Shown piece after piece: positions 1-64,000 of a stretch of DNA of 64,000 nucleotides. Source of the stretch: Nitrospirota bacterium. GTDB taxonomy: Bacteria; Nitrospirota; Nitrospiria; Nitrospirales; Nitrospiraceae. Below the pieces are notes generated by a model, which saw only the letters and a program-made list of their open reading frames with translations, was not told the origin of the DNA and did no database searches. The stretch lies in contig JAUXQT010000053.1 in the NCBI GenBank assembly GCA_030682135.1, positions 1 to 64,000 of the forward strand, read 5' to 3'. Numbering within the stretch: the stretch's first letter is position 1; each line of letters starts with the position of its first letter. The translations under genes and the position numbers were made by a program.

Positions 1-879
1 ATGGGCTACGGGCCATCGGAGGGTGGGGGCGCCCCACAAAAAGGCTCTCGAAACAGCGGCTGCCCACCGAATTCGCCCTGGGGATCACCCCAAGAGCAGA
101 TTTCCGAGTGGAAACGTGAATTAATCAGACCTTCCCTAGAAGAAATGGTACTTCGTCATGGGCCTTATCCAAACGGGTTTACGCATGACATTTTGCATTT
201 GGAGCCATTCCCTGACCTAGTTGGAGAACTTGGCACAAAGGCGGCAAGCGTCCTCGCGTCAAGGGGTTTGCGATCCGACGATGTATTCATCAAGTTCGGA
301 AAAGCTAAACACATGAGGTCTCTTGTCGAAAGAGGAACTTTGCGCGTTCAGTCCGCAAGCTACTACGCCACGCCAGACCACAATGGCGCGATAAGAGATG
401 ACGAGCTTTCCTTGCCCCTTTCCCTAGCTTTATCTCGTGATGACATCATCAAAATTGTTCTCAATCCGCAAGATGTACCGGATGGGCCTATTGAGCAACG
501 CCTCGATGTTACTTACAACGCCGGTACCGACTATTGGCTGTATTGCGTAACTAGCGCAGTCGAGCCCCGGCTGTTCGTAGATTTTCAGGCCGACTCGTGT
601 GTCATCATTAAGGATAAAGATCACTTCCAGCGCCTCCTTACGCCACAGAGCGCCGCCAAACTTCCAAATACTAGCCATCGTCACGGGAAGGTCGTCTATA
701 TCGACCCACTACGACCTTCGACTGCGAGTATTGACGTCCCAATGTCAAAGCATTTCCGGTACGAGTTTCAGCGCGAGTACCGCTTTGTATGGAGGCCCGT
801 AAAGCCGATGGCTAACCTGCCATATGTAGAGCTTGAACTTGGTTGTCTCGAAGGTATTGCGGAACTGGTTGTTCTCTAA
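1..879 (+). CDS. DUF2971-like protein, possible gene cassette (5' end uncertain)
   Basis: The frame is open from the first base of the window, so the true start may lie outside it; an internal ATG at 145 is a good alternative because the first 48 codons are Gly/Pro-rich and unlike the rest. The 292-residue product has a block near residues 97-125 (KAKHMRSLVERGTLRVQSAS) resembling the opening block of DUF2971-type proteins, then a beta-rich middle and an FRYEFQREYRFVW block near the C-terminus, a common feature of that family. No signal peptide or membrane segment. The following gene is a clearer DUF2971 member and base composition is AT-richer than most of the window, suggesting transfer. Biochemical role is unknown; family assignment is by eye. 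Confidence 0.55.
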   Translation: MGYGPSEGGGAPQKGSRNSGCPPNSPWGSPQEQISEWKRELIRPSLEEMVLRHGPYPNGFTHDILHLEPFPDLVGELGTKAASVLASRGLRSDDVFIKFGKAKHMRSLVERGTLRVQSASYYATPDHNGAIRDDELSLPLSLALSRDDIIKIVLNPQDVPDGPIEQRLDVTYNAGTDYWLYCVTSAVEPRLFVDFQADSCVIIKDKDHFQRLLTPQSAAKLPNTSHRHGKVVYIDPLRPSTASIDVPMSKHFRYEFQREYRFVWRPVKPMANLPYVELELGCLEGIAELVVL

Positions 880-958
880 TGGCGGCGCGATGGCTGAGTT
901 CTCATTCCACAGGACCTCTGCGAAAATCCGCGCAGGCCGGTGAATTCAAACGTTATGT
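880..958 (+). other. Possible degenerate attC-like junction between the two DUF2971 genes
   Basis: The segment ends in AATTCAAACGTTATGTG (GTTATGT at 952-958), which looks like the right-hand end of an integron recombination site. It contains a partial inverted pairing of TGAGTTC (about 894-900) with GAATTC, and a small inner hairpin near 915-937 (CCTCTGCG / CGCGCAGG). The left-hand core is poorly matched, so this is only a weak call that gains weight from the better palindrome after the next gene. Confidence 0.25.
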
Positions 959-993
959 GCCACACTGCTATGCATCGGCTGTGAGGTAGAGTA

Positions 994-1872
994 ATGGAAA
1001 AATCAGAGTACGAAGAGAGATTCGCAAGAATGGATCAATGGTGGGAGACGGTCAGGGCTGAACTGGTAGCAATTATTTCAGAGAGCCCTCCGAGAATCAT
1101 TTACCACTACACAGATATAGATGGCCTTCTTGGTATGATTCTAACGGGCAAAATATGGGCTACACATGTTTCAAGGCTAAACGACTCTAGCGAATACCAT
1201 CATGGAATGAAAATCGTAGCTGATTGCGTTCGCAATGCCATGCCAGCTTCCTCAAAGCCGTTGGTTGAAAAAATTATTTCGGAATTCAAGCGAGTCGAGA
1301 CATATGTAGTCAGCTACTCAACTAAACACGACTTGCTTAGCCAGTGGAGAAGCTATTCAGGGGGAAAGGTAGGGTACTGTTTGGGGATGGCCACAGACGG
1401 AATAGCCACATTAAACGATTCAACACCACTGCTTGAGCCTGTTATTTACAAAGATAGTCTGGCACAACAGGTAATTTCCAAGATGGTTAACCGCGTTGAT
1501 GAATATTTGCAAAATAACAAATTTGGAGATGTGGAGGTTGGCTTTCTACTAGGAAGTGTCGGAGGCACACTTGCGAATCTCGCATGTACGATAAAGCATC
1601 CAAAGTTTGAAGAAGAAAATGAATACAGGCAGTTTTATCAACCAGGTGCTACTTCTTTGCAGCTTGAGCAAAATTTCCGCAACGGCCGGTTTGGGTTGAC
1701 ACCTTATGTGGAAGTCCCTTTCATAGAGGAGAGCAGGCTTCCTTTAAGGTCCGTCACAATTGGCCCTTGTCAAGATGCAGATCCGGAGATTTATATAGTC
1801 AAAACGCTTCTTGAGAAATACTCATATCTGAATGTTGAAGTCCTCGTATCTGAAATTCCCCTCAGGGCTTAG
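994..1872 (+). CDS. DUF2971 domain protein
   Basis: A 292-residue soluble protein. Near residues 36-63 it has IIYHYTDIDGLLGMILTGKI followed by a LNDSSEYHHG block, the classic DUF2971 start (an aromatic-rich strand, a loop, then a helix leading to N-D-x-x-E). A middle YVVSYSTKHDLLSQWRSYSG block and the late EENEYRQFY block are also typical. Start chosen at 994 because GAGG (983-986) sits 7 bases upstream. It is clearly AT-richer than the chromosome core. DUF2971 genes are often found in accessory and defence-rich regions; substrate and activity are unknown. An attC-like palindrome follows it directly. Confidence 0.8.
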   Translation: MEKSEYEERFARMDQWWETVRAELVAIISESPPRIIYHYTDIDGLLGMILTGKIWATHVSRLNDSSEYHHGMKIVADCVRNAMPASSKPLVEKIISEFKRVETYVVSYSTKHDLLSQWRSYSGGKVGYCLGMATDGIATLNDSTPLLEPVIYKDSLAQQVISKMVNRVDEYLQNNKFGDVEVGFLLGSVGGTLANLACTIKHPKFEEENEYRQFYQPGATSLQLEQNFRNGRFGLTPYVEVPFIEESRLPLRSVTIGPCQDADPEIYIVKTLLEKYSYLNVEVLVSEIPLRA

Positions 1873-1881
1873 TCATGGAAG

Positions 1882-1996
1882 CACATAGCAAGCCCATTAA
1901 AACGGACGCAATAGACTTCGCGAATTTGCGCATGGCTTCGCTGTTTTATGTGCAAATGCCGCTTCGCCATTGCGCCGTTTATGGGAGCGTTAGCTG
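1882..1996 (+). repeat. attC-like imperfect palindrome with GTTAGCT end
   Basis: The arms pair over about 50 bases each with a few extra unpaired bases on one side, as in integron attC sites: left CCCATTAAAACGGACGCAAT (about 1893-1912) opposes right ATTGCGCCGTTTATGGG (about 1969-1985), and inner GAATTTGCGCATGG opposes TATGTGCAAATGCC. The right end is AGCGTTAGCT, with GTTAGCT at 1989-1995. attC sites have this bulged-hairpin layout and a GTT core at the cassette boundary; the left core is not a clean match. It lies directly after the DUF2971 stop codon, where a cassette's attC should lie. Confidence 0.4.
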
Positions 1997-2224
1997 TTCT
2001 GAGCCATCTTGTCGGGAGAGAATCTCCTTGGTTTAGGTGTTACAGGTCTCTGCCTTGCGAACCAACGTGATCGTTTAAGCCGAATCCGAGTGAGATTTTC
2101 ACCTTCCTAGCTTACTCAAAGAAGCGTACATAACCATCTAAACTGGGGGTTTTGGCCTTGATATGGAGCGATGTGGATTAAGCTTTCGACGATTCACACG
2201 AGTGGCGCAACAGGCGAGTATTTC
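1997..2224. other. Intergenic stretch with no recognised gene
   Basis: Nothing convincing was seen on either strand. The short frame running into the following hairpin element has no recognisable product and is best explained as chance. Confidence 0.4.
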
Positions 2225-2353
2225 CGCAGGACACTCAAAAAGCCCGTCCAGCAAGGCCGCAGCCGATGAACGCACCGGAGGCGTAGCCTTGGGCTACGTT
2301 GAGGATGCGTTCGAGGGGAGAACGAAGCTGGCGGGGTTTTTCAGCGTCCTGCG
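2225..2353 (-). repeat. Family A hairpin element, copy 1 (after histidine kinase stop)
   Basis: A long inverted repeat. On the minus strand it starts CGCAGGACGCTGAAAAACCC and ends in the matching GGGCTTTTTGAGTGTCCTGCG-type arm. The inner arm is GAACGCA paired with TGCGTTC, around a central GTAGCC/GGCTAC hairpin. It begins 3 bases after the stop codon of the kinase gene in the same direction as that gene, as the other copies do relative to their upstream gene. Confidence 0.8.
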
Positions 2354-2356
2354 ATA

Positions 2357-4231
2357 TTAAGCTGGGCGGCGTGCCGGTGGCCGGCGTCCGCGTCCTCGAT
2401 AGGACGGTCCACGGCTGAGACCTGGGAGACGGATGGTGACGGTGGTGCCTTCGCCTGGCGCGCTGCCGATGGCAATGGAGCCGCCATGTTCTTCGACGAT
2501 CTTTTTCACCGTAGCAAGGCCTAAGCCGGTACCGGCTCGCTTGGTGGTGAAGAAGGGCTCGAACACCTTGTCGACGATTTCAGCGGGAATCGGGGCCCCG
2601 TCGTTCTTGATGAGGATCTGGTCTTCCACGCCACGTCCTGCGCGATGCTGGGTGACCTGAATGTGGAGATGGCCGCCTGGACTCATCGCCTCACCCGCAT
2701 TCTTGAAAATACTGAGAAAGACTTGCTGGAGTTTGGATTCGTCGCCACGGACCGGCGCGATCATCGTCGCATAGTCCTTGGTGACCTGAATTCTGGTGAC
2801 TTCGAGGTCGGTGGCGACCACGGTGAGCGCGCTCTCGATGACTTCGGGGATGCGGAGGAGTCGTCGATTCAGCTCAAGCGGTTTCGCAAAGTCTAAAATC
2901 TCATTCAGGATGGCTTCGACGCGGATCAAATCGCGCATCGCATTCTCGACGCGCGTCTGGGGGTCGAAGTCGAGGATGCCTTCACCCGTGACTTCTTCCA
3001 GTTGGGCGCGGATCGAGGCGAGCGGCTCCCGCACTTCTGTGGCCAGGAACATGCTGAATTCGCCGATGGCGGCCTGCCGCTCTTGCTTTCTAATGATGGG
3101 TTCCGAGGGCCCAGGGGCAATGGCCACTCCCGGTGCGCCTTCCGCGCCCGTGGTTGGGGCCACGCTGATTGGCGCCGGTGCCGGAGCCTGAAGAATGTCC
3201 GCGATTTTGACGATAGTGGGCTCAAGCGTGCGGGCATCCGTCTGCTGGTAGCGTCCGGCTTCTTTCGAGGCCAGCGTAATGGTTCCGCCCACTTGTCCCC
3301 GGACGAAGAACGGGACGACGAGGGAGGAGAGCAGCCGGTCTTTGAACAGATATTTGTGATCGAGGAAGCGCCCCTGTGTGGAGGCGAGATCGTGATCCAC
3401 GCGCGGCTTCCGATGGCGGACCGCCCACCCGGAGGCTGAGCTGTCGAGCGTGAGGCGGTGGCCCGGTTTCAGATCTTTCTTGCTGTCCTTCTGTTCGCTC
3501 TTCAGGTCGCCGGCCATGCCCAGGACTTCCACATTGCCCGCCAGGGGATCGTAGTGGCAGGCCCAGATGCGATCGTAGGCGACGTATTGGTTCGCTTCCG
3601 TCAAGACGGCAATAATCTTGTCTTGGAGTTCCGGTGTCAGCTGTGAGACCGGCGCCGCAAACATTTCTACTGGAGACGGTGGCGGAGGGACCGGCTCATG
3701 CGCGACATAGGGGCGGCTGAGCACGACATTCATATCGAACAGGCCTTCGCGATCCAGCGCTTTGGTGACCTCGTCGCTGGCCTGCTCCATCAAGGCTTTT
3801 TCTTTTTTCGCAAACGTGGCGCTCTCTTTCCGTCCGATAACCAGAAAGCCGTACGTCCGGTTTTTATGCCGCAGGGCCACTGCAAGCATCGATTTCGCGC
3901 CGGGGGTGATCAAGCGGAGGCGTATCGTGCGTCCGTCTTCCTGATCCCTTGAGGGAGAGGCGGCGGCAATCGCGGGAGCCGAGAGCGTCCGGAGGATCGC
4001 TTGTGTATCGCGAGGGGTAAAGCCTCGCGCGGCATGGCCGACCAGCGGGCCTTGGTCCCGGTGGAACACGGCGGCGAGCGCGGCGTCGACCGGCAGGTCG
4101 TTGAGCACGGACGTCAAAGTTCGCTGGAGGTGCGTCTCGGGAATTGGTTTGCTGTGTGGAGCTGTGGGTGTCATTCGTGAGTTAGGGTGGTCAAGCGGCC
4201 GCATTGTAACAACGCGCGACAAGCAATTCAA
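2357..4231 (-). CDS. GAF-domain sensor histidine kinase with substituted H-box
   Basis: Soluble two-component sensor-like protein, 624 residues from the most upstream ATG (a start at 4174, MTPTAP, is equally possible; neither has a strong ribosome site). Layout: GAF-like region about 40-150, second GAF about 200-350, H-box/dimerisation helix about 388-450, HATPase domain about 490-605 with a late GTGLGLATVKKIVEEHGG G-box. The H-box reads LATEVREPLASI where the family has LAHE-I-R-N-P-L: the phosphate-accepting His is Thr398 (codon aca, 3038-3040). By family knowledge it should not autophosphorylate normally. No response regulator gene is adjacent. No membrane segment, so it presumably senses a cytoplasmic ligand. 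Confidence 0.9.
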   Translation of the reverse strand: MNCLSRVVTMRPLDHPNSRMTPTAPHSKPIPETHLQRTLTSVLNDLPVDAALAAVFHRDQGPLVGHAARGFTPRDTQAILRTLSAPAIAAASPSRDQEDGRTIRLRLITPGAKSMLAVALRHKNRTYGFLVIGRKESATFAKKEKALMEQASDEVTKALDREGLFDMNVVLSRPYVAHEPVPPPPSPVEMFAAPVSQLTPELQDKIIAVLTEANQYVAYDRIWACHYDPLAGNVEVLGMAGDLKSEQKDSKKDLKPGHRLTLDSSASGWAVRHRKPRVDHDLASTQGRFLDHKYLFKDRLLSSLVVPFFVRGQVGGTITLASKEAGRYQQTDARTLEPTIVKIADILQAPAPAPISVAPTTGAEGAPGVAIAPGPSEPIIRKQERQAAIGEFSMFLATEVREPLASIRAQLEEVTGEGILDFDPQTRVENAMRDLIRVEAILNEILDFAKPLELNRRLLRIPEVIESALTVVATDLEVTRIQVTKDYATMIAPVRGDESKLQQVFLSIFKNAGEAMSPGGHLHIQVTQHRAGRGVEDQILIKNDGAPIPAEIVDKVFEPFFTTKRAGTGLGLATVKKIVEEHGGSIAIGSAPGEGTTVTIRLPGLSRGPSYRGRGRRPPARRPA

Positions 4232-4240
4232 TGAACATCC

Positions 4241-4320
4241 GGTTGATTTGGTTTATTTTGTTTATTTGGCTCATCTGGTTCCTCTTCTTCAACCAGACAA
4301 ACGAGACAAACCAAATAACG
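4241..4320. repeat. Family B palindrome (AACCAGACAAACGAG words), copy 1
   Basis: Imperfect inverted repeat made of reiterated short words: TTATTTGG...TCTGGTT on the left opposes AACCAGACAAACGAGACAAA and CCAAATAA on the right. A related palindrome with CCAGATAGACGAGATAAACC words lies at 35660-35760. It separates the kinase from the downstream membrane gene. Confidence 0.55.
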
Positions 4321-4327
4321 GACTTCC

Positions 4328-4789
4328 CTATTCTTCTGGATTAATGATCTTTGGCGGACGTTGCTGGAATGTCTGCTGCGGCTCGGGCAGGCGTGGCCCA
4401 GAGGTCGTGGCGTTGAGGATCGTGGTCACGAGGCTGATCACGACCGCGCCGCCGACTGCCGGCCAAAATCCCGCAACGGTAAATCCTTTCACCAGATAGG
4501 CGGTGAATTCGAGGAGCAGCGCATTGACCACGATGAGAAAGAGCCCCAGCGAGAGGACGATCAAGGGCAGGGTCAGCACAAAGAGGATGGGCCGGACCAA
4601 GACGTTCAGAAACGTGAGCACGAGCATCGCGGCGATCCCGGCAGGGAGCGAGTCCATTTCAAGGCCCGGCACGATCATCACGGCCAGGAATACCGCGATG
4701 CCGGTGATCAGGATGCGACCGGCGGCTGCGCGAATGCCGCCGTTCAAGTAATAGTTATTGAGCTCCCGTGTCACGTGAAGCTGCTGCAT
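4328..4789 (-). CDS. Phage-holin-family-4 (YvlD-like) membrane protein
   Basis: A 153-residue inner-membrane protein with four hydrophobic segments (about residues 23-45, 50-72, 76-98 and 103-128). The pattern FLNVLVRPILFVLTLPL between the second and third segments is characteristic of the PF04020 (4TM holin/YvlD) family. The C-terminal tail is Pro/Gln-rich and cytoplasmic-looking. It follows the exported OB-like gene by 8 bases, so the two are probably co-transcribed. Members are usually housekeeping membrane proteins of unknown role despite the holin name. Confidence 0.85.
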   Translation of the reverse strand: MQQLHVTRELNNYYLNGGIRAAAGRILITGIAVFLAVMIVPGLEMDSLPAGIAAMLVLTFLNVLVRPILFVLTLPLIVLSLGLFLIVVNALLLEFTAYLVKGFTVAGFWPAVGGAVVISLVTTILNATTSGPRLPEPQQTFQQRPPKIINPEE

Positions 4790-4797
4790 CGTTCACC

Positions 4798-5133
4798 CTA
4801 CTGAACCTGAATGGGTTGTACGGGGGCCGGTACGCGTGTGGCGGATGAGAAATGGACTTCGGTGGCCCGCAACACTTTTTCATCCTTTGTGGCCTCGATC
4901 ACGACACGATCCCCGACGACCGGCAGGTTCGTGCCCTTCAGATTGCCCTTTTCCTTGAACCGGGTCTGTTTGTTCACCTGCACGTCCACGGTTTTCCCTT
5001 TGGGGGTTTTAACCTCGACATGGGTCGCGTCGATGGCCGTGACGGTGCCGAGGACATGTTGGCCGGTGCCGTGGGCGAAGGCCGTGGTGGCCATGAAGCT
5101 GAACAGACACACAAGAATACTACGGTACATCAT
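4798..5133 (-). CDS. Exported small OB-like protein (DUF5666-type)
   Basis: 111 residues with a clear signal peptide (MMYRSILVCLFSFMATTAFA, cleavage after Ala20). The mature part (GTVTAIDATHVEVKTPKGKT and a later VVGDRVVIEATKDEK) has the small beta-barrel pattern of DUF5666-type periplasmic proteins. The first mature residues HGTGQH are His-containing, which could bind metal, but there is no CXXC or heme motif. Starts just downstream of the cytochrome gene on the same strand. Function unknown. Confidence 0.75.
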   Translation of the reverse strand: MMYRSILVCLFSFMATTAFAHGTGQHVLGTVTAIDATHVEVKTPKGKTVDVQVNKQTRFKEKGNLKGTNLPVVGDRVVIEATKDEKVLRATEVHFSSATRVPAPVQPIQVQ

Positions 5134-5166
5134 GATGGCTCAGTCCTTTGTCCTGGAAGATAAATC

Positions 5167-5799
5167 TCAGTGGTGATGCCCACTTTCCGGTTGTTGTGCG
5201 GCACGGTCGTCTCCCTGGAGGAATTGGTCGAAGGCGGCTTCCTCCTCCAGCTCTTGTTTCGTCTTGGGATTCAGCCCCTTCATCTGATCGAGTTCTTCCT
5301 GGGTCAGTTGCGGGAGATGGCGGATGAAGTGAACCAGCTTCCAACTGTCCATATCTTTACTCGGGTCGCCTTCTCCCCAGGCCGGCATCGCGGTAAAACG
5401 AATGCCGTTGTGGATGACCCAGAAGAGTTCGCCGTCCGACATCGATTGGGTGTCGGCTAATCGGAGGTCCGGCGCTTTGGGGTACACATTCTTCCCGATG
5501 GGTGTCTGGCCGCTCCCGTCGTTGGCATGGCAGCCGGCGCAATGGTCGGCGAAGTGGGCCAGCCCTTCCTTCAAGAGGTCGGGGCTGAACGGGACCGGGT
5601 TAGGGCTGTTCCGTTGTTCAAGGGGGATGGCCAGATGGCGAATCTGGCGGGCCAGAAACACCTCGATCGCATGGGGCTCCGTTTTCGCACTAAAGCCGGT
5701 GGTGAACAATTGGTAGCCGAGCCAGCCAAAGGTGCCGACAACTGCGAGGCCCAGGACGATGACAAGGATGATCAGCTTCGTTCTCATAGCAACAGCCAT
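5167..5799 (-). CDS. Membrane-anchored monoheme cytochrome c
   Basis: 210 residues (or 206 from the ATG at 5787). N-terminal anchor about residues 6-32, then a class I cytochrome c domain with C87-A-G-C90-H91 heme attachment and a likely axial Met138 in TAMPAWGEGD. The C-terminus ends in a charged helix and SGHHH. It would sit in the periplasm anchored to the inner membrane and carry one electron. No oxidase or dehydrogenase gene is adjacent, so its partner cannot be named. Confidence 0.9.
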   Translation of the reverse strand: MAVAMRTKLIILVIVLGLAVVGTFGWLGYQLFTTGFSAKTEPHAIEVFLARQIRHLAIPLEQRNSPNPVPFSPDLLKEGLAHFADHCAGCHANDGSGQTPIGKNVYPKAPDLRLADTQSMSDGELFWVIHNGIRFTAMPAWGEGDPSKDMDSWKLVHFIRHLPQLTQEELDQMKGLNPKTKQELEEEAAFDQFLQGDDRAAQQPESGHHH

Positions 5800-5835
5800 T
5801 TACTATACAAAGTCTTGCATCCGATTGCCACCGGC

Positions 5836-6645
5836 TCATGCGGTCGGGGAGGCGCTTTGCGATCGTGCGAGGCGACGCATCAGCAGGATGAGGATGGGCA
5901 GATGCATCAGCAGCCCACTCATCCCCATGATGGGTTCGCCGATCCAAAAGGTCATGCCGAGGTTAAAGACCAGGACCCCATAGTACAGGCCGACGCCCAA
6001 TAAAAGTTGAGGCGTGCTCCCCTGTGACGGCGCGAGCGCGGGAAGTCGGCGCTCAAGCGGAAAATAAACCGCGAGGGAGATGAGCCCGACGACGGCCCAT
6101 CCGGCATAGTTCGCGGCCGGTACGCCGAAGTGCCAGCCGGGATCGGGATAGAAATAAATCTTGCCGAGGAACCAGCGATCGCCGCGGAGCGCCACCGGGT
6201 CGATCACCATGTCGATGAAGGCGAACAGGCAGGCGGTCAGGATCAGCACGGACCACCTGGTCCTGGCTGCGAGGTCGAAGCGCAGCGACGTTAGTAGGGG
6301 TTGCGCGGCGGGTGAGGACTGCTCGATGGGGAGAAGGAGACAGAGCGCGACGCAGTAGGCGGCGTAGAGGAGAAAGCTGAACGAGATCGAGTCCATGAAT
6401 GGAATGTTGGAGAAGTAGAGCTCCTGCCCCAGCGTCGAGCCATTGTAATGGTACCAGCCGAAGGGAATGCCGTTGCGTGTGGACGAATACTCGCAGACGA
6501 AGGCCGTGGCCCAGCTAATCAGCCAGAACCGCCAGGTCCTGGGCCAGCCGATCAGCTGGCTCGCAGCAAAGAGAAATGCCGCCAGAAAGACGAAGACGTA
6601 GGGGCGGAAGAGGATGGTCTTGAGGAACAGAGTCAGGAGGTCCAT
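5836..6645 (-). CDS. Carotenoid biosynthesis membrane protein (CruF/DUF422 family)
   Basis: 269 residues with about seven hydrophobic segments. Diagnostic blocks are EYSSTRNGIPFGWYHYNG, FSNIPFMDSISF, and FIDMVIDPVALRGDRWFL followed by GWHFGVPAANYAGW, all typical of PF04240, whose characterised members hydrate carotenoid ends (bisanhydrobacterioruberin hydratase / CruF). It lies downstream of hpnA and farnesyl diphosphate synthase on the same strand, fitting an isoprenoid-lipid setting. Exact substrate not determinable. Confidence 0.85.
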   Translation of the reverse strand: MDLLTLFLKTILFRPYVFVFLAAFLFAASQLIGWPRTWRFWLISWATAFVCEYSSTRNGIPFGWYHYNGSTLGQELYFSNIPFMDSISFSFLLYAAYCVALCLLLPIEQSSPAAQPLLTSLRFDLAARTRWSVLILTACLFAFIDMVIDPVALRGDRWFLGKIYFYPDPGWHFGVPAANYAGWAVVGLISLAVYFPLERRLPALAPSQGSTPQLLLGVGLYYGVLVFNLGMTFWIGEPIMGMSGLLMHLPILILLMRRLARSQSASPTA

Positions 6646-6651
6646 AGGTCA

Positions 6652-6759
6652 GGTGATGAGTGATGAGTGATAGGTGATGAGACGGAGGCGATAGCGCAGG
6701 ATCGCACCTGCGGCAACAAGTGATCCGTCAAGTTTTCTTCAGACGCATCACTCATCACG
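6652..6759. repeat. Family C palindrome (TGATGAGTGATGAG words), copy 1
   Basis: GGTGATGAGTGATGAGTGAT (about 6652-6671) is reiterated on the left and its complement CATCACTCATCACG lies at 6746-6759. It fills the gap between hpnA and the carotenoid gene. The same words occur at 24528-24616. Confidence 0.55.
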
Positions 6760-6764
6760 TCCGA

Positions 6765-7748
6765 TCACGCGTACTTGTGATTCCGGAACCACTGCACCGC
6801 TTTCTCCAGCGCCACTTCCGGTGGTGTTTGCGGGATGCCGAGCTCTCTGATCGCTTTGCTGCAGTCATAGTGCATTTTGTACTTGGCCATCTTCACGCCT
6901 TCGAGCGGAATGCGCGGTTGCTGGCCCGTGATGTTCGACAGCCATTGGTTCAGGTAGGCCAGCGGAAGGATTGCCAGCCGGGGGAGCTTGATCGTGGGCG
7001 CCTTCACGCCGGTCAGGCGGCTCAAGATCTCGAAGACTTCACGCAGCATCAAGTTCTTGTTGCCTAGGATGTAGCGCTCGCCGATCCGGCCCTTCTCCAT
7101 CGCCAGCAGATGGCCGACTGCCACGTCATCCACATCCACGATGTTCATCCCGGTTTCGATATAGGCCGGCATGCGGCCTTTCATGAAGTCCACGATGACC
7201 TGCCCTGTCGGAGTCGGCTTCACGTCGCCCGCGCCAACCGGGGCGCTGGGGTTCACGATGACGACTGGAAGGCCCGCCTTCGCGAGCTTCACGACCTCCT
7301 GCTCTGCCAGGTACTTCGACCGTTTGTAGTGGCCGGCCATCTGTTCGAGCGAGACGGGGGTTTCTTCCGTGCCGAGCCCTCCGCCGGGCGGAAGGCCAAT
7401 GGCGCCGATGGTGCTGCAGTAGACGATCCGCTCGGTGCCGACGTCGCGGGCCGCTTCCAGCAGATTCTTCGTGCCGGTGACGTTCACGTCATAGAAAATC
7501 GAAGGATCTTTGGCCCAGAGCGCATAGTGCGCCGCTACATGGTAGAGCTGCTGGCAACCGGTGAGCGCTTTGCGCAGCGAGGCCTGATCGCGCAGATCGC
7601 CCTCGACCAGCTCGACGGTCAGCCCTTGAAGATTCTGGAGGTCGGATCCGGCACGGGCCAGGACGCGGACGTCGACACCGCGTTGGACCAGCGCGCGTAC
7701 AACGGCACCTCCGATAAACCCGGTCGCGCCTGTGACGAGAGCTTTCAT
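6765..7748 (-). CDS. hpnA: Hopanoid-associated sugar epimerase HpnA
   Basis: 327-residue extended short-chain dehydrogenase/reductase. [14 protein letters not shown] at residues 7-20 is the NAD(P)-binding Rossmann motif; the active-site YKRSKYLAE (Tyr-x3-Lys) is about residues 142-150. The [14 protein letters not shown] block and [18 protein letters not shown] are characteristic of the hopanoid-associated HpnA group. It is thought to act in making or attaching the hopanoid side chain. Located between farnesyl diphosphate synthase and a carotenoid gene, but no squalene-hopene cyclase is in the window. Confidence 0.9.
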
Positions 7749-7767
7749 CGATTGTTCGCGGGTGAGA

Positions 7768-7852
7768 GGCTAGGGGCAAGAGGCAAGGGGTGATGAGTGA
7801 ATGGAATTCTTCTTTTGCCCATAGCCCCTGGTCTCGTGCCCCTTGCCACGCG
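7768..7852. repeat. Short-word palindrome (GGGGCAAGAGGCAAGGGG)
   Basis: GGGGCAAGAGGCAAGGGG on the left is opposed by CCCCTGGTCTCGTGCCCCTT on the right, between ispA and hpnA. Same architecture as the other reiterated-word palindromes in this window. Confidence 0.45.
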
Positions 7853-7855
7853 CCG

Positions 7856-8746
7856 CTAGGAGCGGCGCGACGTGATATAGCGCGCGATCTCGCGGAGCGG
7901 GTCGGCAGCTGGGCCGAACGACGACAGCCGCTCGATCGCCCGGTCGACGCACTCGTCGGCCAGCTTCTTGGCCCCGTCCACCCCGTAGAACGTCGGATAG
8001 GTTTTCTTGCCCCGCTCGGCGTCGGTGTTCGGGTTCTTGCCGAGCTCCTCGCGGGTGCCGGTCACATTGAGCACGTCGTCGGCAATCTGAAACGCGAGGC
8101 CGATGTCTTCCGCATAACCGGTCAAGTTGGCCAGTTGGGGTTCCGTCGCGCCTGCGGCAATGGCGCCCATGCGCACGGCGGCACGCATCAACATGCCGGT
8201 TTTATGCTTGTGAATGTTTTGCAATGTCGCGAGGTCGATGTCTTTGTTCTCAGCCTGGATATCGAAGACCTGGCCGCCAACCATGCCGAGATTGCCTGAG
8301 CCGTAGGCCAGTTCCTGAATCAAACGGACTTGCCGCACGGGGTCGCAGCCTTTCATGAGGTCCGGTCGGCTGCAGAGATCGAAGGCCATGGTGAGCAACG
8401 CATCGCCGGCCAGGATCGCCATCGCATCGCCATAGACCTTGTGATTCGTCGGTTTCCCGCGGCGGAAGTCGTCGTTGTCCATCGCCGGCAGGTCGTCGTG
8501 GATCAGCGAATAGGTGTGGATGAATTCCAGCGAGCAGGCCACGGCCATCAAGCCTGGCGGGGTGGTTCCGAGTGCTTCGGCCGCTGCAATCGTCAGGATC
8601 GGGCGGATCCGTTTGCCGCCGGCCATGAGGCTGTACCTCATGCTTTCGTGCAATGTGGTCGGTGGCGTCGTGGCCTGGGGGCTCACCTGATCGAGAAATC
8701 GATCGACTTCAATCCGCTTCTGTTCGAGATAGTCCTTAATGTTCAT
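7856..8746 (-). CDS. ispA: Farnesyl/geranylgeranyl diphosphate synthase (polyprenyl synthetase)
   Basis: 296 residues from the ATG at 8746 (MNIKDYLEQ); the frame continues upstream to 8800 but those codons do not look like the family. It condenses isopentenyl diphosphate with allylic diphosphates. Seen: GGKRIRP, first Asp-rich motif DDLPAMDNDD with RRGKPTNH, and the second motif FQIADDVLNVTG, where the usual final Asp is Asn (also known in other members). It provides C15/C20 precursors for the hopanoid and carotenoid steps whose genes follow on the same strand. Confidence 0.9.
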   Translation of the reverse strand: MNIKDYLEQKRIEVDRFLDQVSPQATTPPTTLHESMRYSLMAGGKRIRPILTIAAAEALGTTPPGLMAVACSLEFIHTYSLIHDDLPAMDNDDFRRGKPTNHKVYGDAMAILAGDALLTMAFDLCSRPDLMKGCDPVRQVRLIQELAYGSGNLGMVGGQVFDIQAENKDIDLATLQNIHKHKTGMLMRAAVRMGAIAAGATEPQLANLTGYAEDIGLAFQIADDVLNVTGTREELGKNPNTDAERGKKTYPTFYGVDGAKKLADECVDRAIERLSSFGPAADPLREIARYITSRRS

Positions 8747-9151
8747 GGGGATAAGATGCGAGTTGTGATGACTGTCGTGAACCGGCGCGGAGAGTACCAA
8801 ACAGGTCGGAGGCTGTCAAACGGCGGGGAGAGGGCAGCCTAGTCGTCCTCCTGCTCGCGGAACGCGCACGATAGGAATGTGCTCGTTCGACGCGCGCAAT
8901 CGAGGATCGACCAGGCTACCTTTGAGGGAATAAATAGGGATTGAGCGGGTGCGTGCAGTGGGGAGTCCACCAGGCCAGCCATGCCTCGCGCGTCACTGTC
9001 CATGGACGCGCTCACGACATCAAAGTAAGACCGAACCACCAATCGTATCGCCGATGAATTTCATTTTAAACGCGAAAAATAGAATGTTCCTGATTTTTCT
9101 CACAGGGAGTGGCGGGCACCGCGGCGAGAAAAGACTCCCGATCCCCCTTGT
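8747..9151. other. Intergenic region, no gene seen
   Basis: About 400 bases with no convincing reading frame on either strand. It holds a family E repeat copy (8852-8900) and otherwise shows no recognised RNA or terminator. Confidence 0.5.
8852..8900 (+). repeat. Family E repeat, copy 1 (TGCTCGCGGAACGCGCACGA)
   Basis: TGCTCGCGGAACGCGCACGA followed by ATGTGCTCGTTCGACGCGCG. The same order of words is found in reverse complement at 37863-37912, and the first word alone at 35931-35951. Confidence 0.6.
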
Positions 9152-9376
9152 TTATTTCTCGTGGTATTCCTTTGTCTCAGCATCAAAGTGCCAACCGGCC
9201 ATTTCCAAACTGGCATGGAACTTCAATCCCAATTCAGGCTGAATGAATGTTGCATGCATAAGATCCGTTAGCACATCGGTCAAGTTGGCGCTTGGGTCAT
9301 AGGGATCGCCGAATTGGAGTGCGTATCTCTCAAGAATTTCTCTCCCACGTTCCGCTCGCTCTTCGTTGGTTGGCAT
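9152..9376 (-). CDS. Small hypothetical protein downstream of the helicase
   Basis: 74 residues, start at 9376 because GGAGG lies 6 bases upstream; the upstream codons to 9403 are then untranslated. Acidic and soluble (MPTNEERAERGREILERYAL...). It begins 33 bases past the end of the helicase gene on the same strand, so probably shares its transcript. Contains no recognised domain. Could be an accessory or regulator of the helicase-nuclease, but that is only positional inference. Confidence 0.6.
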   Translation of the reverse strand: MPTNEERAERGREILERYALQFGDPYDPSANLTDVLTDLMHATFIQPELGLKFHASLEMAGWHFDAETKEYHEK

Positions 9377-9409
9377 ATGCCCCTCCATTAAGTCGGCGCC
9401 CAATTATTT

Positions 9410-12400
9410 TTACTGCCCCCTAAGAACACTGAATTCTTGAAACAGGCGAACCGGGAGGGATACTCCGAATCTCCATTCGATGGACATCGGTTTTTCTCCT
9501 TCTGCCTTTTCGATCGTTATTGGACCACAAGCCTGATAGGAATCCCCTTTGCTTCGGCGGACGAAGAGCTGGAATGACCAGCCGTTGTCGGGGCTCTCAA
9601 GGTAACGCCGACCGGCTGGCGTATCAGGTCCGGCTGAATTCTGGCTCTGCCAGTGAAAGCGTTCGGTGCTGATAGCGTAGTCACGGTAAGCAATGCGGTC
9701 ATGGAAGCCCTCTGACTTATCGAGCGTGACAAAGAGTAGTTCCACCTTCCGATTTTGCAGTGCAAGTACCCCAGCTTGGAAGGGAGTTCTTCGCTCTGCG
9801 GTTAGCCAACCGACTGCGGTCAGGATTTCACGAATGCCGTAGCTTGCGTGAAGGCACAATGGGACGTCTGATAGCCCCGGCACCGGGCGAAAGCGCAGGT
9901 TGCTTCTTGCCTGAAGAACTCCACCTAGTTCGCCAAGTTCAGTATAGATCTCTGGTGTCTGCGAGAGTCGGGTGAGGAATGCTTCTCCACCGCCTGTTTG
10001 GTGATGTTGGCCGTCCACCTGATATGCGAGCATTTGAAGTCTGCACCGCTCGCGGTTAGTGAGGATTTGGTAGTGCACGGCGGGCTCGCTGATGCGCATG
10101 AGAAGGTGTATTTGTTCAGGGTCGTTATAGTGCAACAAGTCTGGGAAGCGGTGGCCGAAATATTCGTCCTCCGGACCTTCAGTCGTGGACAGCAGCCCCG
10201 CGTCGCGGCGTAAAGCGGTCCACCCGCTACGGCCTTGGCGACGATACAGTTCATCTAGTTGCACGGCTTGCTCATGCAGGAATTCTGCAAGTCGAACAGT
10301 CGCTCGTCCGCGTAATGCAACATAGCTCTGAAGCTCGCTGCGGAGCCGCCGCCACGATTGGTTCATGGCTGTCCGCAGGCTCCGGAGGATTTGCTCTTTA
10401 GTCAATTGCTGCAGCTGAATATGGCAGCCTGCAGGAAGGGAACTGAATCCCTTGTCCACCGCGTCAATCATCTGGCTGCGCGAAAGACCGCTAATTGTTG
10501 AAATCAGACGGTCAAACCGAAAATCTGCACGGTATCGGCCGACAAAGTCCAAAACAAGGCAGCTTTGTTTGCCTTCATGAAGGCGAAGGCCACGTCCTAT
10601 CTGCTGTTGAAAGAGCACCGGGCTTTGCGTAGGACGCAACAGAAGCAGCGTGTCAACCGAAGGCAGGTCAACGCCTTCATTGTAAAGATCACAAGTTACA
10701 AGCGCGCACAGTTCCCCTCGCGCTAAACGTGTTGGTGCTTGGCGACGAACATCTGCATCCGTCGAGCCAACTATGCAGAGCGAAGGCAGCCCAGCTTGGT
10801 TGAACTTCCGCGTCATGAACTCGGCGTGTGCCACGGTCACGCAAAAGACCAGCGCTTTGCTTCGTTTTGGGTCGCCAGTCAGTCGCCTCCATTCGTTGAT
10901 AACGAGTCTTGCGCGGGTGTCGTTTCCTGTCACAAGGTTGTCGATGGCCTCTCGTTCACCAGGTTTGTCCCAAGGCACTACAGAGAAATCGGTGTCGTCA
11001 TCGCAGCCGTAATACTCGAACGGGCTGAGTAGTTGGAGGTCGAGTGCATGCCAGAGGCGTAACTCGACGGCAGGCGAGCCATCGGGACGATTGTCGAAGT
11101 AAGGGAAGATTGGTTTTCCATCTGAACGTTCCGGTGTGGCCGTGAGACCAAGCAAAACCTTGGGGTGAACTGATTTCACGAACGCATCGAAGCGGTCCGC
11201 CGCCAACCGGTGACATTCATCGACAACGACGGTGTGCCAATAATTGGGGCCGCATCTTTCTACGAGGTCGCGCGCGCAAACACTATTGATGGTGGCGAAT
11301 ATGTGGTCGTAGCTCTGCAGTTCAGAGCCATCAGCCATCATTTCACCAAAGGAATGGTCGCGCAGTACCTCGCGATAGGTTCGCCGAGCTTGTGTCAGAA
11401 TCTCTTTGCGATGCGCAACAAATAATAAACGGGGGCGTCCACCGACAGCTTGGCATGCATTACGGTAATCAAACGCCGCAACCACGGTTTTGCCTGTGCC
11501 CGTCGCTGCAACAACAAGGTTGCGAAGCCTGCCATGCTCTCGCTCCAGAGCGAGTTGCTCCAACATGTCCTTCTGATAGTCCTTTGGCTCAAGGTCGAAG
11601 AATGTCGTTGTGGCAGAAACCTGATCGCCTGCCTCCCGCTTCAGTGCGCGAGACAACTCAGAGCGGTGCTCAGGATTTGCAGCATCGTAATGCTGGAACT
11701 CACCGTCATTCCAGAGAGTCTCGAAGTGCGCCTGCGCGCGAGTAAACAGCCCCGCCTGCCCTTGCTCCGTAAATTTGACAGTCCATTCCAGCCCACCGAG
11801 CAGCGCCGAGCCTGACAGATTCGCACTACCGACGTAGGCTGAGCCGAACCTTGTCTTACGGTTAAATATCCATGCCTTTGCGTGGAGACGTGTCCGTCTG
11901 CCATCCAGCGAAACTTTGACTTTACAGCCTGGCAGTTGCGCAAAATAATCCAGCGCCTCTATTTCAGTCGCGCCGGTATAGGTGGTGGTGAGGATTCGCA
12001 GTCGCGTTCGTGGCTCGCCCGCAGCATTCACGGCTGTGGCCGTCTTGAGAATATCGAACAGCTTTCGAACACCTGCGACTGTGATGAAGCTGACCAAGAC
12101 GTCCACTTGGTTGCAACAGGCAATCTCACGACGAAGTTCTGTCAGAAGGGAGGGAGAACCTTTACCCGCAGTAAAAAGCCAAGGAATAGCGAGCCCAGTT
12201 TCAGGAACTTCCGGTGCAGCTCCGATGCTATGTATAGCCCGGAGTATCTGAGGTGGCTCCACTATCGGGTCCACGCTTTCTGCCGCCTGCTGCCTAAGGT
12301 GAACCAGCAGTGCGTTGACGAGAGCCAGCTGTCGCTTTGCTTTCTCTGCTCCATTCCCGTCGAGTTCATCGAGCAGATGTGTCACCTGCCTGCCAAGAGC

Positions 12401-12535
12401 GTCCGTGATTCGTTCTGATACTTCTTCAGAAGGCAGTGCTGAAACAGTGTGGCAAGATGGATCCCGGAGGCCAGCTATTAACTGCGCCACTGATTCAGTG
12501 ACAAGCTTGTCGTATAGCCCATCGGGTAGTTGCAT
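9410..12535 (-). CDS. PLD-nuclease / DEAD-type helicase / DUF3427 protein
   Basis: 1041 residues. Order of domains: N-terminal helical region; phospholipase-D-like nuclease half-site with H218-A-K220 and G236-S-A-N239; helicase domain 1 with Walker A ATGTGKT (344-350) and DECH (439-442); helicase domain 2 with EGVDLPSVDTLLLLRPTQSP and QQIGRGLRLH; and a C-terminal region of DUF3427 type ending in a barrel-like module (FQLFVRRSKGD, FRFGVSLP-type strands). This combination is that of restriction-like or repair helicase-nucleases and is frequently found in defence islands. GC is slightly below that of the core genes. No methylase or other partner is adjacent, only the small downstream ORF. Confidence 0.88.
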   Translation of the reverse strand: MQLPDGLYDKLVTESVAQLIAGLRDPSCHTVSALPSEEVSERITDALGRQVTHLLDELDGNGAEKAKRQLALVNALLVHLRQQAAESVDPIVEPPQILRAIHSIGAAPEVPETGLAIPWLFTAGKGSPSLLTELRREIACCNQVDVLVSFITVAGVRKLFDILKTATAVNAAGEPRTRLRILTTTYTGATEIEALDYFAQLPGCKVKVSLDGRRTRLHAKAWIFNRKTRFGSAYVGSANLSGSALLGGLEWTVKFTEQGQAGLFTRAQAHFETLWNDGEFQHYDAANPEHRSELSRALKREAGDQVSATTTFFDLEPKDYQKDMLEQLALEREHGRLRNLVVAATGTGKTVVAAFDYRNACQAVGGRPRLLFVAHRKEILTQARRTYREVLRDHSFGEMMADGSELQSYDHIFATINSVCARDLVERCGPNYWHTVVVDECHRLAADRFDAFVKSVHPKVLLGLTATPERSDGKPIFPYFDNRPDGSPAVELRLWHALDLQLLSPFEYYGCDDDTDFSVVPWDKPGEREAIDNLVTGNDTRARLVINEWRRLTGDPKRSKALVFCVTVAHAEFMTRKFNQAGLPSLCIVGSTDADVRRQAPTRLARGELCALVTCDLYNEGVDLPSVDTLLLLRPTQSPVLFQQQIGRGLRLHEGKQSCLVLDFVGRYRADFRFDRLISTISGLSRSQMIDAVDKGFSSLPAGCHIQLQQLTKEQILRSLRTAMNQSWRRLRSELQSYVALRGRATVRLAEFLHEQAVQLDELYRRQGRSGWTALRRDAGLLSTTEGPEDEYFGHRFPDLLHYNDPEQIHLLMRISEPAVHYQILTNRERCRLQMLAYQVDGQHHQTGGGEAFLTRLSQTPEIYTELGELGGVLQARSNLRFRPVPGLSDVPLCLHASYGIREILTAVGWLTAERRTPFQAGVLALQNRKVELLFVTLDKSEGFHDRIAYRDYAISTERFHWQSQNSAGPDTPAGRRYLESPDNGWSFQLFVRRSKGDSYQACGPITIEKAEGEKPMSIEWRFGVSLPVRLFQEFSVLRGQ

Positions 12536-12911
12536 TGATGCTAGTGGTATTGCTGAAGGCTTAAGGTGCGACGGAGGCTACTTGAGCATGTTGTCGTCAA
12601 GAGACTCGCTCTTGATTTAGACTTCCAAGGAAAATGCGAGAGCAGGCCTTGCGACCATAATATTCATCTGGAAGTCGCAGACTTACCTGATTGGTTTGTC
12701 CGAGACCTCCCCCACAGACTAGGTTCCCACTCAACTATTCGCGCCAAAGAATACGCTTTCCCCTTTAGGAAAGCACCCCGCATTTATGGGAAGGGCTGAG
12801 CTGGTTGCTTGGCAAATTTGAATTGGTTGCCAATAAGAAAAAGAGGTGGGCAACGGTGTTAAATTCTGCGCCCCTTGCCACTCGCCGCTCGCCTTCGCTA
12901 TACTCCGCCGC
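12536..12911. other. Intergenic region upstream of the helicase, no gene seen
   Basis: About 375 bases, lower GC than the flanking core. Nothing encoding a recognisable product was seen on either strand, and no clear promoter for the helicase could be named. The end (about 12870-12905) contains CCCCTTGCCACTCGCCGCTC, a word related to the palindrome at 7768-7852. Confidence 0.4.
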
Positions 12912-13205
12912 ATGAGTATTCGAAAAGGCGGCGGAGACTGGGAGCCGATGCTGTTGGGGATTGAACCCCGCAACTGCAAGGTTTGTCACGAAGGGCTCTA
13001 CCGCAATAAGACGTTTTTGACTGGCGGATGGTCTCGGTGTGCCTCCTGCGACGAGTTCGTTCATTACAGTTGTCTGGCCAGCGGCAAGGTCTCGTTCCTG
13101 AAAGCCCGTCCTCGCCTGTGCAAGGCTTGCCGCGCTGCCCAACAGGGCATCCCCCTTCCTTCGCATTCGCCGAAGGAAGAGGCTCCAACGGCCGTCGGGT
13201 CGTGA
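12912..13205 (+). CDS. Small PHD/RING-like zinc-finger protein
   Basis: 97 residues starting MSIRKGGGDWEP (the frame is open further upstream but that part is not convincing). Zinc-ligand pattern: C22-x2-C25-x17-C43-x2-C46-x4-H51-x2-C54-x15-C70-x2-C73. That is the Cys4-His-Cys3 order and spacing of a PHD finger, which is mainly a eukaryotic chromatin-reader fold. The tail (residues 74-97) is Pro/Ser-rich. Its stop overlaps the GTG of the next membrane gene, so the two are translationally coupled. Function unknown; a treble-clef zinc protein of another type is the alternative. Confidence 0.7.
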   Translation: MSIRKGGGDWEPMLLGIEPRNCKVCHEGLYRNKTFLTGGWSRCASCDEFVHYSCLASGKVSFLKARPRLCKACRAAQQGIPLPSHSPKEEAPTAVGS

Positions 13206-13537
13206 CCCCCAGCTCACAATCAAGTCCGGTGGAAACCCGTCCGGGCTGGCATATCTTTTTTTCCGAATCAGTCCGGTTCGTGCTGGCGCCGCTCATTCTC
13301 CTTTTTAGTGGGTTTTTCACCGCGAACTTCATCATCAGTGGCGAATATACCTGGCCGAGGACCAGCCGGACGCTGGCGCTGACATTGACCGTACTGATCC
13401 TCTCCCGTGAATTCGTCTATAAGGAACAGCTGTCGCACAACGACTCGCCGGGTCGTGCGCGGTCGGCACTCCTCTATTCCTGTGTGCTGCCCTATCTGCT
13501 GGGCGTGGTGGTGATGCTCATCCTATGGGCTCTGTAG
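13202..13537 (+). CDS. Small hypothetical membrane protein
   Basis: 111 residues from a GTG that overlaps the preceding stop (GTGA), continuing MTPSSQSSPVETRPGW. Hydrophobic segments near residues 22-42, 50-65 and 87-109, so probably three membrane spans. No known domain recognised. Coupling to the zinc-finger gene suggests a joint role at the membrane. The stop codon runs straight into a family A hairpin. Confidence 0.65.
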   Translation: MTPSSQSSPVETRPGWHIFFSESVRFVLAPLILLFSGFFTANFIISGEYTWPRTSRTLALTLTVLILSREFVYKEQLSHNDSPGRARSALLYSCVLPYLLGVVVMLILWAL

Positions 13538-13661
13538 CAGGATGCTGAAACAGGTCGCCAGCGTCGTTCTCGCATCGTTCAGACCCTCAACGTACCCTCC
13601 GGGTACGCCTCGGGCCTTCACTCGCTGCGGCCTTGCTGAACGGCCTGTTTGAGCATCCTGC
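13537..13661 (+). repeat. Family A hairpin element, copy 2
   Basis: Starts GCAGGATGCTGAAACAGG and ends CCTGTTTGAGCATCCTGC. The centre is GTACCCTCCGGGTAC. It touches the stop codon of the upstream membrane gene and points the same way. Confidence 0.85.
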
Positions 13662-13764
13662 GGGATTGTTTGCCCGCTATGTCGCACGGACGGTTCATCT
13701 AGGTTCTGCGCGTGAATTGGTTTACGCGGCCTGTTGGTAGGCTGCTTCTGTACGAGGACGGTCT

Positions 13765-14133
13765 ATGGCAGAGATTATTCGTAGCGGGGCCTTTCTCCAA
13801 CAATGTTGGTCGGTCCATCCGCTCTGTCTGAAGGTCAAGCGTGTTGAGCCGGAGCGCATTGTCGTGCTGACGTGCAGCTCCTGCCGCATGGTGCATCGGG
13901 TGACCACCGATGCGGTGACCAGGCAGGATGCGACAGGGGATTCCACGTCGCCTGTCATCGATCCTGCACAGCCGGACGGACTTCCGGCGCTCAAGAACTG
14001 TATGGGCACCCATGTGTCTGCCCTGTCAGTCCGGGAGATGGATGTATTTGAGGATGCGTTGTGGGTCCGCTGTGCAGAATGCCGGGCGCAATACGATTTG
14101 ACGGTCTCCCAGTTCGAAACTCATCAGAAGTAG
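13765..14133 (+). CDS. Hypothetical zinc-ribbon-like protein
   Basis: 122 residues; GAGGAC 8 bases upstream supports the ATG. Two Cys pairs, CSSC (about residues 37-40) and CAEC (about 103-106), could make one zinc ribbon, and a lone Cys lies near 79. No signal peptide. Not matched to a known family; possibly a small metal-binding or nucleic-acid protein. Confidence 0.6.
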   Translation: MAEIIRSGAFLQQCWSVHPLCLKVKRVEPERIVVLTCSSCRMVHRVTTDAVTRQDATGDSTSPVIDPAQPDGLPALKNCMGTHVSALSVREMDVFEDALWVRCAECRAQYDLTVSQFETHQK

Positions 14134-14166
14134 CCGGCATCCTTCGAGCCGATCGCCTGCGTAGTG

Positions 14167-14787
14167 ATGCCTATGCCCTCTCAATTCACAGAGGAAGAGA
14201 CGGCCTTACTGGCCGATCAGCACTTCTTTCGTGCCAAGGCGCAGATCATGGCGAAGATGCGTCATTCGCTCTCAGCCACCCATGCTCTGCTGAAAGAAGA
14301 GATCTCGTCGGCCGCGCTCGTGACCCCGCCTGGCTTCAATCAGGCGACCTGCCAATTTGTGAAGGGAGAGCATCTCGAATCCTTTCCCTACCAATATCTG
14401 GATTTTCCGAAACACTTTCACGACTCGAACGTCTTCGCCTTTCGGACGCTCTTTTGGTGGGGGCACCATGTCGTCTGTGCATTGATGCTGGAGGGGGAGG
14501 GGATCAAGGGCCACAAGGCCAGGATCGTGGACCGGTTTCATCAGCTTGCCGGGCAGGGGTTGGAGCTGTCCCTGGCGCCGACTCTGTGGGAATGGAAACG
14601 TGGCGAGGGGTATACGTTGCCGATTACCCATGATCGCAAGGCGCAGATTGCCGCCGTGTTGGCCGAACGGTCATTCTTGAAGATCGTCCGTTTCCTGCCG
14701 CTCACCGATCCCAGGGTTCAGTCGGGCCACGTGCCGGAATTCAGCCGCGAGACCTTTCGGGCCATCCTGCCGATCGTGACCCGCTAG
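14167..14787 (+). CDS. Hypothetical protein
   Basis: 206 residues from the ATG at 14167 (a GTG at 14164 is in frame). Soluble, with an N-terminal helix-rich part (EEETALLADQHFFRAKAQIM) and a Trp/His-rich centre (FRTLFWWGHHVVCALM). No domain recognised. Same strand as its neighbours and about 30 bases after the preceding gene, so likely in one transcript. Confidence 0.65.
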   Translation: MPMPSQFTEEETALLADQHFFRAKAQIMAKMRHSLSATHALLKEEISSAALVTPPGFNQATCQFVKGEHLESFPYQYLDFPKHFHDSNVFAFRTLFWWGHHVVCALMLEGEGIKGHKARIVDRFHQLAGQGLELSLAPTLWEWKRGEGYTLPITHDRKAQIAAVLAERSFLKIVRFLPLTDPRVQSGHVPEFSRETFRAILPIVTR

Positions 14788-14871
14788 TTGTGATATTTGT
14801 CTATGAATCGCAACTTGGGTAGACTGGGCTCGCTTCAACGGTACGGCAGCCAATCGCAAGGAGGATCAATC

Positions 14872-15528
14872 GTGATACAGACAAGCGGACGACTGGGCAT
14901 CGGTATCCTGTGTGCGGCAAGTCTCTTGATGGGAGCCGGTTGTGCTGGGAGCGGGAAAACGTTCTATCTGGATCTGCAGCAGAAACAAGCGGCGGCGCAG
15001 TACATGGAGCCGGAGCCGGTCAAGATCGTGATCGAGTCGTTCGAGGATCGGCGGCTGGAGAAAAACAGGCTCGGTCTGCGGACTCATTTATGGGGCGGTG
15101 TGACCTACTTCAATGTGGCGGGAGAGCGGCCGGGAGATGTGGTGGCCCAGGCCCTGGCCGATCGTCTGAAGGCGCGGGGATGGAAGGATCGGCCCTGGAC
15201 GGTGCGGGTCGTATCCAATGGGGCCGCATCGACTGTGAACGATGCCGACATCGTCATCAGCGGGCAGTTGCTCGATTTTTCCGCCAACGCGAAGAGCCGG
15301 ATTTTCTCTACGGCGATCAACACGAGTAGCAAACTGGTCATCACCGCGAAAAATCTTGGCGACAAAAGTTCGACGACCAGATCGGTCGAGGGGGCGCAGC
15401 GCGATACGGTGGTCTGGTTCAGCGAAGAGGATGTGCGAGATCTGATGTCGGCAACGTTGAAGGACGGGATCGATCGGTACCTGGCCGATACGACGATCGA
15501 GCAGAAGGCGTTGCGGCCGTTACATTGA
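14872..15528 (+). CDS. Outer-membrane-type lipoprotein, YajG-like
   Basis: 218 residues from a GTG at 14872, chosen because AGGAGG precedes it by 6-7 bases and it puts a signal peptide at the N-terminus. Lipobox LMGAGC near residues 20-25. The mature part (VKIVIESFEDRR, an RTHLWGGVTYFNVAGERPGD block and ADIVISGQLLDF) has the fold pattern of the YajG/LpoB-like lipoprotein group. No Asp after the Cys (AGS follows), so it would be sorted to the outer membrane by the general rule. Role unknown. Confidence 0.75.
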   Translation: MIQTSGRLGIGILCAASLLMGAGCAGSGKTFYLDLQQKQAAAQYMEPEPVKIVIESFEDRRLEKNRLGLRTHLWGGVTYFNVAGERPGDVVAQALADRLKARGWKDRPWTVRVVSNGAASTVNDADIVISGQLLDFSANAKSRIFSTAINTSSKLVITAKNLGDKSSTTRSVEGAQRDTVVWFSEEDVRDLMSATLKDGIDRYLADTTIEQKALRPLH

Positions 15529-15555
15529 TGGGTGTGGGGGAAGAGGTGATCCATC

Positions 15556-16617
15556 GTGCGTGAACGTCGTTGGGAAACGACGACCCCGCTGACCTTTGGA
15601 CAGGTGCTCGCTGTGGGCGAACGGCTGGCCGCGTTGGGATTGAAGCCGGCAGTGCCGGCCAGAGACGTCATCTGTTATATCGAAGAATGGACGGTCGAGG
15701 CTCCTGAGGATTTCGATCAGCTGGACGCCTGGCCCACGGAAGATGAGACGCTGATCCATGTCCGCGAGGGGTGGCGCGGCGACTTCTTTCTCCTGGCCGG
15801 GGCCTATCACACCGTATATCAGCGGTATCAGGACGTCGGCACTTATTGCTCGATCAGCCATCCTTGGCGTATTCGCGATCCGCTGCGGCTGCACGATCCT
15901 CGGAGCATGTTCTGGCTGGGATTTCGCCATGCCCATTCGTTTATCCGCGTCCGGCTCCAAACGAAAGAGGTCATCACTCCTGGGGAGACGCGCGGCGATG
16001 CCGAGCGGGCACAGTGGTTGGAGGAACGGCGTACGGCGTTCCTCGAAGCGATTACACTGCTGGAGCTTCCCGTCGAGACATCGGTTGAGAAGGGCCAGCT
16101 GGTGTTGCGTCCAGTCGACCCCTCCGTGCCGTTTTTCTGTTCCTGGCCCGATGCGTTCGGGCCCTGTCAGCTTGAGTTTAATACCTCAGACGCCTACGAG
16201 TTCCTGGTGCCGTCCAGTAAACTGGCTGCGACCTCTGCATCGGAACCGGCCGCGGTTCGGGCCTATCTGACGGGCTTCTCGGAGGACGCGCTGGTCGATT
16301 TCCAATCGATTGATCCGCCTGCCCGCTCCGTCTATCGCTGCTCGGTCCATTGTCCATTGGATGACTTGCCGGAGATCCGTTCGGTGATCGATCCCGATGG
16401 CCGCCTCTACAGCACGCTCTGTGAGTTTCAAACTAGGGAGCTGCTTCCGAGTGGAGAGGATGCCTCCGCCATTATCGGGATCGTGGGCAACGAAGCGGGG
16501 TTCCACATCGAGGTTCGCTTGAACCGGGCTCCGCTGGGCGAAGATCTAATGGCTCCCTGGTTGGAGCGGTTGATCGGGCATGGGGTGGTGTATGCTCCGC
16601 TCCCCCCCTTCCTCTAG
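15556..16617 (+). CDS. Hypothetical protein
   Basis: 353 residues from a GTG at 15556, with AGAGGTG about 10 bases upstream. Soluble, rich in aromatic residues and in charged loops, without signal peptide or membrane span. No family recognised. The stop codon at 16615-16617 is followed at once by a family A hairpin. Confidence 0.7.
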   Translation: MRERRWETTTPLTFGQVLAVGERLAALGLKPAVPARDVICYIEEWTVEAPEDFDQLDAWPTEDETLIHVREGWRGDFFLLAGAYHTVYQRYQDVGTYCSISHPWRIRDPLRLHDPRSMFWLGFRHAHSFIRVRLQTKEVITPGETRGDAERAQWLEERRTAFLEAITLLELPVETSVEKGQLVLRPVDPSVPFFCSWPDAFGPCQLEFNTSDAYEFLVPSSKLAATSASEPAAVRAYLTGFSEDALVDFQSIDPPARSVYRCSVHCPLDDLPEIRSVIDPDGRLYSTLCEFQTRELLPSGEDASAIIGIVGNEAGFHIEVRLNRAPLGEDLMAPWLERLIGHGVVYAPLPPFL

Positions 16618-16788
16618 CGGACGGCTGAAAACGATCCCCAGCTTCGTTCTCGGGACGAAATAATCCTCAACGTACCCCTGAGGGTACGCCTCCGGTTATT
16701 TCTCCCCTGCGGCCTTGCTTGGGACCAGGCGCGTCTTGGCGCGCCAGGGTTGGGCGGGTGAGAAAGGCGATCGTTTTGAGCCGTCCGC
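16618..16788 (+). repeat. Family A hairpin element, copy 3 (different outer stem)
   Basis: Outer arms CGGACGGCTGAAAACGATC and GATCGTTTTGAGCCGTCCG replace the usual CAGGATGCTGAAACAGG pair but remain complementary apart from the same conserved G-G mismatch. Inner arms GAAATAA / TTATTTC around GTACCCCTGAGGGTAC. It also contains an additional small hairpin (GGCGCGTCTTGGCGCGCC-like, about 16730-16745). It touches the upstream stop codon. Confidence 0.85.
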
Positions 16789-16838
16789 GTTCCCCTCTTC
16801 ATTTGACAATAGTAAGAAGATCTTGAAGTCTAGGACCC

Positions 16839-17948
16839 ATGCTTTCCTCCTCCACAATCAAGTCCATTTTGAGTAAGCCCTTCATGCCGCCGGTGTTTTT
16901 CTTTTCCGGGGTGGCCTATGACACGCTGACGCTCACCCGCATCGATCGCTTGCAAGACAATTTGTTACTGCTGATCTATCTGCTGCTCTTGGGCCTGTTG
17001 ATTGTGCTGACCGGGAGGTTGGGGATCGAGTCGGCGCCGGACCGGGGGCAGTTGGCGACGTTGTCGCCGTTTGCCCGATGGATGTTGCAGGCTAGGCCGT
17101 ACTATCCGATGGCGGTGCAGTTTCTCCTGGGTGGGCTGTTCAGCGCCTATGCGATCTTCTATTCCCGTAGCGCGACGTTGACGAGCAGCGCGATATTTTT
17201 TATCCTGCTGGTGTTGCTTCTCGTCGCGAACGAATTTTTGCGCGATCGGCTCTCCAGCCTGCGCCTCCTCGTGAGCCTCTATGCGCTGGTCTGCTTCGCC
17301 TTTTTCACCTTCTTTCTCCCGGTCATGACCGGTCTCATGAATGCCGCCATCTTCCTGCTCGGAGCGGGCCTGAGCGCCGTGGTGACCTTTCGGGTGGTGC
17401 ATTTGATTTATCGGAGCAACCCGGATCGCTCGAAGCGTGAGGCGGTCGGGGTCACGGCGCCAGCCTTCGCCTTGATCGGGTTGCTGATCGGGTGTTACTT
17501 CCTCAATTGGATCCCTCCCGTACCGCTCTCGATGAAGTTCGGCGGGATTTATCATGAGGTGAAGAAGAGCGGTGATCGGTTCGAGCTGTCGTTTGAGAAA
17601 CAGTGGTATCAGGTCTGGAAACGGTCTGATAATACCTTCCCGGCCAATGAACCGATCTATTGCTTCACCGCTGTCTTCGCGCCGGTGGCCCTGGATACGA
17701 CCGTCTATCATCATTGGTACTTCCGGGCGAACAGCAGCAAGCCCTTCACCCATGCCGACAAGATTCCCATCAAGATCTCCGGCGGGCGGGAAGGGGGCTA
17801 TCGGGCCTATACGTTCAAGCAGCGGCTCGATCCCGGAGACTGGCGGGTCGACGTGGAGACGGAAGACGGCAGAATCGTTGGCCAGGTATCCGTCAAGGTT
17901 ATTGAGCAGGGTGACATGCAGCCAGCGCTGAGGACGGTGCTGTACTGA
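16839..17948 (+). CDS. Membrane protein with C-terminal DUF2914 domain
   Basis: 369 residues. About eight membrane segments between residues 15 and 235 (short hydrophilic links), then a soluble C-terminal DUF2914 domain: WKRSDNTFPANEPIYCFTAV, VYHHWYFRANSS, IKISGGREGGYRAYT and GDWRVDVETEDGRIVGQ. It is a polytopic inner-membrane protein with an exposed beta-rich head, function unknown. The ATG of the next gene (FKBP) overlaps its stop codon. Confidence 0.85.
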   Translation: MLSSSTIKSILSKPFMPPVFFFSGVAYDTLTLTRIDRLQDNLLLLIYLLLLGLLIVLTGRLGIESAPDRGQLATLSPFARWMLQARPYYPMAVQFLLGGLFSAYAIFYSRSATLTSSAIFFILLVLLLVANEFLRDRLSSLRLLVSLYALVCFAFFTFFLPVMTGLMNAAIFLLGAGLSAVVTFRVVHLIYRSNPDRSKREAVGVTAPAFALIGLLIGCYFLNWIPPVPLSMKFGGIYHEVKKSGDRFELSFEKQWYQVWKRSDNTFPANEPIYCFTAVFAPVALDTTVYHHWYFRANSSKPFTHADKIPIKISGGREGGYRAYTFKQRLDPGDWRVDVETEDGRIVGQVSVKVIEQGDMQPALRTVLY

Positions 17949-18355
17949 TGAAGCGGATCAGCGGACTCAAGCTGCTTGAGGAGCGAGAGGGAGCGGGGGC
18001 GCCTGCCAAGAAGGGCGACCGCATCGTCTACAACACGAGGATCTTCCTCAATCAGGGAGAGGAAGTGCCGCTCAACGACTTCCAGGCCAAGGAGCTTCCC
18101 AAGGAGATGGTGCGGATTGAGGGAGGCGCGACCTTCATTGACCACATGATCGTGCTCGGCCGGCGTCAGGCCATTGCTGGGATCGAACAGGCGCTCGTCG
18201 GCATGAAAGTCGGTGGCTACAGGAAAGTCCGGGTCAGTCCGCACCTGGCCTATCGGGATAAGGGGATTTCGGGTCTCATCCCTCCCGGCGCGGTTTTGAT
18301 CTGTGAGATCTGGTTGCGCACTATTGAGAACTTATCCTTGGGTGAATCATTATGA
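17948..18355 (+). CDS. FKBP-type peptidyl-prolyl cis-trans isomerase
   Basis: 135 residues; ATG overlaps the previous stop (TGATG). The pattern GDRIVYNTRIFLNQGEEV, then VLGRRQAIAGIEQALVGMKVGGYRKVRVSPHLAY and IPPGAVLICEIWL is FKBP: the GxE.AL.GM.xGG...V.P..AYG block is nearly complete. No export signal, so a cytoplasmic folding helper. Translational coupling to the DUF2914 gene suggests a shared role. Confidence 0.85.
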   Translation: MKRISGLKLLEEREGAGAPAKKGDRIVYNTRIFLNQGEEVPLNDFQAKELPKEMVRIEGGATFIDHMIVLGRRQAIAGIEQALVGMKVGGYRKVRVSPHLAYRDKGISGLIPPGAVLICEIWLRTIENLSLGESL

Positions 18356-18363
18356 GGAGTTGT

Positions 18364-18447
18364 ATGAGCGCTCGTATTTTAGCGGCCTGCCCTTCCAGTC
18401 CAAACTGCGGTTCACTCTAGACTCAGGATAGGGATCTGGGTCTCGAC
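18364..18447 (+). pseudogene. DUF1499 gene remnant (5' fragment)
   Basis: With a GAGGAG ribosome site and ATG at 18364, the reading frame gives MSARILAACPSSPNCGSL then a TAG (18418-18420), and continues in the same frame as TQDRD. This matches the CPSSPNCVCSQAQDVG opening of the intact DUF1499 gene 600 bases downstream (18980). Only the first part is present. Best explained as the stub left when the toxin-antitoxin pair entered, or by a partial duplication. Confidence 0.55.
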
Positions 18448-18528
18448 CTCCTTTTGCGTACGAGGTGGGTACAGACAATCGAAGGAAACTCGTGTAGAAT
18501 TTTTTCTATTGGGGAACGGAGGATTATC

Positions 18529-18729
18529 ATGAGCGACATTGAACAACTTGAACGAACGGTCTCGAAGCTTTCGCCTCACGATTTGGCGCAGTTTCGGGCT
18601 TGGTTCCTGGAGTTTGATGCCTGTGTGTGGGATCAGCAGATCGAGGCAGATCTCAAGGCGGGGAAACTAGATGCACTGATTGCCGAGGCACGTGCTGATT
18701 TTGAACAGGGCAAAGCCCGACCGCTGTGA
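18529..18729 (+). CDS. Putative type II antitoxin
   Basis: 66 residues from the ATG at 18529, with GGAGG 6 bases upstream. Acidic helical protein (MSDIEQLERTVSKLSPHDLAQFRAWF..., then LDALIAEARADFEQGKARPL) of the kind found next to RelE/ParE-like toxins. No clear DNA-binding motif is visible, so it may bind its toxin without a separate repressor domain. Stop overlaps the toxin start (GTGA). Confidence 0.75.
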   Translation: MSDIEQLERTVSKLSPHDLAQFRAWFLEFDACVWDQQIEADLKAGKLDALIAEARADFEQGKARPL

Positions 18730-18983
18730 AGCATACTGCTTCGACACAGTTCTGGGCTGCCTATCATGCTCTCTCCGAAGATATCCGTACCCTGGCGGAC
18801 AAGAATTTTGCGCTGCTGAAAAACAATCCTCGCCATCCTTCTCTTCATTTCAAACGTATCGGAGAACTGTGGTCGGTCCGAGTCGGCGATCACTATCGGG
18901 CACTTGGGTTTGATGTGCCAGGTGGAATCCATTGGTTCTGGATCGGCACGCATGCTCACTATGACAAGATGATTACCCCATGA
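18726..18983 (+). CDS. Putative RelE/ParE-like toxin
   Basis: 85 residues from a GTG overlapping the antitoxin stop. Pattern FKRIGELWSVRVGDHYRALG followed by IHWFWIGTHAHYDKMI is that of small RelE-superfamily toxins (a strand with Arg, then a terminal H-x-x-Y). Probably an mRNA interferase-type or gyrase-type toxin; which one cannot be told by sight. Its stop overlaps the ATG of the DUF1499 gene, so the three reading frames are coupled. Confidence 0.75.
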   Translation: MKHTASTQFWAAYHALSEDIRTLADKNFALLKNNPRHPSLHFKRIGELWSVRVGDHYRALGFDVPGGIHWFWIGTHAHYDKMITP

Positions 18984-19354
18984 CTTCTAACGACACGTTG
19001 AAGCGACTTTCCCCCTGTCCCTCCAGCCCTAACTGCGTCTGTTCCCAGGCTCAAGATGTGGGCCATGCCATCGGACCCATTCGCTATCGAAAATCGAGGG
19101 CTGAGGCAAAGGAGGCGTTGAAAACAGCGGTTCAGTTGCTTCCACGGACCAAGCTCGTCGAGGAGGACGAGTCTTACCTGCATTATGAATTCACCAGCCT
19201 GTTACTCCGCTTCGTCGATGATGTGGAATTTCTCTTCGACGACGAGACGAAGATTCTCCATTTCCGCTCTGCTTCCAGGACCGGGTACAGCGACCTGGGC
19301 GCCAACCGCACGCGTATGGAGCAGATCCGTACCCTCGTAGGGGAAAAACTTTAG
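18980..19354 (+). CDS. DUF1499 protein
   Basis: 124 residues, short soluble protein. Opening CPSSPNCVCSQAQD, then RYRKSRAEAKEALKTAVQ, LHYEFTSLLLRFVDDVEFLF and HFRSASRTGYSDLGANRTRM are the DUF1499 signature blocks. ATG overlaps the toxin stop (ATGA). A stub of the same family's 5' end lies before the toxin-antitoxin pair. Function unknown. Confidence 0.9.
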   Translation: MTSNDTLKRLSPCPSSPNCVCSQAQDVGHAIGPIRYRKSRAEAKEALKTAVQLLPRTKLVEEDESYLHYEFTSLLLRFVDDVEFLFDDETKILHFRSASRTGYSDLGANRTRMEQIRTLVGEKL

Positions 19355-19424
19355 CCCCGTTTGCCATTTTCCTTTGGCGCTCGGTATCTCCTTGTTATGC
19401 TGTGGCAAGTAGGAGGCCAGGACT

Positions 19425-19748
19425 ATGGGGTTTAAACGAAAAGGGTCGCGGGTCGAAGTTAGCCGGAGCGGGCGACTGCAGCGAGGAGCTCTCTCCGCAC
19501 CCTGCAAGGTCCTGGACGTCAGTGAGACAGGGGTCAAGATTGAAAGCCGCTTGTTCGTGAAGAGCGGCGATGCACTCCAGCTGGTAGTCGAACTCGATCA
19601 GGGGAGAACGCTGACGTGCGGCTTGCAAGTCGTCCATGTGCGTTCCCCGAAGTTCGGCGCGACGATTACCTCGATCAGTCCGGAGGACCGGGAGCGATTG
19701 GCCCATATCCTGGACGATCACGTGCAGAGTAATTTCTCCCGCCGGTAA
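19425..19748 (+). CDS. PilZ-domain protein
   Basis: 107 residues; AGGAGG about 8 bases upstream of the ATG. N-terminal RKGSRVEVSRSG and then DVSETGVKI give the RxxxR and (D/N)xSxxG parts of a PilZ domain, though the first motif is offset from consensus, so c-di-GMP binding is likely but not certain. Four more PilZ proteins lie at 26.6-28.4 kb. Confidence 0.8.
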   Translation: MGFKRKGSRVEVSRSGRLQRGALSAPCKVLDVSETGVKIESRLFVKSGDALQLVVELDQGRTLTCGLQVVHVRSPKFGATITSISPEDRERLAHILDDHVQSNFSRR

Positions 19749-20204
19749 CCGTTCTTGCCCCAAGTCTTGGCAGGCTGAGTCCGTCAGATGCCAGTGGCCG
19801 CGCTTTAGATTTCTATACGATAGACCGAAAGAGGATTTAGCCGCCTGTCAGTGTGCGGGGCTGGGTGGTTTCGGGCCAAGTCAGGTCGTGTGCTGGAAGA
19901 CGCACTTCGGTCAGGTGTAATGAACGAACTGCTGACCACCGACCAAGCGCTTCTTCATCGGAACTTGGCACCAGGTGCAGAGGCGGTCCGGGAGCTCCGT
20001 CAGAGATTGGTTGAGGGGTGTCGTCATGGACGGCATTCTCTCCGACCGCCGAGAACCTTGTCAACCGATCGAAGGGTCTCGATCGCAGCTCGGTGAAAAA
20101 AAGTTTTGTCACCTGCGTTGATAAGAAATATTTCGTGGTATAGTCCGAAATGACGATTCATCGTCATCGGTTTTCCACCCTCCTAACAGAAAGGTGTCAC
20201 CCCT
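19749..20204. other. Intergenic region, no convincing gene
   Basis: Short frames exist on both strands (for example MNELLTTDQALLHR from 19920), but none has a ribosome site or recognisable product. The right-hand end holds the promoter-like element for the AdoMet decarboxylase-like gene. Confidence 0.45.
20118..20144 (+). promoter_or_regulatory. Possible sigma70-type promoter
   Basis: TTGATA (20118-20123) and TATAGT (20139-20144) with a 15-base spacer, slightly short, in an AT-rich stretch 60 bases before the next ATG. Confidence 0.4.
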
Positions 20205-20645
20205 ATGAGTAGCTCGGCAGGTTCCGAGTCCGCAATCTTACCAACTGAGTCCCTAGCAGCTTCTTCCATTGCCCCCCAAGAGATGGTGGGTGAGGGAAAA
20301 GCGTGGGGACTGTGTACTTCCGTCGACCTCCAAGACTGCAATCCCGATCTCATCCGCAACGCCGACCATATTCGCCGCTATGTCGTGGAGCTGTGCGAGC
20401 TCATCGGCATGAAGCGTTTTGGCGAGTGCCAGGTCGTCGATTTCGGCTCAGGTCGGGTTGCAGGCTATTCCATGGTGCAGCTGATCTCGACGTCGCTGAT
20501 CAGCGGCCATTTTGCCAACGATACGAACAACGCCTATCTCGACATATTCAGCTGCAAGGGGTATGACCCTGCGGTCGTCGAGACCTTCTCCAAAGATTTC
20601 TTCGGCGCGCGTCGCAGTACCGCGACGGTTACGCTCCGTTACTAG
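20205..20645 (+). CDS. S-adenosylmethionine decarboxylase family protein
   Basis: 146 residues. The C-terminal two thirds match the bacterial (class 1b) AdoMet decarboxylase: VVDFGSGRVAGYSMVQLIST, then the cleavage region TSLISGH, then NAYLDIFSCKGYDP. Ser97 is the likely self-cleavage Ser that forms the pyruvoyl group; His102 and Cys117 match in spacing (+5 and +20) the catalytic His and Cys. The Glu before the Ser is Thr here. It carries a 30-residue extra N-terminus. It would make decarboxylated AdoMet for spermidine; no speE or speB is nearby. Confidence 0.8.
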   Translation: MSSSAGSESAILPTESLAASSIAPQEMVGEGKAWGLCTSVDLQDCNPDLIRNADHIRRYVVELCELIGMKRFGECQVVDFGSGRVAGYSMVQLISTSLISGHFANDTNNAYLDIFSCKGYDPAVVETFSKDFFGARRSTATVTLRY

Positions 20646-20654
20646 CTTGGGATC

Positions 20655-20678
20655 GGGAGCCGCGCGTGCGCGGCTCCC
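20655..20678. terminator. Strong GC hairpin (terminator-like, no T tract)
   Basis: Perfect palindrome GGGAGCCGCGC / GCGCGGCTCCC directly after the AdoMet decarboxylase-like gene. No run of T follows, so it may stabilise the mRNA end or attenuate rather than be a classic intrinsic terminator. Confidence 0.5.
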
Positions 20679-20714
20679 GGTGCCGACGCCTGAGCTCTTC
20701 CCGTTCCACGAATC

Positions 20715-21047
20715 ATGAAGCCCACCACCATTCAAGACTTTTTCAAGCTGCTTCCTGGCAAGCTCGACGCAGATGCGGCCGAGGATGTTGATGCGGTCTA
20801 TCAATTCGACTTGAGCGGTGCTCAGGGAGGCCAGTACATTCTCACGATCCAGGGTGGGGTCTGCCAGGTGTCCGACGGGATGCACGAGGATCCGCACGTC
20901 TCGCTCTCGATGAGCGGGGAGGATTGCATCAAGATTTTGAAGGGCCAGCTGAGCGGACCGGCCGTTGCCATGTCCGGGCGGCTCAAGATCAGCGGAGATA
21001 TCGGTTTGGCGATGCAACTGAAGGCGCTGTTTCCTTCTCTCGGCTAA
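20715..21047 (+). CDS. SCP2 sterol-binding-domain protein
   Basis: 110 residues, single domain. Seen: VYQFDLSGAQGGQYILTI, DPHVSLSMSGEDCIKILKGQ and SGRLKISGDIGLAMQLKALF, the SCP2 pattern (a hydrophobic lipid-binding pocket with the final helix). Its job in this organism is unknown; a hopanoid or lipid ligand is conceivable because the same window has hopanoid genes. Confidence 0.85.
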   Translation: MKPTTIQDFFKLLPGKLDADAAEDVDAVYQFDLSGAQGGQYILTIQGGVCQVSDGMHEDPHVSLSMSGEDCIKILKGQLSGPAVAMSGRLKISGDIGLAMQLKALFPSLG

Positions 21048-21061
21048 TCCCCTCTTCTCTC

Positions 21062-21287
21062 GCAGGATGCTGAAAAAGACCTCCAACGTCGTTCCCTGCC
21101 TCCGCCGAAGCGCTTCGCGCAGGCAGGTCGGTTCGTCAAAATCCTCAACGGGGACCCGGTCGCCTCACCACTCGGCGGCGCGCACAAACGTGGTGCTCCT
21201 TATTCGTCGCACCGTGCGCCCCGAGAGGGTACGCCTCCGGTTTTGACTCACCTGCGGCCTAGTTGGATGGCTGTTTGAGCATCCTGC
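21062..21287 (+). repeat. Family A hairpin element, copy 4 (with insertions)
   Basis: Starts GCAGGATGCTGAAAAAG and ends in GCTGTTTGAGCATCCTGC, 14 bases after the SCP2 stop. Inner arms GTCAAAA / TTTTGAC. It carries an inserted palindrome CCTGCCTCCGCCGAAGCGCT to GCGCAGGCAGG (about 21098-21130) and a second extra stretch in the middle (about 21155-21225). Confidence 0.8.
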
Positions 21288-21322
21288 GTTCATCGTTCAG
21301 CTGTTCACTTGCCTACAGCCTG

Positions 21323-24300
21323 TTACGGAGGGGTGGGTGCTTGTCCCGGTTCTGCCGGCATCCAATCGGTTTCCTGCTCTGAGGCCTCGTCCTTATGGCG
21401 GGGGAATCGTTCTTCGAGAATCACATAGATCGTCGGGACGAGAAAGAGTGTGAGGATCGTCGAGACGCTAAGGCCTCCGACGACCGTGCGCGCCAGGGGC
21501 GCGTTTGTTTCCCCGCCAGTTCCCCAGCCGATGGCCATAGGAAGCAGTCCGACGACCGTGGCGAGGGAGGTCATCAGGATAGGGCGGAGCCTGGTCCGCG
21601 CCGCCGTGATCGCGGCATCGTGCAACTCCCGCCCTCTGCGACGTAGGACATTCGTGTAATCCACCAACAGGACGCCGTTTGAGACGACGATCCCCAACAT
21701 CATGATGATGCCCATCATCGACGTGGTGGAGAGGGTCGTATCGGTGAGGAAGAGGATCAGGATCACGCCAGGGAAACCCATCGGGACCGAAAACATGATG
21801 ACGAAGGGATCGATCAGCGATTTGAACTGCGCGGCCATCACCATGTAGACGAGCACCAGGGCCAGGATCGTGGCAAACAACAGTCCCTCGAAGGTTTCTT
21901 TCTGCTGTTGGATCTGGCCGGCCAACTTGATGCTGAAGCCGGTCGGGAGCTGAATTTTGGCCAGGCCTTCCTCCAGATCGGTGGCGATGGCGCCAAGGTC
22001 GCGGTTGATGGGGTTGGCCGTCAGATGGACGACCCGCTGAAAATATTTGCGCTCGATCTTCACCGGACCGGCGTTGAGCTTGAGCGAGGCGACGTTCTTT
22101 AGAAGAACGGGCTCTCCGGTCTTGGCGGTCAGAATGATGTTTTCGATGTCCGTGAGATCTTTCCGGTGTTCCTCTGCGAGCCAGGCGCTGATGTAGTATT
22201 CGTTCCCGTTTTGCGGGTCGGTGTAGATGATGGGGTCGGTTTGGCCGTTGCCGTTGAGTGAGAAGAGCACGGCATTGGCCACGTCCGTTTCGCTGATCCC
22301 GAGGAGGGCGGCCTTCTCACGATCCACCACCACGTTGACCTCTGGGTAGTTCTCTTCGCGGCTGACTTCGATGTCGGCCAGACCCGGTATCTGATGCATC
22401 AGCGTTTCGACTTCCCTGATCACCTCACGGGCTTTCTCGAAATCGTAGCCGTAGATCTCCACGTCGACGGACTTTTGCGATCCAAAGCTGGTGACCCGTT
22501 TGACGAGTCCTCCCGGATCGAAAAACATCGCGACGCCTGGAAAGAGTTTGACGACCTTGGGCCTCACCTCGTTCATGATTTGCACTTGGTTCCGCTTCCG
22601 TTTATCCGGGGACACGAGATAGACGGAGATGACCGACGTATGGGGGCCAGTGTTCGGATTGAAGAGGGAGGACCGGCCTTGCACCAAGACGCCGGTGCTG
22701 GAGACCATCGTTTCCAGTTCCTCGGCGGGAATCTGCGCTCGCAGCACCCGTTCGACCTCGGCCACTTGCTGCTCGGTTTTCTCCACCCGTTGCCCGACCG
22801 GCGCCCGGAGCACGATACGGAACTGGCTCTCATCCGACACCGGCAAAAACTCCGTTCCGATTTTAGGCACCAGCGCGAGCGAGGCGACAAAGAAGAGCAG
22901 GACGCCGCCGATGAAGAGTTTGCGATGGGCCAGGACCCAGCGAAGCGATCCTTCGTAGCCCTTGTCCAAGGACTCGTACCGGTCGCGGCTCCAATTCATC
23001 AGACGGATGAACCAGGACGGCATCGCTTGGTGAGATTCCTGTTCCGCCTTGAGGAATTTGTAGCAGAGCGCCGGGGTGACCGTGCGCGAGACGAAAAAGG
23101 ACGTGAAGAGCGAGATCGCGATCGTGATGGTCAGGGGGATCAAGAGCAAGCGGGCAATGCCGACGACGAAGAAGATCGGGAGGAAGACGACGACCGTGGT
23201 GATGGTCGAGGCCAAAATGGGCATCGCCACCTCGCGGGCCGCTTCCAGGATCGCGTTCCAGCGGCGTGGCGTGTTGTTGAGATGGCGCTGAATGTTTTCC
23301 AGTTCCACAATGGAGTCGTCGACGAGCCGGCCGATTCCGAGCGCCAGGCCACCCAGCGTGAAGACGTTCAGCGTTTGTCCGGAGAAGTAGAGCACGATGA
23401 AGGTCACCATGATCGACAGGGGAATCGCGACGGAAATGATCAGGGTGCTCGTGAGATTACGGAGGAAAATCAAAATGACGGCCGCAGCCAGCAACGATCC
23501 GTGGAGCGCTTGCTCGATGAGGTTGCCGATCGACTGGCGAATGTAGACCGATTGGTCGAAGGAAATACCGAGCTTCACGCTGGAGGGAATCCCGACCATT
23601 TTCGGGAGGGCTTTGCGTAGCGCATCCACCACTTGCACGGTGTTGGCGATGGGCTGTTTATTGACACGTAAGTAGACGGCCCTGGCTCCGTCCGTCCGGA
23701 CGATGTTGGTCTGAATATCCGACGAGTCGGTCACGGTTCCGACATCCCGCACGCGCACAGGGCTGCCCTGAGAGTTGACCTTCACGATGACGTCTTGGAT
23801 CGGGTCGACCGTGCGGAACTGATTGTTGGTGAAGACGTTGTAGTCCAGGTTGCCGGCTTTGATGTCGCCTGAGGGGAGGATGAGGTTGGCGGCTTTCACG
23901 GACTTGACGACGTCGAGGATCGAGAGGCTTCGGGCGTTCAACAGGGCCGGGTCGAGGTTGATGTTGATCTGGCGGATCTTTCCGCCTTCCACCGTGGCGG
24001 CGGCGACGTCGGCGATCTGTTCGATTTGCGGGGCGATCGTGTTGTAGGCCAGGTCGTAGAGGGCCCGTTCATCGAGATCGTCACTGGAGACGGTCACGAA
24101 CGAGACGGGAATGTTTGAGATGTCGAACTTCACGATGAAGGGTTGCAAAATGCCGGGCGGCAGGCTGTTCAGGATTTGCGTGACCCGCTGCATCACCTCC
24201 ATCTGGCCGACGTTGATGTCTGCGCCCCAGTTGAACCAGATCTGCACCGCGCCGATGCCCTGTTTCGCAAACGACTCGACATGCTCGACGTTCGAGGCAG

Positions 24301-24517
24301 AGCTGACCGCTTTTTCGATGGGATAGACGACGCTCTGTTCGATGTCGAGCGGCGGGGCGCCTTTATAGATGACGCCGACGAAGGCGACCGGCACCTGAAT
24401 CTGAGGGAAGAGATCGACCGGCAGCCGCTGTAGGGAGGTGGCGCCCAGGAGCACCATGGCGAGGGACAGCATCAGGATGCCGATACGATTGCGCAGTGCG
24501 AGGAGGGTTAGCCACAT
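21323..24517 (-). CDS. RND efflux transporter permease, HAE-1 type
   Basis: 1064 residues, inner-membrane proton-driven pump. N-terminal membrane segment (about 10-30), periplasmic porter loop, VDDSIVELENIQ near residues 403-414 with the two TM4 Asp residues, then a second half ending with GIVVSNGVLLVDYTN. Operon order on the minus strand is tetR, adaptor, permease. No outer-membrane channel gene is present. Substrates are likely drugs or other hydrophobic molecules, not metals (no metal-selective motif noticed). Confidence 0.93.
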   Translation of the reverse strand: MWLTLLALRNRIGILMLSLAMVLLGATSLQRLPVDLFPQIQVPVAFVGVIYKGAPPLDIEQSVVYPIEKAVSSASNVEHVESFAKQGIGAVQIWFNWGADINVGQMEVMQRVTQILNSLPPGILQPFIVKFDISNIPVSFVTVSSDDLDERALYDLAYNTIAPQIEQIADVAAATVEGGKIRQININLDPALLNARSLSILDVVKSVKAANLILPSGDIKAGNLDYNVFTNNQFRTVDPIQDVIVKVNSQGSPVRVRDVGTVTDSSDIQTNIVRTDGARAVYLRVNKQPIANTVQVVDALRKALPKMVGIPSSVKLGISFDQSVYIRQSIGNLIEQALHGSLLAAAVILIFLRNLTSTLIISVAIPLSIMVTFIVLYFSGQTLNVFTLGGLALGIGRLVDDSIVELENIQRHLNNTPRRWNAILEAAREVAMPILASTITTVVVFLPIFFVVGIARLLLIPLTITIAISLFTSFFVSRTVTPALCYKFLKAEQESHQAMPSWFIRLMNWSRDRYESLDKGYEGSLRWVLAHRKLFIGGVLLFFVASLALVPKIGTEFLPVSDESQFRIVLRAPVGQRVEKTEQQVAEVERVLRAQIPAEELETMVSSTGVLVQGRSSLFNPNTGPHTSVISVYLVSPDKRKRNQVQIMNEVRPKVVKLFPGVAMFFDPGGLVKRVTSFGSQKSVDVEIYGYDFEKAREVIREVETLMHQIPGLADIEVSREENYPEVNVVVDREKAALLGISETDVANAVLFSLNGNGQTDPIIYTDPQNGNEYYISAWLAEEHRKDLTDIENIILTAKTGEPVLLKNVASLKLNAGPVKIERKYFQRVVHLTANPINRDLGAIATDLEEGLAKIQLPTGFSIKLAGQIQQQKETFEGLLFATILALVLVYMVMAAQFKSLIDPFVIMFSVPMGFPGVILILFLTDTTLSTTSMMGIIMMLGIVVSNGVLLVDYTNVLRRRGRELHDAAITAARTRLRPILMTSLATVVGLLPMAIGWGTGGETNAPLARTVVGGLSVSTILTLFLVPTIYVILEERFPRHKDEASEQETDWMPAEPGQAPTPP

Positions 24518-24527
24518 GATGGAAGAA

Positions 24528-24616
24528 GTGATGAGTGATGAGTCATGAGTGATGAGTTAAGAAATGAGGAAATGAGCGGTTCATGAGACTGATCACTCAT
24601 CACCCATCACTCTTCA
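24528..24616. repeat. Family C palindrome (TGATGAGTGATGAG words), copy 2
   Basis: GTGATGAGTGATGAGTCATG on the left and CACTCATCACCCATCACTC on the right, between the adaptor and permease genes. The right end overlaps the last codons and stop of the adaptor gene (24600-24602). Confidence 0.55.
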
Positions 24617-25787
24617 CTGGGTTTGGGGATTGTGTCTGTACTGGAGTCCCATCGTGTACGAGGTCCTTGCCGGAGACGATCACCTGCTCCGACCCGTCCA
24701 GGCCCTTGGTGACTTCGACCCGGTTGTCCTCGCGCACGCCGATTTCCACCGGGACACGCTGGGCCTTGCCGTTGAGCACAATATAGACATATTGGGCATC
24801 TTCCAGTCGGCTGACTGCGTCGATGGGGATCTGTAACGCGTTTTTATGGCTGCCGACCAGGACCTCAACGCGGGCGAACATGCCGCCCTTCAAGACATGA
24901 TCCTTGTTCGGGAGATCGACCTCGACCGTCATCGTGCGGGTGGCTCGGTTCAACGCCTGTACGACTCTGGTGACCGTGCCTTCGAAGACGCGTTCGGGAT
25001 AGGCCTCTGCCCGGACTTCCGCCTTTTGACCTAGATGAATGAGCGGCACGTCCTTCTCGACCACCTCGATCAAAATGCGGACCGTCTGGATCTCATGGAG
25101 GGTCAGGATGCCCCGCGAGGTGGTGGAGGTACCGGCGGTCGCTCCACTGACGTAGGCGCCGAGATCGAGGTTGCGTTCGGCCACATAGCCGGCGAAGGGT
25201 GCACGGATGTAGGAGTAGGCCAGGTTTGTTTCGGCCTGCGCCAGGGCGACATCCATCTGCTGGACCTGCGCGCGAAGCGAGTCGAGAGAGGCGGCTGCCC
25301 CGTCGTACGCGACCTGGGCGTTATCCAAATCTTGTTGAGAGACGAATTGATCTTTGATGAGCGCTTGCATCCGATTGAGCGTGAGAGTGGTGTTGCGGAC
25401 GCTTGCATCTTGTTGCGCAACTCGCGCTCTGGCGGCTGCCAGGTTGGCCTTCGCCTGGTTGACGGCATGTTGATAGTCCGTGTGGTCGATTTCGACCAGG
25501 AGCTGATTGGCTTTGACGAGATCGCCTTTGTCGACATAGATTTTGCCGATGTAGCCGTCGACCCGCGAGAACAGATTGACCGCCTGATTGGGGGTGATGT
25601 CGGCGGTGTAGGTGAGCCGAATGTCGAGATCCCGCTTGAGCGGTGCCACGGTGGCGACGGTAATGGCCCGGGCCTTGCGGGTGTCGGTCTTCGCGCCGCT
25701 GCTGAGGCGAAACACTACGAGGGCCGTGAGCGCAAAAAAGATAATGACCCCGAGGGTGACGATCGGATGTTGCTTGAAGCGATTCAT
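24600..25787 (-). CDS. RND efflux periplasmic adaptor (membrane fusion protein)
   Basis: 395 residues. N-terminal membrane anchor (about 10-28), biotinyl-lipoyl strand (FSRVDGYIGKIYVDKGDLVK), long helical hairpin with Gln/Ala-rich coiled coil (about 105-210), second lipoyl half (YIRAPFAGYVAERNLDLGAY), then a beta-barrel (VLKGGMFARVEVLVG). It bridges the permease to an outer-membrane channel. The ATG overlaps the tetR stop codon, so the two are coupled. Confidence 0.92.
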   Translation of the reverse strand: MNRFKQHPIVTLGVIIFFALTALVVFRLSSGAKTDTRKARAITVATVAPLKRDLDIRLTYTADITPNQAVNLFSRVDGYIGKIYVDKGDLVKANQLLVEIDHTDYQHAVNQAKANLAAARARVAQQDASVRNTTLTLNRMQALIKDQFVSQQDLDNAQVAYDGAAASLDSLRAQVQQMDVALAQAETNLAYSYIRAPFAGYVAERNLDLGAYVSGATAGTSTTSRGILTLHEIQTVRILIEVVEKDVPLIHLGQKAEVRAEAYPERVFEGTVTRVVQALNRATRTMTVEVDLPNKDHVLKGGMFARVEVLVGSHKNALQIPIDAVSRLEDAQYVYIVLNGKAQRVPVEIGVREDNRVEVTKGLDGSEQVIVSGKDLVHDGTPVQTQSPNPVKSDG

Positions 25788-26431
25788 CGGGAACGCCTCC
25801 CCGGCGTTGTGCGAACGGCCGGTTTCTTGATGAGTCCGGTGAGAAAGAGGTCGACATAGGTGGCGACGGTGTCTTCATGGGATTGATGCATCGGGACTCC
25901 GAATATCTCATGGAGCAGACGGTGGTGGACGACCATGCCGATGAATGCGCGGGCCGTCAGGAGGGGGTCGAGCGGCCGAAACGCGCCATCGTCGATGCGT
26001 GTGCGAATGTACGCGGCGAGATGGTCGTAGAAAACCTTGTGGTGCTTGCCGAAGAACATGTCGGAGAGTTCATGGCCTTCCAGCGCGCTGAACAAGAGGA
26101 GCCGTAAGAGTGTCGAATCGACGCCGGGGCGAATGCGAAAGCTCGCGATCATTGTAAACACTCGGTGGTCGTCCCGTTTTTTGGCCGCCTCCTCCACCGC
26201 TTCGAGCAGTTCGTTGACGGTGACCTTTTCCGCCAGAATCGCGGCGTAGAGCGCCCGCTTCGTCGGGAAATACTTGAAGACCAGGGCCTCGCTGACGCCC
26301 GCAGCCTTGGCGATTTCCTTGGTCGTGGTGCCGTTAAACCCTTTGGCGGCAAAGAGCGACGCTGCCGCGGCGATCAGTCCGGCCTGGCGTTCTCTGCTGG
26401 AAGGGCGTAGGGCTCGAGGCGGTTGGCGCAT
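25784..26431 (-). CDS. TetR-family transcriptional regulator
   Basis: 215 residues from the ATG at 26431 (MRQPPRALRP), with GGAG 5 bases upstream. DNA-binding domain about residues 14-60: LFAAKGFNGTTTKEIAKAAG then VSEALVFKYFPTKRALYAAI. The C-terminal ligand/dimer half ends LFLTGLIKKPAVRTT. It is the first gene of the efflux operon and probably represses it. Confidence 0.92.
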   Translation of the reverse strand: MRQPPRALRPSSRERQAGLIAAAASLFAAKGFNGTTTKEIAKAAGVSEALVFKYFPTKRALYAAILAEKVTVNELLEAVEEAAKKRDDHRVFTMIASFRIRPGVDSTLLRLLLFSALEGHELSDMFFGKHHKVFYDHLAAYIRTRIDDGAFRPLDPLLTARAFIGMVVHHRLLHEIFGVPMHQSHEDTVATYVDLFLTGLIKKPAVRTTPGRRSR

Positions 26432-26448
26432 AGATCTCCAGAAAGTGA

Positions 26449-26464
26449 GTGAGTCATTACTCAC
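26449..26464. promoter_or_regulatory. Candidate TetR operator palindrome
   Basis: GTGAGTCATTACTCAC, arms of 6 bases around CATT, 18 bases upstream of the tetR start. Size and position suit autoregulation of this operon, but binding is inferred. Confidence 0.4.
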
Positions 26465-26616
26465 CATCGAACGATAACATGTCGCGAGGCGCGCTGACAA
26501 GAAAGGATCCAGTCTGTAGCGAGATACTGCTGTCTGGCTGATGGAGTGGCGAACTGGTCGCTGACAAACTGCCAAGCTACTGCAGAAATGCGCATGTCAG
26601 AAGTATTAGCAGCCTG

Positions 26617-27072
26617 CTAAGGGAGGGAGGTGAGATGTGGCCGTTGTGAGCGTGAACGGTCAAGGAGAGCAAACAAAGGGGGGCCGTCGCTGAGCGTGGA
26701 GCGGTTCATGTGTTTCCAGAGGAAATGGCGGAGCCTGGTCCGTTCTCGCGCGGTGATGCGAAGAAACTCGATCCCACATTCGAGCTGTGCGGACCGGACG
26801 ACCCGAACTTCGGAAATGAGAATCGGACGGGAAGTTTCAGGGATGGTCAGGTAGAGATCCCAGAAGCTTCCGATGGGCAGCGCCTCCGTGCAGGAGATTT
26901 TGCACCCGCGTTCAGACAGATCGAGGGCCACGCCATGGCTGACATGCTGGAAGTGATCGGTGGCTGAAAGGCGAACGATGAGCTGAACGGGTACTCGCTG
27001 GGCGGCCCTGCGGTCCGTGGCCAGATCGGGGAGATGGGTTGTGTCTGTTCCTGACCGCCGTCGTGTTGCCAT
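26617..27072 (-). CDS. PilZ-domain protein (array member 4)
   Basis: 151 residues. TDRRAAQRVPVQL (RxxxR) about residues 20-32 and DLSERGCKISC about residues 51-61 are the two PilZ motifs. Last of four tandem PilZ genes on the minus strand. The N-terminal tail is Arg/Thr-rich. Probably a c-di-GMP effector; its target is not evident. Confidence 0.8.
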   Translation of the reverse strand: MATRRRSGTDTTHLPDLATDRRAAQRVPVQLIVRLSATDHFQHVSHGVALDLSERGCKISCTEALPIGSFWDLYLTIPETSRPILISEVRVVRSAQLECGIEFLRITARERTRLRHFLWKHMNRSTLSDGPPLFALLDRSRSQRPHLTSLP

Positions 27073-27100
27073 GAGAGGCTCCGTACTGCAAGCTATAGGC

Positions 27101-27487
27101 CTACTCAGAATGTGTCAGAGTCGAGCGTAAGAAGTGACGGAGCCGGTTGCCTTCCCGAAGGCCCATGTCCATGATCTCGACTCCAAACTGACGGCCTGAG
27201 GTCCAGGCAACTTTTGTCTCCATTACGAACAGCGGGTCTTTTCCGTCGGGGAGATAGAGGAACAGTGCCAGTTCCATCCCCGGCATGACGACGGTGTTTC
27301 CGCGAATACCGAGTCCAAGATGTGAAAGATCCGTGACCCTGCCATCGCCCATGAGGATCTCGCCTGAACGGTTTTGGGCCGAGTACATCAAGCTGAACTC
27401 CAGCGGAGCTCGTGAACGTTCTCTCCTATGGGCTGTTTCCACCGGAGACTGAAGCCTACGCTCAGATACGACTGATGTGTGCGTCAT
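27101..27487 (-). CDS. PilZ-domain protein (array member 3)
   Basis: 128 residues. HRRERSRAPLEF and DLSHLGLGIRGN give the PilZ motifs, followed by a beta-barrel pattern (MELALFLYLP, FVMETKVAWTSG). More similar in layout to the next array member upstream (27516) than to the others, suggesting tandem duplication. Confidence 0.8.
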   Translation of the reverse strand: MTHTSVVSERRLQSPVETAHRRERSRAPLEFSLMYSAQNRSGEILMGDGRVTDLSHLGLGIRGNTVVMPGMELALFLYLPDGKDPLFVMETKVAWTSGRQFGVEIMDMGLREGNRLRHFLRSTLTHSE

Positions 27488-27515
27488 GAGACCCCTCCTT
27501 GTTCCTGCGATGGAT

Positions 27516-27917
27516 TCAGTTGCTGCAGTCCTGGCTGTTCGACAGACTGTTGTGGTCCCACAAGAACAATCGAAGATGATTCATGTCCTCCGGCTTCATG
27601 GCCCCCAGCTCCACCCCAAATTGCCGTCCCTCGACCCAGGAGACCCGGCTCTGGCCTATACAGAGCGGCTCCTCCATTCCGGGAAGGTCGACAAACAGTG
27701 ACAGTTCCATGCCGAGTGCGACCGAGCGATTCCCGCGAATGCCGATCCCGTTCGCCGAGAGGTTGGTCACGACGCCGTCGGCGATCAGCATCTGGCCGGA
27801 GTCCACGCCGGAATAGAGCAGGGTGAAGATCGTCGGGGTGCGGTTCTTTTGTCGGCGGTCGGATTGATCGGTCGAGTTCGGTTGTGAAGTGAGGAGTGCT
27901 GTTGTTTGAGCCATCAT
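27516..27917 (-). CDS. PilZ-domain protein (array member 2)
   Basis: 133 residues; GGAGG precedes the ATG. DRRQKNRTPTIF and NLSANGIGIRGNRSVALG are the two motifs. The pattern GIGIRGN...GMELSLFVDLPG closely parallels the next gene in the array. Likely c-di-GMP binding. Confidence 0.8.
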   Translation of the reverse strand: MMAQTTALLTSQPNSTDQSDRRQKNRTPTIFTLLYSGVDSGQMLIADGVVTNLSANGIGIRGNRSVALGMELSLFVDLPGMEEPLCIGQSRVSWVEGRQFGVELGAMKPEDMNHLRLFLWDHNSLSNSQDCSN

Positions 27918-27944
27918 CTATGCCTCCAGGTGTTCGGGCGATTC

Positions 27945-28361
27945 TTATACAATCCGAAATGCGACCCGCCGATCGTGTCCCGACGACAGACTGACATTTT
28001 TCCAGACCACGTTTTGCAATCGTTTCCGGTCGGTCGACGACAGGCTGGGGAATCTGACAGAAAAGGTGCCTTTCTCGATGCTGGTGACGATGACATCAGT
28101 GAGGCGGAGGGGGGCCTGTCCATCCGCCAGGTGGAGGTGCAGGGTGAGGCTGCCTCCCAGCGAGCTCGTCGTCGTGCCCAGGATCTTGCAGCCGGTCTTG
28201 GAGAGATTTTTTAAGGTGCCTTCTCCTGTGACGATCCGGGCGCCTTCTTCGCCTGAGTAGGTGATTTGGCAGCGAAAGGCCACTCGTTCGGCGTAACGCC
28301 GATCCAAGAGCGAATGGACTTTCTGGTGAGTAGGCTTAAGCGCGAGATGACTCAACTTCAT
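27945..28361 (-). CDS. PilZ-domain protein (array member 1)
   Basis: 138 residues, first gene of the array, with AAGGAGG upstream of the ATG. DRRYAERVAFRC and NLSKTGCKILG are the PilZ motifs. The leader just upstream holds a hairpin (CGCGGGGGAC...CCCGCG, about 28384-28408), which could be a regulatory element. Confidence 0.8.
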   Translation of the reverse strand: MKLSHLALKPTHQKVHSLLDRRYAERVAFRCQITYSGEEGARIVTGEGTLKNLSKTGCKILGTTTSSLGGSLTLHLHLADGQAPLRLTDVIVTSIEKGTFSVRFPSLSSTDRKRLQNVVWKNVSLSSGHDRRVAFRIV

Positions 28362-28705
28362 CGGGGCCTCCTTAGTGGTTCCGCCGCGGGACCTCTGTCC
28401 CCCGCGACAGTTTCAGAATACCTGATTCCCGGGATTCAACCATCCCTAGAGAGAGGGGTTTGAGGCCCCTCCAGAAGAGGGGTGAGTGGGGGTATAGCCC
28501 CAATTGGCGTGGGTTTTCTTGCAGGATGCTGGAAGAGCCTGCTAACCGGGAAACGATGAGCGGTGAACGATGAAGGATGAACAAGGATGTGATGATCTCT
28601 TCAGCAACCCATGATCATCGTTCAACGGCCCCTATCCGCTCGCAACTGCTTTTTTGAGCATTCCCGTACCAGTATTGAGGGGGGGGATAGTGGGAGCGGG
28701 GGCGG
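28362..28705. other. Intergenic region with GC hairpin and degenerate family A copy
   Basis: Contains hairpins near 28384-28408 and 28455-28475 (GAGGGG...CCCCTC) and, at about 28521-28667, a decayed family A element (GCAGGATGCTGGAAGAGCC ... TTTTTGAGCATTCC). No gene recognised. No c-di-GMP riboswitch fold was recognised upstream of the PilZ array. Confidence 0.45.
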
Positions 28706-29338
28706 TTAAAACACGGTGGCGGAGTTGCCTTCGGTGATTTTGAGACGGAGTTCCTGGCTTTCGAAGAAGATGATGCCGCGATCTGTGGCGATCTCGTAGC
28801 GGAGATTGATGTCGCTTTCGAAGCCGGTCCAACTGTAGAACTTAACGGAGCCACCGGTAAATTGTCCCGGGGTGCGGTCGAGTGAGCCATAGCGGGACTG
28901 GAGATAGGTCAGGATCTGATCGTGGGTCGCTTTGCCTTGGTAACGGACGGTGACGCGCGCAAATTTTCCGTCCACAGTCAGGAATCGCATGGAGTCGACT
29001 TTCGCTGGACCGAGTGAAGGGGCTCCGGTTTTCAGTTCATAGGTTTGAGCACGTCCGGTATCCTCGATTTTGGTAAAGGTGTCGGTTTCGGAGAAGGCCG
29101 CACCCCAGGGGATGCCCTCGAAACCGTTGGGATCGTTCAGCATCGGTACGGCGAAGGCGAGAGTGCCGGACAGGGCTAGCACAGATAAGGCTTGGATCAG
29201 GATGCTCAAAAAGGCCGTCCTCACCGTTGGTCCGTCGTTCGTGAAGCGTGAAGCGTATCTCGCAAGCCAGAAAGTCTTCCGCTTCACGAGCAACGTTTCA
29301 CGAGATACGGTCGTTGTGCTGGCGGCCTGTTTCAGCAT
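28706..29338 (-). CDS. Hypothetical exported protein (NDPNG family), paralog of the next gene
   Basis: 210 residues from the ATG at 29338, or 172 from a GTG at 29224. The second gives a signal peptide (VRTAFLSILIQALSVLALSG to FAVP). Mature part: PMLNDPNGFEGIPWGAAFSE, then VDSMRFLTVDGKFARVTVRY and TYLQSRYGSLDRTPGQFTGG. It matches the upstream gene (29343) over its full mature length, so the two are a tandem duplicate. The 5' end, including either start, lies inside a family A hairpin. Function unknown. Confidence 0.75.
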   Translation of the reverse strand: MLKQAASTTTVSRETLLVKRKTFWLARYASRFTNDGPTVRTAFLSILIQALSVLALSGTLAFAVPMLNDPNGFEGIPWGAAFSETDTFTKIEDTGRAQTYELKTGAPSLGPAKVDSMRFLTVDGKFARVTVRYQGKATHDQILTYLQSRYGSLDRTPGQFTGGSVKFYSWTGFESDINLRYEIATDRGIIFFESQELRLKITEGNSATVF

Positions 29339-29342
29339 CCTG
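29199..29342 (-). repeat. Family A hairpin element, copy 6 (overlaps a gene start)
   Basis: Read on the minus strand it starts CAGGATGCTGAAACAGGCC and ends GGCCTTTTTGAGCATCCTG. It touches the stop codon of the upstream paralog (29343). The middle is replaced by GTGAAGCGTGAAGCGTATCT words and their complement. The next gene's start codon(s) lie inside it. Confidence 0.75.
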
Positions 29343-29876
29343 TCACTCCGCTGAATCCGTAATGCGGTCGTTAAATCGAGGCGCGAGGGTGCGGCTGTCG
29401 ATAAAGAGATAGCCCCGCTCCGTGTTCGCGTGATACGTCAGGTTGATCTCTGTGTCGGCTCCGCGCCATGTATATTGCTGATTGAGGCCTCGCATCATCT
29501 GTCCGGGGATGCGCTCCAGGGAACCGAATTGCTGTTCGAGATAGGTGAGGATCTGTTTGTGCCGATCGTCGCCTTGATAACGGATGGTCACCCGGGCAAA
29601 TTGGTCATCGACCGCCAAGAAGCGGACGCTGTCGACCGGGACTCCGGCATACGACGGCGGACTGTTCTTCAATTGGAATTCGTTGACATGGGGGCCTGGA
29701 GTGGTGATTTCGAAGTCCGGCCTTGCGGTGAGGGCTGCCCCCCAAGTCATGCCCTGAGATCCGTTGGGATCGTTCACCATCGGCACGGCATGAGCGAGCA
29801 GGGGGCTGCCGAGAGCGAGCAGCAGTCCCCAGAGAACGAGGAGTCTGCCCGCGTGATGTCTCTGCCGTGCGATCAT
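29343..29876 (-). CDS. Hypothetical exported protein (NDPNG family)
   Basis: 177 residues with a signal peptide (MIARQRHHAGRLLVLWGLLL, cleaved after about residue 31). Mature start VPMVNDPNGSQGMTWGAA, then VDSVRFLAVDDQFARVTIRY and TYLEQQFGSLERIPGQ, the same pattern as its downstream paralog. It is exported; fold and role are unknown. It is transcribed away from the phosphonate-type operon. Confidence 0.8.
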   Translation of the reverse strand: MIARQRHHAGRLLVLWGLLLALGSPLLAHAVPMVNDPNGSQGMTWGAALTARPDFEITTPGPHVNEFQLKNSPPSYAGVPVDSVRFLAVDDQFARVTIRYQGDDRHKQILTYLEQQFGSLERIPGQMMRGLNQQYTWRGADTEINLTYHANTERGYLFIDSRTLAPRFNDRITDSAE

Positions 29877-29925
29877 AGCAGAACGCTACCATGGCCGATC
29901 CGATGGCGCAACTCCCTCCGTTTTG

Positions 29926-29955
29926 TTGAGAATGCCCCGAGGCATAGCTTATAAT
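29926..29955 (+). promoter_or_regulatory. Sigma70-type promoter of the phosphonate-like operon
   Basis: TTGAGA (29926-29931), 18-base spacer, TATAAT (29950-29955; perfect -10). Transcription would start near 29962, which supports a first start codon at 29997 rather than 29970. Confidence 0.7.
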
Positions 29956-29996
29956 GCGCGCGTTTTTCCATGTGCGTAGCGGCGAGGAAGCGATAC

Positions 29997-30494
29997 ATGA
30001 TTGAAAGCGATGCGTTTGTCCAAGCACTCCAGGATATCGGGGTGGATTTCTTTACGGGGGTCCCTGATTCCATCCTGGGCGGCATTATTGCCGAGCTGAT
30101 GGAGCGGCGCCTCTATACCCCGGCCGTGAGGGAGGACGAAGCGGTGGCGATGGCAGCCGGGGCCTATATGGCCGGCAAGATTCCCGCGGTGCTCATGCAG
30201 AACTCCGGGCTCGGGACCTCCCTGAATACGCTGATCTCTCTGAACTATATTTATCAGCAGCCCTGCATTCTGATTGTGTCCTGGCGCGGTCAAGGCGGGA
30301 AGGATGCGCCGGAGCATCTGGTCATGGGCGAAGTGATGGAGCCGTTCCTCGATACCATGAAGATTCCCCATCGCACCCTGACGGAAAAGACGGCCGTCGA
30401 GGACCTGAGATGGCTGGCGGAGACCTTTATGAAGCAGCGCATTCCCGTCGCGCTCTTGATTACAAAAGGTGTCGTGAAAGGGTTACACCCATGA
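29997..30494 (+). CDS. Phosphonopyruvate/sulfopyruvate-type decarboxylase, alpha subunit
   Basis: 165 residues from the ATG at 29997 (GAGGAAG upstream). N-terminal TPP-enzyme half: FFTGVPDSILGGIIAELMER and then REDEAVAMAAGAYMAGKIPA, whose Glu activates the cofactor, and YIYQQPCILIVSWRGQGGKDAPEH. Together with the next gene it would decarboxylate phosphonopyruvate to phosphonoacetaldehyde (or sulfopyruvate to sulfoacetaldehyde). Known bacterial phosphonopyruvate decarboxylases are usually one chain; a split form is typical of archaeal sulfopyruvate decarboxylase. Its ATGA overlap with the beta gene couples the two. Confidence 0.8.
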   Translation: MIESDAFVQALQDIGVDFFTGVPDSILGGIIAELMERRLYTPAVREDEAVAMAAGAYMAGKIPAVLMQNSGLGTSLNTLISLNYIYQQPCILIVSWRGQGGKDAPEHLVMGEVMEPFLDTMKIPHRTLTEKTAVEDLRWLAETFMKQRIPVALLITKGVVKGLHP

Positions 30495-31069
30495 GGCCGG
30501 AGCAAGGAACGATGCAGAGTCGGGCGATGGCCATGGCAGCGTTGATGGAGCTGCTGACCGATCAGCCGGTGATTATTTGTAACGGATTCCCTTCGAGAGA
30601 AGCCCAGAAAATTGCCGATCGTCCGACCCATTTCTATATGATCGGGTCCATGGGCTCAGCGGCGGCGATCGGGCTGGGTGTGGCGCTGGCCAAGCCGAAG
30701 AAACAGGTGATTATTTTCGACGGTGACGGCAATGTGCTGATGGGCATGGGCACGTTGGCGACGATCGGCGCGCTCAAGCCGAAGAATTTCATCCATGTGG
30801 TGTTCGACAACGAAGTCTACGGCACCACCGGCAATCAGCCGACGATTTCCAATGTCGTTCAGCTGGAGAAGGTGGCAAAGGCCGCCGGCTACGTGAACGT
30901 CGAACGGGTGCGGGAACGGGAAGACCTCGTCTACGAGTTCAAAGACATGCTGAAGAAAGACGGGCCGAGCATGTTGCTGGTGAAAGTCAACGAGATGGTG
31001 GAAGATGCCGGGCGGGTAATGCTGGATCCGCCGGACATAACAAAGCGGTTCATGAACGCAATACAATAG
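30491..31069 (+). CDS. Phosphonopyruvate/sulfopyruvate-type decarboxylase, beta subunit
   Basis: 192 residues; ATG overlaps the alpha stop. C-terminal TPP-binding half: G78-D-G80-N with later N107 is the TPP/Mg motif (GDG-x26-N), and FVIGSMG-like MIGSMGSAAAIGLGVALA before it. Follows alpha in the manner of sulfopyruvate decarboxylase ComDE. Substrate choice is inferred from the operon, where a phosphonate-type aminotransferase and a cytidylyltransferase follow. Confidence 0.8.
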   Translation: MRPEQGTMQSRAMAMAALMELLTDQPVIICNGFPSREAQKIADRPTHFYMIGSMGSAAAIGLGVALAKPKKQVIIFDGDGNVLMGMGTLATIGALKPKNFIHVVFDNEVYGTTGNQPTISNVVQLEKVAKAAGYVNVERVREREDLVYEFKDMLKKDGPSMLLVKVNEMVEDAGRVMLDPPDITKRFMNAIQ

Positions 31070-31071
31070 CG

Positions 31072-31139
31072 ATCAGCCTTTAGCCGTCAGCGGTCAGCTC
31101 CGAATGAGCTGATGGCTGAAAGCTGATGACTGAGAGCTG
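31072..31139. repeat. Family D palindrome (GCTGATGGCTGAAAGCTGA words), copy 1
   Basis: TCAGCCTTTAGCCGTCAGC on the left opposes AGCTGATGGCTGAAAGCTGA on the right. Lies between the decarboxylase and the aminotransferase gene, inside the apparent operon, so it does not necessarily end transcription. Confidence 0.5.
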
Positions 31140-31148
31140 AAGGGACAT

Positions 31149-32231
31149 ATGATTCTCCTGAATCCAGGGCCTGTCAATGTGTCGGAGCGGGTACGGCAGG
31201 CGCTATTGCGTCCGGATATCTGCCATCGGGAGTCTGAGTTCACCGAACTCCTGTACGGGATTCAGGCCAAGCTGCTGAAACTCTTTGTGCCGGGGGCGGA
31301 GTCGGATTATGCCGCCGTGGTGCTGACCGGGTCGGGAACGGCGGCGGTGGAGTCTGCCGTCATGTCGTCGCTCCCGCAAGGCAAACGGATGTTGGTGCTC
31401 AACAACGGCGTGTACGGCGAGCGCATTTCCCAGATGGTCGGGCTCAATCGCCTGGGTGTGTCCGAACTCAAATACGACTGGACGACGAAACCGGATCCAG
31501 AGCGGCTGCGGCTGGCGCTCCGGCAACATCCGGAGGTGCAGGCGGTCGCGATGGTCCATCATGAGACGACCACCGGCCTCATCAACCCGGTCAAGGAAGT
31601 CGCGGAAGTCGTCGACAGCCAGAACCGGGTCTTCATCCTGGACGCGGTCAGCGCCTTGGCAGGCGAGCCGCTGGATATCGCCGGGCCCCACATCTATATG
31701 GTGGCTGGCACATCCGGCAAATGTATCCAGGGATTCCCCGGACTGGGCTTCGTGCTCGTCCGCAAGGGATTTTTGGAGAAGATGCGTGGCTACCCCAGAC
31801 GGTCGATCTATCTCAGCCTCACGCAATATGTGGATAACCAGGGCGCCGGGACGACCCCGTTCACGCCTGCCGTGCAGATCTATTATGCGTTCGACGAAGC
31901 CTTGAACGAACTGATGGAAGAAGGCGTGGCCAAGCGGATTCAGCGATATAAGAAGATCGCGACGCTCATCCGGGATCGTATGACGAAGCTGGGCGTGAAG
32001 CCGCTCCTGGCTCCCGACAAACAGTCCAACACGATCACGGCCTATCATCTCCCCGAAGGCATCACCTATCAGTCGTTGCACGATCAACTCAAAAAAGAGG
32101 GCTACGTGATTTACGCGGGCCAAGGCCAGTTCGAGAGCCAGATCTTCCGCGTGGCCAACATGGGTGTCCTGACGGAGGCACAGATCGTCGGATTCCTCGA
32201 CGCCTTTGAACGGATCGCCGGCAAAGCATGA
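31149..32231 (+). CDS. Class V aminotransferase, 2-aminoethylphosphonate:pyruvate transaminase-like
   Basis: 360 residues, PLP enzyme. Opening ILLNPGPVNVSERVRQAL, then LTGSGTAAVESAVMS, HHETTTGLINPVKEVAE, FILDAVSALAG and GTSGKCIQGFPGLGFV, with K191 the likely PLP lysine. These are the marks of the PhnW/alanine-glyoxylate group. In the biosynthetic direction it would turn phosphonoacetaldehyde into 2-aminoethylphosphonate. In the same operon as the decarboxylase and a cytidylyltransferase; overlaps the next gene (ATGA). Confidence 0.78.
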   Translation: MILLNPGPVNVSERVRQALLRPDICHRESEFTELLYGIQAKLLKLFVPGAESDYAAVVLTGSGTAAVESAVMSSLPQGKRMLVLNNGVYGERISQMVGLNRLGVSELKYDWTTKPDPERLRLALRQHPEVQAVAMVHHETTTGLINPVKEVAEVVDSQNRVFILDAVSALAGEPLDIAGPHIYMVAGTSGKCIQGFPGLGFVLVRKGFLEKMRGYPRRSIYLSLTQYVDNQGAGTTPFTPAVQIYYAFDEALNELMEEGVAKRIQRYKKIATLIRDRMTKLGVKPLLAPDKQSNTITAYHLPEGITYQSLHDQLKKEGYVIYAGQGQFESQIFRVANMGVLTEAQIVGFLDAFERIAGKA

Positions 32232-32947
32232 AAGCCATCATCCTCGCAGCAGGGGTCGGGAAGCGCTTGTGGCAGGTGACACAACATCGCCCGAAGTGCC
32301 TCATCGAGATCGGCGGGCAGACACTCCTGCATCGTTACCTCACGTCGCTCCGGAGCGTCGGCATCCAGTGCGCCGACATCGTTGTGGGGTACAAGCAGGA
32401 GATGATTCGCGCGGCTGTGGCGGCGAATTCCTGCGATGTGCGGGTGAACTTCCTCGTCAACGAATCGTTCCATCGAGGCAGCATTTCTTCGCTCTGGATC
32501 GCGCGGACGGCCCTGGACGACGATGCCATCGTCATGGATGCGGATGTCCTCTTCCATCAGGAGATCTTGCGCCGCCTGGTGCAGTCCCCCTACGCGAACG
32601 CGCTGCTCATGGACGAAACCGTCAAGCAGACCGGAGAGGAATGCATGGTCGTGGTCGAGGGCGGGCGCGTGATTGCCCTGACCAAGCAGATGCCGTCGCA
32701 TTACGACTACGCGGGGGAAGGCGTGGGATTCCTCAAGGTTCGTCATGCCGATGCGCCCCATGTAGTGGCTTCCCTCAGGACCCATGTGGACCGCGAAGCC
32801 TGGCAGATGGAATACGAGGATGCGCTCGTGGGGTTCTTTGCCGACGTCAAAGTCGGGCATGAAAAAATCGGGGGGCTCCCCTGGACCGAAATCGATTTCC
32901 TGGAAGATGTGGAAAAAGCGGAACTGGACGTGTTGCCGAAACTCTAG
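32228..32947 (+). CDS. LicC/PntC-like cytidylyltransferase
   Basis: 239 residues. MKAIILAAGVGKRLWQVTQH is the nucleotide-binding loop (LAAGxGxRL), followed by RPKCLIEIGGQTLLHRYLTSL and VVGYKQEMIRAAV. MDADVLFHQE has the metal-binding Asp. Members such as LicC and PntC charge phosphocholine or 2-aminoethylphosphonate with CMP. Position right after the aminotransferase (4-base overlap) supports AEP or another aminoalkyl head group, but the sugar-phosphate possibility is not excluded. Confidence 0.8.
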   Translation: MKAIILAAGVGKRLWQVTQHRPKCLIEIGGQTLLHRYLTSLRSVGIQCADIVVGYKQEMIRAAVAANSCDVRVNFLVNESFHRGSISSLWIARTALDDDAIVMDADVLFHQEILRRLVQSPYANALLMDETVKQTGEECMVVVEGGRVIALTKQMPSHYDYAGEGVGFLKVRHADAPHVVASLRTHVDREAWQMEYEDALVGFFADVKVGHEKIGGLPWTEIDFLEDVEKAELDVLPKL

Positions 32948-32982
32948 GTGCGTCGTTCGCGGGAAGACGGAGCTGGTGGCAG

Positions 32983-33116
32983 ATGGCATACAGCAGGAGA
33001 GAAGAGCATATGGCGTATAGCTGATGGCTCGGAAAAAGCACCGTCTGCCGGAAGGGGAGTCGATCGTTGGTTCCGGCAGTTCCAAGTCTGATTTCTAGCT
33101 ATAAGCCATACGCCAT
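32983..33116. repeat. Family D-like palindrome (AGCATATGGCGTATAGC words)
   Basis: GAGAAGAGCATATGGCGTAT (about 32999-33018) opposes a GCCATACGCCATCTGCTCTT arm (about 33105-33124). The apparent extra 34 codons in front of the next gene come from this element, so they are not likely translated. Confidence 0.5.
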
Positions 33117-33168
33117 CTGCTCTTTTCTTCGGACGAGATACGAACGACGAGATACGAGATACGAAGTT

Positions 33169-34599
33169 ATGAGTGAGAGCCTCATCCAAAGACGTGCCGA
33201 CGTGCAGGGATTGAGCACGGCGATTCTCTTGCCCTCGGTGAACCTCTTCGGCGAATCGGCCGGTCTCTATGCCGATGAGGTGGGTCCGCTCACCAGCGTG
33301 GTGGGGATCGGCCTGTTCCAGCGGACGGTGTTGACGCTGCAGCGCGCCGGCATCAGGCAGCTCATGATCCTGGTCGGGCCGGAGGAAGACCAGCTCAAGC
33401 AGGCGTTGGGGAAAGGGCCGCGAGTCACGATCCCCGTGCGCTGGATGCCGATTCGTGAGTTTCCTCTGGACGATCCTCGCACCTGGGAAGCGCTTGCGGC
33501 AGAAGTACATGGCTTTTGCCTCCTGTCGAGTGTGCAGGGGGTCTTTGCGAGCCCCTTGATCGAAAGCCTGCGCCATGAAGTGCAGGAGGGCCAGGCGATC
33601 CTCGTGGCACGAGCCGATCGTGAACGAGATCGACAGTCACAACGGCCTGGTGTGCGCGTGAAGGCGCAGGACGGACGGCTGCTCTCGATCTCCACCAGAC
33701 AGGACGACGCAAGGCTGGTGGCCACGGATCTGGTGGTGCTCCCGGCTAGTTTTATGAGTAGTGCCAGCCGCATTGGCGTGGAAACCGGCAGGGTGCCGAT
33801 TCGCCGATGGCTCGAACGGGCTGCGGTGGATGGACATGTGCAGGTGCTGTCCACGGAGGCGAACCGTGCCCATTGGTATCAGGAGGTGCGCGATGCCGCC
33901 GATGTGAAGGCGGCCGAGACACAGCTGTTCAATTCTCTCAAGGGCGAGTTTGAGGGGTTCGTCGACCGGTTTTTCAATCGGAAGATCTCCCGCTGGCTCA
34001 CTCGTCTCTTTCTTGCCGCAGGTCTCTCGCCGAATGCCATTACGATTGTTGCGACCGTGGTTGGCTTGGTCTCCGCCGCAGGCTTCGGAGTCGGGACCTA
34101 CAGCGCCGGCATTATTGCCGCGCTGCTCTTTCAGTTGGCCGCAATCATCGATTGCTGCGATGGAGAAGTCGCGCGATTGACCTTTACCGAGTCGCCCTTC
34201 GGAGCCTGGCTTGATATTGCCATGGACAATGTCGTGCATATGGCGATCTTTGCAGGCATCGCGGTGGGCTCGTATCTGCGCGTGGCGGGAAGCGAAGGGG
34301 CATGGGTTCCCTTGGCCTTAGGTGTGGCCGCGGTAGTCGGAAACGGGCTCTCGTTCTGGCTCGTCACCCGCGCACAGAAGATCAAAGCCGCGAGTGCCTG
34401 GAAGACACCGGTGCAGGCGGCCTGGTCGGACTTCATGCTCAAGAACGTAGCCAGCCGTGATTTTTCCGTGATCGTGCTGCTCTTTGCCCTCTTGGGCAAG
34501 CTCGATTGGTTCCTCTGGATGGCCGCGATCGGATCGATGGTGTTCTCCCTCTTGATGCTCTGGGTTATCAGGCCTTCTGCGACCACCCGTGCGTATTAG
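33169..34599 (+). CDS. CDP-alcohol phosphatidyltransferase with degenerate nucleotidyltransferase-like N-terminus
   Basis: 476 residues from the ATG at 33169. Residues about 15-235 look like a nucleotidyltransferase fold (PLTSVVGIGLFQRTVLTLQR) but lack the glycine-rich GxGxR loop, so it is probably inactive or has another role. About residues 290-476 form a CDP-alcohol phosphotransferase with D331-G-x2-A-R-x8-G-x3-D349-x3-D353 intact and several membrane spans. The layout resembles bifunctional IPCT-DIPPS enzymes. It would transfer a CDP-linked head group to an alcohol, or use CDP-diacylglycerol. The stop overlaps the start of the next gene. Confidence 0.82.
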   Translation: MSESLIQRRADVQGLSTAILLPSVNLFGESAGLYADEVGPLTSVVGIGLFQRTVLTLQRAGIRQLMILVGPEEDQLKQALGKGPRVTIPVRWMPIREFPLDDPRTWEALAAEVHGFCLLSSVQGVFASPLIESLRHEVQEGQAILVARADRERDRQSQRPGVRVKAQDGRLLSISTRQDDARLVATDLVVLPASFMSSASRIGVETGRVPIRRWLERAAVDGHVQVLSTEANRAHWYQEVRDAADVKAAETQLFNSLKGEFEGFVDRFFNRKISRWLTRLFLAAGLSPNAITIVATVVGLVSAAGFGVGTYSAGIIAALLFQLAAIIDCCDGEVARLTFTESPFGAWLDIAMDNVVHMAIFAGIAVGSYLRVAGSEGAWVPLALGVAAVVGNGLSFWLVTRAQKIKAASAWKTPVQAAWSDFMLKNVASRDFSVIVLLFALLGKLDWFLWMAAIGSMVFSLLMLWVIRPSATTRAY

Positions 34600-35617
34600 A
34601 CTCTTCCTACTCTTTGTCGGTCTCCTTACCCTCGTTCTCATCGTCTGGCATATCGGTCCAGGACAGATCTACGACGCGGCAGCGCAACTTGGGCCTGGTG
34701 CGCTTCTCGTCCTGCTGATTCCCTCCGTTATCATGTATGTGATCGAAGCCTACGGATGGAAAGTCACGCTGGGTCCCTCGGCGAAGGCGATTCCCTTCTG
34801 GCGGGTGCTTGCGATCAGGACAGCCGGTGAAGTGGTGAACATGACCACACCGAGCGCCTATGTCGGGGGTGAGCCGCTCAAGGCCTATTTGCTGAAGAAG
34901 CACAACGTGCCGATGGTGGAAGGGCTCGCCTCGGTCATTATCGCGAAAACGACGATGACGATTGCCGAAGTGCTGTTCATTCTGCTCGGCATTGCGTTGG
35001 GGGTGTGGCTGTTGGGTGGGAACGATTCATCCGGTCAGACCGTGGCTGCGGCACTCTTGAGCGTGGGCCTCTTGGCGTTCGGGACTGCGGCATTTGTGTT
35101 TGTGCAGCGGCAAGGGCTCTTTACCTGGCTTCTGGGGTTTCTGCGGAAGATCGGGCTGAAGATCGCCTATCTGGAAGCGCGTGAAGAGCAGTTACGGTCG
35201 CTGGACCGAACGATCTTGAGTTTTTACCGCGACAACCGTCCGGCCTTTTATACTTCCACAGGGCTCTTCTTATTGGGTTGGCTGTCTGAGGCCTTGGAGG
35301 TGTACGTCATCCTCTATTTTCTCGGCGGTCCTGCCATGGCCCTCTCCGCGATTTCGATCGGCGCCCTCTCAGTCTTCATCAAGGGCGGCACCTTCTTCAT
35401 TCCCGGCAGCCTCGGCGCCCAAGACGGCGGCAATCTCTTGCTGCTCAGGGCCTTCGGCTACAGCGACGTGACCGGGATCACCTTCGCGCTGCTCCGGCGG
35501 TTCCGCGAACTGGTCTGGATTGGACTAGGCTTGCTCTGCCTGACCTTCGTCGGCGGGCGTACAGTAGCAATTCAGGAAGAGCTTACTCAAGATTCAGGGG
35601 ATGGGAAGGCGGGCTAG
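34589..35617 (+). CDS. Flippase-like (LPG synthase TM/UPF0104) membrane protein
   Basis: 342 residues from a GTG overlapping the previous stop codon. About eight to nine membrane segments; RTAGEVVNMTTPSAYVGGEP followed by LKAYLLKK and FIKGGTFFIPGSLGAQDGG are the signature blocks of the PF03706 lysylphosphatidylglycerol-synthetase TM family (also HpnL/AglD). It probably moves or modifies the lipid-linked product of the operon across the membrane, but the activity is inferred. Confidence 0.82.
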   Translation: MRIRLFLLFVGLLTLVLIVWHIGPGQIYDAAAQLGPGALLVLLIPSVIMYVIEAYGWKVTLGPSAKAIPFWRVLAIRTAGEVVNMTTPSAYVGGEPLKAYLLKKHNVPMVEGLASVIIAKTTMTIAEVLFILLGIALGVWLLGGNDSSGQTVAAALLSVGLLAFGTAAFVFVQRQGLFTWLLGFLRKIGLKIAYLEAREEQLRSLDRTILSFYRDNRPAFYTSTGLFLLGWLSEALEVYVILYFLGGPAMALSAISIGALSVFIKGGTFFIPGSLGAQDGGNLLLLRAFGYSDVTGITFALLRRFRELVWIGLGLLCLTFVGGRTVAIQEELTQDSGDGKAG

Positions 35618-35659
35618 AGGGTCTCCTGTGCTCGTCCGACGCACACAGGCTTGTCTGTC

Positions 35660-35760
35660 TGGTTGGATAGTCTTTCTGGTCTATCTGGTTCTTCTGGATG
35701 AATTTCCGGTCCGATCAACGAGACAAACCAGATAGACGAGATAAACCTGATGAACCAACC
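35660..35760. repeat. Family B palindrome, copy 2
   Basis: GGTTGGATAGTCTTTCTGGTC on the left and CCAGATAGACGAGATAAACC and GAACCAACC on the right make an imperfect stem. Same words as 4241-4320. Sits behind the last gene of the phosphonate-like operon. Confidence 0.55.
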
Positions 35761-35924
35761 TTCGTTGGACGCGCGCAGTAAAAGATCACTCAGCCACCAT
35801 CCCTGAAGAGAGAACGAGCGAGTTTGGAGGGATTGCCTGTAGCCTTATTCAGCTCGCGTACTCGTGGGACGACAGTCGCCCCCATGAGGAGCGAAGAATG
35901 GGAGGGGAACGAACGGCCAGGTGC

Positions 35925-35951
35925 CCTTCTTGCTCGCAGAACGCGCACGAT
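35925..35951 (+). repeat. 27-bp inverted repeat flanking the nuclease-like gene (left copy)
   Basis: The sequence beginning CCTTCTTGCTCGCAGAACGC is repeated base for base, inverted, at 37889-37915. It belongs to family E, but here the extent is a perfect 27 bases. Confidence 0.8.
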
Positions 35952-36004
35952 TTCATTTGTCACCGGCAATCAGAGTCAGCCGTCATATAAGTAGGTGTCT
36001 AAAA

Positions 36005-37729
36005 TCATCCAGGGCTAGCAGGAGTGCCACCAGGGAAAATGACTTGGATCGCATTCTCAAAGACTGTCTTGAATGCAGACTCGAGGTCGGTGTTTTTCTT
36101 GAAGCCATGCGAGCTTATAACGGAATTTTCTATTGTTTGGAATGACCAATAGCGACCTGGATCGTTACTGTACCAAGCATGGAGTAGATCAGAAATGGGT
36201 TTGTCCTGAAGGTACGCAGAAATTCCTTCCATTCCTTCACTTGAAAGACAGAATATTGGGGTAACTGTTTTAGGCCTCACCTTCCGCCGATTAAAGAACC
36301 CGTCCGCCTTCATCTGCAGGTAATGGGAGATGCCCCAGCTTCCTCCAATATCGTCTCGTGTAACAAGCACAGGGAAGATGGTGTTGATTCTTGAAAGATC
36401 GACATCGGCGACACTAGCCGGAGTCTGCTTGTCAAAAACTCTGAGGATGGCCTGAGTCAGTTGCCGAACTCCTTTGCGTTTGGTTTCAGTGCCAATAAGG
36501 TTATCTTCAATTTCCGCTGCAAGTTCAGTTAAATCGCCCTTGTACTTTGACTGGGCAGTGAATGTGCTCCCTTTGTATTCAAGGAAAATCGCGGTACTGC
36601 CACAAATAATGATGGCATCACAGACCTCGTCTCCATTTTTGTATTTGGGAGATGGGTAAAATCTGTTCGGGCTATTTCTGCATGCTTGTTCAAGGATCCA
36701 GTTCATGTAGTTTTCAAATGTGATCCCCCAATAGTTATGGAGCCGCTCCTTGTCTTTGTGACTTGGTAGCGAGCTATGAACGTGCCAGAAAATTCCTGAG
36801 TCCAACTTTTCCGAAAGATATCTTGTGTCAAGTGCAACGAATATATCTCCTTTTAGTCGACAGACAGGCTTGTCACGAAACCAGGTCATGTCTAAAGGTC
36901 CCCAGTTTCTAGATAGAAACTTTTTGGCTAAATATGTGGGTGTGGCAGATACATCTTCAAGGAAGCAATTTACTGATTTTGGATTTACGTGGGCCCGTGT
37001 GAACCATTCCTTGGTTAACCCAATGTTGTTTTCCATCTTGGCAATCTGTTCGAAGTTTAGTGCCAGGTAGTGAGAAATCATGGCAGCACAAAACGCCAAG
37101 TATTCATCAGTGGATAGGCCTGCAGCGGCAAGAAATGCTTCTTCAATGTTGAAATAACTTCCGCTGCTTGGAGAAGGCCCGAACTTTTTCAGCATCAACC
37201 ATGCCCTGCCAATTCTGTTATCAAGGGACGTTGTCCCAGACTCCAAGACTGGAATTGAGTGAGTCATTCTTATCAGGTCTTGTTGGCTAGTTGTTCTGTC
37301 GCGATAGGTAAAATCGAAATGGAGAAGGTCATTTGCCATTAGAAAGGCAAGGCCAAGGCCTCCCCAGTATGGATGTCTAAAGCGATCTAAGACAGTCTCG
37401 TCATCCTGACAGCATAGGACTGCCTGTTTTGCGACAAACAATATCTGCGCGCGATGAAAAACGACCTGAGGGTGGGAAGACGAGGAGATTATTCCTTTGA
37501 GGCGGCTGGCGTGTTCAGGCAGGAAGGCCATCTCCAATAATTTTTCGTGGACGTCTTTTCTGACAGTGCCGCTCCACGTCTCTAATACTGTATTTAGTAG
37601 AGCACATAGAAATAGGACTTCGGATCTCTTGTGCCTAGACAGGAATGATTTTAGTTGATCAATGGTACAAGAATTACCTGTTACATCCTTGAACGAAATA
37701 TATGTCCCGAGCGGAGGCGTTTTAGGCAT
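36005..37729 (-). CDS. PD-(D/E)XK-like nuclease-type protein of low GC
   Basis: 574 residues from the ATG at 37729 (a GTG at 37747 is in frame). The N-terminal 300 residues are helix-rich with no known domain. A restriction-endonuclease-like core is suggested by E339 (TFENYMNWILEQ), D371 (DEVCDAIIICG) and E384-x-K386 (FLEYKG). No methylase nearby. Base composition is clearly lower in GC than both neighbours and the gene is flanked by a perfect 27-bp inverted repeat, so it looks acquired. A role in defence is only inferred. Confidence 0.7.
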   Translation of the reverse strand: MPKTPPLGTYISFKDVTGNSCTIDQLKSFLSRHKRSEVLFLCALLNTVLETWSGTVRKDVHEKLLEMAFLPEHASRLKGIISSSSHPQVVFHRAQILFVAKQAVLCCQDDETVLDRFRHPYWGGLGLAFLMANDLLHFDFTYRDRTTSQQDLIRMTHSIPVLESGTTSLDNRIGRAWLMLKKFGPSPSSGSYFNIEEAFLAAAGLSTDEYLAFCAAMISHYLALNFEQIAKMENNIGLTKEWFTRAHVNPKSVNCFLEDVSATPTYLAKKFLSRNWGPLDMTWFRDKPVCRLKGDIFVALDTRYLSEKLDSGIFWHVHSSLPSHKDKERLHNYWGITFENYMNWILEQACRNSPNRFYPSPKYKNGDEVCDAIIICGSTAIFLEYKGSTFTAQSKYKGDLTELAAEIEDNLIGTETKRKGVRQLTQAILRVFDKQTPASVADVDLSRINTIFPVLVTRDDIGGSWGISHYLQMKADGFFNRRKVRPKTVTPIFCLSSEGMEGISAYLQDKPISDLLHAWYSNDPGRYWSFQTIENSVISSHGFKKNTDLESAFKTVFENAIQVIFPGGTPASPG

Positions 37730-37862
37730 ACGGATTGAATACCACACTTTGCTATTTCAGCGGGAGTGACCAGGTCTGCTCTTGATTGCGCGCGTCTCTT
37801 GCGGCCTTCTCAGCAACACCACGCATCTTCTCTCCCAAGGGAGTCGCCGGACTGTCCTTCAC

Positions 37863-37912
37863 TGCGCGCATCGGACGAGCACATTCTGATCGTGCGCGTT
37901 CTGCGAGCAAGA
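37863..37912 (-). repeat. Family E repeat, copy 3
   Basis: In reverse complement reads TGCTCGCAGAACGCGCACGA followed by ATGTGCTCGTCCGATGCGCG, matching 8852-8900 in word order. The 27-bp inverted repeat copy overlaps it (37889-37915). Confidence 0.6.
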
Positions 37913-37915
37913 AGG
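37889..37915 (-). repeat. 27-bp inverted repeat flanking the nuclease-like gene (right copy)
   Basis: Exact reverse complement of 35925-35951, on the other side of the low-GC gene. Confidence 0.8.
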
Positions 37916-37999
37916 ATGGTCTGGCGGCTCCCTTCCTATCCTTCTGAGGCCGCGCGTTCCGTGAGCACGAAGGGCACGGTCGCTCCCGCCTCTTTCCCC

Positions 38000-38296
38000 T
38001 TAGAGCAAGTACCGGTCGATGCTCAGGGCTCCGTGGAAGACACCGAGGATGTCGATCCCTTCCGAGTTCTTGATTACATATGCGATTCGGTAGTGACCGT
38101 GAAGAAGGATACGGATGTGCCGGTCCGGTCGCTGCCAGTAGCGGTAGCCTGATTCGGGGAACTCTCGGAGGATCTCTGCCTTCTGATAGAGCGTTTCAAC
38201 GGTGCGGATTGCGGCGGCGGGATTATCTTGCGCGATGAAATCGTGGATGTCGCGGAGCCATCGTTCTGCTTCGGCTGTCCAGGTCAGCTCCGCCAT
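38000..38296 (-). CDS. ParE/RelE-type toxin
   Basis: 98 residues. LTWTAEAERWLRDIHDFIAQ, then PESGYRYWQRPDRHIRILLH and HYRIAYVIK...IDILGVFHG are the ParE/RelE superfamily pattern (E/R/H-R-L on the later strands). Follows its antitoxin gene with an overlap of 13 bases. Confidence 0.85.
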   Translation of the reverse strand: MAELTWTAEAERWLRDIHDFIAQDNPAAAIRTVETLYQKAEILREFPESGYRYWQRPDRHIRILLHGHYRIAYVIKNSEGIDILGVFHGALSIDRYLL

Positions 38297-38469
38297 GTTT
38301 TGATGCGGTGCCCCATCTCTTCGTGGCTAATCGTCCTTCCTGCATCGGAGTCCGCAAGCCCTCTCTCAACCATTCTGGCAAACGCCAACTCTCGCAGGAT
38401 CTCGTCGTACGAGCTGTCGTCCGGTTGGTCCTGGAGAATCTTTGCGATCTGTTCTTTGGCGGAGAGCAT
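38284..38469 (-). CDS. ParD-like antitoxin
   Basis: 61 residues from the ATG at 38469, with GAGG 6 bases upstream. MLSAKEQIAKILQDQPDDSS and EMGHRIKTW at the end are typical of addiction-module antitoxins that pair with ParE-like toxins. Upstream codons of the open frame are not convincing. The gene is transcribed away from cstA. Confidence 0.8.
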   Translation of the reverse strand: MLSAKEQIAKILQDQPDDSSYDEILRELAFARMVERGLADSDAGRTISHEEMGHRIKTWRS

Positions 38470-38592
38470 GGTCACCTCACTTTGCGGGGCACCTGGAATT
38501 TTATGTGCCGGTTGAGAGCCGATTCCCAGGCGATCTGTCTTCAAGAATAGCGGGAAGCCCTTTGATTTACAAGCGATCAGGGGGTTGTTAGT

Positions 38593-40611
38593 ATGCCGCC
38601 CGTGAAACACTTTCTTGTCTTAATCTGGGGCCTGGTTGCCATTCTCGGATCGGTCGCGCTTGCCTTCGTGACTGGTCTCGTCAATCCCAACGAAAAAGTG
38701 AACGGGCTCTGGCTGGTCGTGGCGGCGGCCTGCATCTATGTGTTGGCCTTTCGCTTCTATGGCCGCTGGATCTCGCAGCGAGTCGTGGAGCTGAACGATC
38801 AGCGGGTCACGCCGGCGGTGCGGTTGAACGACGGAGTCAATTTTCACCCCACCAATAAATACGTCCTGTTCGGTCATCACTTCGCGGCGATTGCCGGAGC
38901 TGGGCCGTTGCTTGGGCCGGTCCTGGCGGCGCAGTTTGGATTCTTGCCCGGCTTCCTCTGGTTGGTGATCGGGGCTGTGTTGGGCGGCGCGGTCCAGGAT
39001 TTCATCATCCTGGTGGCGTCGATGAGACGGAATGGCCGCTCATTGCCTGAGATTGCGCGGGATGAACTGGGCCTTGTCACTGGGACGGCGACGGCAGTGG
39101 CGGTGCTCTTCATCGTGGTGGTGGCGTTGGCAGGGCTGGGATTTGCCGTCGTGAATGCCCTCTATCGCAATGCCTGGGGCACCTTCACCATTGCGATGAC
39201 GATCCCCATCGGCTTCATCATGGGCTTCTATCTCCAAAAGTTCCGGCCCGGCCAGGTGGCGGAAGTCTCGCTGATCGGCGTGGTGCTGTTGGTCGCGGCT
39301 GTCATCTTCGGGCGGGGGGTCGCTCAGTCTTCGATCGCCGGCTGGTTCGAGTTTGAGCGCACGACGTTGGTGTTGGTGTTGGCCGGTTATGGGTTTCTGG
39401 CTTCCGTCCTGCCTGGCTGGATGCTCCTGGTGCCGCGCGGCTACCTCTCCACCTTCATGAAGCTTGGCGTAGTGGGCTTGCTGGGGGTGGGTGTGGTGCT
39501 CATGGCGCCGACGATCGAGATGCCGCGCGTAACCATTTTCGCCAGCGGAGGCGGGCCGATTATTCCCGGTACGCTCTTTCCCTTTCTCTTTATCACCATT
39601 GCCTGTGGCGCCGTGTCTGGCTTTCACTCGCTGGTCTCTTCCGGGACGACGCCGAAGATGATTGAGCAGGAATCCCAGGCTACGGTTGGTTATGGGGCGA
39701 TGTTGCTGGAAAGTTTCGTCGGTGTGATGGCTTTGATTGCGGCCTCGGTCTTAATCCCCGGCGATTATCTGGCGATCAACACGATGCTCTCGCCTGAGGC
39801 TCTTGCTGCGATGGGCTTTCCGATCTCGCGGATTCAGGAGCTCTCGCAACTGGTCGAGGCGGATGTGGCGGGCCGGCCTGGCGGCGCCGTGTCCCTGGCA
39901 GTCGGCATGGCCTCCATCTTTTCTGCGCTTCCTGGGATGTCCGGCTTGATGGCCTACTGGTATCAGTTTGCCCTGGTGTTCGAGGCTCTGTTTATTCTGA
40001 CGACGATCGATACCGGCACACGCGTGGGGCGTTATCTCATCCAGGAGATGGGAGGGCGGTTCTATGCCCCCCTGCGGCGGATGAATTGGTGGCCCGGTGT
40101 GGTGCTGAGCAGCGGGTTGATCGTGGGGGCCTGGGCCTATCTGATCGGCACCGGCAGTATTTCGACGCTCTGGCCGATGTTCGGCGCCGCGAATCAGTTG
40201 CTCGGCACCTTGGCCCTCTGTATCGGGACAACGGTGCTCATCAAGATGAATAAGGCGCAGTATCTCTGGATCACGGCCTTGCCGATGTTGTTTGTCGGGA
40301 CCGTCACCTTGATGGGGTCCTACGAGATGTTCGGGATGTTTGTGGCCAAGGCCTCGTCCCTTGCCGATAGCGGGCAGGCCTTTGCTCTGTATCTGGATGC
40401 GGGGCTGGTGGCGGTGGTGGCCTTGCTCGCGGTGATCGTCTTGGGCGATAGTATCGTACAGTGGTATGGCTATGTGGTCTTGAAGCGGCCCTTCACCAGC
40501 AGTGAAGTGGTGGTAATGGCCGGTGGGAGTTCGCCTGGAAGGCTGCAGACCACGATTCATCATGATGGCGAAGAAAGACGGATGCAGTTGCCCGGTGGGG
40601 GGTGTTGTTAA
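38593..40611 (+). CDS. cstA: Carbon starvation protein A (peptide/pyruvate transporter)
   Basis: 672 residues, about 16 membrane spans. NPTNKYVLFGHHFAAIAGAG, then LGPVLAAQFGFLPGFLWLV and a conserved FHSLVSSGTTPKMI are strong CstA family marks. Transport of peptides or pyruvate is known for the family; the substrate here is not known. Confidence 0.93.
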   Translation: MPPVKHFLVLIWGLVAILGSVALAFVTGLVNPNEKVNGLWLVVAAACIYVLAFRFYGRWISQRVVELNDQRVTPAVRLNDGVNFHPTNKYVLFGHHFAAIAGAGPLLGPVLAAQFGFLPGFLWLVIGAVLGGAVQDFIILVASMRRNGRSLPEIARDELGLVTGTATAVAVLFIVVVALAGLGFAVVNALYRNAWGTFTIAMTIPIGFIMGFYLQKFRPGQVAEVSLIGVVLLVAAVIFGRGVAQSSIAGWFEFERTTLVLVLAGYGFLASVLPGWMLLVPRGYLSTFMKLGVVGLLGVGVVLMAPTIEMPRVTIFASGGGPIIPGTLFPFLFITIACGAVSGFHSLVSSGTTPKMIEQESQATVGYGAMLLESFVGVMALIAASVLIPGDYLAINTMLSPEALAAMGFPISRIQELSQLVEADVAGRPGGAVSLAVGMASIFSALPGMSGLMAYWYQFALVFEALFILTTIDTGTRVGRYLIQEMGGRFYAPLRRMNWWPGVVLSSGLIVGAWAYLIGTGSISTLWPMFGAANQLLGTLALCIGTTVLIKMNKAQYLWITALPMLFVGTVTLMGSYEMFGMFVAKASSLADSGQAFALYLDAGLVAVVALLAVIVLGDSIVQWYGYVVLKRPFTSSEVVVMAGGSSPGRLQTTIHHDGEERRMQLPGGGCC

Positions 40612-40686
40612 TAAATGGTTAGCGGGACAAGCGCGAGAAACCAGTCTCGCTAGTCGCGCAGGTCTCGCGAGAAGCGGAGGGGAACT

Positions 40687-41184
40687 ATGGCTGAGCAATA
40701 TTCGTTCGATGTGGTGTCGGAAGTAGACATGCAGGAGATGAAGAACGTCGTCGATCAGGCGTCGAAGGAAATCAAGCAGCGCTTCGACTTCAAGGACTCG
40801 AAAACGGAAATTACCTTGAAGGAAAAGGAAAAGGAATTGTCCTTGGTTTCTGACGATGAATATAAGCTCAATGCGGTGATCGACATCATCAAGGCCAAGT
40901 GCATCAAGCGCGGGGTGTCGCTGAAAGCGTTTGACTATGGGACTATCGAAGCGGCGCTGGGTGGGACGGTACGCCAGGTGGCGAAGATTCAAAGCGGGAT
41001 CGCAGCGGACAAGGCAAAAGAGGTGACGAAGGCCATCAAGGAGTCCAAGCTGAAGGTGCAGGCGCAGATTCAGGGCGAGCAAGTGCGCGTGCTGAGCAAG
41101 AGCAAGGACGATCTCCAGGCGGCCATGGCGTTTCTCAAGGGGCAGGATTTTGAGATTGATCTGCAGTTCACCAACTACCGCTGA
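40687..41184 (+). CDS. yajQ: YajQ-family nucleotide-binding protein
   Basis: 165 residues, AGGGG upstream. EQYSFDVVSEVDMQEMKNVV, then RFDFKDSKTEI, QVRVLSKSKDDLQAAM and QFTNYR at the end are the YajQ signature. YajQ members bind nucleotides, and some bind c-di-GMP. This organism also has five PilZ proteins in the window. Its stop codon is followed directly by family A copy 5. Confidence 0.93.
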   Translation: MAEQYSFDVVSEVDMQEMKNVVDQASKEIKQRFDFKDSKTEITLKEKEKELSLVSDDEYKLNAVIDIIKAKCIKRGVSLKAFDYGTIEAALGGTVRQVAKIQSGIAADKAKEVTKAIKESKLKVQAQIQGEQVRVLSKSKDDLQAAMAFLKGQDFEIDLQFTNYR

Positions 41185-41312
41185 TCCAGGATGCTGAAAC
41201 AGGTCACCAGCTTCGTTCTCGGATCGAAATAATCCTCAACGTACCCAGAGGGTACGCTTCCGGTTATTTCTCTCCTGCGGCCTTGCTGGATGACCTGTTT
41301 GAGCATCCTGGA
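41185..41312 (+). repeat. Family A hairpin element, copy 5
   Basis: TCCAGGATGCTGAAACAGG to CCTGTTTGAGCATCCTGGA, inner arms GAAATAA / TTATTTC, centre GTACCCAGAGGGTAC. It touches the yajQ stop codon. Confidence 0.88.
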
Positions 41313-41334
41313 TAGATTCTGCGCCGTTTAACAC

Positions 41335-42360
41335 ATGACACACGCTCTCGCTCTTCTGCTTTTTTTCTTTGCTGCTCTGACGGGCTGCAATCGCAGCGAT
41401 GCGATTGTGGTGATCCAGCTCCATCCGAAGAATCCCGACATCATCTACGTCGCGACGAACGACTACATCTATAAGACGCGCGATGGGGGCAGGACCTGGA
41501 CGAACCTGTCGCATGGCATGAGCCATTCCCGCGTGATCTCGATGGCGCTCGACCCCGTCTATCCGGCTACGGTCTATGCCGGCACGAAGGGCGATGCGGT
41601 GTACAAGAGTTACGATGGGGGGCAGCGTTGGGTTTCGCAACGATCCGGCCTGGACGATGTGACGGTATCTTCCGTGGTCAACCAATTTGTCTTCGATCCT
41701 GCTGACAACCAGCATCTGTTCGCCGCGACGACGATGGGGGTGTTTGAAACCAGGAATGCCGGCGACAGTTGGACGAAGCGCATGGAGGGCATGAAGGAAG
41801 TGCTGATGGTCGTGACGCTCGGCCTGGACCCCACGAGGCCTGATATTCTCTATGCAGGCACGAGTGGCGGTGTCTATAAATCGCTTGATCAAGCGGGGCA
41901 TTGGGAGAAGGTGAATAACGGTCTCGTGTCTCCCGCCATCATCAAGTCATCACGCGCGCTGAATGTGACGGCAACTCTCGTCGACCCCTATGAGCCGGAC
42001 ACGGTCTATGCCGCGACGCTGGAAGGGCTCTATAAGTCGACGGATGCGGCGGCGTCCTGGGTGCGCATCGCCCAATCGCTGCACGATCAGATGGTGTTTT
42101 CGATGGTCTTGGATCGGACGAAAAAAGGTGTGATGTATCTGGGTGGCCGGGAAGGTATTCACCGGAGCGAAGACGGCGGGAACACCTGGACGACGCTGAA
42201 TAGGGGGTTGGCAACGCTGAATGTGCGGTCGCTGGCGCAGAGTGCTATCGATCCGAAATTATTTTATCTTGGGACGAACGGGAGCGGGTTGTATCGCAGT
42301 CAAGATGCAGGCGAGACATGGGAGCCGATGCCGCCGGTGGTTACCGCGCCTTCATCCTGA
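41335..42360 (+). CDS. Asp-box (BNR) beta-propeller lipoprotein, Ycf48-like
   Basis: 341 residues. Lipobox LTGC at residues 16-19 after a hydrophobic signal. Seven Asp-box repeats can be counted: YKTRDGGRTW, YKSYDGGQRW, FETRNAGDSW, YKSLDQAGHW, YKSTDAAASW, HRSEDGGNTW and YRSQDAGETW, each preceded by a DPxxPxxVYAGT-like strand, so a seven-bladed propeller. A lipid-anchored protein facing the periplasm; function unknown. Confidence 0.85.
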   Translation: MTHALALLLFFFAALTGCNRSDAIVVIQLHPKNPDIIYVATNDYIYKTRDGGRTWTNLSHGMSHSRVISMALDPVYPATVYAGTKGDAVYKSYDGGQRWVSQRSGLDDVTVSSVVNQFVFDPADNQHLFAATTMGVFETRNAGDSWTKRMEGMKEVLMVVTLGLDPTRPDILYAGTSGGVYKSLDQAGHWEKVNNGLVSPAIIKSSRALNVTATLVDPYEPDTVYAATLEGLYKSTDAAASWVRIAQSLHDQMVFSMVLDRTKKGVMYLGGREGIHRSEDGGNTWTTLNRGLATLNVRSLAQSAIDPKLFYLGTNGSGLYRSQDAGETWEPMPPVVTAPSS

Positions 42361-42398
42361 AGCGGATGGTGACAGCCTATCGTAGCGGGATCGGTCTG

Positions 42399-43433
42399 TT
42401 AGCGGTTCTGCAGGCTGGATCCGACAGAGGAGCCTCCCAAGGAAGACCCGACAGAGCTGTCCTGGAGGCTTGAGCCGACGTTCGACGATCCGAGGCTTGA
42501 TCCGATTGACGAGTCGGAAATGTTTGAGCCGATGGTTGAACGTTGGAGCGACGAGTTCACTGCCGACGAGGTATCGCTGTTGAGCGTCGATTCTCCAATC
42601 GAGGGGCCTGCCCGCCCGGTGGCGCCGATCTCAAAGCCGGTCGGGCCGCTTGCGCCGATGTCTGTGCTGCTCTTGGGGGAGGCTCCGATATCCTGACCGG
42701 TCCGTCCGCTTTCTGTCTGTGCGCCTGTTCTGGGGGCTTTCCCGATGCTCGGCCCCGCGGCCGGCGCGACGCCGATATCCGTTCCCGTCTTGGCGCTTCC
42801 CGGGAGCTTGGGGGCGCGAATATCTCTGTCGATCGACTCTTCTAGGTCTCGCATGGTGCGGGTTTCCCGTCCGCTTTCTTCAAAATCGACCTGCTCTCGC
42901 CTGTTCGATGCGTCGCCAATTTTCCCAAGTCTGCTTCGGAGAGTTTGGAGGTCGGCTCTGGCCGTCGTCACGGGCGTGATCATATCCCGAAGCATGATGC
43001 CTCTCGAGGCCATCGAGTAATTCGAGAGCTGTCTCTGTGTGGATTCCAGGAGTTCCGAGACTTCTTCGCCCAGGTCTGCGATCCGCTGGAGTTCGTCGGG
43101 GTCGGTCTTGCAACAGCTGAGAAACTGACGATATTCACGCAGAAATGCCGACACGTCACGTTGTAGATTCTCGATCTTGAAGTCGCGAGGCGCTTTCTCG
43201 CTCGTGGCCGCTTCCCCTTCTTGCTCTACCGTCTGGGCTTCTTTCTTCTCAACCAATGGGACACAGCCGGGCCCTTTGGTGGCAGAATATTGTTGGTCTG
43301 ATTTTCGATCCGGGCACCAATAGACTGGAGATGCAGCTAAGGCTGTGGTGGCAGCGAGTGTGCTGAGCGTGAGCGCAGTTCCTGCCGTGAAAACCGTTAC
43401 GTAGAGGGGCTTGGCTGTTGTGAGTGAACGCAT
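42399..43433 (-). CDS. Exported repeat-rich protein of unknown function
   Basis: 344 residues from the ATG at 43433, chosen since it yields a signal peptide (MRSLTTAKPLYVTVFTAGTA to TALA); the frame is open to 43712 but the extra codons look untranslated. Two Cys near the start of the mature part (YWCPDRK, GPGCVPLV), a coiled-coil-like helical middle, six G-x-(D/S/E)-I-G units (about residues 210-275) and a C-terminal tail of SSVGSSL repeats (four GSSL units). Flexible exported protein; nothing known. Confidence 0.65.
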   Translation of the reverse strand: MRSLTTAKPLYVTVFTAGTALTLSTLAATTALAASPVYWCPDRKSDQQYSATKGPGCVPLVEKKEAQTVEQEGEAATSEKAPRDFKIENLQRDVSAFLREYRQFLSCCKTDPDELQRIADLGEEVSELLESTQRQLSNYSMASRGIMLRDMITPVTTARADLQTLRSRLGKIGDASNRREQVDFEESGRETRTMRDLEESIDRDIRAPKLPGSAKTGTDIGVAPAAGPSIGKAPRTGAQTESGRTGQDIGASPKSSTDIGASGPTGFEIGATGRAGPSIGESTLNSDTSSAVNSSLQRSTIGSNISDSSIGSSLGSSNVGSSLQDSSVGSSLGGSSVGSSLQNR

Positions 43434-43831
43434 GAAACTATTCTCAACCCGACTCGAATTCTTGTCAATGAAACCGGCTAACTTTGTGTGCATGGTTGCC
43501 GAATGACTCCAATGGATCGCTCTTGCGTGGGCGAACTCCTGAGAGGAGGTGAGTTCACATCGTTGGCCATGATGCGCCGTTTCTCCTTCCAGTTCTTCTT
43601 CATTTTCATTGGAGTGGTAGGTGGGTGACTGTGGCGTGGCATGGATGTTGGGATGTCGCAGGAGCCAATTTTCTTCCTCCGCGGTACATTCTGTCTCCGA
43701 GAATTCAGTCAAAAACAGAGACTATTTCTCCCTGTGGGTGTCAAAAGTTAGGGGGGTGCCATGCCGTTTCCCCTCAAAAATTCATGGAGAGGCCGAGGCC
43801 ATAAAAGTTTCATAAGTACATGAATCTTTTG

Positions 43832-43859
43832 TTGACAAGTCTTTAAGTGGGTGTATACT
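43832..43859 (+). promoter_or_regulatory. Promoter of the dcw cluster
   Basis: TTGACA (43832-43837), 16-base spacer, TATACT (43854-43859), preceded by an AT-rich stretch. Confidence 0.75.
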
Positions 43860-43869
43860 CCGGCTCTAG

Positions 43870-43894
43870 TGGGAGAAAGTGGGTGAGTCTGGTG
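43870..43894 (+). promoter_or_regulatory. MraZ-type binding boxes (TGGGN repeats)
   Basis: TGGGA (43870-43874), TGGGT (43880-43884), then imperfect TGGTG (43890-43894), each 10 bases apart. MraZ is known to bind TGGGN repeats spaced by 5 bases in front of dcw operons. They sit between the promoter and rsmH. The mraZ gene itself is not found next to rsmH. Confidence 0.6.
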
Positions 43895-43905
43895 AGCGTT
43901 GATTT

Positions 43906-44823
43906 ATGGAGGTTTTTCGACATCTCCCGGTCATGTCAGAAGAGGTCCTGTTTTGGCTCATTCGAGAGGATAGCCGAGTCTATCTTGACTGTACAGTGGG
44001 GTACAGTGGGCATGCTGAAAAGCTTCTTGAATCAAGCAGTTCGAACTCCAGACTTATCGGCCTTGATCGCGATGCGGTCGCCATTGCAGCCAGCCGGGAA
44101 CGGCTCGCTCGATTCGGCGACCGTGTACACCTCATCCATGGGCACTTTGTGGAACTGAAACAGCATCTTGCTGCCAGTGGCATTAGCCAAGTCGATGGAA
44201 TTCTGTTCGATCTTGGCGTGTCGTCCCCGCAGTTGGACGAAGCGGCTCGTGGGTTTAGTTTTCAGGGAGATGGCCCATTAGACATGCGCATGGATCAATC
44301 GACAGGCGGAACGGCGGCTGATCTGGTCAATCAATGGTCGGAAGCGGAAATGGCCGACGTGATTTTTCAATTCGGAGAAGAACGGTTTTCCCGGCGCATT
44401 GCGCGCGCCATTGTCAGTGCGCGTGAGCGCCGTCCTTTGTCGACGACGAAGGAGTTGGTCGCTGCGATCGAGGGGGCTGTCCCTGCGAGTTATCGGCATG
44501 GCCGCCTCCATTGCGCGACCCGTACGTTTCAGGCCATTCGTATCGCCGTCAACCAGGAGCTCGACTGTCTCGAGCCGGCGTTGCGCGACGCGGTGGATGT
44601 TTTGTCTCCGGGCGGACGTCTCTGCGTGATTTCATTTCATTCGCTCGAAGATCGAATTGTGAAACATACGTTTCGGGCGCTTTCCGGCAAGGACGATCCT
44701 TTGCTGGAGGTGCTCACGAAGAGACCGCAGGTTGCGACCAAGAAAGAATCGGACAGAAATCCTCGGTCACGCAGCGCCAAGCTGCGGGCCGCCCAACGGG
44801 TCTCCAGGGAGGGTCATTCATGA
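43906..44823 (+). CDS. rsmH: 16S rRNA (cytosine1402-N4)-methyltransferase RsmH
   Basis: 305 residues. HLPVMSEEVLFWLIREDSRV at the start, then DCTVGYSGHAEKLLE (AdoMet site), GILFDLGVSSPQLDEAARGF, GPLDMRMD and CVISFHSLEDRIVKH are RsmH. It methylates C1402 of 16S rRNA in the P site. First gene of the cluster; its stop overlaps ftsL. Confidence 0.95.
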   Translation: MEVFRHLPVMSEEVLFWLIREDSRVYLDCTVGYSGHAEKLLESSSSNSRLIGLDRDAVAIAASRERLARFGDRVHLIHGHFVELKQHLAASGISQVDGILFDLGVSSPQLDEAARGFSFQGDGPLDMRMDQSTGGTAADLVNQWSEAEMADVIFQFGEERFSRRIARAIVSARERRPLSTTKELVAAIEGAVPASYRHGRLHCATRTFQAIRIAVNQELDCLEPALRDAVDVLSPGGRLCVISFHSLEDRIVKHTFRALSGKDDPLLEVLTKRPQVATKKESDRNPRSRSAKLRAAQRVSREGHS

Positions 44824-45155
44824 AGACGCTCACGATTATCGCCGGTGTGATGTTGGTCTTCGTGTTTGTGTGGGAACGGGTCGATGTCGTTCGGTTGGGT
44901 TATCAGATCGAACGATCGAAGAGTCAGAAAATATTGCTGGAGCGGGAGCGGGATCAGCTGCAAGTCAAAGTGTCTTCGCTGGCGGCTCCGGAGCGGATTG
45001 CAAAGCTGGCGACGGAGAAGTTGGGGTTGGTTCCACCGCAGCAGGGACAAGTGTTGATGGTGCATCAGCCTGGAAGCGCTCCGGGGCTGGCACGTCCGTC
45101 CAGTGAGCCGGTTCGTTTGGCGCGGCATATGGCCGCTGGGGGGGTGAACGAGTGA
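44820..45155 (+). CDS. ftsL: Cell division protein FtsL
   Basis: 111 residues; ATG overlaps the rsmH stop. One membrane anchor (about residues 5-20), then a coiled coil (RSKSQKILLERERDQLQVKV) and the typical AAPERIAKLATEKLGLVPPQ. FtsL sits in the FtsQLB complex at the septum. Weakly conserved family, assigned by order and layout. Confidence 0.85.
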   Translation: MKTLTIIAGVMLVFVFVWERVDVVRLGYQIERSKSQKILLERERDQLQVKVSSLAAPERIAKLATEKLGLVPPQQGQVLMVHQPGSAPGLARPSSEPVRLARHMAAGGVNE

Positions 45156-46870
45156 CTGCCGGGCCTTCTCGCGGGCGTCGCTATGTGATGCTGCTGCTGT
45201 TTCTCTGCGGGTTCAGCATCATTGTGTTTCGATTGGTCACGCTTCAAGTGCTTCAGGCGGCAGAACTCACGGCCAAAGCCGATCGGCAACATCAAAAGAC
45301 GGTGTCATTCGAAGGCGCGCGAGGTACGGTATCGGATCGCCACGGCAAAGTGCTGGCAATGAATGTGGAGGTACCCTCCGTGTTCGGCGTCCCGACGTCG
45401 TTGGAAAGCCCGTCGACCGTCGCCCGCCATCTTTCTCCGGTGCTCCATATTCGAACCGGTGAGCTGGAGAAAAAGCTTCGCCAAGATAAGAGTTTTGTCT
45501 GGTTGGCGAGAAAGCTCGAGCCTGAGCAAGGCCGTCGTCTAGAGCAGATGTCGTTAGATGGGATCGGTGTGGTGATGGAGGGGCGACGGTTCTATCCCAA
45601 GGGTCCGTTGCTGGCTCATGTCCTTGGATTTTCCGGGATGGATGGGCAAGGGCTCGAGGGACTCGAGCGCCGATACGATTCGCAGCTGCATGGGGAAAAG
45701 CGCGTGACCGTCCTGCAGCGCGATGCATTGGGGCGCACGGTGTTTCCGAAGGGCGTGACAGAGCAAGTGCCGACACCGGGACATGCTCTGACGCTGACCA
45801 TCGACGAAGTGATCCAGTACATCGCAGAGAAAGAACTCGAAGAAGCGGTCTTTCATGCCCGTGCGAAGTCCGGGACGATCATTGTCATGGAGCCGCAGAC
45901 CGGCGCGATTCTCGCGATGGCAGTCAGTCCACGGTTCGATCCCAACGTCGTTGCCAAGTTGACGCCCGATCGGTGGCGCAATCGTGCGTTGACGGATACG
46001 TACGAGCCCGGGTCGACGATGAAAGTCGTCGTGGCGGCCGCGGCGCTTGAGGAAAAGGTAATGACCCCCGGCACGATGGTGTTCGGTGAAAACGGCCATA
46101 TGGTGATCGCGAATACGACGATTCATGACCATGAAAAGCTGGGGTGGATCACGTTTTCTGAAGTGATTCAAAAATCCAGCAACATTGGTGCGGCGAAAAC
46201 CGGAATGGCCCTCGGCGATCAGCGGCTCTACCGCTATCTTCAGGGGTTCGGTTTCGGTCAACGGACGGACATCGATCTCCCGGGTGAGGTGAGCGGGCTC
46301 TTGAAGGCTCCCAAAGATTGGGGCCGTCGATCGGTGGCGTCAATTTCGATGGGACAGGAAGTCGGGGTGACGGCGCTCCAGATGGTCTCGGCATTGTCGA
46401 CCCTTGCCAATGGGGGTGTGATGATGAAGCCCTATGTGGTGTCCGAGATTCGCGATGCGAAAGGGCATGTGCTGAAGGAAGTCCTTCCGCAAGTGAAGCG
46501 GCGCGTCGTATCGCCGGACACGGCCTGGATGATGACGACGATGATGGAAGGTGTGGTGACGAACGGGACGGGGGCGAAGGCGGCCATTCCAGGATTTCGC
46601 GTGGCCGGTAAAACCGGGACCGCGCAAAAAATCGATCCGCGAACCGGCGCCTATTCCTCTACGCAGTTTGTCGGATCGTTTGTCGGCTATGTGCCGGCGG
46701 AGTCTCCTCGGTTGGCAATGATTGTGATCATCGATGAGCCTCAAGGCGAGGCCTGGGGCGGGACCGTCGCCGCGCCCGTATTTCGGCGGGTAGGCGAGCA
46801 GGTGCTCAATTATCTCGGCGTGTCCAGGGAGGACACGGTGAAGATCGCATTGGCGACAAGGGAAAACTAA
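45152..46870 (+). CDS. ftsI: Peptidoglycan transpeptidase FtsI (PBP3-type)
   Basis: 572 residues from a GTG that overlaps the ftsL stop. N-terminal membrane span, dimerisation domain, then the penicillin-binding domain with SxxK at S288-T-M-K291, SxN at S342-S-N344 and KTGT from K487. No PASTA domain. It crosslinks peptidoglycan at the division septum. Confidence 0.95.
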   Translation: MTAGPSRGRRYVMLLLFLCGFSIIVFRLVTLQVLQAAELTAKADRQHQKTVSFEGARGTVSDRHGKVLAMNVEVPSVFGVPTSLESPSTVARHLSPVLHIRTGELEKKLRQDKSFVWLARKLEPEQGRRLEQMSLDGIGVVMEGRRFYPKGPLLAHVLGFSGMDGQGLEGLERRYDSQLHGEKRVTVLQRDALGRTVFPKGVTEQVPTPGHALTLTIDEVIQYIAEKELEEAVFHARAKSGTIIVMEPQTGAILAMAVSPRFDPNVVAKLTPDRWRNRALTDTYEPGSTMKVVVAAAALEEKVMTPGTMVFGENGHMVIANTTIHDHEKLGWITFSEVIQKSSNIGAAKTGMALGDQRLYRYLQGFGFGQRTDIDLPGEVSGLLKAPKDWGRRSVASISMGQEVGVTALQMVSALSTLANGGVMMKPYVVSEIRDAKGHVLKEVLPQVKRRVVSPDTAWMMTTMMEGVVTNGTGAKAAIPGFRVAGKTGTAQKIDPRTGAYSSTQFVGSFVGYVPAESPRLAMIVIIDEPQGEAWGGTVAAPVFRRVGEQVLNYLGVSREDTVKIALATREN

Positions 46871-46876
46871 GAGGTT

Positions 46877-48394
46877 ATGGCGCGAGATCCTATCACAGTC
46901 ATGCAGTTGCTCGCAGCCCTCCATGGGCAGGTCGAGATCCAGGAGCAGCGAGGCGATGTGAATCGTCCGGTGCATGGAATCGCGGACGATTCGCGGGCCG
47001 TGACTAGTGGGAGCCTTTTTGTTGCCGTCAAGGGTGAGCGCGTCGATGGGCACGATTTTGTCGAGCAGGCGATCAAGGCCGGAGCTGGTGCGGTAATTGC
47101 ACAGGCGACCGTGGCATCCGGGTCGGTGCCGTTCGTGCGGGTGGCTGATTCGCGCAAGGCGCTCGGTCTTCTCGGCAGCCGGTTTTATGGCGATCCCTCC
47201 GCCCGTCTGAAGATGATCGGCGTGACCGGTACGAACGGGAAGACGACGACCACCTACATTTGCAAATCGCTTCTGGAGGGGATCGGTCGACGGGTGGGGT
47301 TGATCGGCACGGTGGGGTATCAGATCGGGCAGGATATATTTCCTGCCTCTCACACAACGCCTGGCGCGCTCGACCTGCAGCAGTTGTTGGCGAAAATGGT
47401 CGAGGCTGGGCTCAATGCCGCAGTCATGGAAGTGTCGTCCCATGCCCTCGCGCTGGACCGGACCTCGGGCTGCGAGTATGACGTGGCGGTCTTCACGAAC
47501 CTGACGCAGGATCACCTCGATTTTCATCATACGATGGACGAGTACTATGAGGCGAAGTTGCGACTGTTCACGGGATTGGCCGGGGGGCAGAAAGCCGGGA
47601 AGCGCGCTATCGTGAATTTGGACGATCCTCGTGGAAAGGCGATCCGGGCGGCCTGCCCCGTGCCGGTCTGGGGTTATGCCATTCAGAACCAGGCCGATCT
47701 CAAGGCGGAACGAGTGCGTCTCTCGCTTGCCGGGACGACCTTCACTGCGGCCACTCCGAGCGGAACGTTCACGGTCGAAAGCCGGTTGGTCGGAGAGCAC
47801 AACGTCTACAACTTGCTGGCGGCGATCGGCGTAGCGTTGCACGACGGGGCCACGATCGATCAGATCCGCGAGGCGACGGCGCATATCGCCAACGTCCCGG
47901 GACGATTCGAGCGGGTCTCTTCCGGGCAAGACTTTACCGTCGTCGTCGACTATGCCCATACGGACGATGCGCTCGTTCGGCTGCTCACGGCCGCGCAGGC
48001 CTTGAAGACCGATCGGATCATTACGGTGTTCGGCTGTGGCGGTGATCGGGACCGGGGGAAGCGGCCCAAGATGGGGCGTGCCGCCGTGGAATACAGCGAT
48101 GTGGTGGTGCTGACGTCCGATAACCCTCGAACCGAAGACCCGATGGCGATCCTCCGCGAAGTCGAGGTCGGCGTGCGTGAGGCGCTCGTGCACCGTAGCC
48201 ACGTGCAATATCGCTTGGTGCCAGACCGCCGCGAGGCGATCGGCGCAGCCATTCGTGAGGCGCATCGTGGCGACATGGTGCTCATTGCCGGTAAGGGGCA
48301 CGAAGACTATCAAATCGTCGGCACCAAGAAGTTTCATTTTGACGATCGTGAGGTGGCTCGCGAGGCGATTCAGCAATTGCAGGATTGCGCGTGA
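46877..48394 (+). CDS. murE: UDP-MurNAc-tripeptide synthetase MurE (meso-DAP type)
   Basis: 505 residues. GVTGTNGKTTTTYI is the ATP loop; YDVAVFTNLTQDHLDFHHTM is the central domain; TSDNPRTEDP carries the DNPR motif that goes with meso-diaminopimelate. It adds the third stem residue to the cell-wall precursor. Confidence 0.95.
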   Translation: MARDPITVMQLLAALHGQVEIQEQRGDVNRPVHGIADDSRAVTSGSLFVAVKGERVDGHDFVEQAIKAGAGAVIAQATVASGSVPFVRVADSRKALGLLGSRFYGDPSARLKMIGVTGTNGKTTTTYICKSLLEGIGRRVGLIGTVGYQIGQDIFPASHTTPGALDLQQLLAKMVEAGLNAAVMEVSSHALALDRTSGCEYDVAVFTNLTQDHLDFHHTMDEYYEAKLRLFTGLAGGQKAGKRAIVNLDDPRGKAIRAACPVPVWGYAIQNQADLKAERVRLSLAGTTFTAATPSGTFTVESRLVGEHNVYNLLAAIGVALHDGATIDQIREATAHIANVPGRFERVSSGQDFTVVVDYAHTDDALVRLLTAAQALKTDRIITVFGCGGDRDRGKRPKMGRAAVEYSDVVVLTSDNPRTEDPMAILREVEVGVREALVHRSHVQYRLVPDRREAIGAAIREAHRGDMVLIAGKGHEDYQIVGTKKFHFDDREVAREAIQQLQDCA

Positions 48395-48435
48395 AAGTCC
48401 AGGCCACGGTCGAGGGCGCACAGGATGAGGAATTA

Positions 48436-49890
48436 ATGGGACTCTTTACGGTCGAGGAATTACGAGAAGTCATCAGCGTGAAAGTCCTTGCGGGGCAGGA
48501 CTCGTCATCGGGCAAGCGTCCGATCAGACAGATTACGACGGATTCGCGATCCATTCGCCGCGGCGATCTCTTTGTCGCGCTCAGAGGCGAGCAATTCGAC
48601 GGCCATGATTTTGTGCCGGCGGTTCTTGCGCAAGGCGCAGCCGGAGCGATCGTGCACGATGAATATCGCCTCCCGCCAAGTTCTGCAGCGGTTCGGCGGA
48701 TCGAGGGACGGCCCGCGCCGTTTCTCTTCGGCGTGCGCGATCCGCTGTTTGCCTACCAGCAGTTGGCGACGCATCATCGCAGCCGGTTCAATATTCCCGT
48801 CGTGGCGGTGACTGGAAGCAACGGCAAGACGACGACGAAAGAGATGGTGGCGGCGGTCTTGGCGCAACGGTGGCCGGTGTTGTAGACCGAGGGGAACTTC
48901 AATAATCGGATCGGGGTGCCCTTTACCCTGTTTCGTCTCACCTCTCGCCATCAAGCGGCTGTGATTGAGATGGGGGTGGATCAGCAGGGGCAGACGACCA
49001 GGCTCTGTGAAATCGTCAGGCCCACGATCGGACTCATCACCAATATCGGCCCCGATCATCTCGAGTTCTTTGGCAGCATGGAAGGATCGGCGCAGGCTAA
49101 GGCGGAACTGTTGGATCAGCTTCCTTCCGATGGCACGGCGATTTTGAACGCCGACGACCCCTACTTCGACTATCTCGCGTCGCGGGCGCAATGCCGAGTC
49201 GTGTCGTTCGGATTTTCGGAGATGGCCGATGTCCGCGCGAGCGGGGTCACGTCCGATGTGCGCCAGGGCACGACCTTTCGCTTGCACCTCCCTGGAAAGA
49301 GCCGTCCCGTCACTGCGCGAATCAAGGTGCATGGAACGCACAACGTGACCAATGCGCTCGCTGCCGCTGCGGTGGGTGCGGCGTTGAACCTGTCCGGTTC
49401 GATGATTGTCCAGGGGCTCGGTCGATTCCGTCCTGCCGCGATGCGATCGCAGGTGGTGACCCATCATGGCGTCCATATTATCAACGATTGCTACAATGCC
49501 AACCCTGCTTCGATGAAAGCCGCACTTCAATTGCTGGCACAGTGGAGCCCGGCGCGTGAACGGATTGCCGTGCTGGGAGACATGCTCGAACTCGGATCTG
49601 AGACAGGCCAGATGCATCGGGAAGTTGGACAGTTTCTTGCCACGCAGGGGCTGTCGCGGTTGATCGTCTGTGGCCCCTTGGGCCGGAAGATCGCGGATGG
49701 GGCCAGGCAGGGAGGGATGGCAGGTTCGCAGATCGATGAAGTCGCCGATGCAGGAGCCGCTGCCGATCTCCTCAAGAAGATCGTGCGGCAGGGCGATGTG
49801 GTGTTAGTGAAGGCCTCCCGAGGCATGAAAATGGAGCAGGTGGTGCAGGTATTGACGGGGATGAGGGCGGTTATCAAGCAGGCGTCGTAA
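48436..49890 (+). pseudogene. murF: murF, D-Ala-D-Ala ligase, interrupted by an in-frame TAG
   Basis: Start chosen at ATG 48436 (GAGG 8 bases upstream); a GTG at 48391 overlaps the murE stop. The frame gives MGLFTVEELREVIS and the ATP loop VTGSNGKTTTKEMVAAVL, then TAG at 48883-48885 (codon 150), and continues in the same frame with TEGNFNNRIGVPFTLFRL and a complete central and C-terminal part to 49890. Family members have Lys or another residue at that point, so AAG to TAG is a one-base change. The enzyme joins D-Ala-D-Ala to UDP-MurNAc-tripeptide and is essential. A base-calling or assembly error is the simplest explanation; readthrough or a second copy are alternatives. Confidence 0.85.
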
Positions 49891-49956
49891 GACGCCGGCG
49901 CCCATCCCACGCAAGGTTCGGTCAGGCAGACGGATCACTCTGAAGGTAAAGACGGC

Positions 49957-51033
49957 ATGCTCTATAACTGGCTGTATCCGCTTCATACGGACTATTCGTT
50001 CCTGAACGTGTTTCGTTATCTGAGCTTCCGGATCATCTATGCGGCCGTGACCGCGTTCTTGATCGCCTTTGTGCTGGCTCCCTGGTTGATCAGGAAGCTA
50101 CAGGAAATTAAGCTCGGTCAGCAGATCCGCAACGATGGTCCCAAGAGTCACCTGGCGAAGAGCGGGACACCCACGATGGGCGGGATTCTTATCCTCTTCG
50201 CGGTGGTTCTCTCAACGCTCTTGTGGGCGGATATTGCGAAGCCCTACGTCTGGCTGGTGCTCGCCGCCACGCTGGGGTTCGGGGCGATCGGATTTGCCGA
50301 CGACTACCTCAAGTTCATCAAGTCCCAATCGAAGGGGCTGTCGGCGGGGCAGAAGTTCACCGCGCAAGTGGCGGTGGCCTTGGGGATTGCGTTGGTCCTC
50401 TATTTTTTGCCGGGCTATACCACCAAGCTCAGCATTCCATTTTTCAAAAATGTCGTGCCGGATCTCGGCTGGCTCTATATCGGCTTTGCCGTGTTGGTCA
50501 TTGTCGGGAGTTCCAATGCGGTCAATCTGACCGATGGTCTCGATGGGCTCGCGATCGGGCCCGTCATGATTGCGGCGCTGGCCTATACGATCGTGGCCTA
50601 TGTCGCCGGCCATCGACTGATGTCGGACTATCTGCTTATTCAGCACATCGAAGGGGCCGGCGAACTGGCGGTCTTTACCGCGTCGATCCTGGGGGCGAGT
50701 CTGGGATTCCTCTGGTTCAATACCTACCCGGCTACCGTGTTCATGGGGGATGTCGGGTCGCTTCCGCTGGGAGCGGCGCTGGGCACGGTCGCAGTGATCA
50801 GCAAGCACGAATTGCTGCTCCTCATGGTCGGCGGCGTGTTCGTGATCGAAGCGGTCTCGGTGATTTTCCAGGTCATCTCGTTCAAGTCGCGCGGGAAACG
50901 CATTTTTCTCATGGCGCCTATCCATCATCACTTTGAGATGAAAGGGTGGGAGGAGCCTAAGGTCGTGGTGCGTTTGTGGATCATCGCCATCCTGTTGGCC
51001 CTATTGAGCCTGAGCACCTTGAAACTCCGGTGA
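49957..51033 (+). CDS. mraY: Phospho-MurNAc-pentapeptide translocase MraY
   Basis: 358 residues, about ten membrane spans. Seen: [27 protein letters not shown] (catalytic Asp pair), [12 protein letters not shown] and [12 protein letters not shown]. It loads the MurNAc-pentapeptide onto undecaprenyl phosphate to form lipid I. Confidence 0.96.
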
Positions 51034-51037
51034 TGGC

Positions 51038-52447
51038 ATGGCGGGAGTAACAGCAGTGGAACTTGCGGGCGCACGTGTCACGGTCATGGGACTTGCCAGA
51101 AGCGGCGTGGCGGCTTGCCGGCTGCTGCAGTTGGCGGGCGCGCGTGTGACGGTGGCCGATCGCAAGGAGTCGGCGGAGCTGGCGGCGATTCTGGGGAGCA
51201 TCGACCGCGATCACGTCGCGGTGACGGTCGGGGCGCGGTACGAATCCTCGCTCGACGAGGCGGACCTGGTGGTGATCAGTCCCGGTGTGCCCTATCGGCT
51301 CGCCTCGCTTGAGGCGGTGCGCCGTCGCGGGGTGAAGGTGATCAGCGAATTGGAGCTGGCCTCGCAGTTCTTCCGGAGCCCGCTTCTGGCGATTACCGGA
51401 ACCAACGGCAAGAGCACGACCGTGACCCTGATCGGTAAGTTTCTCGTCGAGAGTGGCAAGCGCGCGTTTGTCGGGGGCAATTTGGGCACCGCCTTGAGCG
51501 AAGCGGCGGTAGAAGATCTTCGTGCCAGCCAGGCAGGACAGCCGAGTCCGTTCGACTACCTCGTCGTGGAGGTCTCCAGCTTCCAGCTGGAAACGGTCGA
51601 TCGATTCCATCCCTGGATCGCCGCCCTGCTCAACGTGACGGTCGACCATCAGGATCGGTATGAGTCGCTGGATGAATATGTCGCAGCGAAGCAGCGGATC
51701 TTCGAGAATCAAACCGCGTCGGATTTTGCCCTGTTCAACCTCGACGATGACCGTGTGGCACCGTTACGGCAGCAAGTCCGGGCAAAGCGGTTGGGGTTTA
51801 CGAAGGCCTCGACGATCGGTGCCGATCTGGATGGGGGGACGTTTCTCGACGGCGACCTGATCGTGACGACAGTGACCGGTGTGCGGCAGGAGATTTGTCG
51901 CCGAAGCGAGATCCGCATCATCGGCAACCACAATGTGGAGAACGTGATGGCGGCCGCAACCTATGCGGTGCTATGCGGCTGTCCGCTCGATGCGATTCGT
52001 CGCGTCCTCGCGACGTTTCCCGGACTCGAACATGCGCTTGAAATTGTGCGCGAGCGCCGGGGGGTCCGGTTTGTGAACGACTCGAAGGGCACGAACGTCG
52101 ATGCCACGCTCAAAGCATTGGAGAGTATCGATCAGCCGATCTGGCTCATTGCCGGGGGCCGGGATAAGGGCGGGGATTTTTCTCGATTGGCCCAGGCGGT
52201 CGGCCGGCGGGTGAAGCGCGTGATTCTGATCGGAGAAGCGGCGCCACTGATGCGGCGGGCCTGGGAAAGCGTCGCCACGATGACCGAGGCGGCCACGCTA
52301 CGCGAGGCCGTGGATGTTGCGGCGCAGGGGGCCTCGCAGGGAGACGTCGTCTTGTTGTCTCCGGCCTGCGCGAGCTTCGACATGTTTGCCGACTATCAAG
52401 ACCGTGGGCGTCAATTCAAGGCAATGGTTCATGCCTTACCGGCGTGA
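51038..52447 (+). CDS. murD: UDP-MurNAc-L-Ala:D-Glu ligase MurD
   Basis: 469 residues. [20 protein letters not shown] (N-terminal Rossmann), [19 protein letters not shown] (ATP loop), [16 protein letters not shown] and [17 protein letters not shown] are MurD. Start 4 bases after mraY. It adds the second stem residue. Confidence 0.95.
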
Positions 52448-52479
52448 CGTGCCAGGCGAGGGAGGGGCGGTTCTGAGCA

Positions 52480-53667
52480 ATGGCGCATCGATCAGCGGGG
52501 ACTTTGGCCCTGCCATGGTCCCAGACCAGCCAACGATCGGGGACGAAGCGGGTGTCGGCGGACTACACCCTGCTTGCGGTCACGATGACCTTGGCGTTGG
52601 TGGGGCTGGTCATGGTGTTCAGCGCGAGCGCCATCGTGGCGGGCAACCGCTTTCAGGATCCCGGATTTTTTCTGAAGCGGCAGGTCGCCTGGCTCGCGTT
52701 CGGCTTGTTGTTGATGCACCTCACGTCGCGGATCGATTACCCGCTGTGGAAGAAGCTCTCCATTCCCATGTTGTTCGGCATGCTGCTGCTGCTCGTGATG
52801 GTGCTGGTGCCGGGGCTGGGTGTGGCGGCCAAGGGGGCGCGTCGCTGGTTGCGGTTGGGGCCGATTTCGATGCAGCCGGCGGAAATGGTCAAGCTCGTCA
52901 CGGTCATCTATATCGCGGCGTATCTGACCAAAAAAGGGGACAAGATTACGTTGTTTCGCGAGGGGCTGTTGCCGGCTTTGATCGTGCTCGGACTCCTGAG
53001 CGGACTGGTCTTGCTGGAACCGGATCTCGGAACGGTCGTCGTGCTTGGATTGGTGACGGTCGGGATGTGTTTTCTCGCTGGGGCGCGCGTGGCTCATCTG
53101 TTGACGCTCGGCCTCTGTGCGATTCCGGTCGTCTTGGTGCTGGTCCTGGGTTCCAGTTATCGGCGCCAACGGCTCATGACATTTTTGGCTCCCTGGAAGG
53201 ATGCAGGGGACGCCGGATTTCAAATTACGCAATCGTTCTTGGCCTTTGGCAGCGGTGGCCCGTTCGGCGTGGGGTTGGGAGAGGGCAAGCAGAAGCTCTA
53301 CTTCCTTCCGGAAGCCCATACGGATTTTGTGCTGGCGCTGGTCGGCGAAGAACTGGGCCTCGTCGGGACCGTTACCGTCATTCTTCTCTTTGCTGTATTT
53401 GTCTGGCGGGGTTTTCAGATCGCCACGCGAGCGCGGGTGCCCTTTGGCCGCTATTTAGGGATGGGGATCACCCTGTTGATCGGGGGCCAGGCTTTAGTGA
53501 ATGCGGCAGTGGTGACCGGGCTTCTGCCGACGAAGGGACTGACGTTACCGTTCGTCAGTTACGGGGGCTCGTCGCTCGTCGTCAGTCTGATCGGCGTCGG
53601 AGTGCTGCTCAGTATTTCCCGGGATCGGCATGCCGGCGGGTCTCGCGGTGGGTCGGATCGCGAATGA
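52480..53667 (+). CDS. ftsW: Septal peptidoglycan polymerase FtsW
   Basis: 395 residues with about ten membrane spans. VMVFSASAIVAGNRFQDPGF, then FLAFGSGGPFGVGLGEGKQK and LPFVSYGGSSLVVSLIGVGV are the SEDS family marks. It polymerises lipid II at the septum with FtsI. A frame that runs from murD end through here into murG (52314 onward) is not a gene. Its stop overlaps the murG ATG. Confidence 0.95.
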   Translation: MAHRSAGTLALPWSQTSQRSGTKRVSADYTLLAVTMTLALVGLVMVFSASAIVAGNRFQDPGFFLKRQVAWLAFGLLLMHLTSRIDYPLWKKLSIPMLFGMLLLLVMVLVPGLGVAAKGARRWLRLGPISMQPAEMVKLVTVIYIAAYLTKKGDKITLFREGLLPALIVLGLLSGLVLLEPDLGTVVVLGLVTVGMCFLAGARVAHLLTLGLCAIPVVLVLVLGSSYRRQRLMTFLAPWKDAGDAGFQITQSFLAFGSGGPFGVGLGEGKQKLYFLPEAHTDFVLALVGEELGLVGTVTVILLFAVFVWRGFQIATRARVPFGRYLGMGITLLIGGQALVNAAVVTGLLPTKGLTLPFVSYGGSSLVVSLIGVGVLLSISRDRHAGGSRGGSDRE

Positions 53668-54782
53668 CGATCGTCATTGCAGCAGGAGGAACCGGTGGCC
53701 ATTTGTATCCGGCCGTAGCGCTGGCAAGGGAGTTTCTTAGGCGCGATCCCACGACCAAGGTGCTGTTTGTCGGGACTACGCGGGGACTCGAATCGAAAGT
53801 GCTGGCTCACGAGGGTTTCGATCTGGCCTTGATCAGTGCCAAGCCGGTCATGGGCAAGGGGCTGCTCGGGGCGATGACAGGCTTGTGCGCGTTGCCGAAA
53901 AGTTTGTGGCAGTGCGTGAGACTGTTGCGAGCGAGAGGGGCTGATCTGGTGATCGGAATCGGAGGCTATACGAGTCCGATGGTGCTGCTAGCTGCCGCCA
54001 TGATCGGGGTGCCACGCGTGATTCTTGAACCGAATGCGAATCCTGGGATGGCCAACAGGGCAGTCGGGCCGTTCGCACAACGGGTCTTTCTCGCATTCGA
54101 GTCGGCGGCTGACTCGTTTGCTCGTTCGAAGGTGCGGGTGGTGGGGACCCCGATTCGTCAGGCCTTTCTGGATGGAGTTCAGCAGAGCCAGGAGCGATCG
54201 GGACCCTTTCATGTGCTGATTTTCGGCGGGAGTCAGGGGGCCAAGGCGATGAATACTGCAGTGATAGAAGGATTGCCCGAACTCATGACACAGCTGCCCA
54301 CTCTCACGGTGACCCATCAGACCGGCGAGTCCGACCATGCACGAGTGGCAGAGGCCTACCGCCGTGCCGGCATCGCTGCGGAGGTGACGCCATTTCTCTA
54401 TGACATGCCTGCGGCCTTGCGACAGGCGGATCTCGTCGTCGCACGAGCCGGCGCGATGACGGTGGCGGAGCTCACGACATGCGGCAAGCCGGCCATTCTC
54501 ATTCCGCTGCCGACCGCCATTTACGACCACCAGATGCGGAATGCCAAGGTGATGGAAGCGGCCGGGGCCGCGGTGGTCCTCCCGCAAGCTGCGCTCACAG
54601 GCGCGTTGCTTGCTCGCACGGTGGCGGCGATTCTTGGAGATCCTGAACGGGTACGGGTCATGGGAGCGGCAAGTATGGCGATGAGGAAAATCGATGCGGC
54701 CGAGGTCATCGTCCGCGAATGCTATGCACTCATGGAGGGCCATCATGATGTCAACCGGTCTGGTGGAGCGGCAGGAGTCTAA
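53664..54782 (+). CDS. murG: N-acetylglucosaminyltransferase MurG
   Basis: 372 residues, ATG overlapping the ftsW stop. [20 protein letters not shown], then [28 protein letters not shown] and [20 protein letters not shown] are MurG. It adds GlcNAc to lipid I to give lipid II at the cytoplasmic face. Confidence 0.96.
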
Positions 54783-54849
54783 TGGTGCAGGGCAACGTCG
54801 GCAGGAACAATCTCCGTATCCACCGGTTGGTGGAGTAAGGCGCGCGCCA

Positions 54850-56241
54850 ATGTTTCGTAAAACACAACAGATTCATTTAGTCGGAATCGGGGGATCGGGG
54901 ATGAGCGGCATTGCCGAGGTGCTGCTGACGTTGGGGTACAAAGTGACGGGTTCGGATCTGCAGGCCTCCGATACGACGCGCAGATTGGAAGAGCTCGGTG
55001 GACGCATTTTTGTCGGCCATCAAGAGTCGAACGTCGGAGAGGCCCAAGTCGTCGTGATCTCCTCCGCCGTATCGGCACAGAATCCCGAGGTCGTGGCGGC
55101 CAAGGCCAAGCAGATTCCCGTGATTCCTCGGGCCGAGATGCTGGCGGAGCTGATGCGGCTGAAGTTCGGGGTGGCCATTGCGGGCGCCCACGGGAAAACC
55201 ACGACGACCTCGATGGTGGCCAATGTGCTGGCGCAAGGGGGTCTGGATCCCACGATGGTCATCGGGGGGAAAGTGAATGCGCTGGGGAGTCATGCGCGGC
55301 TGGGGCGCGGCGATCTCCTCGTGGCGGAAGCCGATGAGAGCGACGGGTCGTTCCTGCGTCTGTCTCCGACGATCGCGGCTGTCACGAATCTCGACCGGGA
55401 ACATCTCGATCACTACGGCAGCATGGAAAAGATCAACGAAAGTTTCCTCGAGTTCATCAATAAAGTTCCGTTCTATGGATTGGCGGTGTTGTGTGCCGAC
55501 GATGATCGGCTCAGGGCGCTCTTCCCGAAGATCGTGAAACGCTATCAGACCTATGGGCTGAGTGAACCGGGTGGAGTGACTCCGGACTTCTTTGCGACAG
55601 AGGTCAGCTTGAACCAATGGGGCGCCGAGTTTCGGGCGCAGTTCCGTGGACGGAATCTTGGCCCGTTCCGCCTGGCCGTGCCCGGCCGACACAATGTCTC
55701 CAATGCACTCGTGGCGATCGCGATCGGGATCGAACTGGATGTGCCGGTGGACCTTATCCGAAAAGCGCTGGCGGCCTATACCGGAGTGGAGCGTCGATTC
55801 CATCTGCGAGGGGAAGCCAACGGGATCATGGTTGTGGACGATTACGGGCATCATCCGACCGAAATCAAGGCGACCCTGGCCGCGGCGAAGCAAGGCTGGG
55901 GAGACCGGCGGCTGGTGGTGTTGTTCCAGCCGCATCGCTATACGAGGACGCGAGATTTGCTGGAGGACTTCTCCAAAGCGTTCGAGCAATCGGACGTGCT
56001 GTTTTTGACGGACATTTATGCGGCAGGCGAGCAGCCGATTCCAGGGGTGTCCGGAGCGAAGCTGGCGGAGATTGTGCGTGCCGCAGGCCATCCCTCTGTG
56101 ACCTTTGTGGAACAGAAAGATACGCTGGTCGATCAGGTATTGCCCCATCTGAAATCCGGGGACCTCGTCATTACGCTTGGGGCGGGGGATATTTGGAAGA
56201 CGGGGCTTGGCCTCTTGGCCCGGTTGACTCCCACAGCATGA
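54850..56241 (+). CDS. murC: UDP-MurNAc:L-Ala ligase MurC
   Basis: 463 residues from the ATG at 54850 ([20 protein letters not shown]). The frame is open from 54694, overlapping murG, and a start at 54748 is possible, but the homologous part begins at 54850. [16 protein letters not shown] is the ATP loop and [19 protein letters not shown] the C-terminal block. It adds L-Ala, the first stem residue. Confidence 0.94.
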
Positions 56242-56245
56242 TGTC

Positions 56246-57196
56246 ATGAAGCGAGGCAGCCAGCATGTCACGACAACAGCGAGCGTCCCTGCGCGATTTA
56301 CGCAGGCAGATGTACGGGCCGCGGTGGCAGGTGTTCGGGGATCTGTGTCCTTCCAGGCCCCGTTGCGAGAGTACACCTCCTTCAAAATCGGAGGGCCTGC
56401 GGATGTCGTGGTGGAGCCGGCTGATATTGAAGATGTCTGTCTGGTGGTCCGGCAAGCGCGCGCGCGTAAGGTCCCTCTGTTTGTCCTGGGCGGGACGAAT
56501 TTGCTCATTCGGGATGGGGGCATCCGAGGCATCGTGGTCAGTCTGGTGCGGTTGCGGACGATCAAAGAAGAATCGGGGGCAGTTCTCTATTCCGATGGGG
56601 GCGTCGGGATGCCGACGTTGATCGCATACGCCATCCGCCATTCCCTCGCGGGCCTGGAATGGGCGGCGGGAATTCCAGGGACGGTGGCCGGTTGTGTGGT
56701 GATGAACGCCGGGACGAAACTCGGGGAGATGAAGGACTCGGTGAAGGCCGTTCGGATGGTGAACATGAAAGGCCAGATCGTGGACCTGGACGCAGCCCAG
56801 GTGACGTTCGAGTATCGCAAGGCCCTGCTGCCACGCGGCATCGTCGTCGGGGTATGGCTGCAGTTGAAGCAGGGGGTCCGGTCGGAGATCGAGAAAGTGG
56901 TCAAGGACTACCTTCATTACCGGCGAGACACACAGCCGCTGGCGATGCCGAGCGCCGGTTGTGTCTTCAAAAATCCTCCGAACGATTCTGCCGGCCGATT
57001 GATCGAGGCGACCGGTCTTAAGGGCGCGCGCGTCGGCGATGCAGAAGTATCGTTGAAACATGCCAACTTTATGGTGAACCGGGGACAGGCGCGCGCGGCG
57101 GACGTAATTGCGCTGATTAAACAGGTCCGTAGCACCATACGCCGTCGGGCGGGTGTGCGGTTAGAGCTTGAACTCAAAATCGTAGGAGCGACGTAG
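56246..57196 (+). CDS. murB: UDP-N-acetylenolpyruvoylglucosamine reductase MurB
   Basis: 316 residues, FAD enzyme. YTSFKIGGPADVVVEP, GIPGTVAGCVVMNAGTKL and PSAGCVFKNPPNDSAGRLIE are the family motifs. The proton-donor position, Ser in most members, is Cys239 here (PSAGC). It makes UDP-MurNAc. The stop is 4 bases before ddl. Confidence 0.95.
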   Translation: MKRGSQHVTTTASVPARFTQADVRAAVAGVRGSVSFQAPLREYTSFKIGGPADVVVEPADIEDVCLVVRQARARKVPLFVLGGTNLLIRDGGIRGIVVSLVRLRTIKEESGAVLYSDGGVGMPTLIAYAIRHSLAGLEWAAGIPGTVAGCVVMNAGTKLGEMKDSVKAVRMVNMKGQIVDLDAAQVTFEYRKALLPRGIVVGVWLQLKQGVRSEIEKVVKDYLHYRRDTQPLAMPSAGCVFKNPPNDSAGRLIEATGLKGARVGDAEVSLKHANFMVNRGQARAADVIALIKQVRSTIRRRAGVRLELELKIVGAT

Positions 57197-57200
57197 CGCG

Positions 57201-58211
57201 ATGAGCCAGCCTCGACTGACAGAACGCCCCCTTCTCACGCGTGCCCGCATCGGGGTGCTGATGGGCGGGCAATCGGCCGAGCGCGAGGTGTCGCTCAGGA
57301 CGGGCACGGCGGTGCATCGGTCGCTGGTGCGCCGCGGGTATGATGCCGTGGCCATCGATGTCGGTCCGGCGCTCTCCCAGGATTTGCGCGATCAAAAGGT
57401 TGCGGTGGCATTTCTCGCCTTGCATGGCCCAGGCGGGGAGGATGGCGCAATTCAGGGATTTCTGGAAACTGTGGGTATTCCTTACACCGGGTCCGGTATC
57501 CAGGCCAGCGCGGTTGGCATGCATAAAGTGACGACAAAAACACTCTTGGCCTTGGCAGGTATTCCTGTGCCTGGTGGTACCGTCGTGAAGCGAGGGACGA
57601 AAGTGTCGAGCGCCACCCTGTTGCGGACGGCGAAGCTGCGCTGGCCCGTCGTGGTCAAGCCTGCATCCCAAGGCTCCACCATCGGTGTCACCATCGTGCG
57701 GAAGCCGGCGCAATGGTGTGACGCCTTAGCCTTGGCCCATCGCTACGATACGGATGCGATGGTCGAGGCCTACATTCCGGGGCATGAGGTCACGGTCTCG
57801 ATCATCGGGAGGCAGGCCCTTTCGCCATTGGTCCTCCCTGCGGTGGAGATTGTCGCGCCTGGGGGGTTCTACGACTTCGCCGCGAAGTATGAAAAGGGGA
57901 AAACGCAGTATCTCTGCCCCGCACCGTTAACGGCGGCGGTGACTAAGCAGATTCGCGCGTTGGCGTTGCGTACCTATGAGGTGCTGGGCTGCGAAGGGGC
58001 GGCCCGGGTGGATTTCCGTATTACCCCGAAAGGCCGTCCGTTTGTGCTGGAGATCAATACGGCGCCGGGGATGACGGAGACGAGTTTGTTGCCGATGGCG
58101 GCGGGGCGCGCCAAGATCGATTATGACGAGCTGACCGAACGGATTCTGGAGTCCGCATTGGCTCGAGCAGCCCGCGTTAACCAGTCGTCAGAGGAAGCGC
58201 CCAAGCCATGA
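57201..58211 (+). CDS. ddl: D-alanine--D-alanine ligase
   Basis: 336 residues, ATP-grasp enzyme. GVLMGGQSAEREVSLRTGTA, LHGPGGEDGAIQGFLE, PYTGSGIQASAVGMHK and FVLEINTAPGMTETSLLP are Ddl. It makes the dipeptide that MurF attaches. Stop overlaps the ftsQ ATG. Confidence 0.95.
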   Translation: MSQPRLTERPLLTRARIGVLMGGQSAEREVSLRTGTAVHRSLVRRGYDAVAIDVGPALSQDLRDQKVAVAFLALHGPGGEDGAIQGFLETVGIPYTGSGIQASAVGMHKVTTKTLLALAGIPVPGGTVVKRGTKVSSATLLRTAKLRWPVVVKPASQGSTIGVTIVRKPAQWCDALALAHRYDTDAMVEAYIPGHEVTVSIIGRQALSPLVLPAVEIVAPGGFYDFAAKYEKGKTQYLCPAPLTAAVTKQIRALALRTYEVLGCEGAARVDFRITPKGRPFVLEINTAPGMTETSLLPMAAGRAKIDYDELTERILESALARAARVNQSSEEAPKP

Positions 58212-59077
58212 AGTTGTCCATGCGGAAGCGGGCGGTGCGTGCGATTGGCCCCCGGCTCAATCAGTGGAAGGGGGCGCGTGCCAGCGAGGTCGCCGAGCAA
58301 CGGCAGCAGGCGAATCGAGAGAGACTGTTCTCGCGGGGACGACGAGCCCTGCGTATCGGGACATGGATCATCGGTCTTGCGGCCATGGCCGGGGGGCTGG
58401 CCCTCGCGACACGGGAGATGGGGCCGGTGCTTCAGCGCTGGCTGGAAATTCGCGAGGTCGAGGTGGAGGGGATTCACCATGTGACGAAACCGGAAGTGGT
58501 GGAGTTGCTTGGTTTGAAGCCCGGCATGGGGCTTCAGCAAGTCAGTACCGGATTTCTTGCCGAGCGCGTGCGGACGCATGCCTGGATCAAAGACGCGATC
58601 GTCGAACGCAGGCCTCCGCATCTGCTGCATGTGACGGTATTGGAGCGCACACCGGCCGCGATTATTCGCACGGGAGTAGACCATTGGCTGAGCGACGAAA
58701 GCGGGCACCTCCTGGCCAAGCTGGGCAGGCAGGATGAGCTCACACTGCCGTTATTGATCGGATTGGAGCCGAAATCGCTTCTGCGGGGCGATGCGCGCGT
58801 TCGCAACTCGGTGCAGTCGGGGGTCGTGCTGGCCAGGCTCATCGGCAATTCGATCGAGGGGCGCATAGAAGTGGATCTCGCGAATCCTTCGAATGTGATG
58901 GCCTCGGCCAACGGGATGCGATTTCAATTCGGCGCTGACGCCTTGGTCGATCAGTGGGAACGGTTCCAGAAAGTGAAGCCGTCGTTGAAGACGGCATCGT
59001 TCGATGGGCGGAAGCATGAGGGCAGCGAGATCGATTTGCGTTACGACAACCGTGTGATTGTGCGTGAAAGGGGGTGA
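58208..59077 (+). CDS. ftsQ: Cell division protein FtsQ
   Basis: 289 residues. Basic N-terminus, membrane anchor (about residues 50-72), POTRA domain (REVEVEGIHHVTKPEVVELL) and the FtsQ domain (AWIKDAIVERRPPHLLHVTV, then HLLAKLG). Scaffold of the FtsQLB complex. Stop overlaps the ftsA GTG. Confidence 0.92.
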   Translation: MKLSMRKRAVRAIGPRLNQWKGARASEVAEQRQQANRERLFSRGRRALRIGTWIIGLAAMAGGLALATREMGPVLQRWLEIREVEVEGIHHVTKPEVVELLGLKPGMGLQQVSTGFLAERVRTHAWIKDAIVERRPPHLLHVTVLERTPAAIIRTGVDHWLSDESGHLLAKLGRQDELTLPLLIGLEPKSLLRGDARVRNSVQSGVVLARLIGNSIEGRIEVDLANPSNVMASANGMRFQFGADALVDQWERFQKVKPSLKTASFDGRKHEGSEIDLRYDNRVIVRERG

Positions 59078-60318
59078 GGACTGTGCCGAAGCGTGATCAG
59101 ATTCTTGTGGGGTTGGATATCGGGACCACGAAGATCTGCGCCATCGTTTCGGAAATCACCGATGATGGGGCGCTGAACATCATCGGGGTCGGGTCCAGTC
59201 CTTCCCGAGGTCTCCGTAAAGGTGTTGTGGTCGATATCGAGAGTACCGTCGAATCGATTAAAAAGGCGGTCGAGGAAGCGGAGCTGATGGCGGCGGTCCA
59301 GATCAATTCCGTCTATACCGGCATTGCCGGCAGTCATATTTCTGCGGAGAACTGCAAGGGCGTGGTGCCTCTCAAGAAGTTAGAAGTGACGCGGGAGGAT
59401 ATCCAGCGGGCCATCGAGAGCGCCCGGACGCTGGCGGTGATTCCTCACGACCGGCGAATTCTCCATGTGTTGCCACGCGAATTCACGGTAGACGGGCAAG
59501 AGGGTATCAGGGAGCCGTTGGGACTGTCCGGGAACCGCCTCGAGGTGAACGTCCATGTGATTACCGGCGCCGTGACGTCCGCGCAGAACATCATCAAGTG
59601 TGTGAATCGCGCAGGACTCGATGTCGTGGATATTGTGCTGCAGCCGTTGGCGTCCAGTGAGGCCGTCTTGAGCCTGGAAGAGCGCGATCTGGGGGTCGTC
59701 ATGATCGATCTCGGGGGGGGGACGACCGACCTCGCGATTTTTCTCGACGGGAGTATCAGGCATTCCGCGGTGCTGCCGATCGGCGGGCAGAATTTGACGA
59801 AGGATCTGGCAATCGGTTTGCTGACCACGCAGGTCGAGGCTGAGAAAATCAAACTGCAACATGGGATTGCTCTGACCGGATTGGTACAGGGCCATGAAAC
59901 GGTGGAGGTGCCGTCGGTCGGGGACCGTCCCGCCAGGACATTTTCGCGCCGTGATGTCGCGGAGATTCTTGAGCCGAGGGTCGCGGAAATATTCGAGCTG
60001 GTTCGCCGGGAAATCGCGCGCGCCGGTTACGAGGGCATGTTGGGCGCAGGGGTGGTCATTACCGGGGGGACGTCGTTGTTGGAAGGGATGCCCGATGCGG
60101 TAGAGCAGGTCTTGAATCTTCCGGCTCGCCGCGGTGCGCCCAGCGGGGTCGGAGGGCTTCGCGACATCGTCAGCAATCCCATGCATGCCACTGGAGTCGG
60201 TCTGTTGCTCCATGCCCGGCACCATGCCGAGGAGATGGCCACCGCCGGTTTGCGCGGGGGACGGCCGTTGAGCAAAGCGTTCGATCGGATGAAAACTTGG
60301 ATGTTCGAGTTCTTTTAA
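59074..60318 (+). CDS. ftsA: Cell division protein FtsA
   Basis: 414 residues, actin-like ATPase. ILVGLDIGTTKICAIVSEI, VVMIDLGGGTTDLAIFLDGS and GVVITGGTSLLEGM are the actin-fold nucleotide motifs; the 1C domain follows the first. The C-terminal FDRMKTWMFEFF is the amphipathic membrane-targeting helix. It tethers FtsZ to the membrane. GTG at 59083 is an alternative start. Confidence 0.96.
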   Translation: MRTVPKRDQILVGLDIGTTKICAIVSEITDDGALNIIGVGSSPSRGLRKGVVVDIESTVESIKKAVEEAELMAAVQINSVYTGIAGSHISAENCKGVVPLKKLEVTREDIQRAIESARTLAVIPHDRRILHVLPREFTVDGQEGIREPLGLSGNRLEVNVHVITGAVTSAQNIIKCVNRAGLDVVDIVLQPLASSEAVLSLEERDLGVVMIDLGGGTTDLAIFLDGSIRHSAVLPIGGQNLTKDLAIGLLTTQVEAEKIKLQHGIALTGLVQGHETVEVPSVGDRPARTFSRRDVAEILEPRVAEIFELVRREIARAGYEGMLGAGVVITGGTSLLEGMPDAVEQVLNLPARRGAPSGVGGLRDIVSNPMHATGVGLLLHARHHAEEMATAGLRGGRPLSKAFDRMKTWMFEFF

Positions 60319-60375
60319 CTGTGCCGCGAGGCGGATGCCCGTCACGCGAATTCTATTATTAAGGGAGGTGTCCTG

Positions 60376-61572
60376 ATGTTTTCATTTGAAGAGGATGTCG
60401 TATCCCCGGTTCGGATCAAAGTGATCGGTGTGGGTGGCGCCGGGTGCAATGCCATTAACACGATGATCACGTCCGGATTGGCGCGGGTCGATTTCATTGC
60501 AGCCAATACCGATCTGCAGGCGTTGGATCGGTCGCGGGCCTCGTATAAGGTGCAACTGGGGCCTGAGCGGACCAGGGGGCTCGGCGCTGGCGCGAAGCCG
60601 GAAGTCGGGAAAGACTCCGCGCTGGAAAGCAAAGACCAGATTCGGGAATGTCTTGAGGGTGCCGACATGGTGTTCGTCACTGCGGGCATGGGTGGTGGCA
60701 CAGGAACCGGCGCTGCGCCGATCGTGGCGAGCATCGCCCGTGAACTCGGCATCTTGACGGTCGGGGTCGTCACCAAGCCCTTTACCTATGAAGGTCATCG
60801 CCGGATGAGTCATGCGGATGAAGGCATTCGTGATCTCCGCCGCCATGTTGATACGTTGCTCGTGATTCCCAACCAGCGATTGCTCGGCATCGTCGATAAA
60901 TCTACACCGTTGCTCGAAGCCTTCAAGGTTGCCGATGACGTTCTCCGGCAGGCGATTCAAGGGATTGCGGATGTGATCACGACCACCGGCCATGTGAACG
61001 TGGACTTTGCCGACGTCCGCACGATTATGTCGCATACGGGGCGCGCGGTGATGGGCATGGGCGTGGCACGCGGGACGAATCGGGCGATTGAAGCGGCGCA
61101 GAAGGCGATCTGCAGTCCGTTGTTGGAAGAGGGCAGTGTGGAGGGCGCGCGCGGCGTGTTGTTGAATATCACCGGCGGACCCAATATGTCCTTGCATGAG
61201 ATCGAGGAAGCGGCCACGATTGTCCAGCAGACAGCCGATCCGGAAGCCAATATCATTGTCGGACAGGTGATCAATCCCGACATGGGCGACGACTTGGTCG
61301 TGACGGTGATTGCGACGGGATTTGAACGGGAGGAGCAGGCTGCTCCTATTCCCGTGGCTGCGGCGCGGAGTACCCGTAACGGGCAACAGGTCGCGGCGGG
61401 AGTAGGCGCCTCGATGGGCGACCGGTCCTATGCAGACCGGCCGCTCAAGGATCTCGATCGCCCAAGTTTCTTGCGGCGGCCGAGCGATTCGAGAGAATCG
61501 ATGGAGCGAGTCGCGGTCGTGGCGGATGATGAATGGGATGTGCCCACGTTTTTACGCAAACAGGTCGACTAA
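60376..61572 (+). CDS. ftsZ: Cell division protein FtsZ
   Basis: 398 residues; GGGAGGTG precedes the [28 protein letters not shown] at 106-112 (tubulin signature) and the T7 loop [20 protein letters not shown] are clear. The C-terminal DVPTFLRKQ is the conserved peptide that binds FtsA and other partners. It forms the Z ring. Confidence 0.97.
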
Positions 61573-61616
61573 GCCGACAGGTTTGCGGCCGTGAATCGTC
61601 TCATCGGAGTAGGGTT

Positions 61617-62351
61617 ATGAGTGCAGCGGTCATCACGGTTCCTGCCTTCGCCTCCGCACGGGACGGCGTCCGGCATTTTTTCGGCACACGCCGTCATGCG
61701 GATTCGTTCGCGCTTGAGGTCGGAGTGCCGGCTCGCCAGTCAGGAGCCCAGGGGCGTGGCTGGCTGCTGTCTGTCAAGCAAGTGCATGGGACTGACGCGC
61801 TGGTGGTGGATCGGCCACTGATTGAGTCGGATCAGTTCCCTGGCGGGTGGGACGCGCTGGTGACCAATCAGCCCGGCGTCACGGTGGCGGTGCGCACGGC
61901 GGATTGTGTCCCTGTCCTCGTGCATGATCCCCGTCGGCACGTCGTGGCCGCGATTCATGCCGGCTGGCGGGGGGCTGTCGCCGGGATTGTGCCGAAGACG
62001 CTTTCGCTCATGGTGGCCAGATTCGGATCGACGCGGTCGGATTTGCGAGTCAGTATTGGGCCTTCGGCTGGTCCTTGTTGTTATGAAGTGGATGGCCCTG
62101 TGCTCGACCAGCTTCAAGCGGGATTGCCGGATTGGCAATCGGTCGTGCGGGACTATCGGGGACGCAACGCGCGTTTGGACCTCAAGGCCTTGATCCGTCG
62201 GCAAGTAGAAGGAGAGGGTGTCGTGTCACGTGCTGTCTCATCGGTGAATCTCTGCACGATCTGCCATGATGAGCTCTTCTATTCCTATCGACGGGAAGGC
62301 CGTGTAAACGGAACGATGGTCAGCGGGATCACTCTTGCTTCCAGCCGGTAA
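61617..62351 (+). CDS. pgeF: Peptidoglycan editing factor PgeF (YfiH/laccase-domain)
   Basis: 244 residues from the ATG at 61617 (GGAG 9 bases upstream); the open frame starts earlier inside ftsZ, which is not credible. VKQVHGTDALVVD, RTADCVPVLVHD, AIHAGWRGAVAGIV and GPSAGPCCYEV carry the His/Cys metal ligands of the family. It clears misassembled muropeptides with L-Ser at position 1. Confidence 0.92.
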   Translation: MSAAVITVPAFASARDGVRHFFGTRRHADSFALEVGVPARQSGAQGRGWLLSVKQVHGTDALVVDRPLIESDQFPGGWDALVTNQPGVTVAVRTADCVPVLVHDPRRHVVAAIHAGWRGAVAGIVPKTLSLMVARFGSTRSDLRVSIGPSAGPCCYEVDGPVLDQLQAGLPDWQSVVRDYRGRNARLDLKALIRRQVEGEGVVSRAVSSVNLCTICHDELFYSYRREGRVNGTMVSGITLASSR

Positions 62352-62451
62352 CAGGTGGTCAGGCCGCCTGCGCTGACATTTGTTCGGTGGTTTGGGTACA
62401 ATACCTCCGAACGTTCGAGCGGCAGGGCTTCAGCTATGGCGATCAAATGAG

Positions 62452-63162
62452 ATGGATGTATCGGTCGGCGGCTCAATCAGTGAGAATATTCGATTCGTGC
62501 TCGAGCAGATCCGGCTTGCGACTCGGCAAGCTGGACGGCCAGAAGGCAGTGTGCGTCTCGTTGCCGCAACAAAGTCAGTGGGGCTCGATCAGCTTCGCGA
62601 GGGGATTGCGGCAGGGCTGACGATTCTCGGCGAGAACCGCCTCCAAGAGGCTCTTCCGAAAATCGAAGGTTTACGGGGCGCGCCGATTCGGTGGCATTTT
62701 ATCGGCCACCTGCAGCGTCGAAAGGTTCGATCGGTCGTCGGGGTCTTCGACCTGATTCATTCGGTCGACAGTCTCGAATTGGCAGAAGAGATAGAAAAGC
62801 GGGCGCAAGAAGCAGGGGTGAGGCAAGCGGTGTTGCTGGAGGTGAATCTTGAGGGGGAGGCGACGAAGACCGGCTTTCGTCCTGGTGAGCTTGAGGGGCT
62901 GTTGCCGAGACTGGGAGCCTTGTCTCATGTGGAGGTGAAGGGGCTCATGGCGATTCCCCCTCCCACCAGCGATCCTGAGCAGTCTCGTCCCTATTTCCGT
63001 CGTTTGCGTGAGTTGGCCGAGCGCCTCTCGCATCAATCGATCGGTACCGTCTCGTTGAAGGAATTGTCGATGGGCATGTCGAGCGATTATTCCGTGGCCG
63101 TTGAAGAGGGGGCCACGATGGTGCGGGTCGGCACGGCTATATTTGGAGCACGGCGTGGTTAG
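62452..63162 (+). CDS. yggS: PLP homeostasis protein (YggS/PLPBP)
   Basis: 236 residues from the ATG at 62452. VRLVAATKSVGLDQLREGIA (PLP Lys in ATKSV), ILGENRLQEALPKIE, WHFIGHLQRRKVR and LSMGMSSDYSVAVEEGATMV are the family marks. It is a PLP-binding protein that keeps vitamin B6 pools balanced; often next to dcw and proC. The upstream open frame is not homologous. Confidence 0.94.
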   Translation: MDVSVGGSISENIRFVLEQIRLATRQAGRPEGSVRLVAATKSVGLDQLREGIAAGLTILGENRLQEALPKIEGLRGAPIRWHFIGHLQRRKVRSVVGVFDLIHSVDSLELAEEIEKRAQEAGVRQAVLLEVNLEGEATKTGFRPGELEGLLPRLGALSHVEVKGLMAIPPPTSDPEQSRPYFRRLRELAERLSHQSIGTVSLKELSMGMSSDYSVAVEEGATMVRVGTAIFGARRG

Positions 63163-63973
63163 TCCAACGATCACGAACAAGATTGCCTTTATCGGGGGTG
63201 GCCAGATGGCAGAGGCCATGATCGGTGGGCTGCTCTCCGGACAGGTGTGCTCTGCCGAGTCGATATGGGCGACGGACCCCGTTGCCGAACGCCGGGATCA
63301 CTTGAAGCGTCAATTCGGCATTCGGGTTGGCTCTGCCAATCGTGAGGCCGTCGCCTGGGCCGATGTGGTCGTCTTGGCGGTGAAGCCCCAGATGCTTCAG
63401 GTTGTGCTCAGCGACCTTGGCTCATCCCTGGCCCATGCGTTGGTGATTTCTATTGTGGCAGGGGTGATGATTCAAGCCATTGCGGAACAGATGGCCGGGG
63501 CGATGAGGGTCGTTCGTGCGATGCCGAATACGCCGGCATTGGTCCGGGAGGGTATGACTGCCCTTGCCCTGGGCAGCGCGGTATCTGAAGATGACAGCCG
63601 AATGGCCCGAACGGTATTCGAATCAGTTGGCCGAGTGGTGCTGGTTGAGGAGCGGTTGATGGATGCCGTGACTGGATTAAGCGGCAGTGGACCGGCCTAT
63701 GTGTTTCTTGCTATTGAATCGTTGGCGGACGGGGGCGTCAAGATGGGGCTTCCGCGGCAGGTTGCCGAGCTCCTGGCTGCCCAGACGGTACTCGGTGCGG
63801 CTCGGTTGGTCTTGGAGTCGGGGATGCATCCCGCTCAGCTAAAAGATCGGGTGGCTTCTCCCGGAGGCACGACCATTGCCGGGCTGCATCAGCTTGAACA
63901 GGGGAGATTTCGTGCGACGTTGATGTCGGCCGTCGAAGCGGCGACGATACGATCGAAGGAGTTGGGACACTGA
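63155..63973 (+). CDS. proC: Pyrroline-5-carboxylate reductase
   Basis: 272 residues from a GTG at 63155 (GGAG 7 bases upstream), overlapping the yggS stop. KIAFIGGGQMAEAMIGGLLS (NAD(P) loop), AVKPQMLQVVLSD, RAMPNTPALVREGMTAL, TGLSGSGPAYVFLAIESLAD and VASPGGTTIAGLHQLEQ are ProC. It makes the last step to proline. Confidence 0.95.
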   Translation: MVSPTITNKIAFIGGGQMAEAMIGGLLSGQVCSAESIWATDPVAERRDHLKRQFGIRVGSANREAVAWADVVVLAVKPQMLQVVLSDLGSSLAHALVISIVAGVMIQAIAEQMAGAMRVVRAMPNTPALVREGMTALALGSAVSEDDSRMARTVFESVGRVVLVEERLMDAVTGLSGSGPAYVFLAIESLADGGVKMGLPRQVAELLAAQTVLGAARLVLESGMHPAQLKDRVASPGGTTIAGLHQLEQGRFRATLMSAVEAATIRSKELGH

Positions 63974-64000
63974 TGTTTGTTGCAGGCAATGTATTGACGG
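63973..64000 (+). CDS. yggT: YggT-family membrane protein, 5' end only
   Basis: ATG at 63973 overlaps the proC stop (TGATG) and reads MFVAGNVLT to the window edge, matching the start of YggT-type proteins that usually follow proC. Truncated by the window. Confidence 0.6.

Follow-up and report, generated by a model that had tools for sequence, protein, structure and literature searches.

MurF (UDP-N-acetylmuramoyl-tripeptide--D-alanyl-D-alanine ligase; family TIGR01143, with the solved structures 1gg4, 4cvk and 2am1) is essential for peptidoglycan, and a bacterium with a single murF should not survive losing it. The murF gene described here resembles the other members of this family in its full-length match, which runs straight through a TAG codon, in its ATP loop and NFNN block, and in its position within the dcw cluster, but it differs from them by one in-frame TAG at codon 150. 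Two other described phenomena are close to this case. The first is the single-base nonsense error of draft and metagenome-assembled genomes, which shares with it an isolated substitution, absent from close relatives, in an otherwise intact, constrained and single-copy gene, even though the contig around this murF does not have a raised error rate. The second is amber recoding, through a suppressor tRNA-CUA or pyrrolysine, which shares with it an in-frame TAG at a lysine position; however, in the source genome neither a CUA tRNA nor PylS was found, RF1 is intact, and TAG is a normal stop elsewhere. A search of the literature returned nothing relevant.

The window, that is, the whole stretch of 64,000 nucleotides that was analysed, corresponds to positions 1-64000 of contig C81 in a Nitrospira draft genome of 3,749,092 bases and 113 contigs, with a completeness of 99.96% and a contamination of 2.58%. 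The named relatives matched by the MurF protein are Nitrospira genomes, mostly metagenome-assembled, and the source assembly itself is probably metagenome-derived. On the forward strand, murF spans positions 48436-49890, from the ATG at 48436 to the TAA at 49888-49890, with the TAG at 48883-48885 in the same frame (ccg gtg ttg TAG acc gag ggg aac ttc aat aat). The piece upstream of the TAG (48436-48882, 149 aa) comprises the MurF N-terminal domain and the ATP loop GSNGKTTT, whereas the downstream piece (48886-49887, 334 codons) begins with TEGNFNN. When the TAG is translated as lysine, a single protein of 484 aa results, which matches TIGR01143 over positions 1-418 of 418 with 440.8 bits (cut-off, 288.6); taken apart, the pieces cover positions 1-101 and 105-418, with no gap of substance between them. 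Thus, the amber stop that had been noticed from the sequence alone is present as described, and the frames on either side of it do join as one MurF, belonging to the family by its profile match and departing from it only in that the full-length frame is interrupted at codon 150. The T at 48883 lies outside any homopolymer and, apart from the TAG, the gene is normal in all respects. The neighbouring dcw genes, including murE upstream (46877-48394, forward strand) and mraY downstream (49957-51033, forward strand), are intact as had been claimed, with no internal stop in any of the ten other conserved genes compared (yajQ, rsmH, ftsI, murE, mraY, murD, ftsW, murC, murB, and ddl).

This arrangement of the frame bears on whether MurF could be made as two chains, with termination at the TAG and a restart at GTG 48916, the first candidate, to give pieces that would assemble into a working enzyme. 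The downstream frame is indeed long and open, encoding 324 aa from that GTG. However, such a restart lies past TEGNFNN, and the motif, which is conserved in 49 of 49 sequences apart from two positions where E/D and F/L/Y replace each other, would be lost; moreover, the chain would be cut within the central domain of the Mur ligases, after the ATP loop and before TEGNFNN, and a split gene occurs in none of the nearby relatives checked. We regard this as the least credible of the explanations considered.

The comparison with relatives is the main source of evidence on the TAG itself. Among 49 aligned Nitrospira murF sequences, some of which represent the same genome obtained by two routes, codon 150 is AAG in 46 and AAA in two, both encoding lysine, and TAG in the source genome alone, which bears out the single-base distance from AAG noted earlier. 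The five nearest genes, at 98-99% protein identity, have no stop and all carry AAG at this codon. When 30 distinct murF sequences from the genus are compared, the source genome has a single private base in the gene, the T at 48883. Over the wider order, a strong murF match was obtained in 221 of 236 genomes, with an internal stop in the source genome alone among the matches listed; stops initially flagged in the murF of three genomes (G037, G049, and G055) proved not to interrupt the gene once the DNA was aligned. Mismatches to the nearest relative number 3, 2 and 52 at codon positions 1, 2 and 3, respectively, a distribution which indicates that murF is under strong purifying selection, and as far as can be read from its sequence the gene has no sign of decay, second lesion or relaxed constraint. 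The residue at position 150 is not lysine in the solved MurF proteins of Escherichia coli and Pseudomonas aeruginosa, so the harm would come from the stop and not from the loss of a side chain.

Other irregularities were seen in the relatives. In another Nitrospira draft, G029, the murF match (L212, G029:C228, 2672-3562) is in two pieces, with residues 186-257 absent between them and overlapping pieces in another alignment; a deletion or local misassembly close to a contig end would seem to account for the break. Likewise, contig C23 of the relative G009 (L185 and L186) has apparent frame breaks in two genes, its murD and the one corresponding to a 373-aa frame of C81. Judging from G009, Nitrospira drafts may contain gene-breaking errors or lesions.

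A second murF, which the sequence-only reading had advised looking for, was not found across the draft genome, where the gene occurs once. On contig C81, the remaining strong matches to Mur ligases are MurE, MurC and MurD; in the genome as a whole, the matches were dismissed as candidates, being these same three enzymes and, on C21 and C25, two distant members of the family. This weighs on the explanation that the TAG would be a real nonsense mutation, present without compensation in some or the majority of the cells sampled, such as those of a dying lineage, a variant of an enrichment culture or a mixture of strains, and from there carried into the consensus. Such a mutation would look like what is seen, namely a single changed base on a contig that is clean elsewhere, and a strain mixture is possible given that the draft comprises 113 contigs and has a contamination of 2.58%. 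However, the lesion would affect the only murF, whose loss should not be survivable, and it would have to sit in a gene without a second lesion or relaxed constraint. This explanation is therefore considered unlikely, though less so than the others set against the preferred one.

A full-length MurF would also result if a suppressor tRNA or programmed read-through inserted lysine, or some other residue, at the TAG. The frame stays open past the TAG, and the residues found at position 150 in E. coli and P. aeruginosa suggest that an amino acid other than lysine might be tolerated. None of the 41 tRNAs above the family cut-off, all of them typed, has a CUA anticodon, so that the search for an amber suppressor, also advised earlier, came back empty for this draft genome, which may lack a few tRNAs. 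Indeed, tRNA-Ile(GAT), tRNA-Ala(TGC) and tRNA-Lys(TTT), all expected, are missing from the draft, and a suppressor could sit in a similar gap; the genes for Ile-GAT and Ala-TGC often belong to rRNA operons, a part of the genome that draft assemblies commonly miss. During this tRNA survey, ARAGORN also reported an odd tmRNA tag, AEDETILG, at L165 (G000:C36:11650-12000), a stretch without the 5' end of a gene whose full length is 350 bases (C36:11770-12119), and this truncation probably explains the tag.

The rest of the translation machinery also speaks against decoding of the TAG. RF1, with its established PVT motif, and RF2 are both intact, and the lost or altered RF1 of recoded genomes was not observed. 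No PylS exceeds the family cut-off in the genome, the best match scoring 22.4 bits against a cut-off of 178; it adjoins prfB and is probably a lysyl-tRNA synthetase. Of 290 long reading frames, 82 end in TAG, among them frames at real gene boundaries such as ccmE/ccmF and prmC/murA, and this codon is not depleted as a terminator. Recoding of TAG throughout the genome was discarded as well, the top coding-TAG-coding sites on other contigs being boundaries of adjacent genes, such as ccmE/ccmF. The RNA 3' of the murF TAG is no more stably folded than its shuffled counterparts (z -0.03), and TAG occupies this site in none of the relatives compared. Sense decoding of the murF TAG thus seems very improbable, and the same holds for the specific case of a TAG fixed in the species and decoded through efficient read-through or by a tRNA that the draft lacks.

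The error rate of the surrounding DNA was compared with that of two relatives. In eleven conserved genes including murF, changes private to the source genome amount to 45, 10 and 234 at codon positions 1, 2 and 3, versus 26, 14 and 211 in one relative and 62, 30 and 360 in the other, and among these genes only murF has an internal stop. By these counts, the contig around murF does not appear noticeably error-prone. When about 88 reading frames of C81 were compared with those of G017, and others with those of G011, G009, G021 and G002, murF was the one clear nonsense interruption; most other flagged interruptions were rejected as antisense shadow frames or sites upstream of the true start, leaving ambiguous sites at 27117, 19410 and 72566, the last one near a C-terminus. 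In a dicodon scan of 572,831 bases, the murF TAG ranked second, and the other high-ranking sites inspected turned out to be junctions of adjacent genes (e.g., ccmE/ccmF) or antisense frames. Altogether, the approximately 573 kb surveyed, roughly 15% of the genome, yielded no further gene that a stop clearly splits.

We consider that the TAG is probably a single-base artefact of assembly or sequencing in the consensus of the draft genome. According to this proposal, an A would have been misread or miscalled as T at position 48883, and the living population would carry an ordinary, single-copy and functional murF with lysine at residue 150. It is difficult to see how a population could live with a fixed nonsense codon in its only murF when no suppressor was found and the gene is otherwise undecayed. 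Two observations speak against an error: the private-change counts of the surrounding contig at codon positions 1 and 2 are similar to those of the two relatives, and a lone A-to-T change, here outside any homopolymer, is not a typical error of the indel type. On balance, a consensus error is the most likely explanation, followed by a variant that is not fixed. The initial view of one MurF hit by a single base change from AAG is upheld by the relatives, the integrity of the gene and the lack of a second murF, whereas the suppressor tRNA and the second murF that it had left room for were not found in the draft genome. That view is thus supported in part, and the error that it had named as its refutation is now the favoured outcome, ahead of a variant that is not fixed.

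Most likely, then, the TAG in murF does not represent new biology, but a sequence error or a short-lived variant. It would be surprising if the TAG proved real and fixed, since a bacterium whose translation terminates normally would then depend on amber read-through for an essential cell-wall enzyme. The case stands mainly as a warning that a single wrong-looking base in a draft assembly can be enough for an essential gene to appear inactivated and be annotated as a pseudogene.
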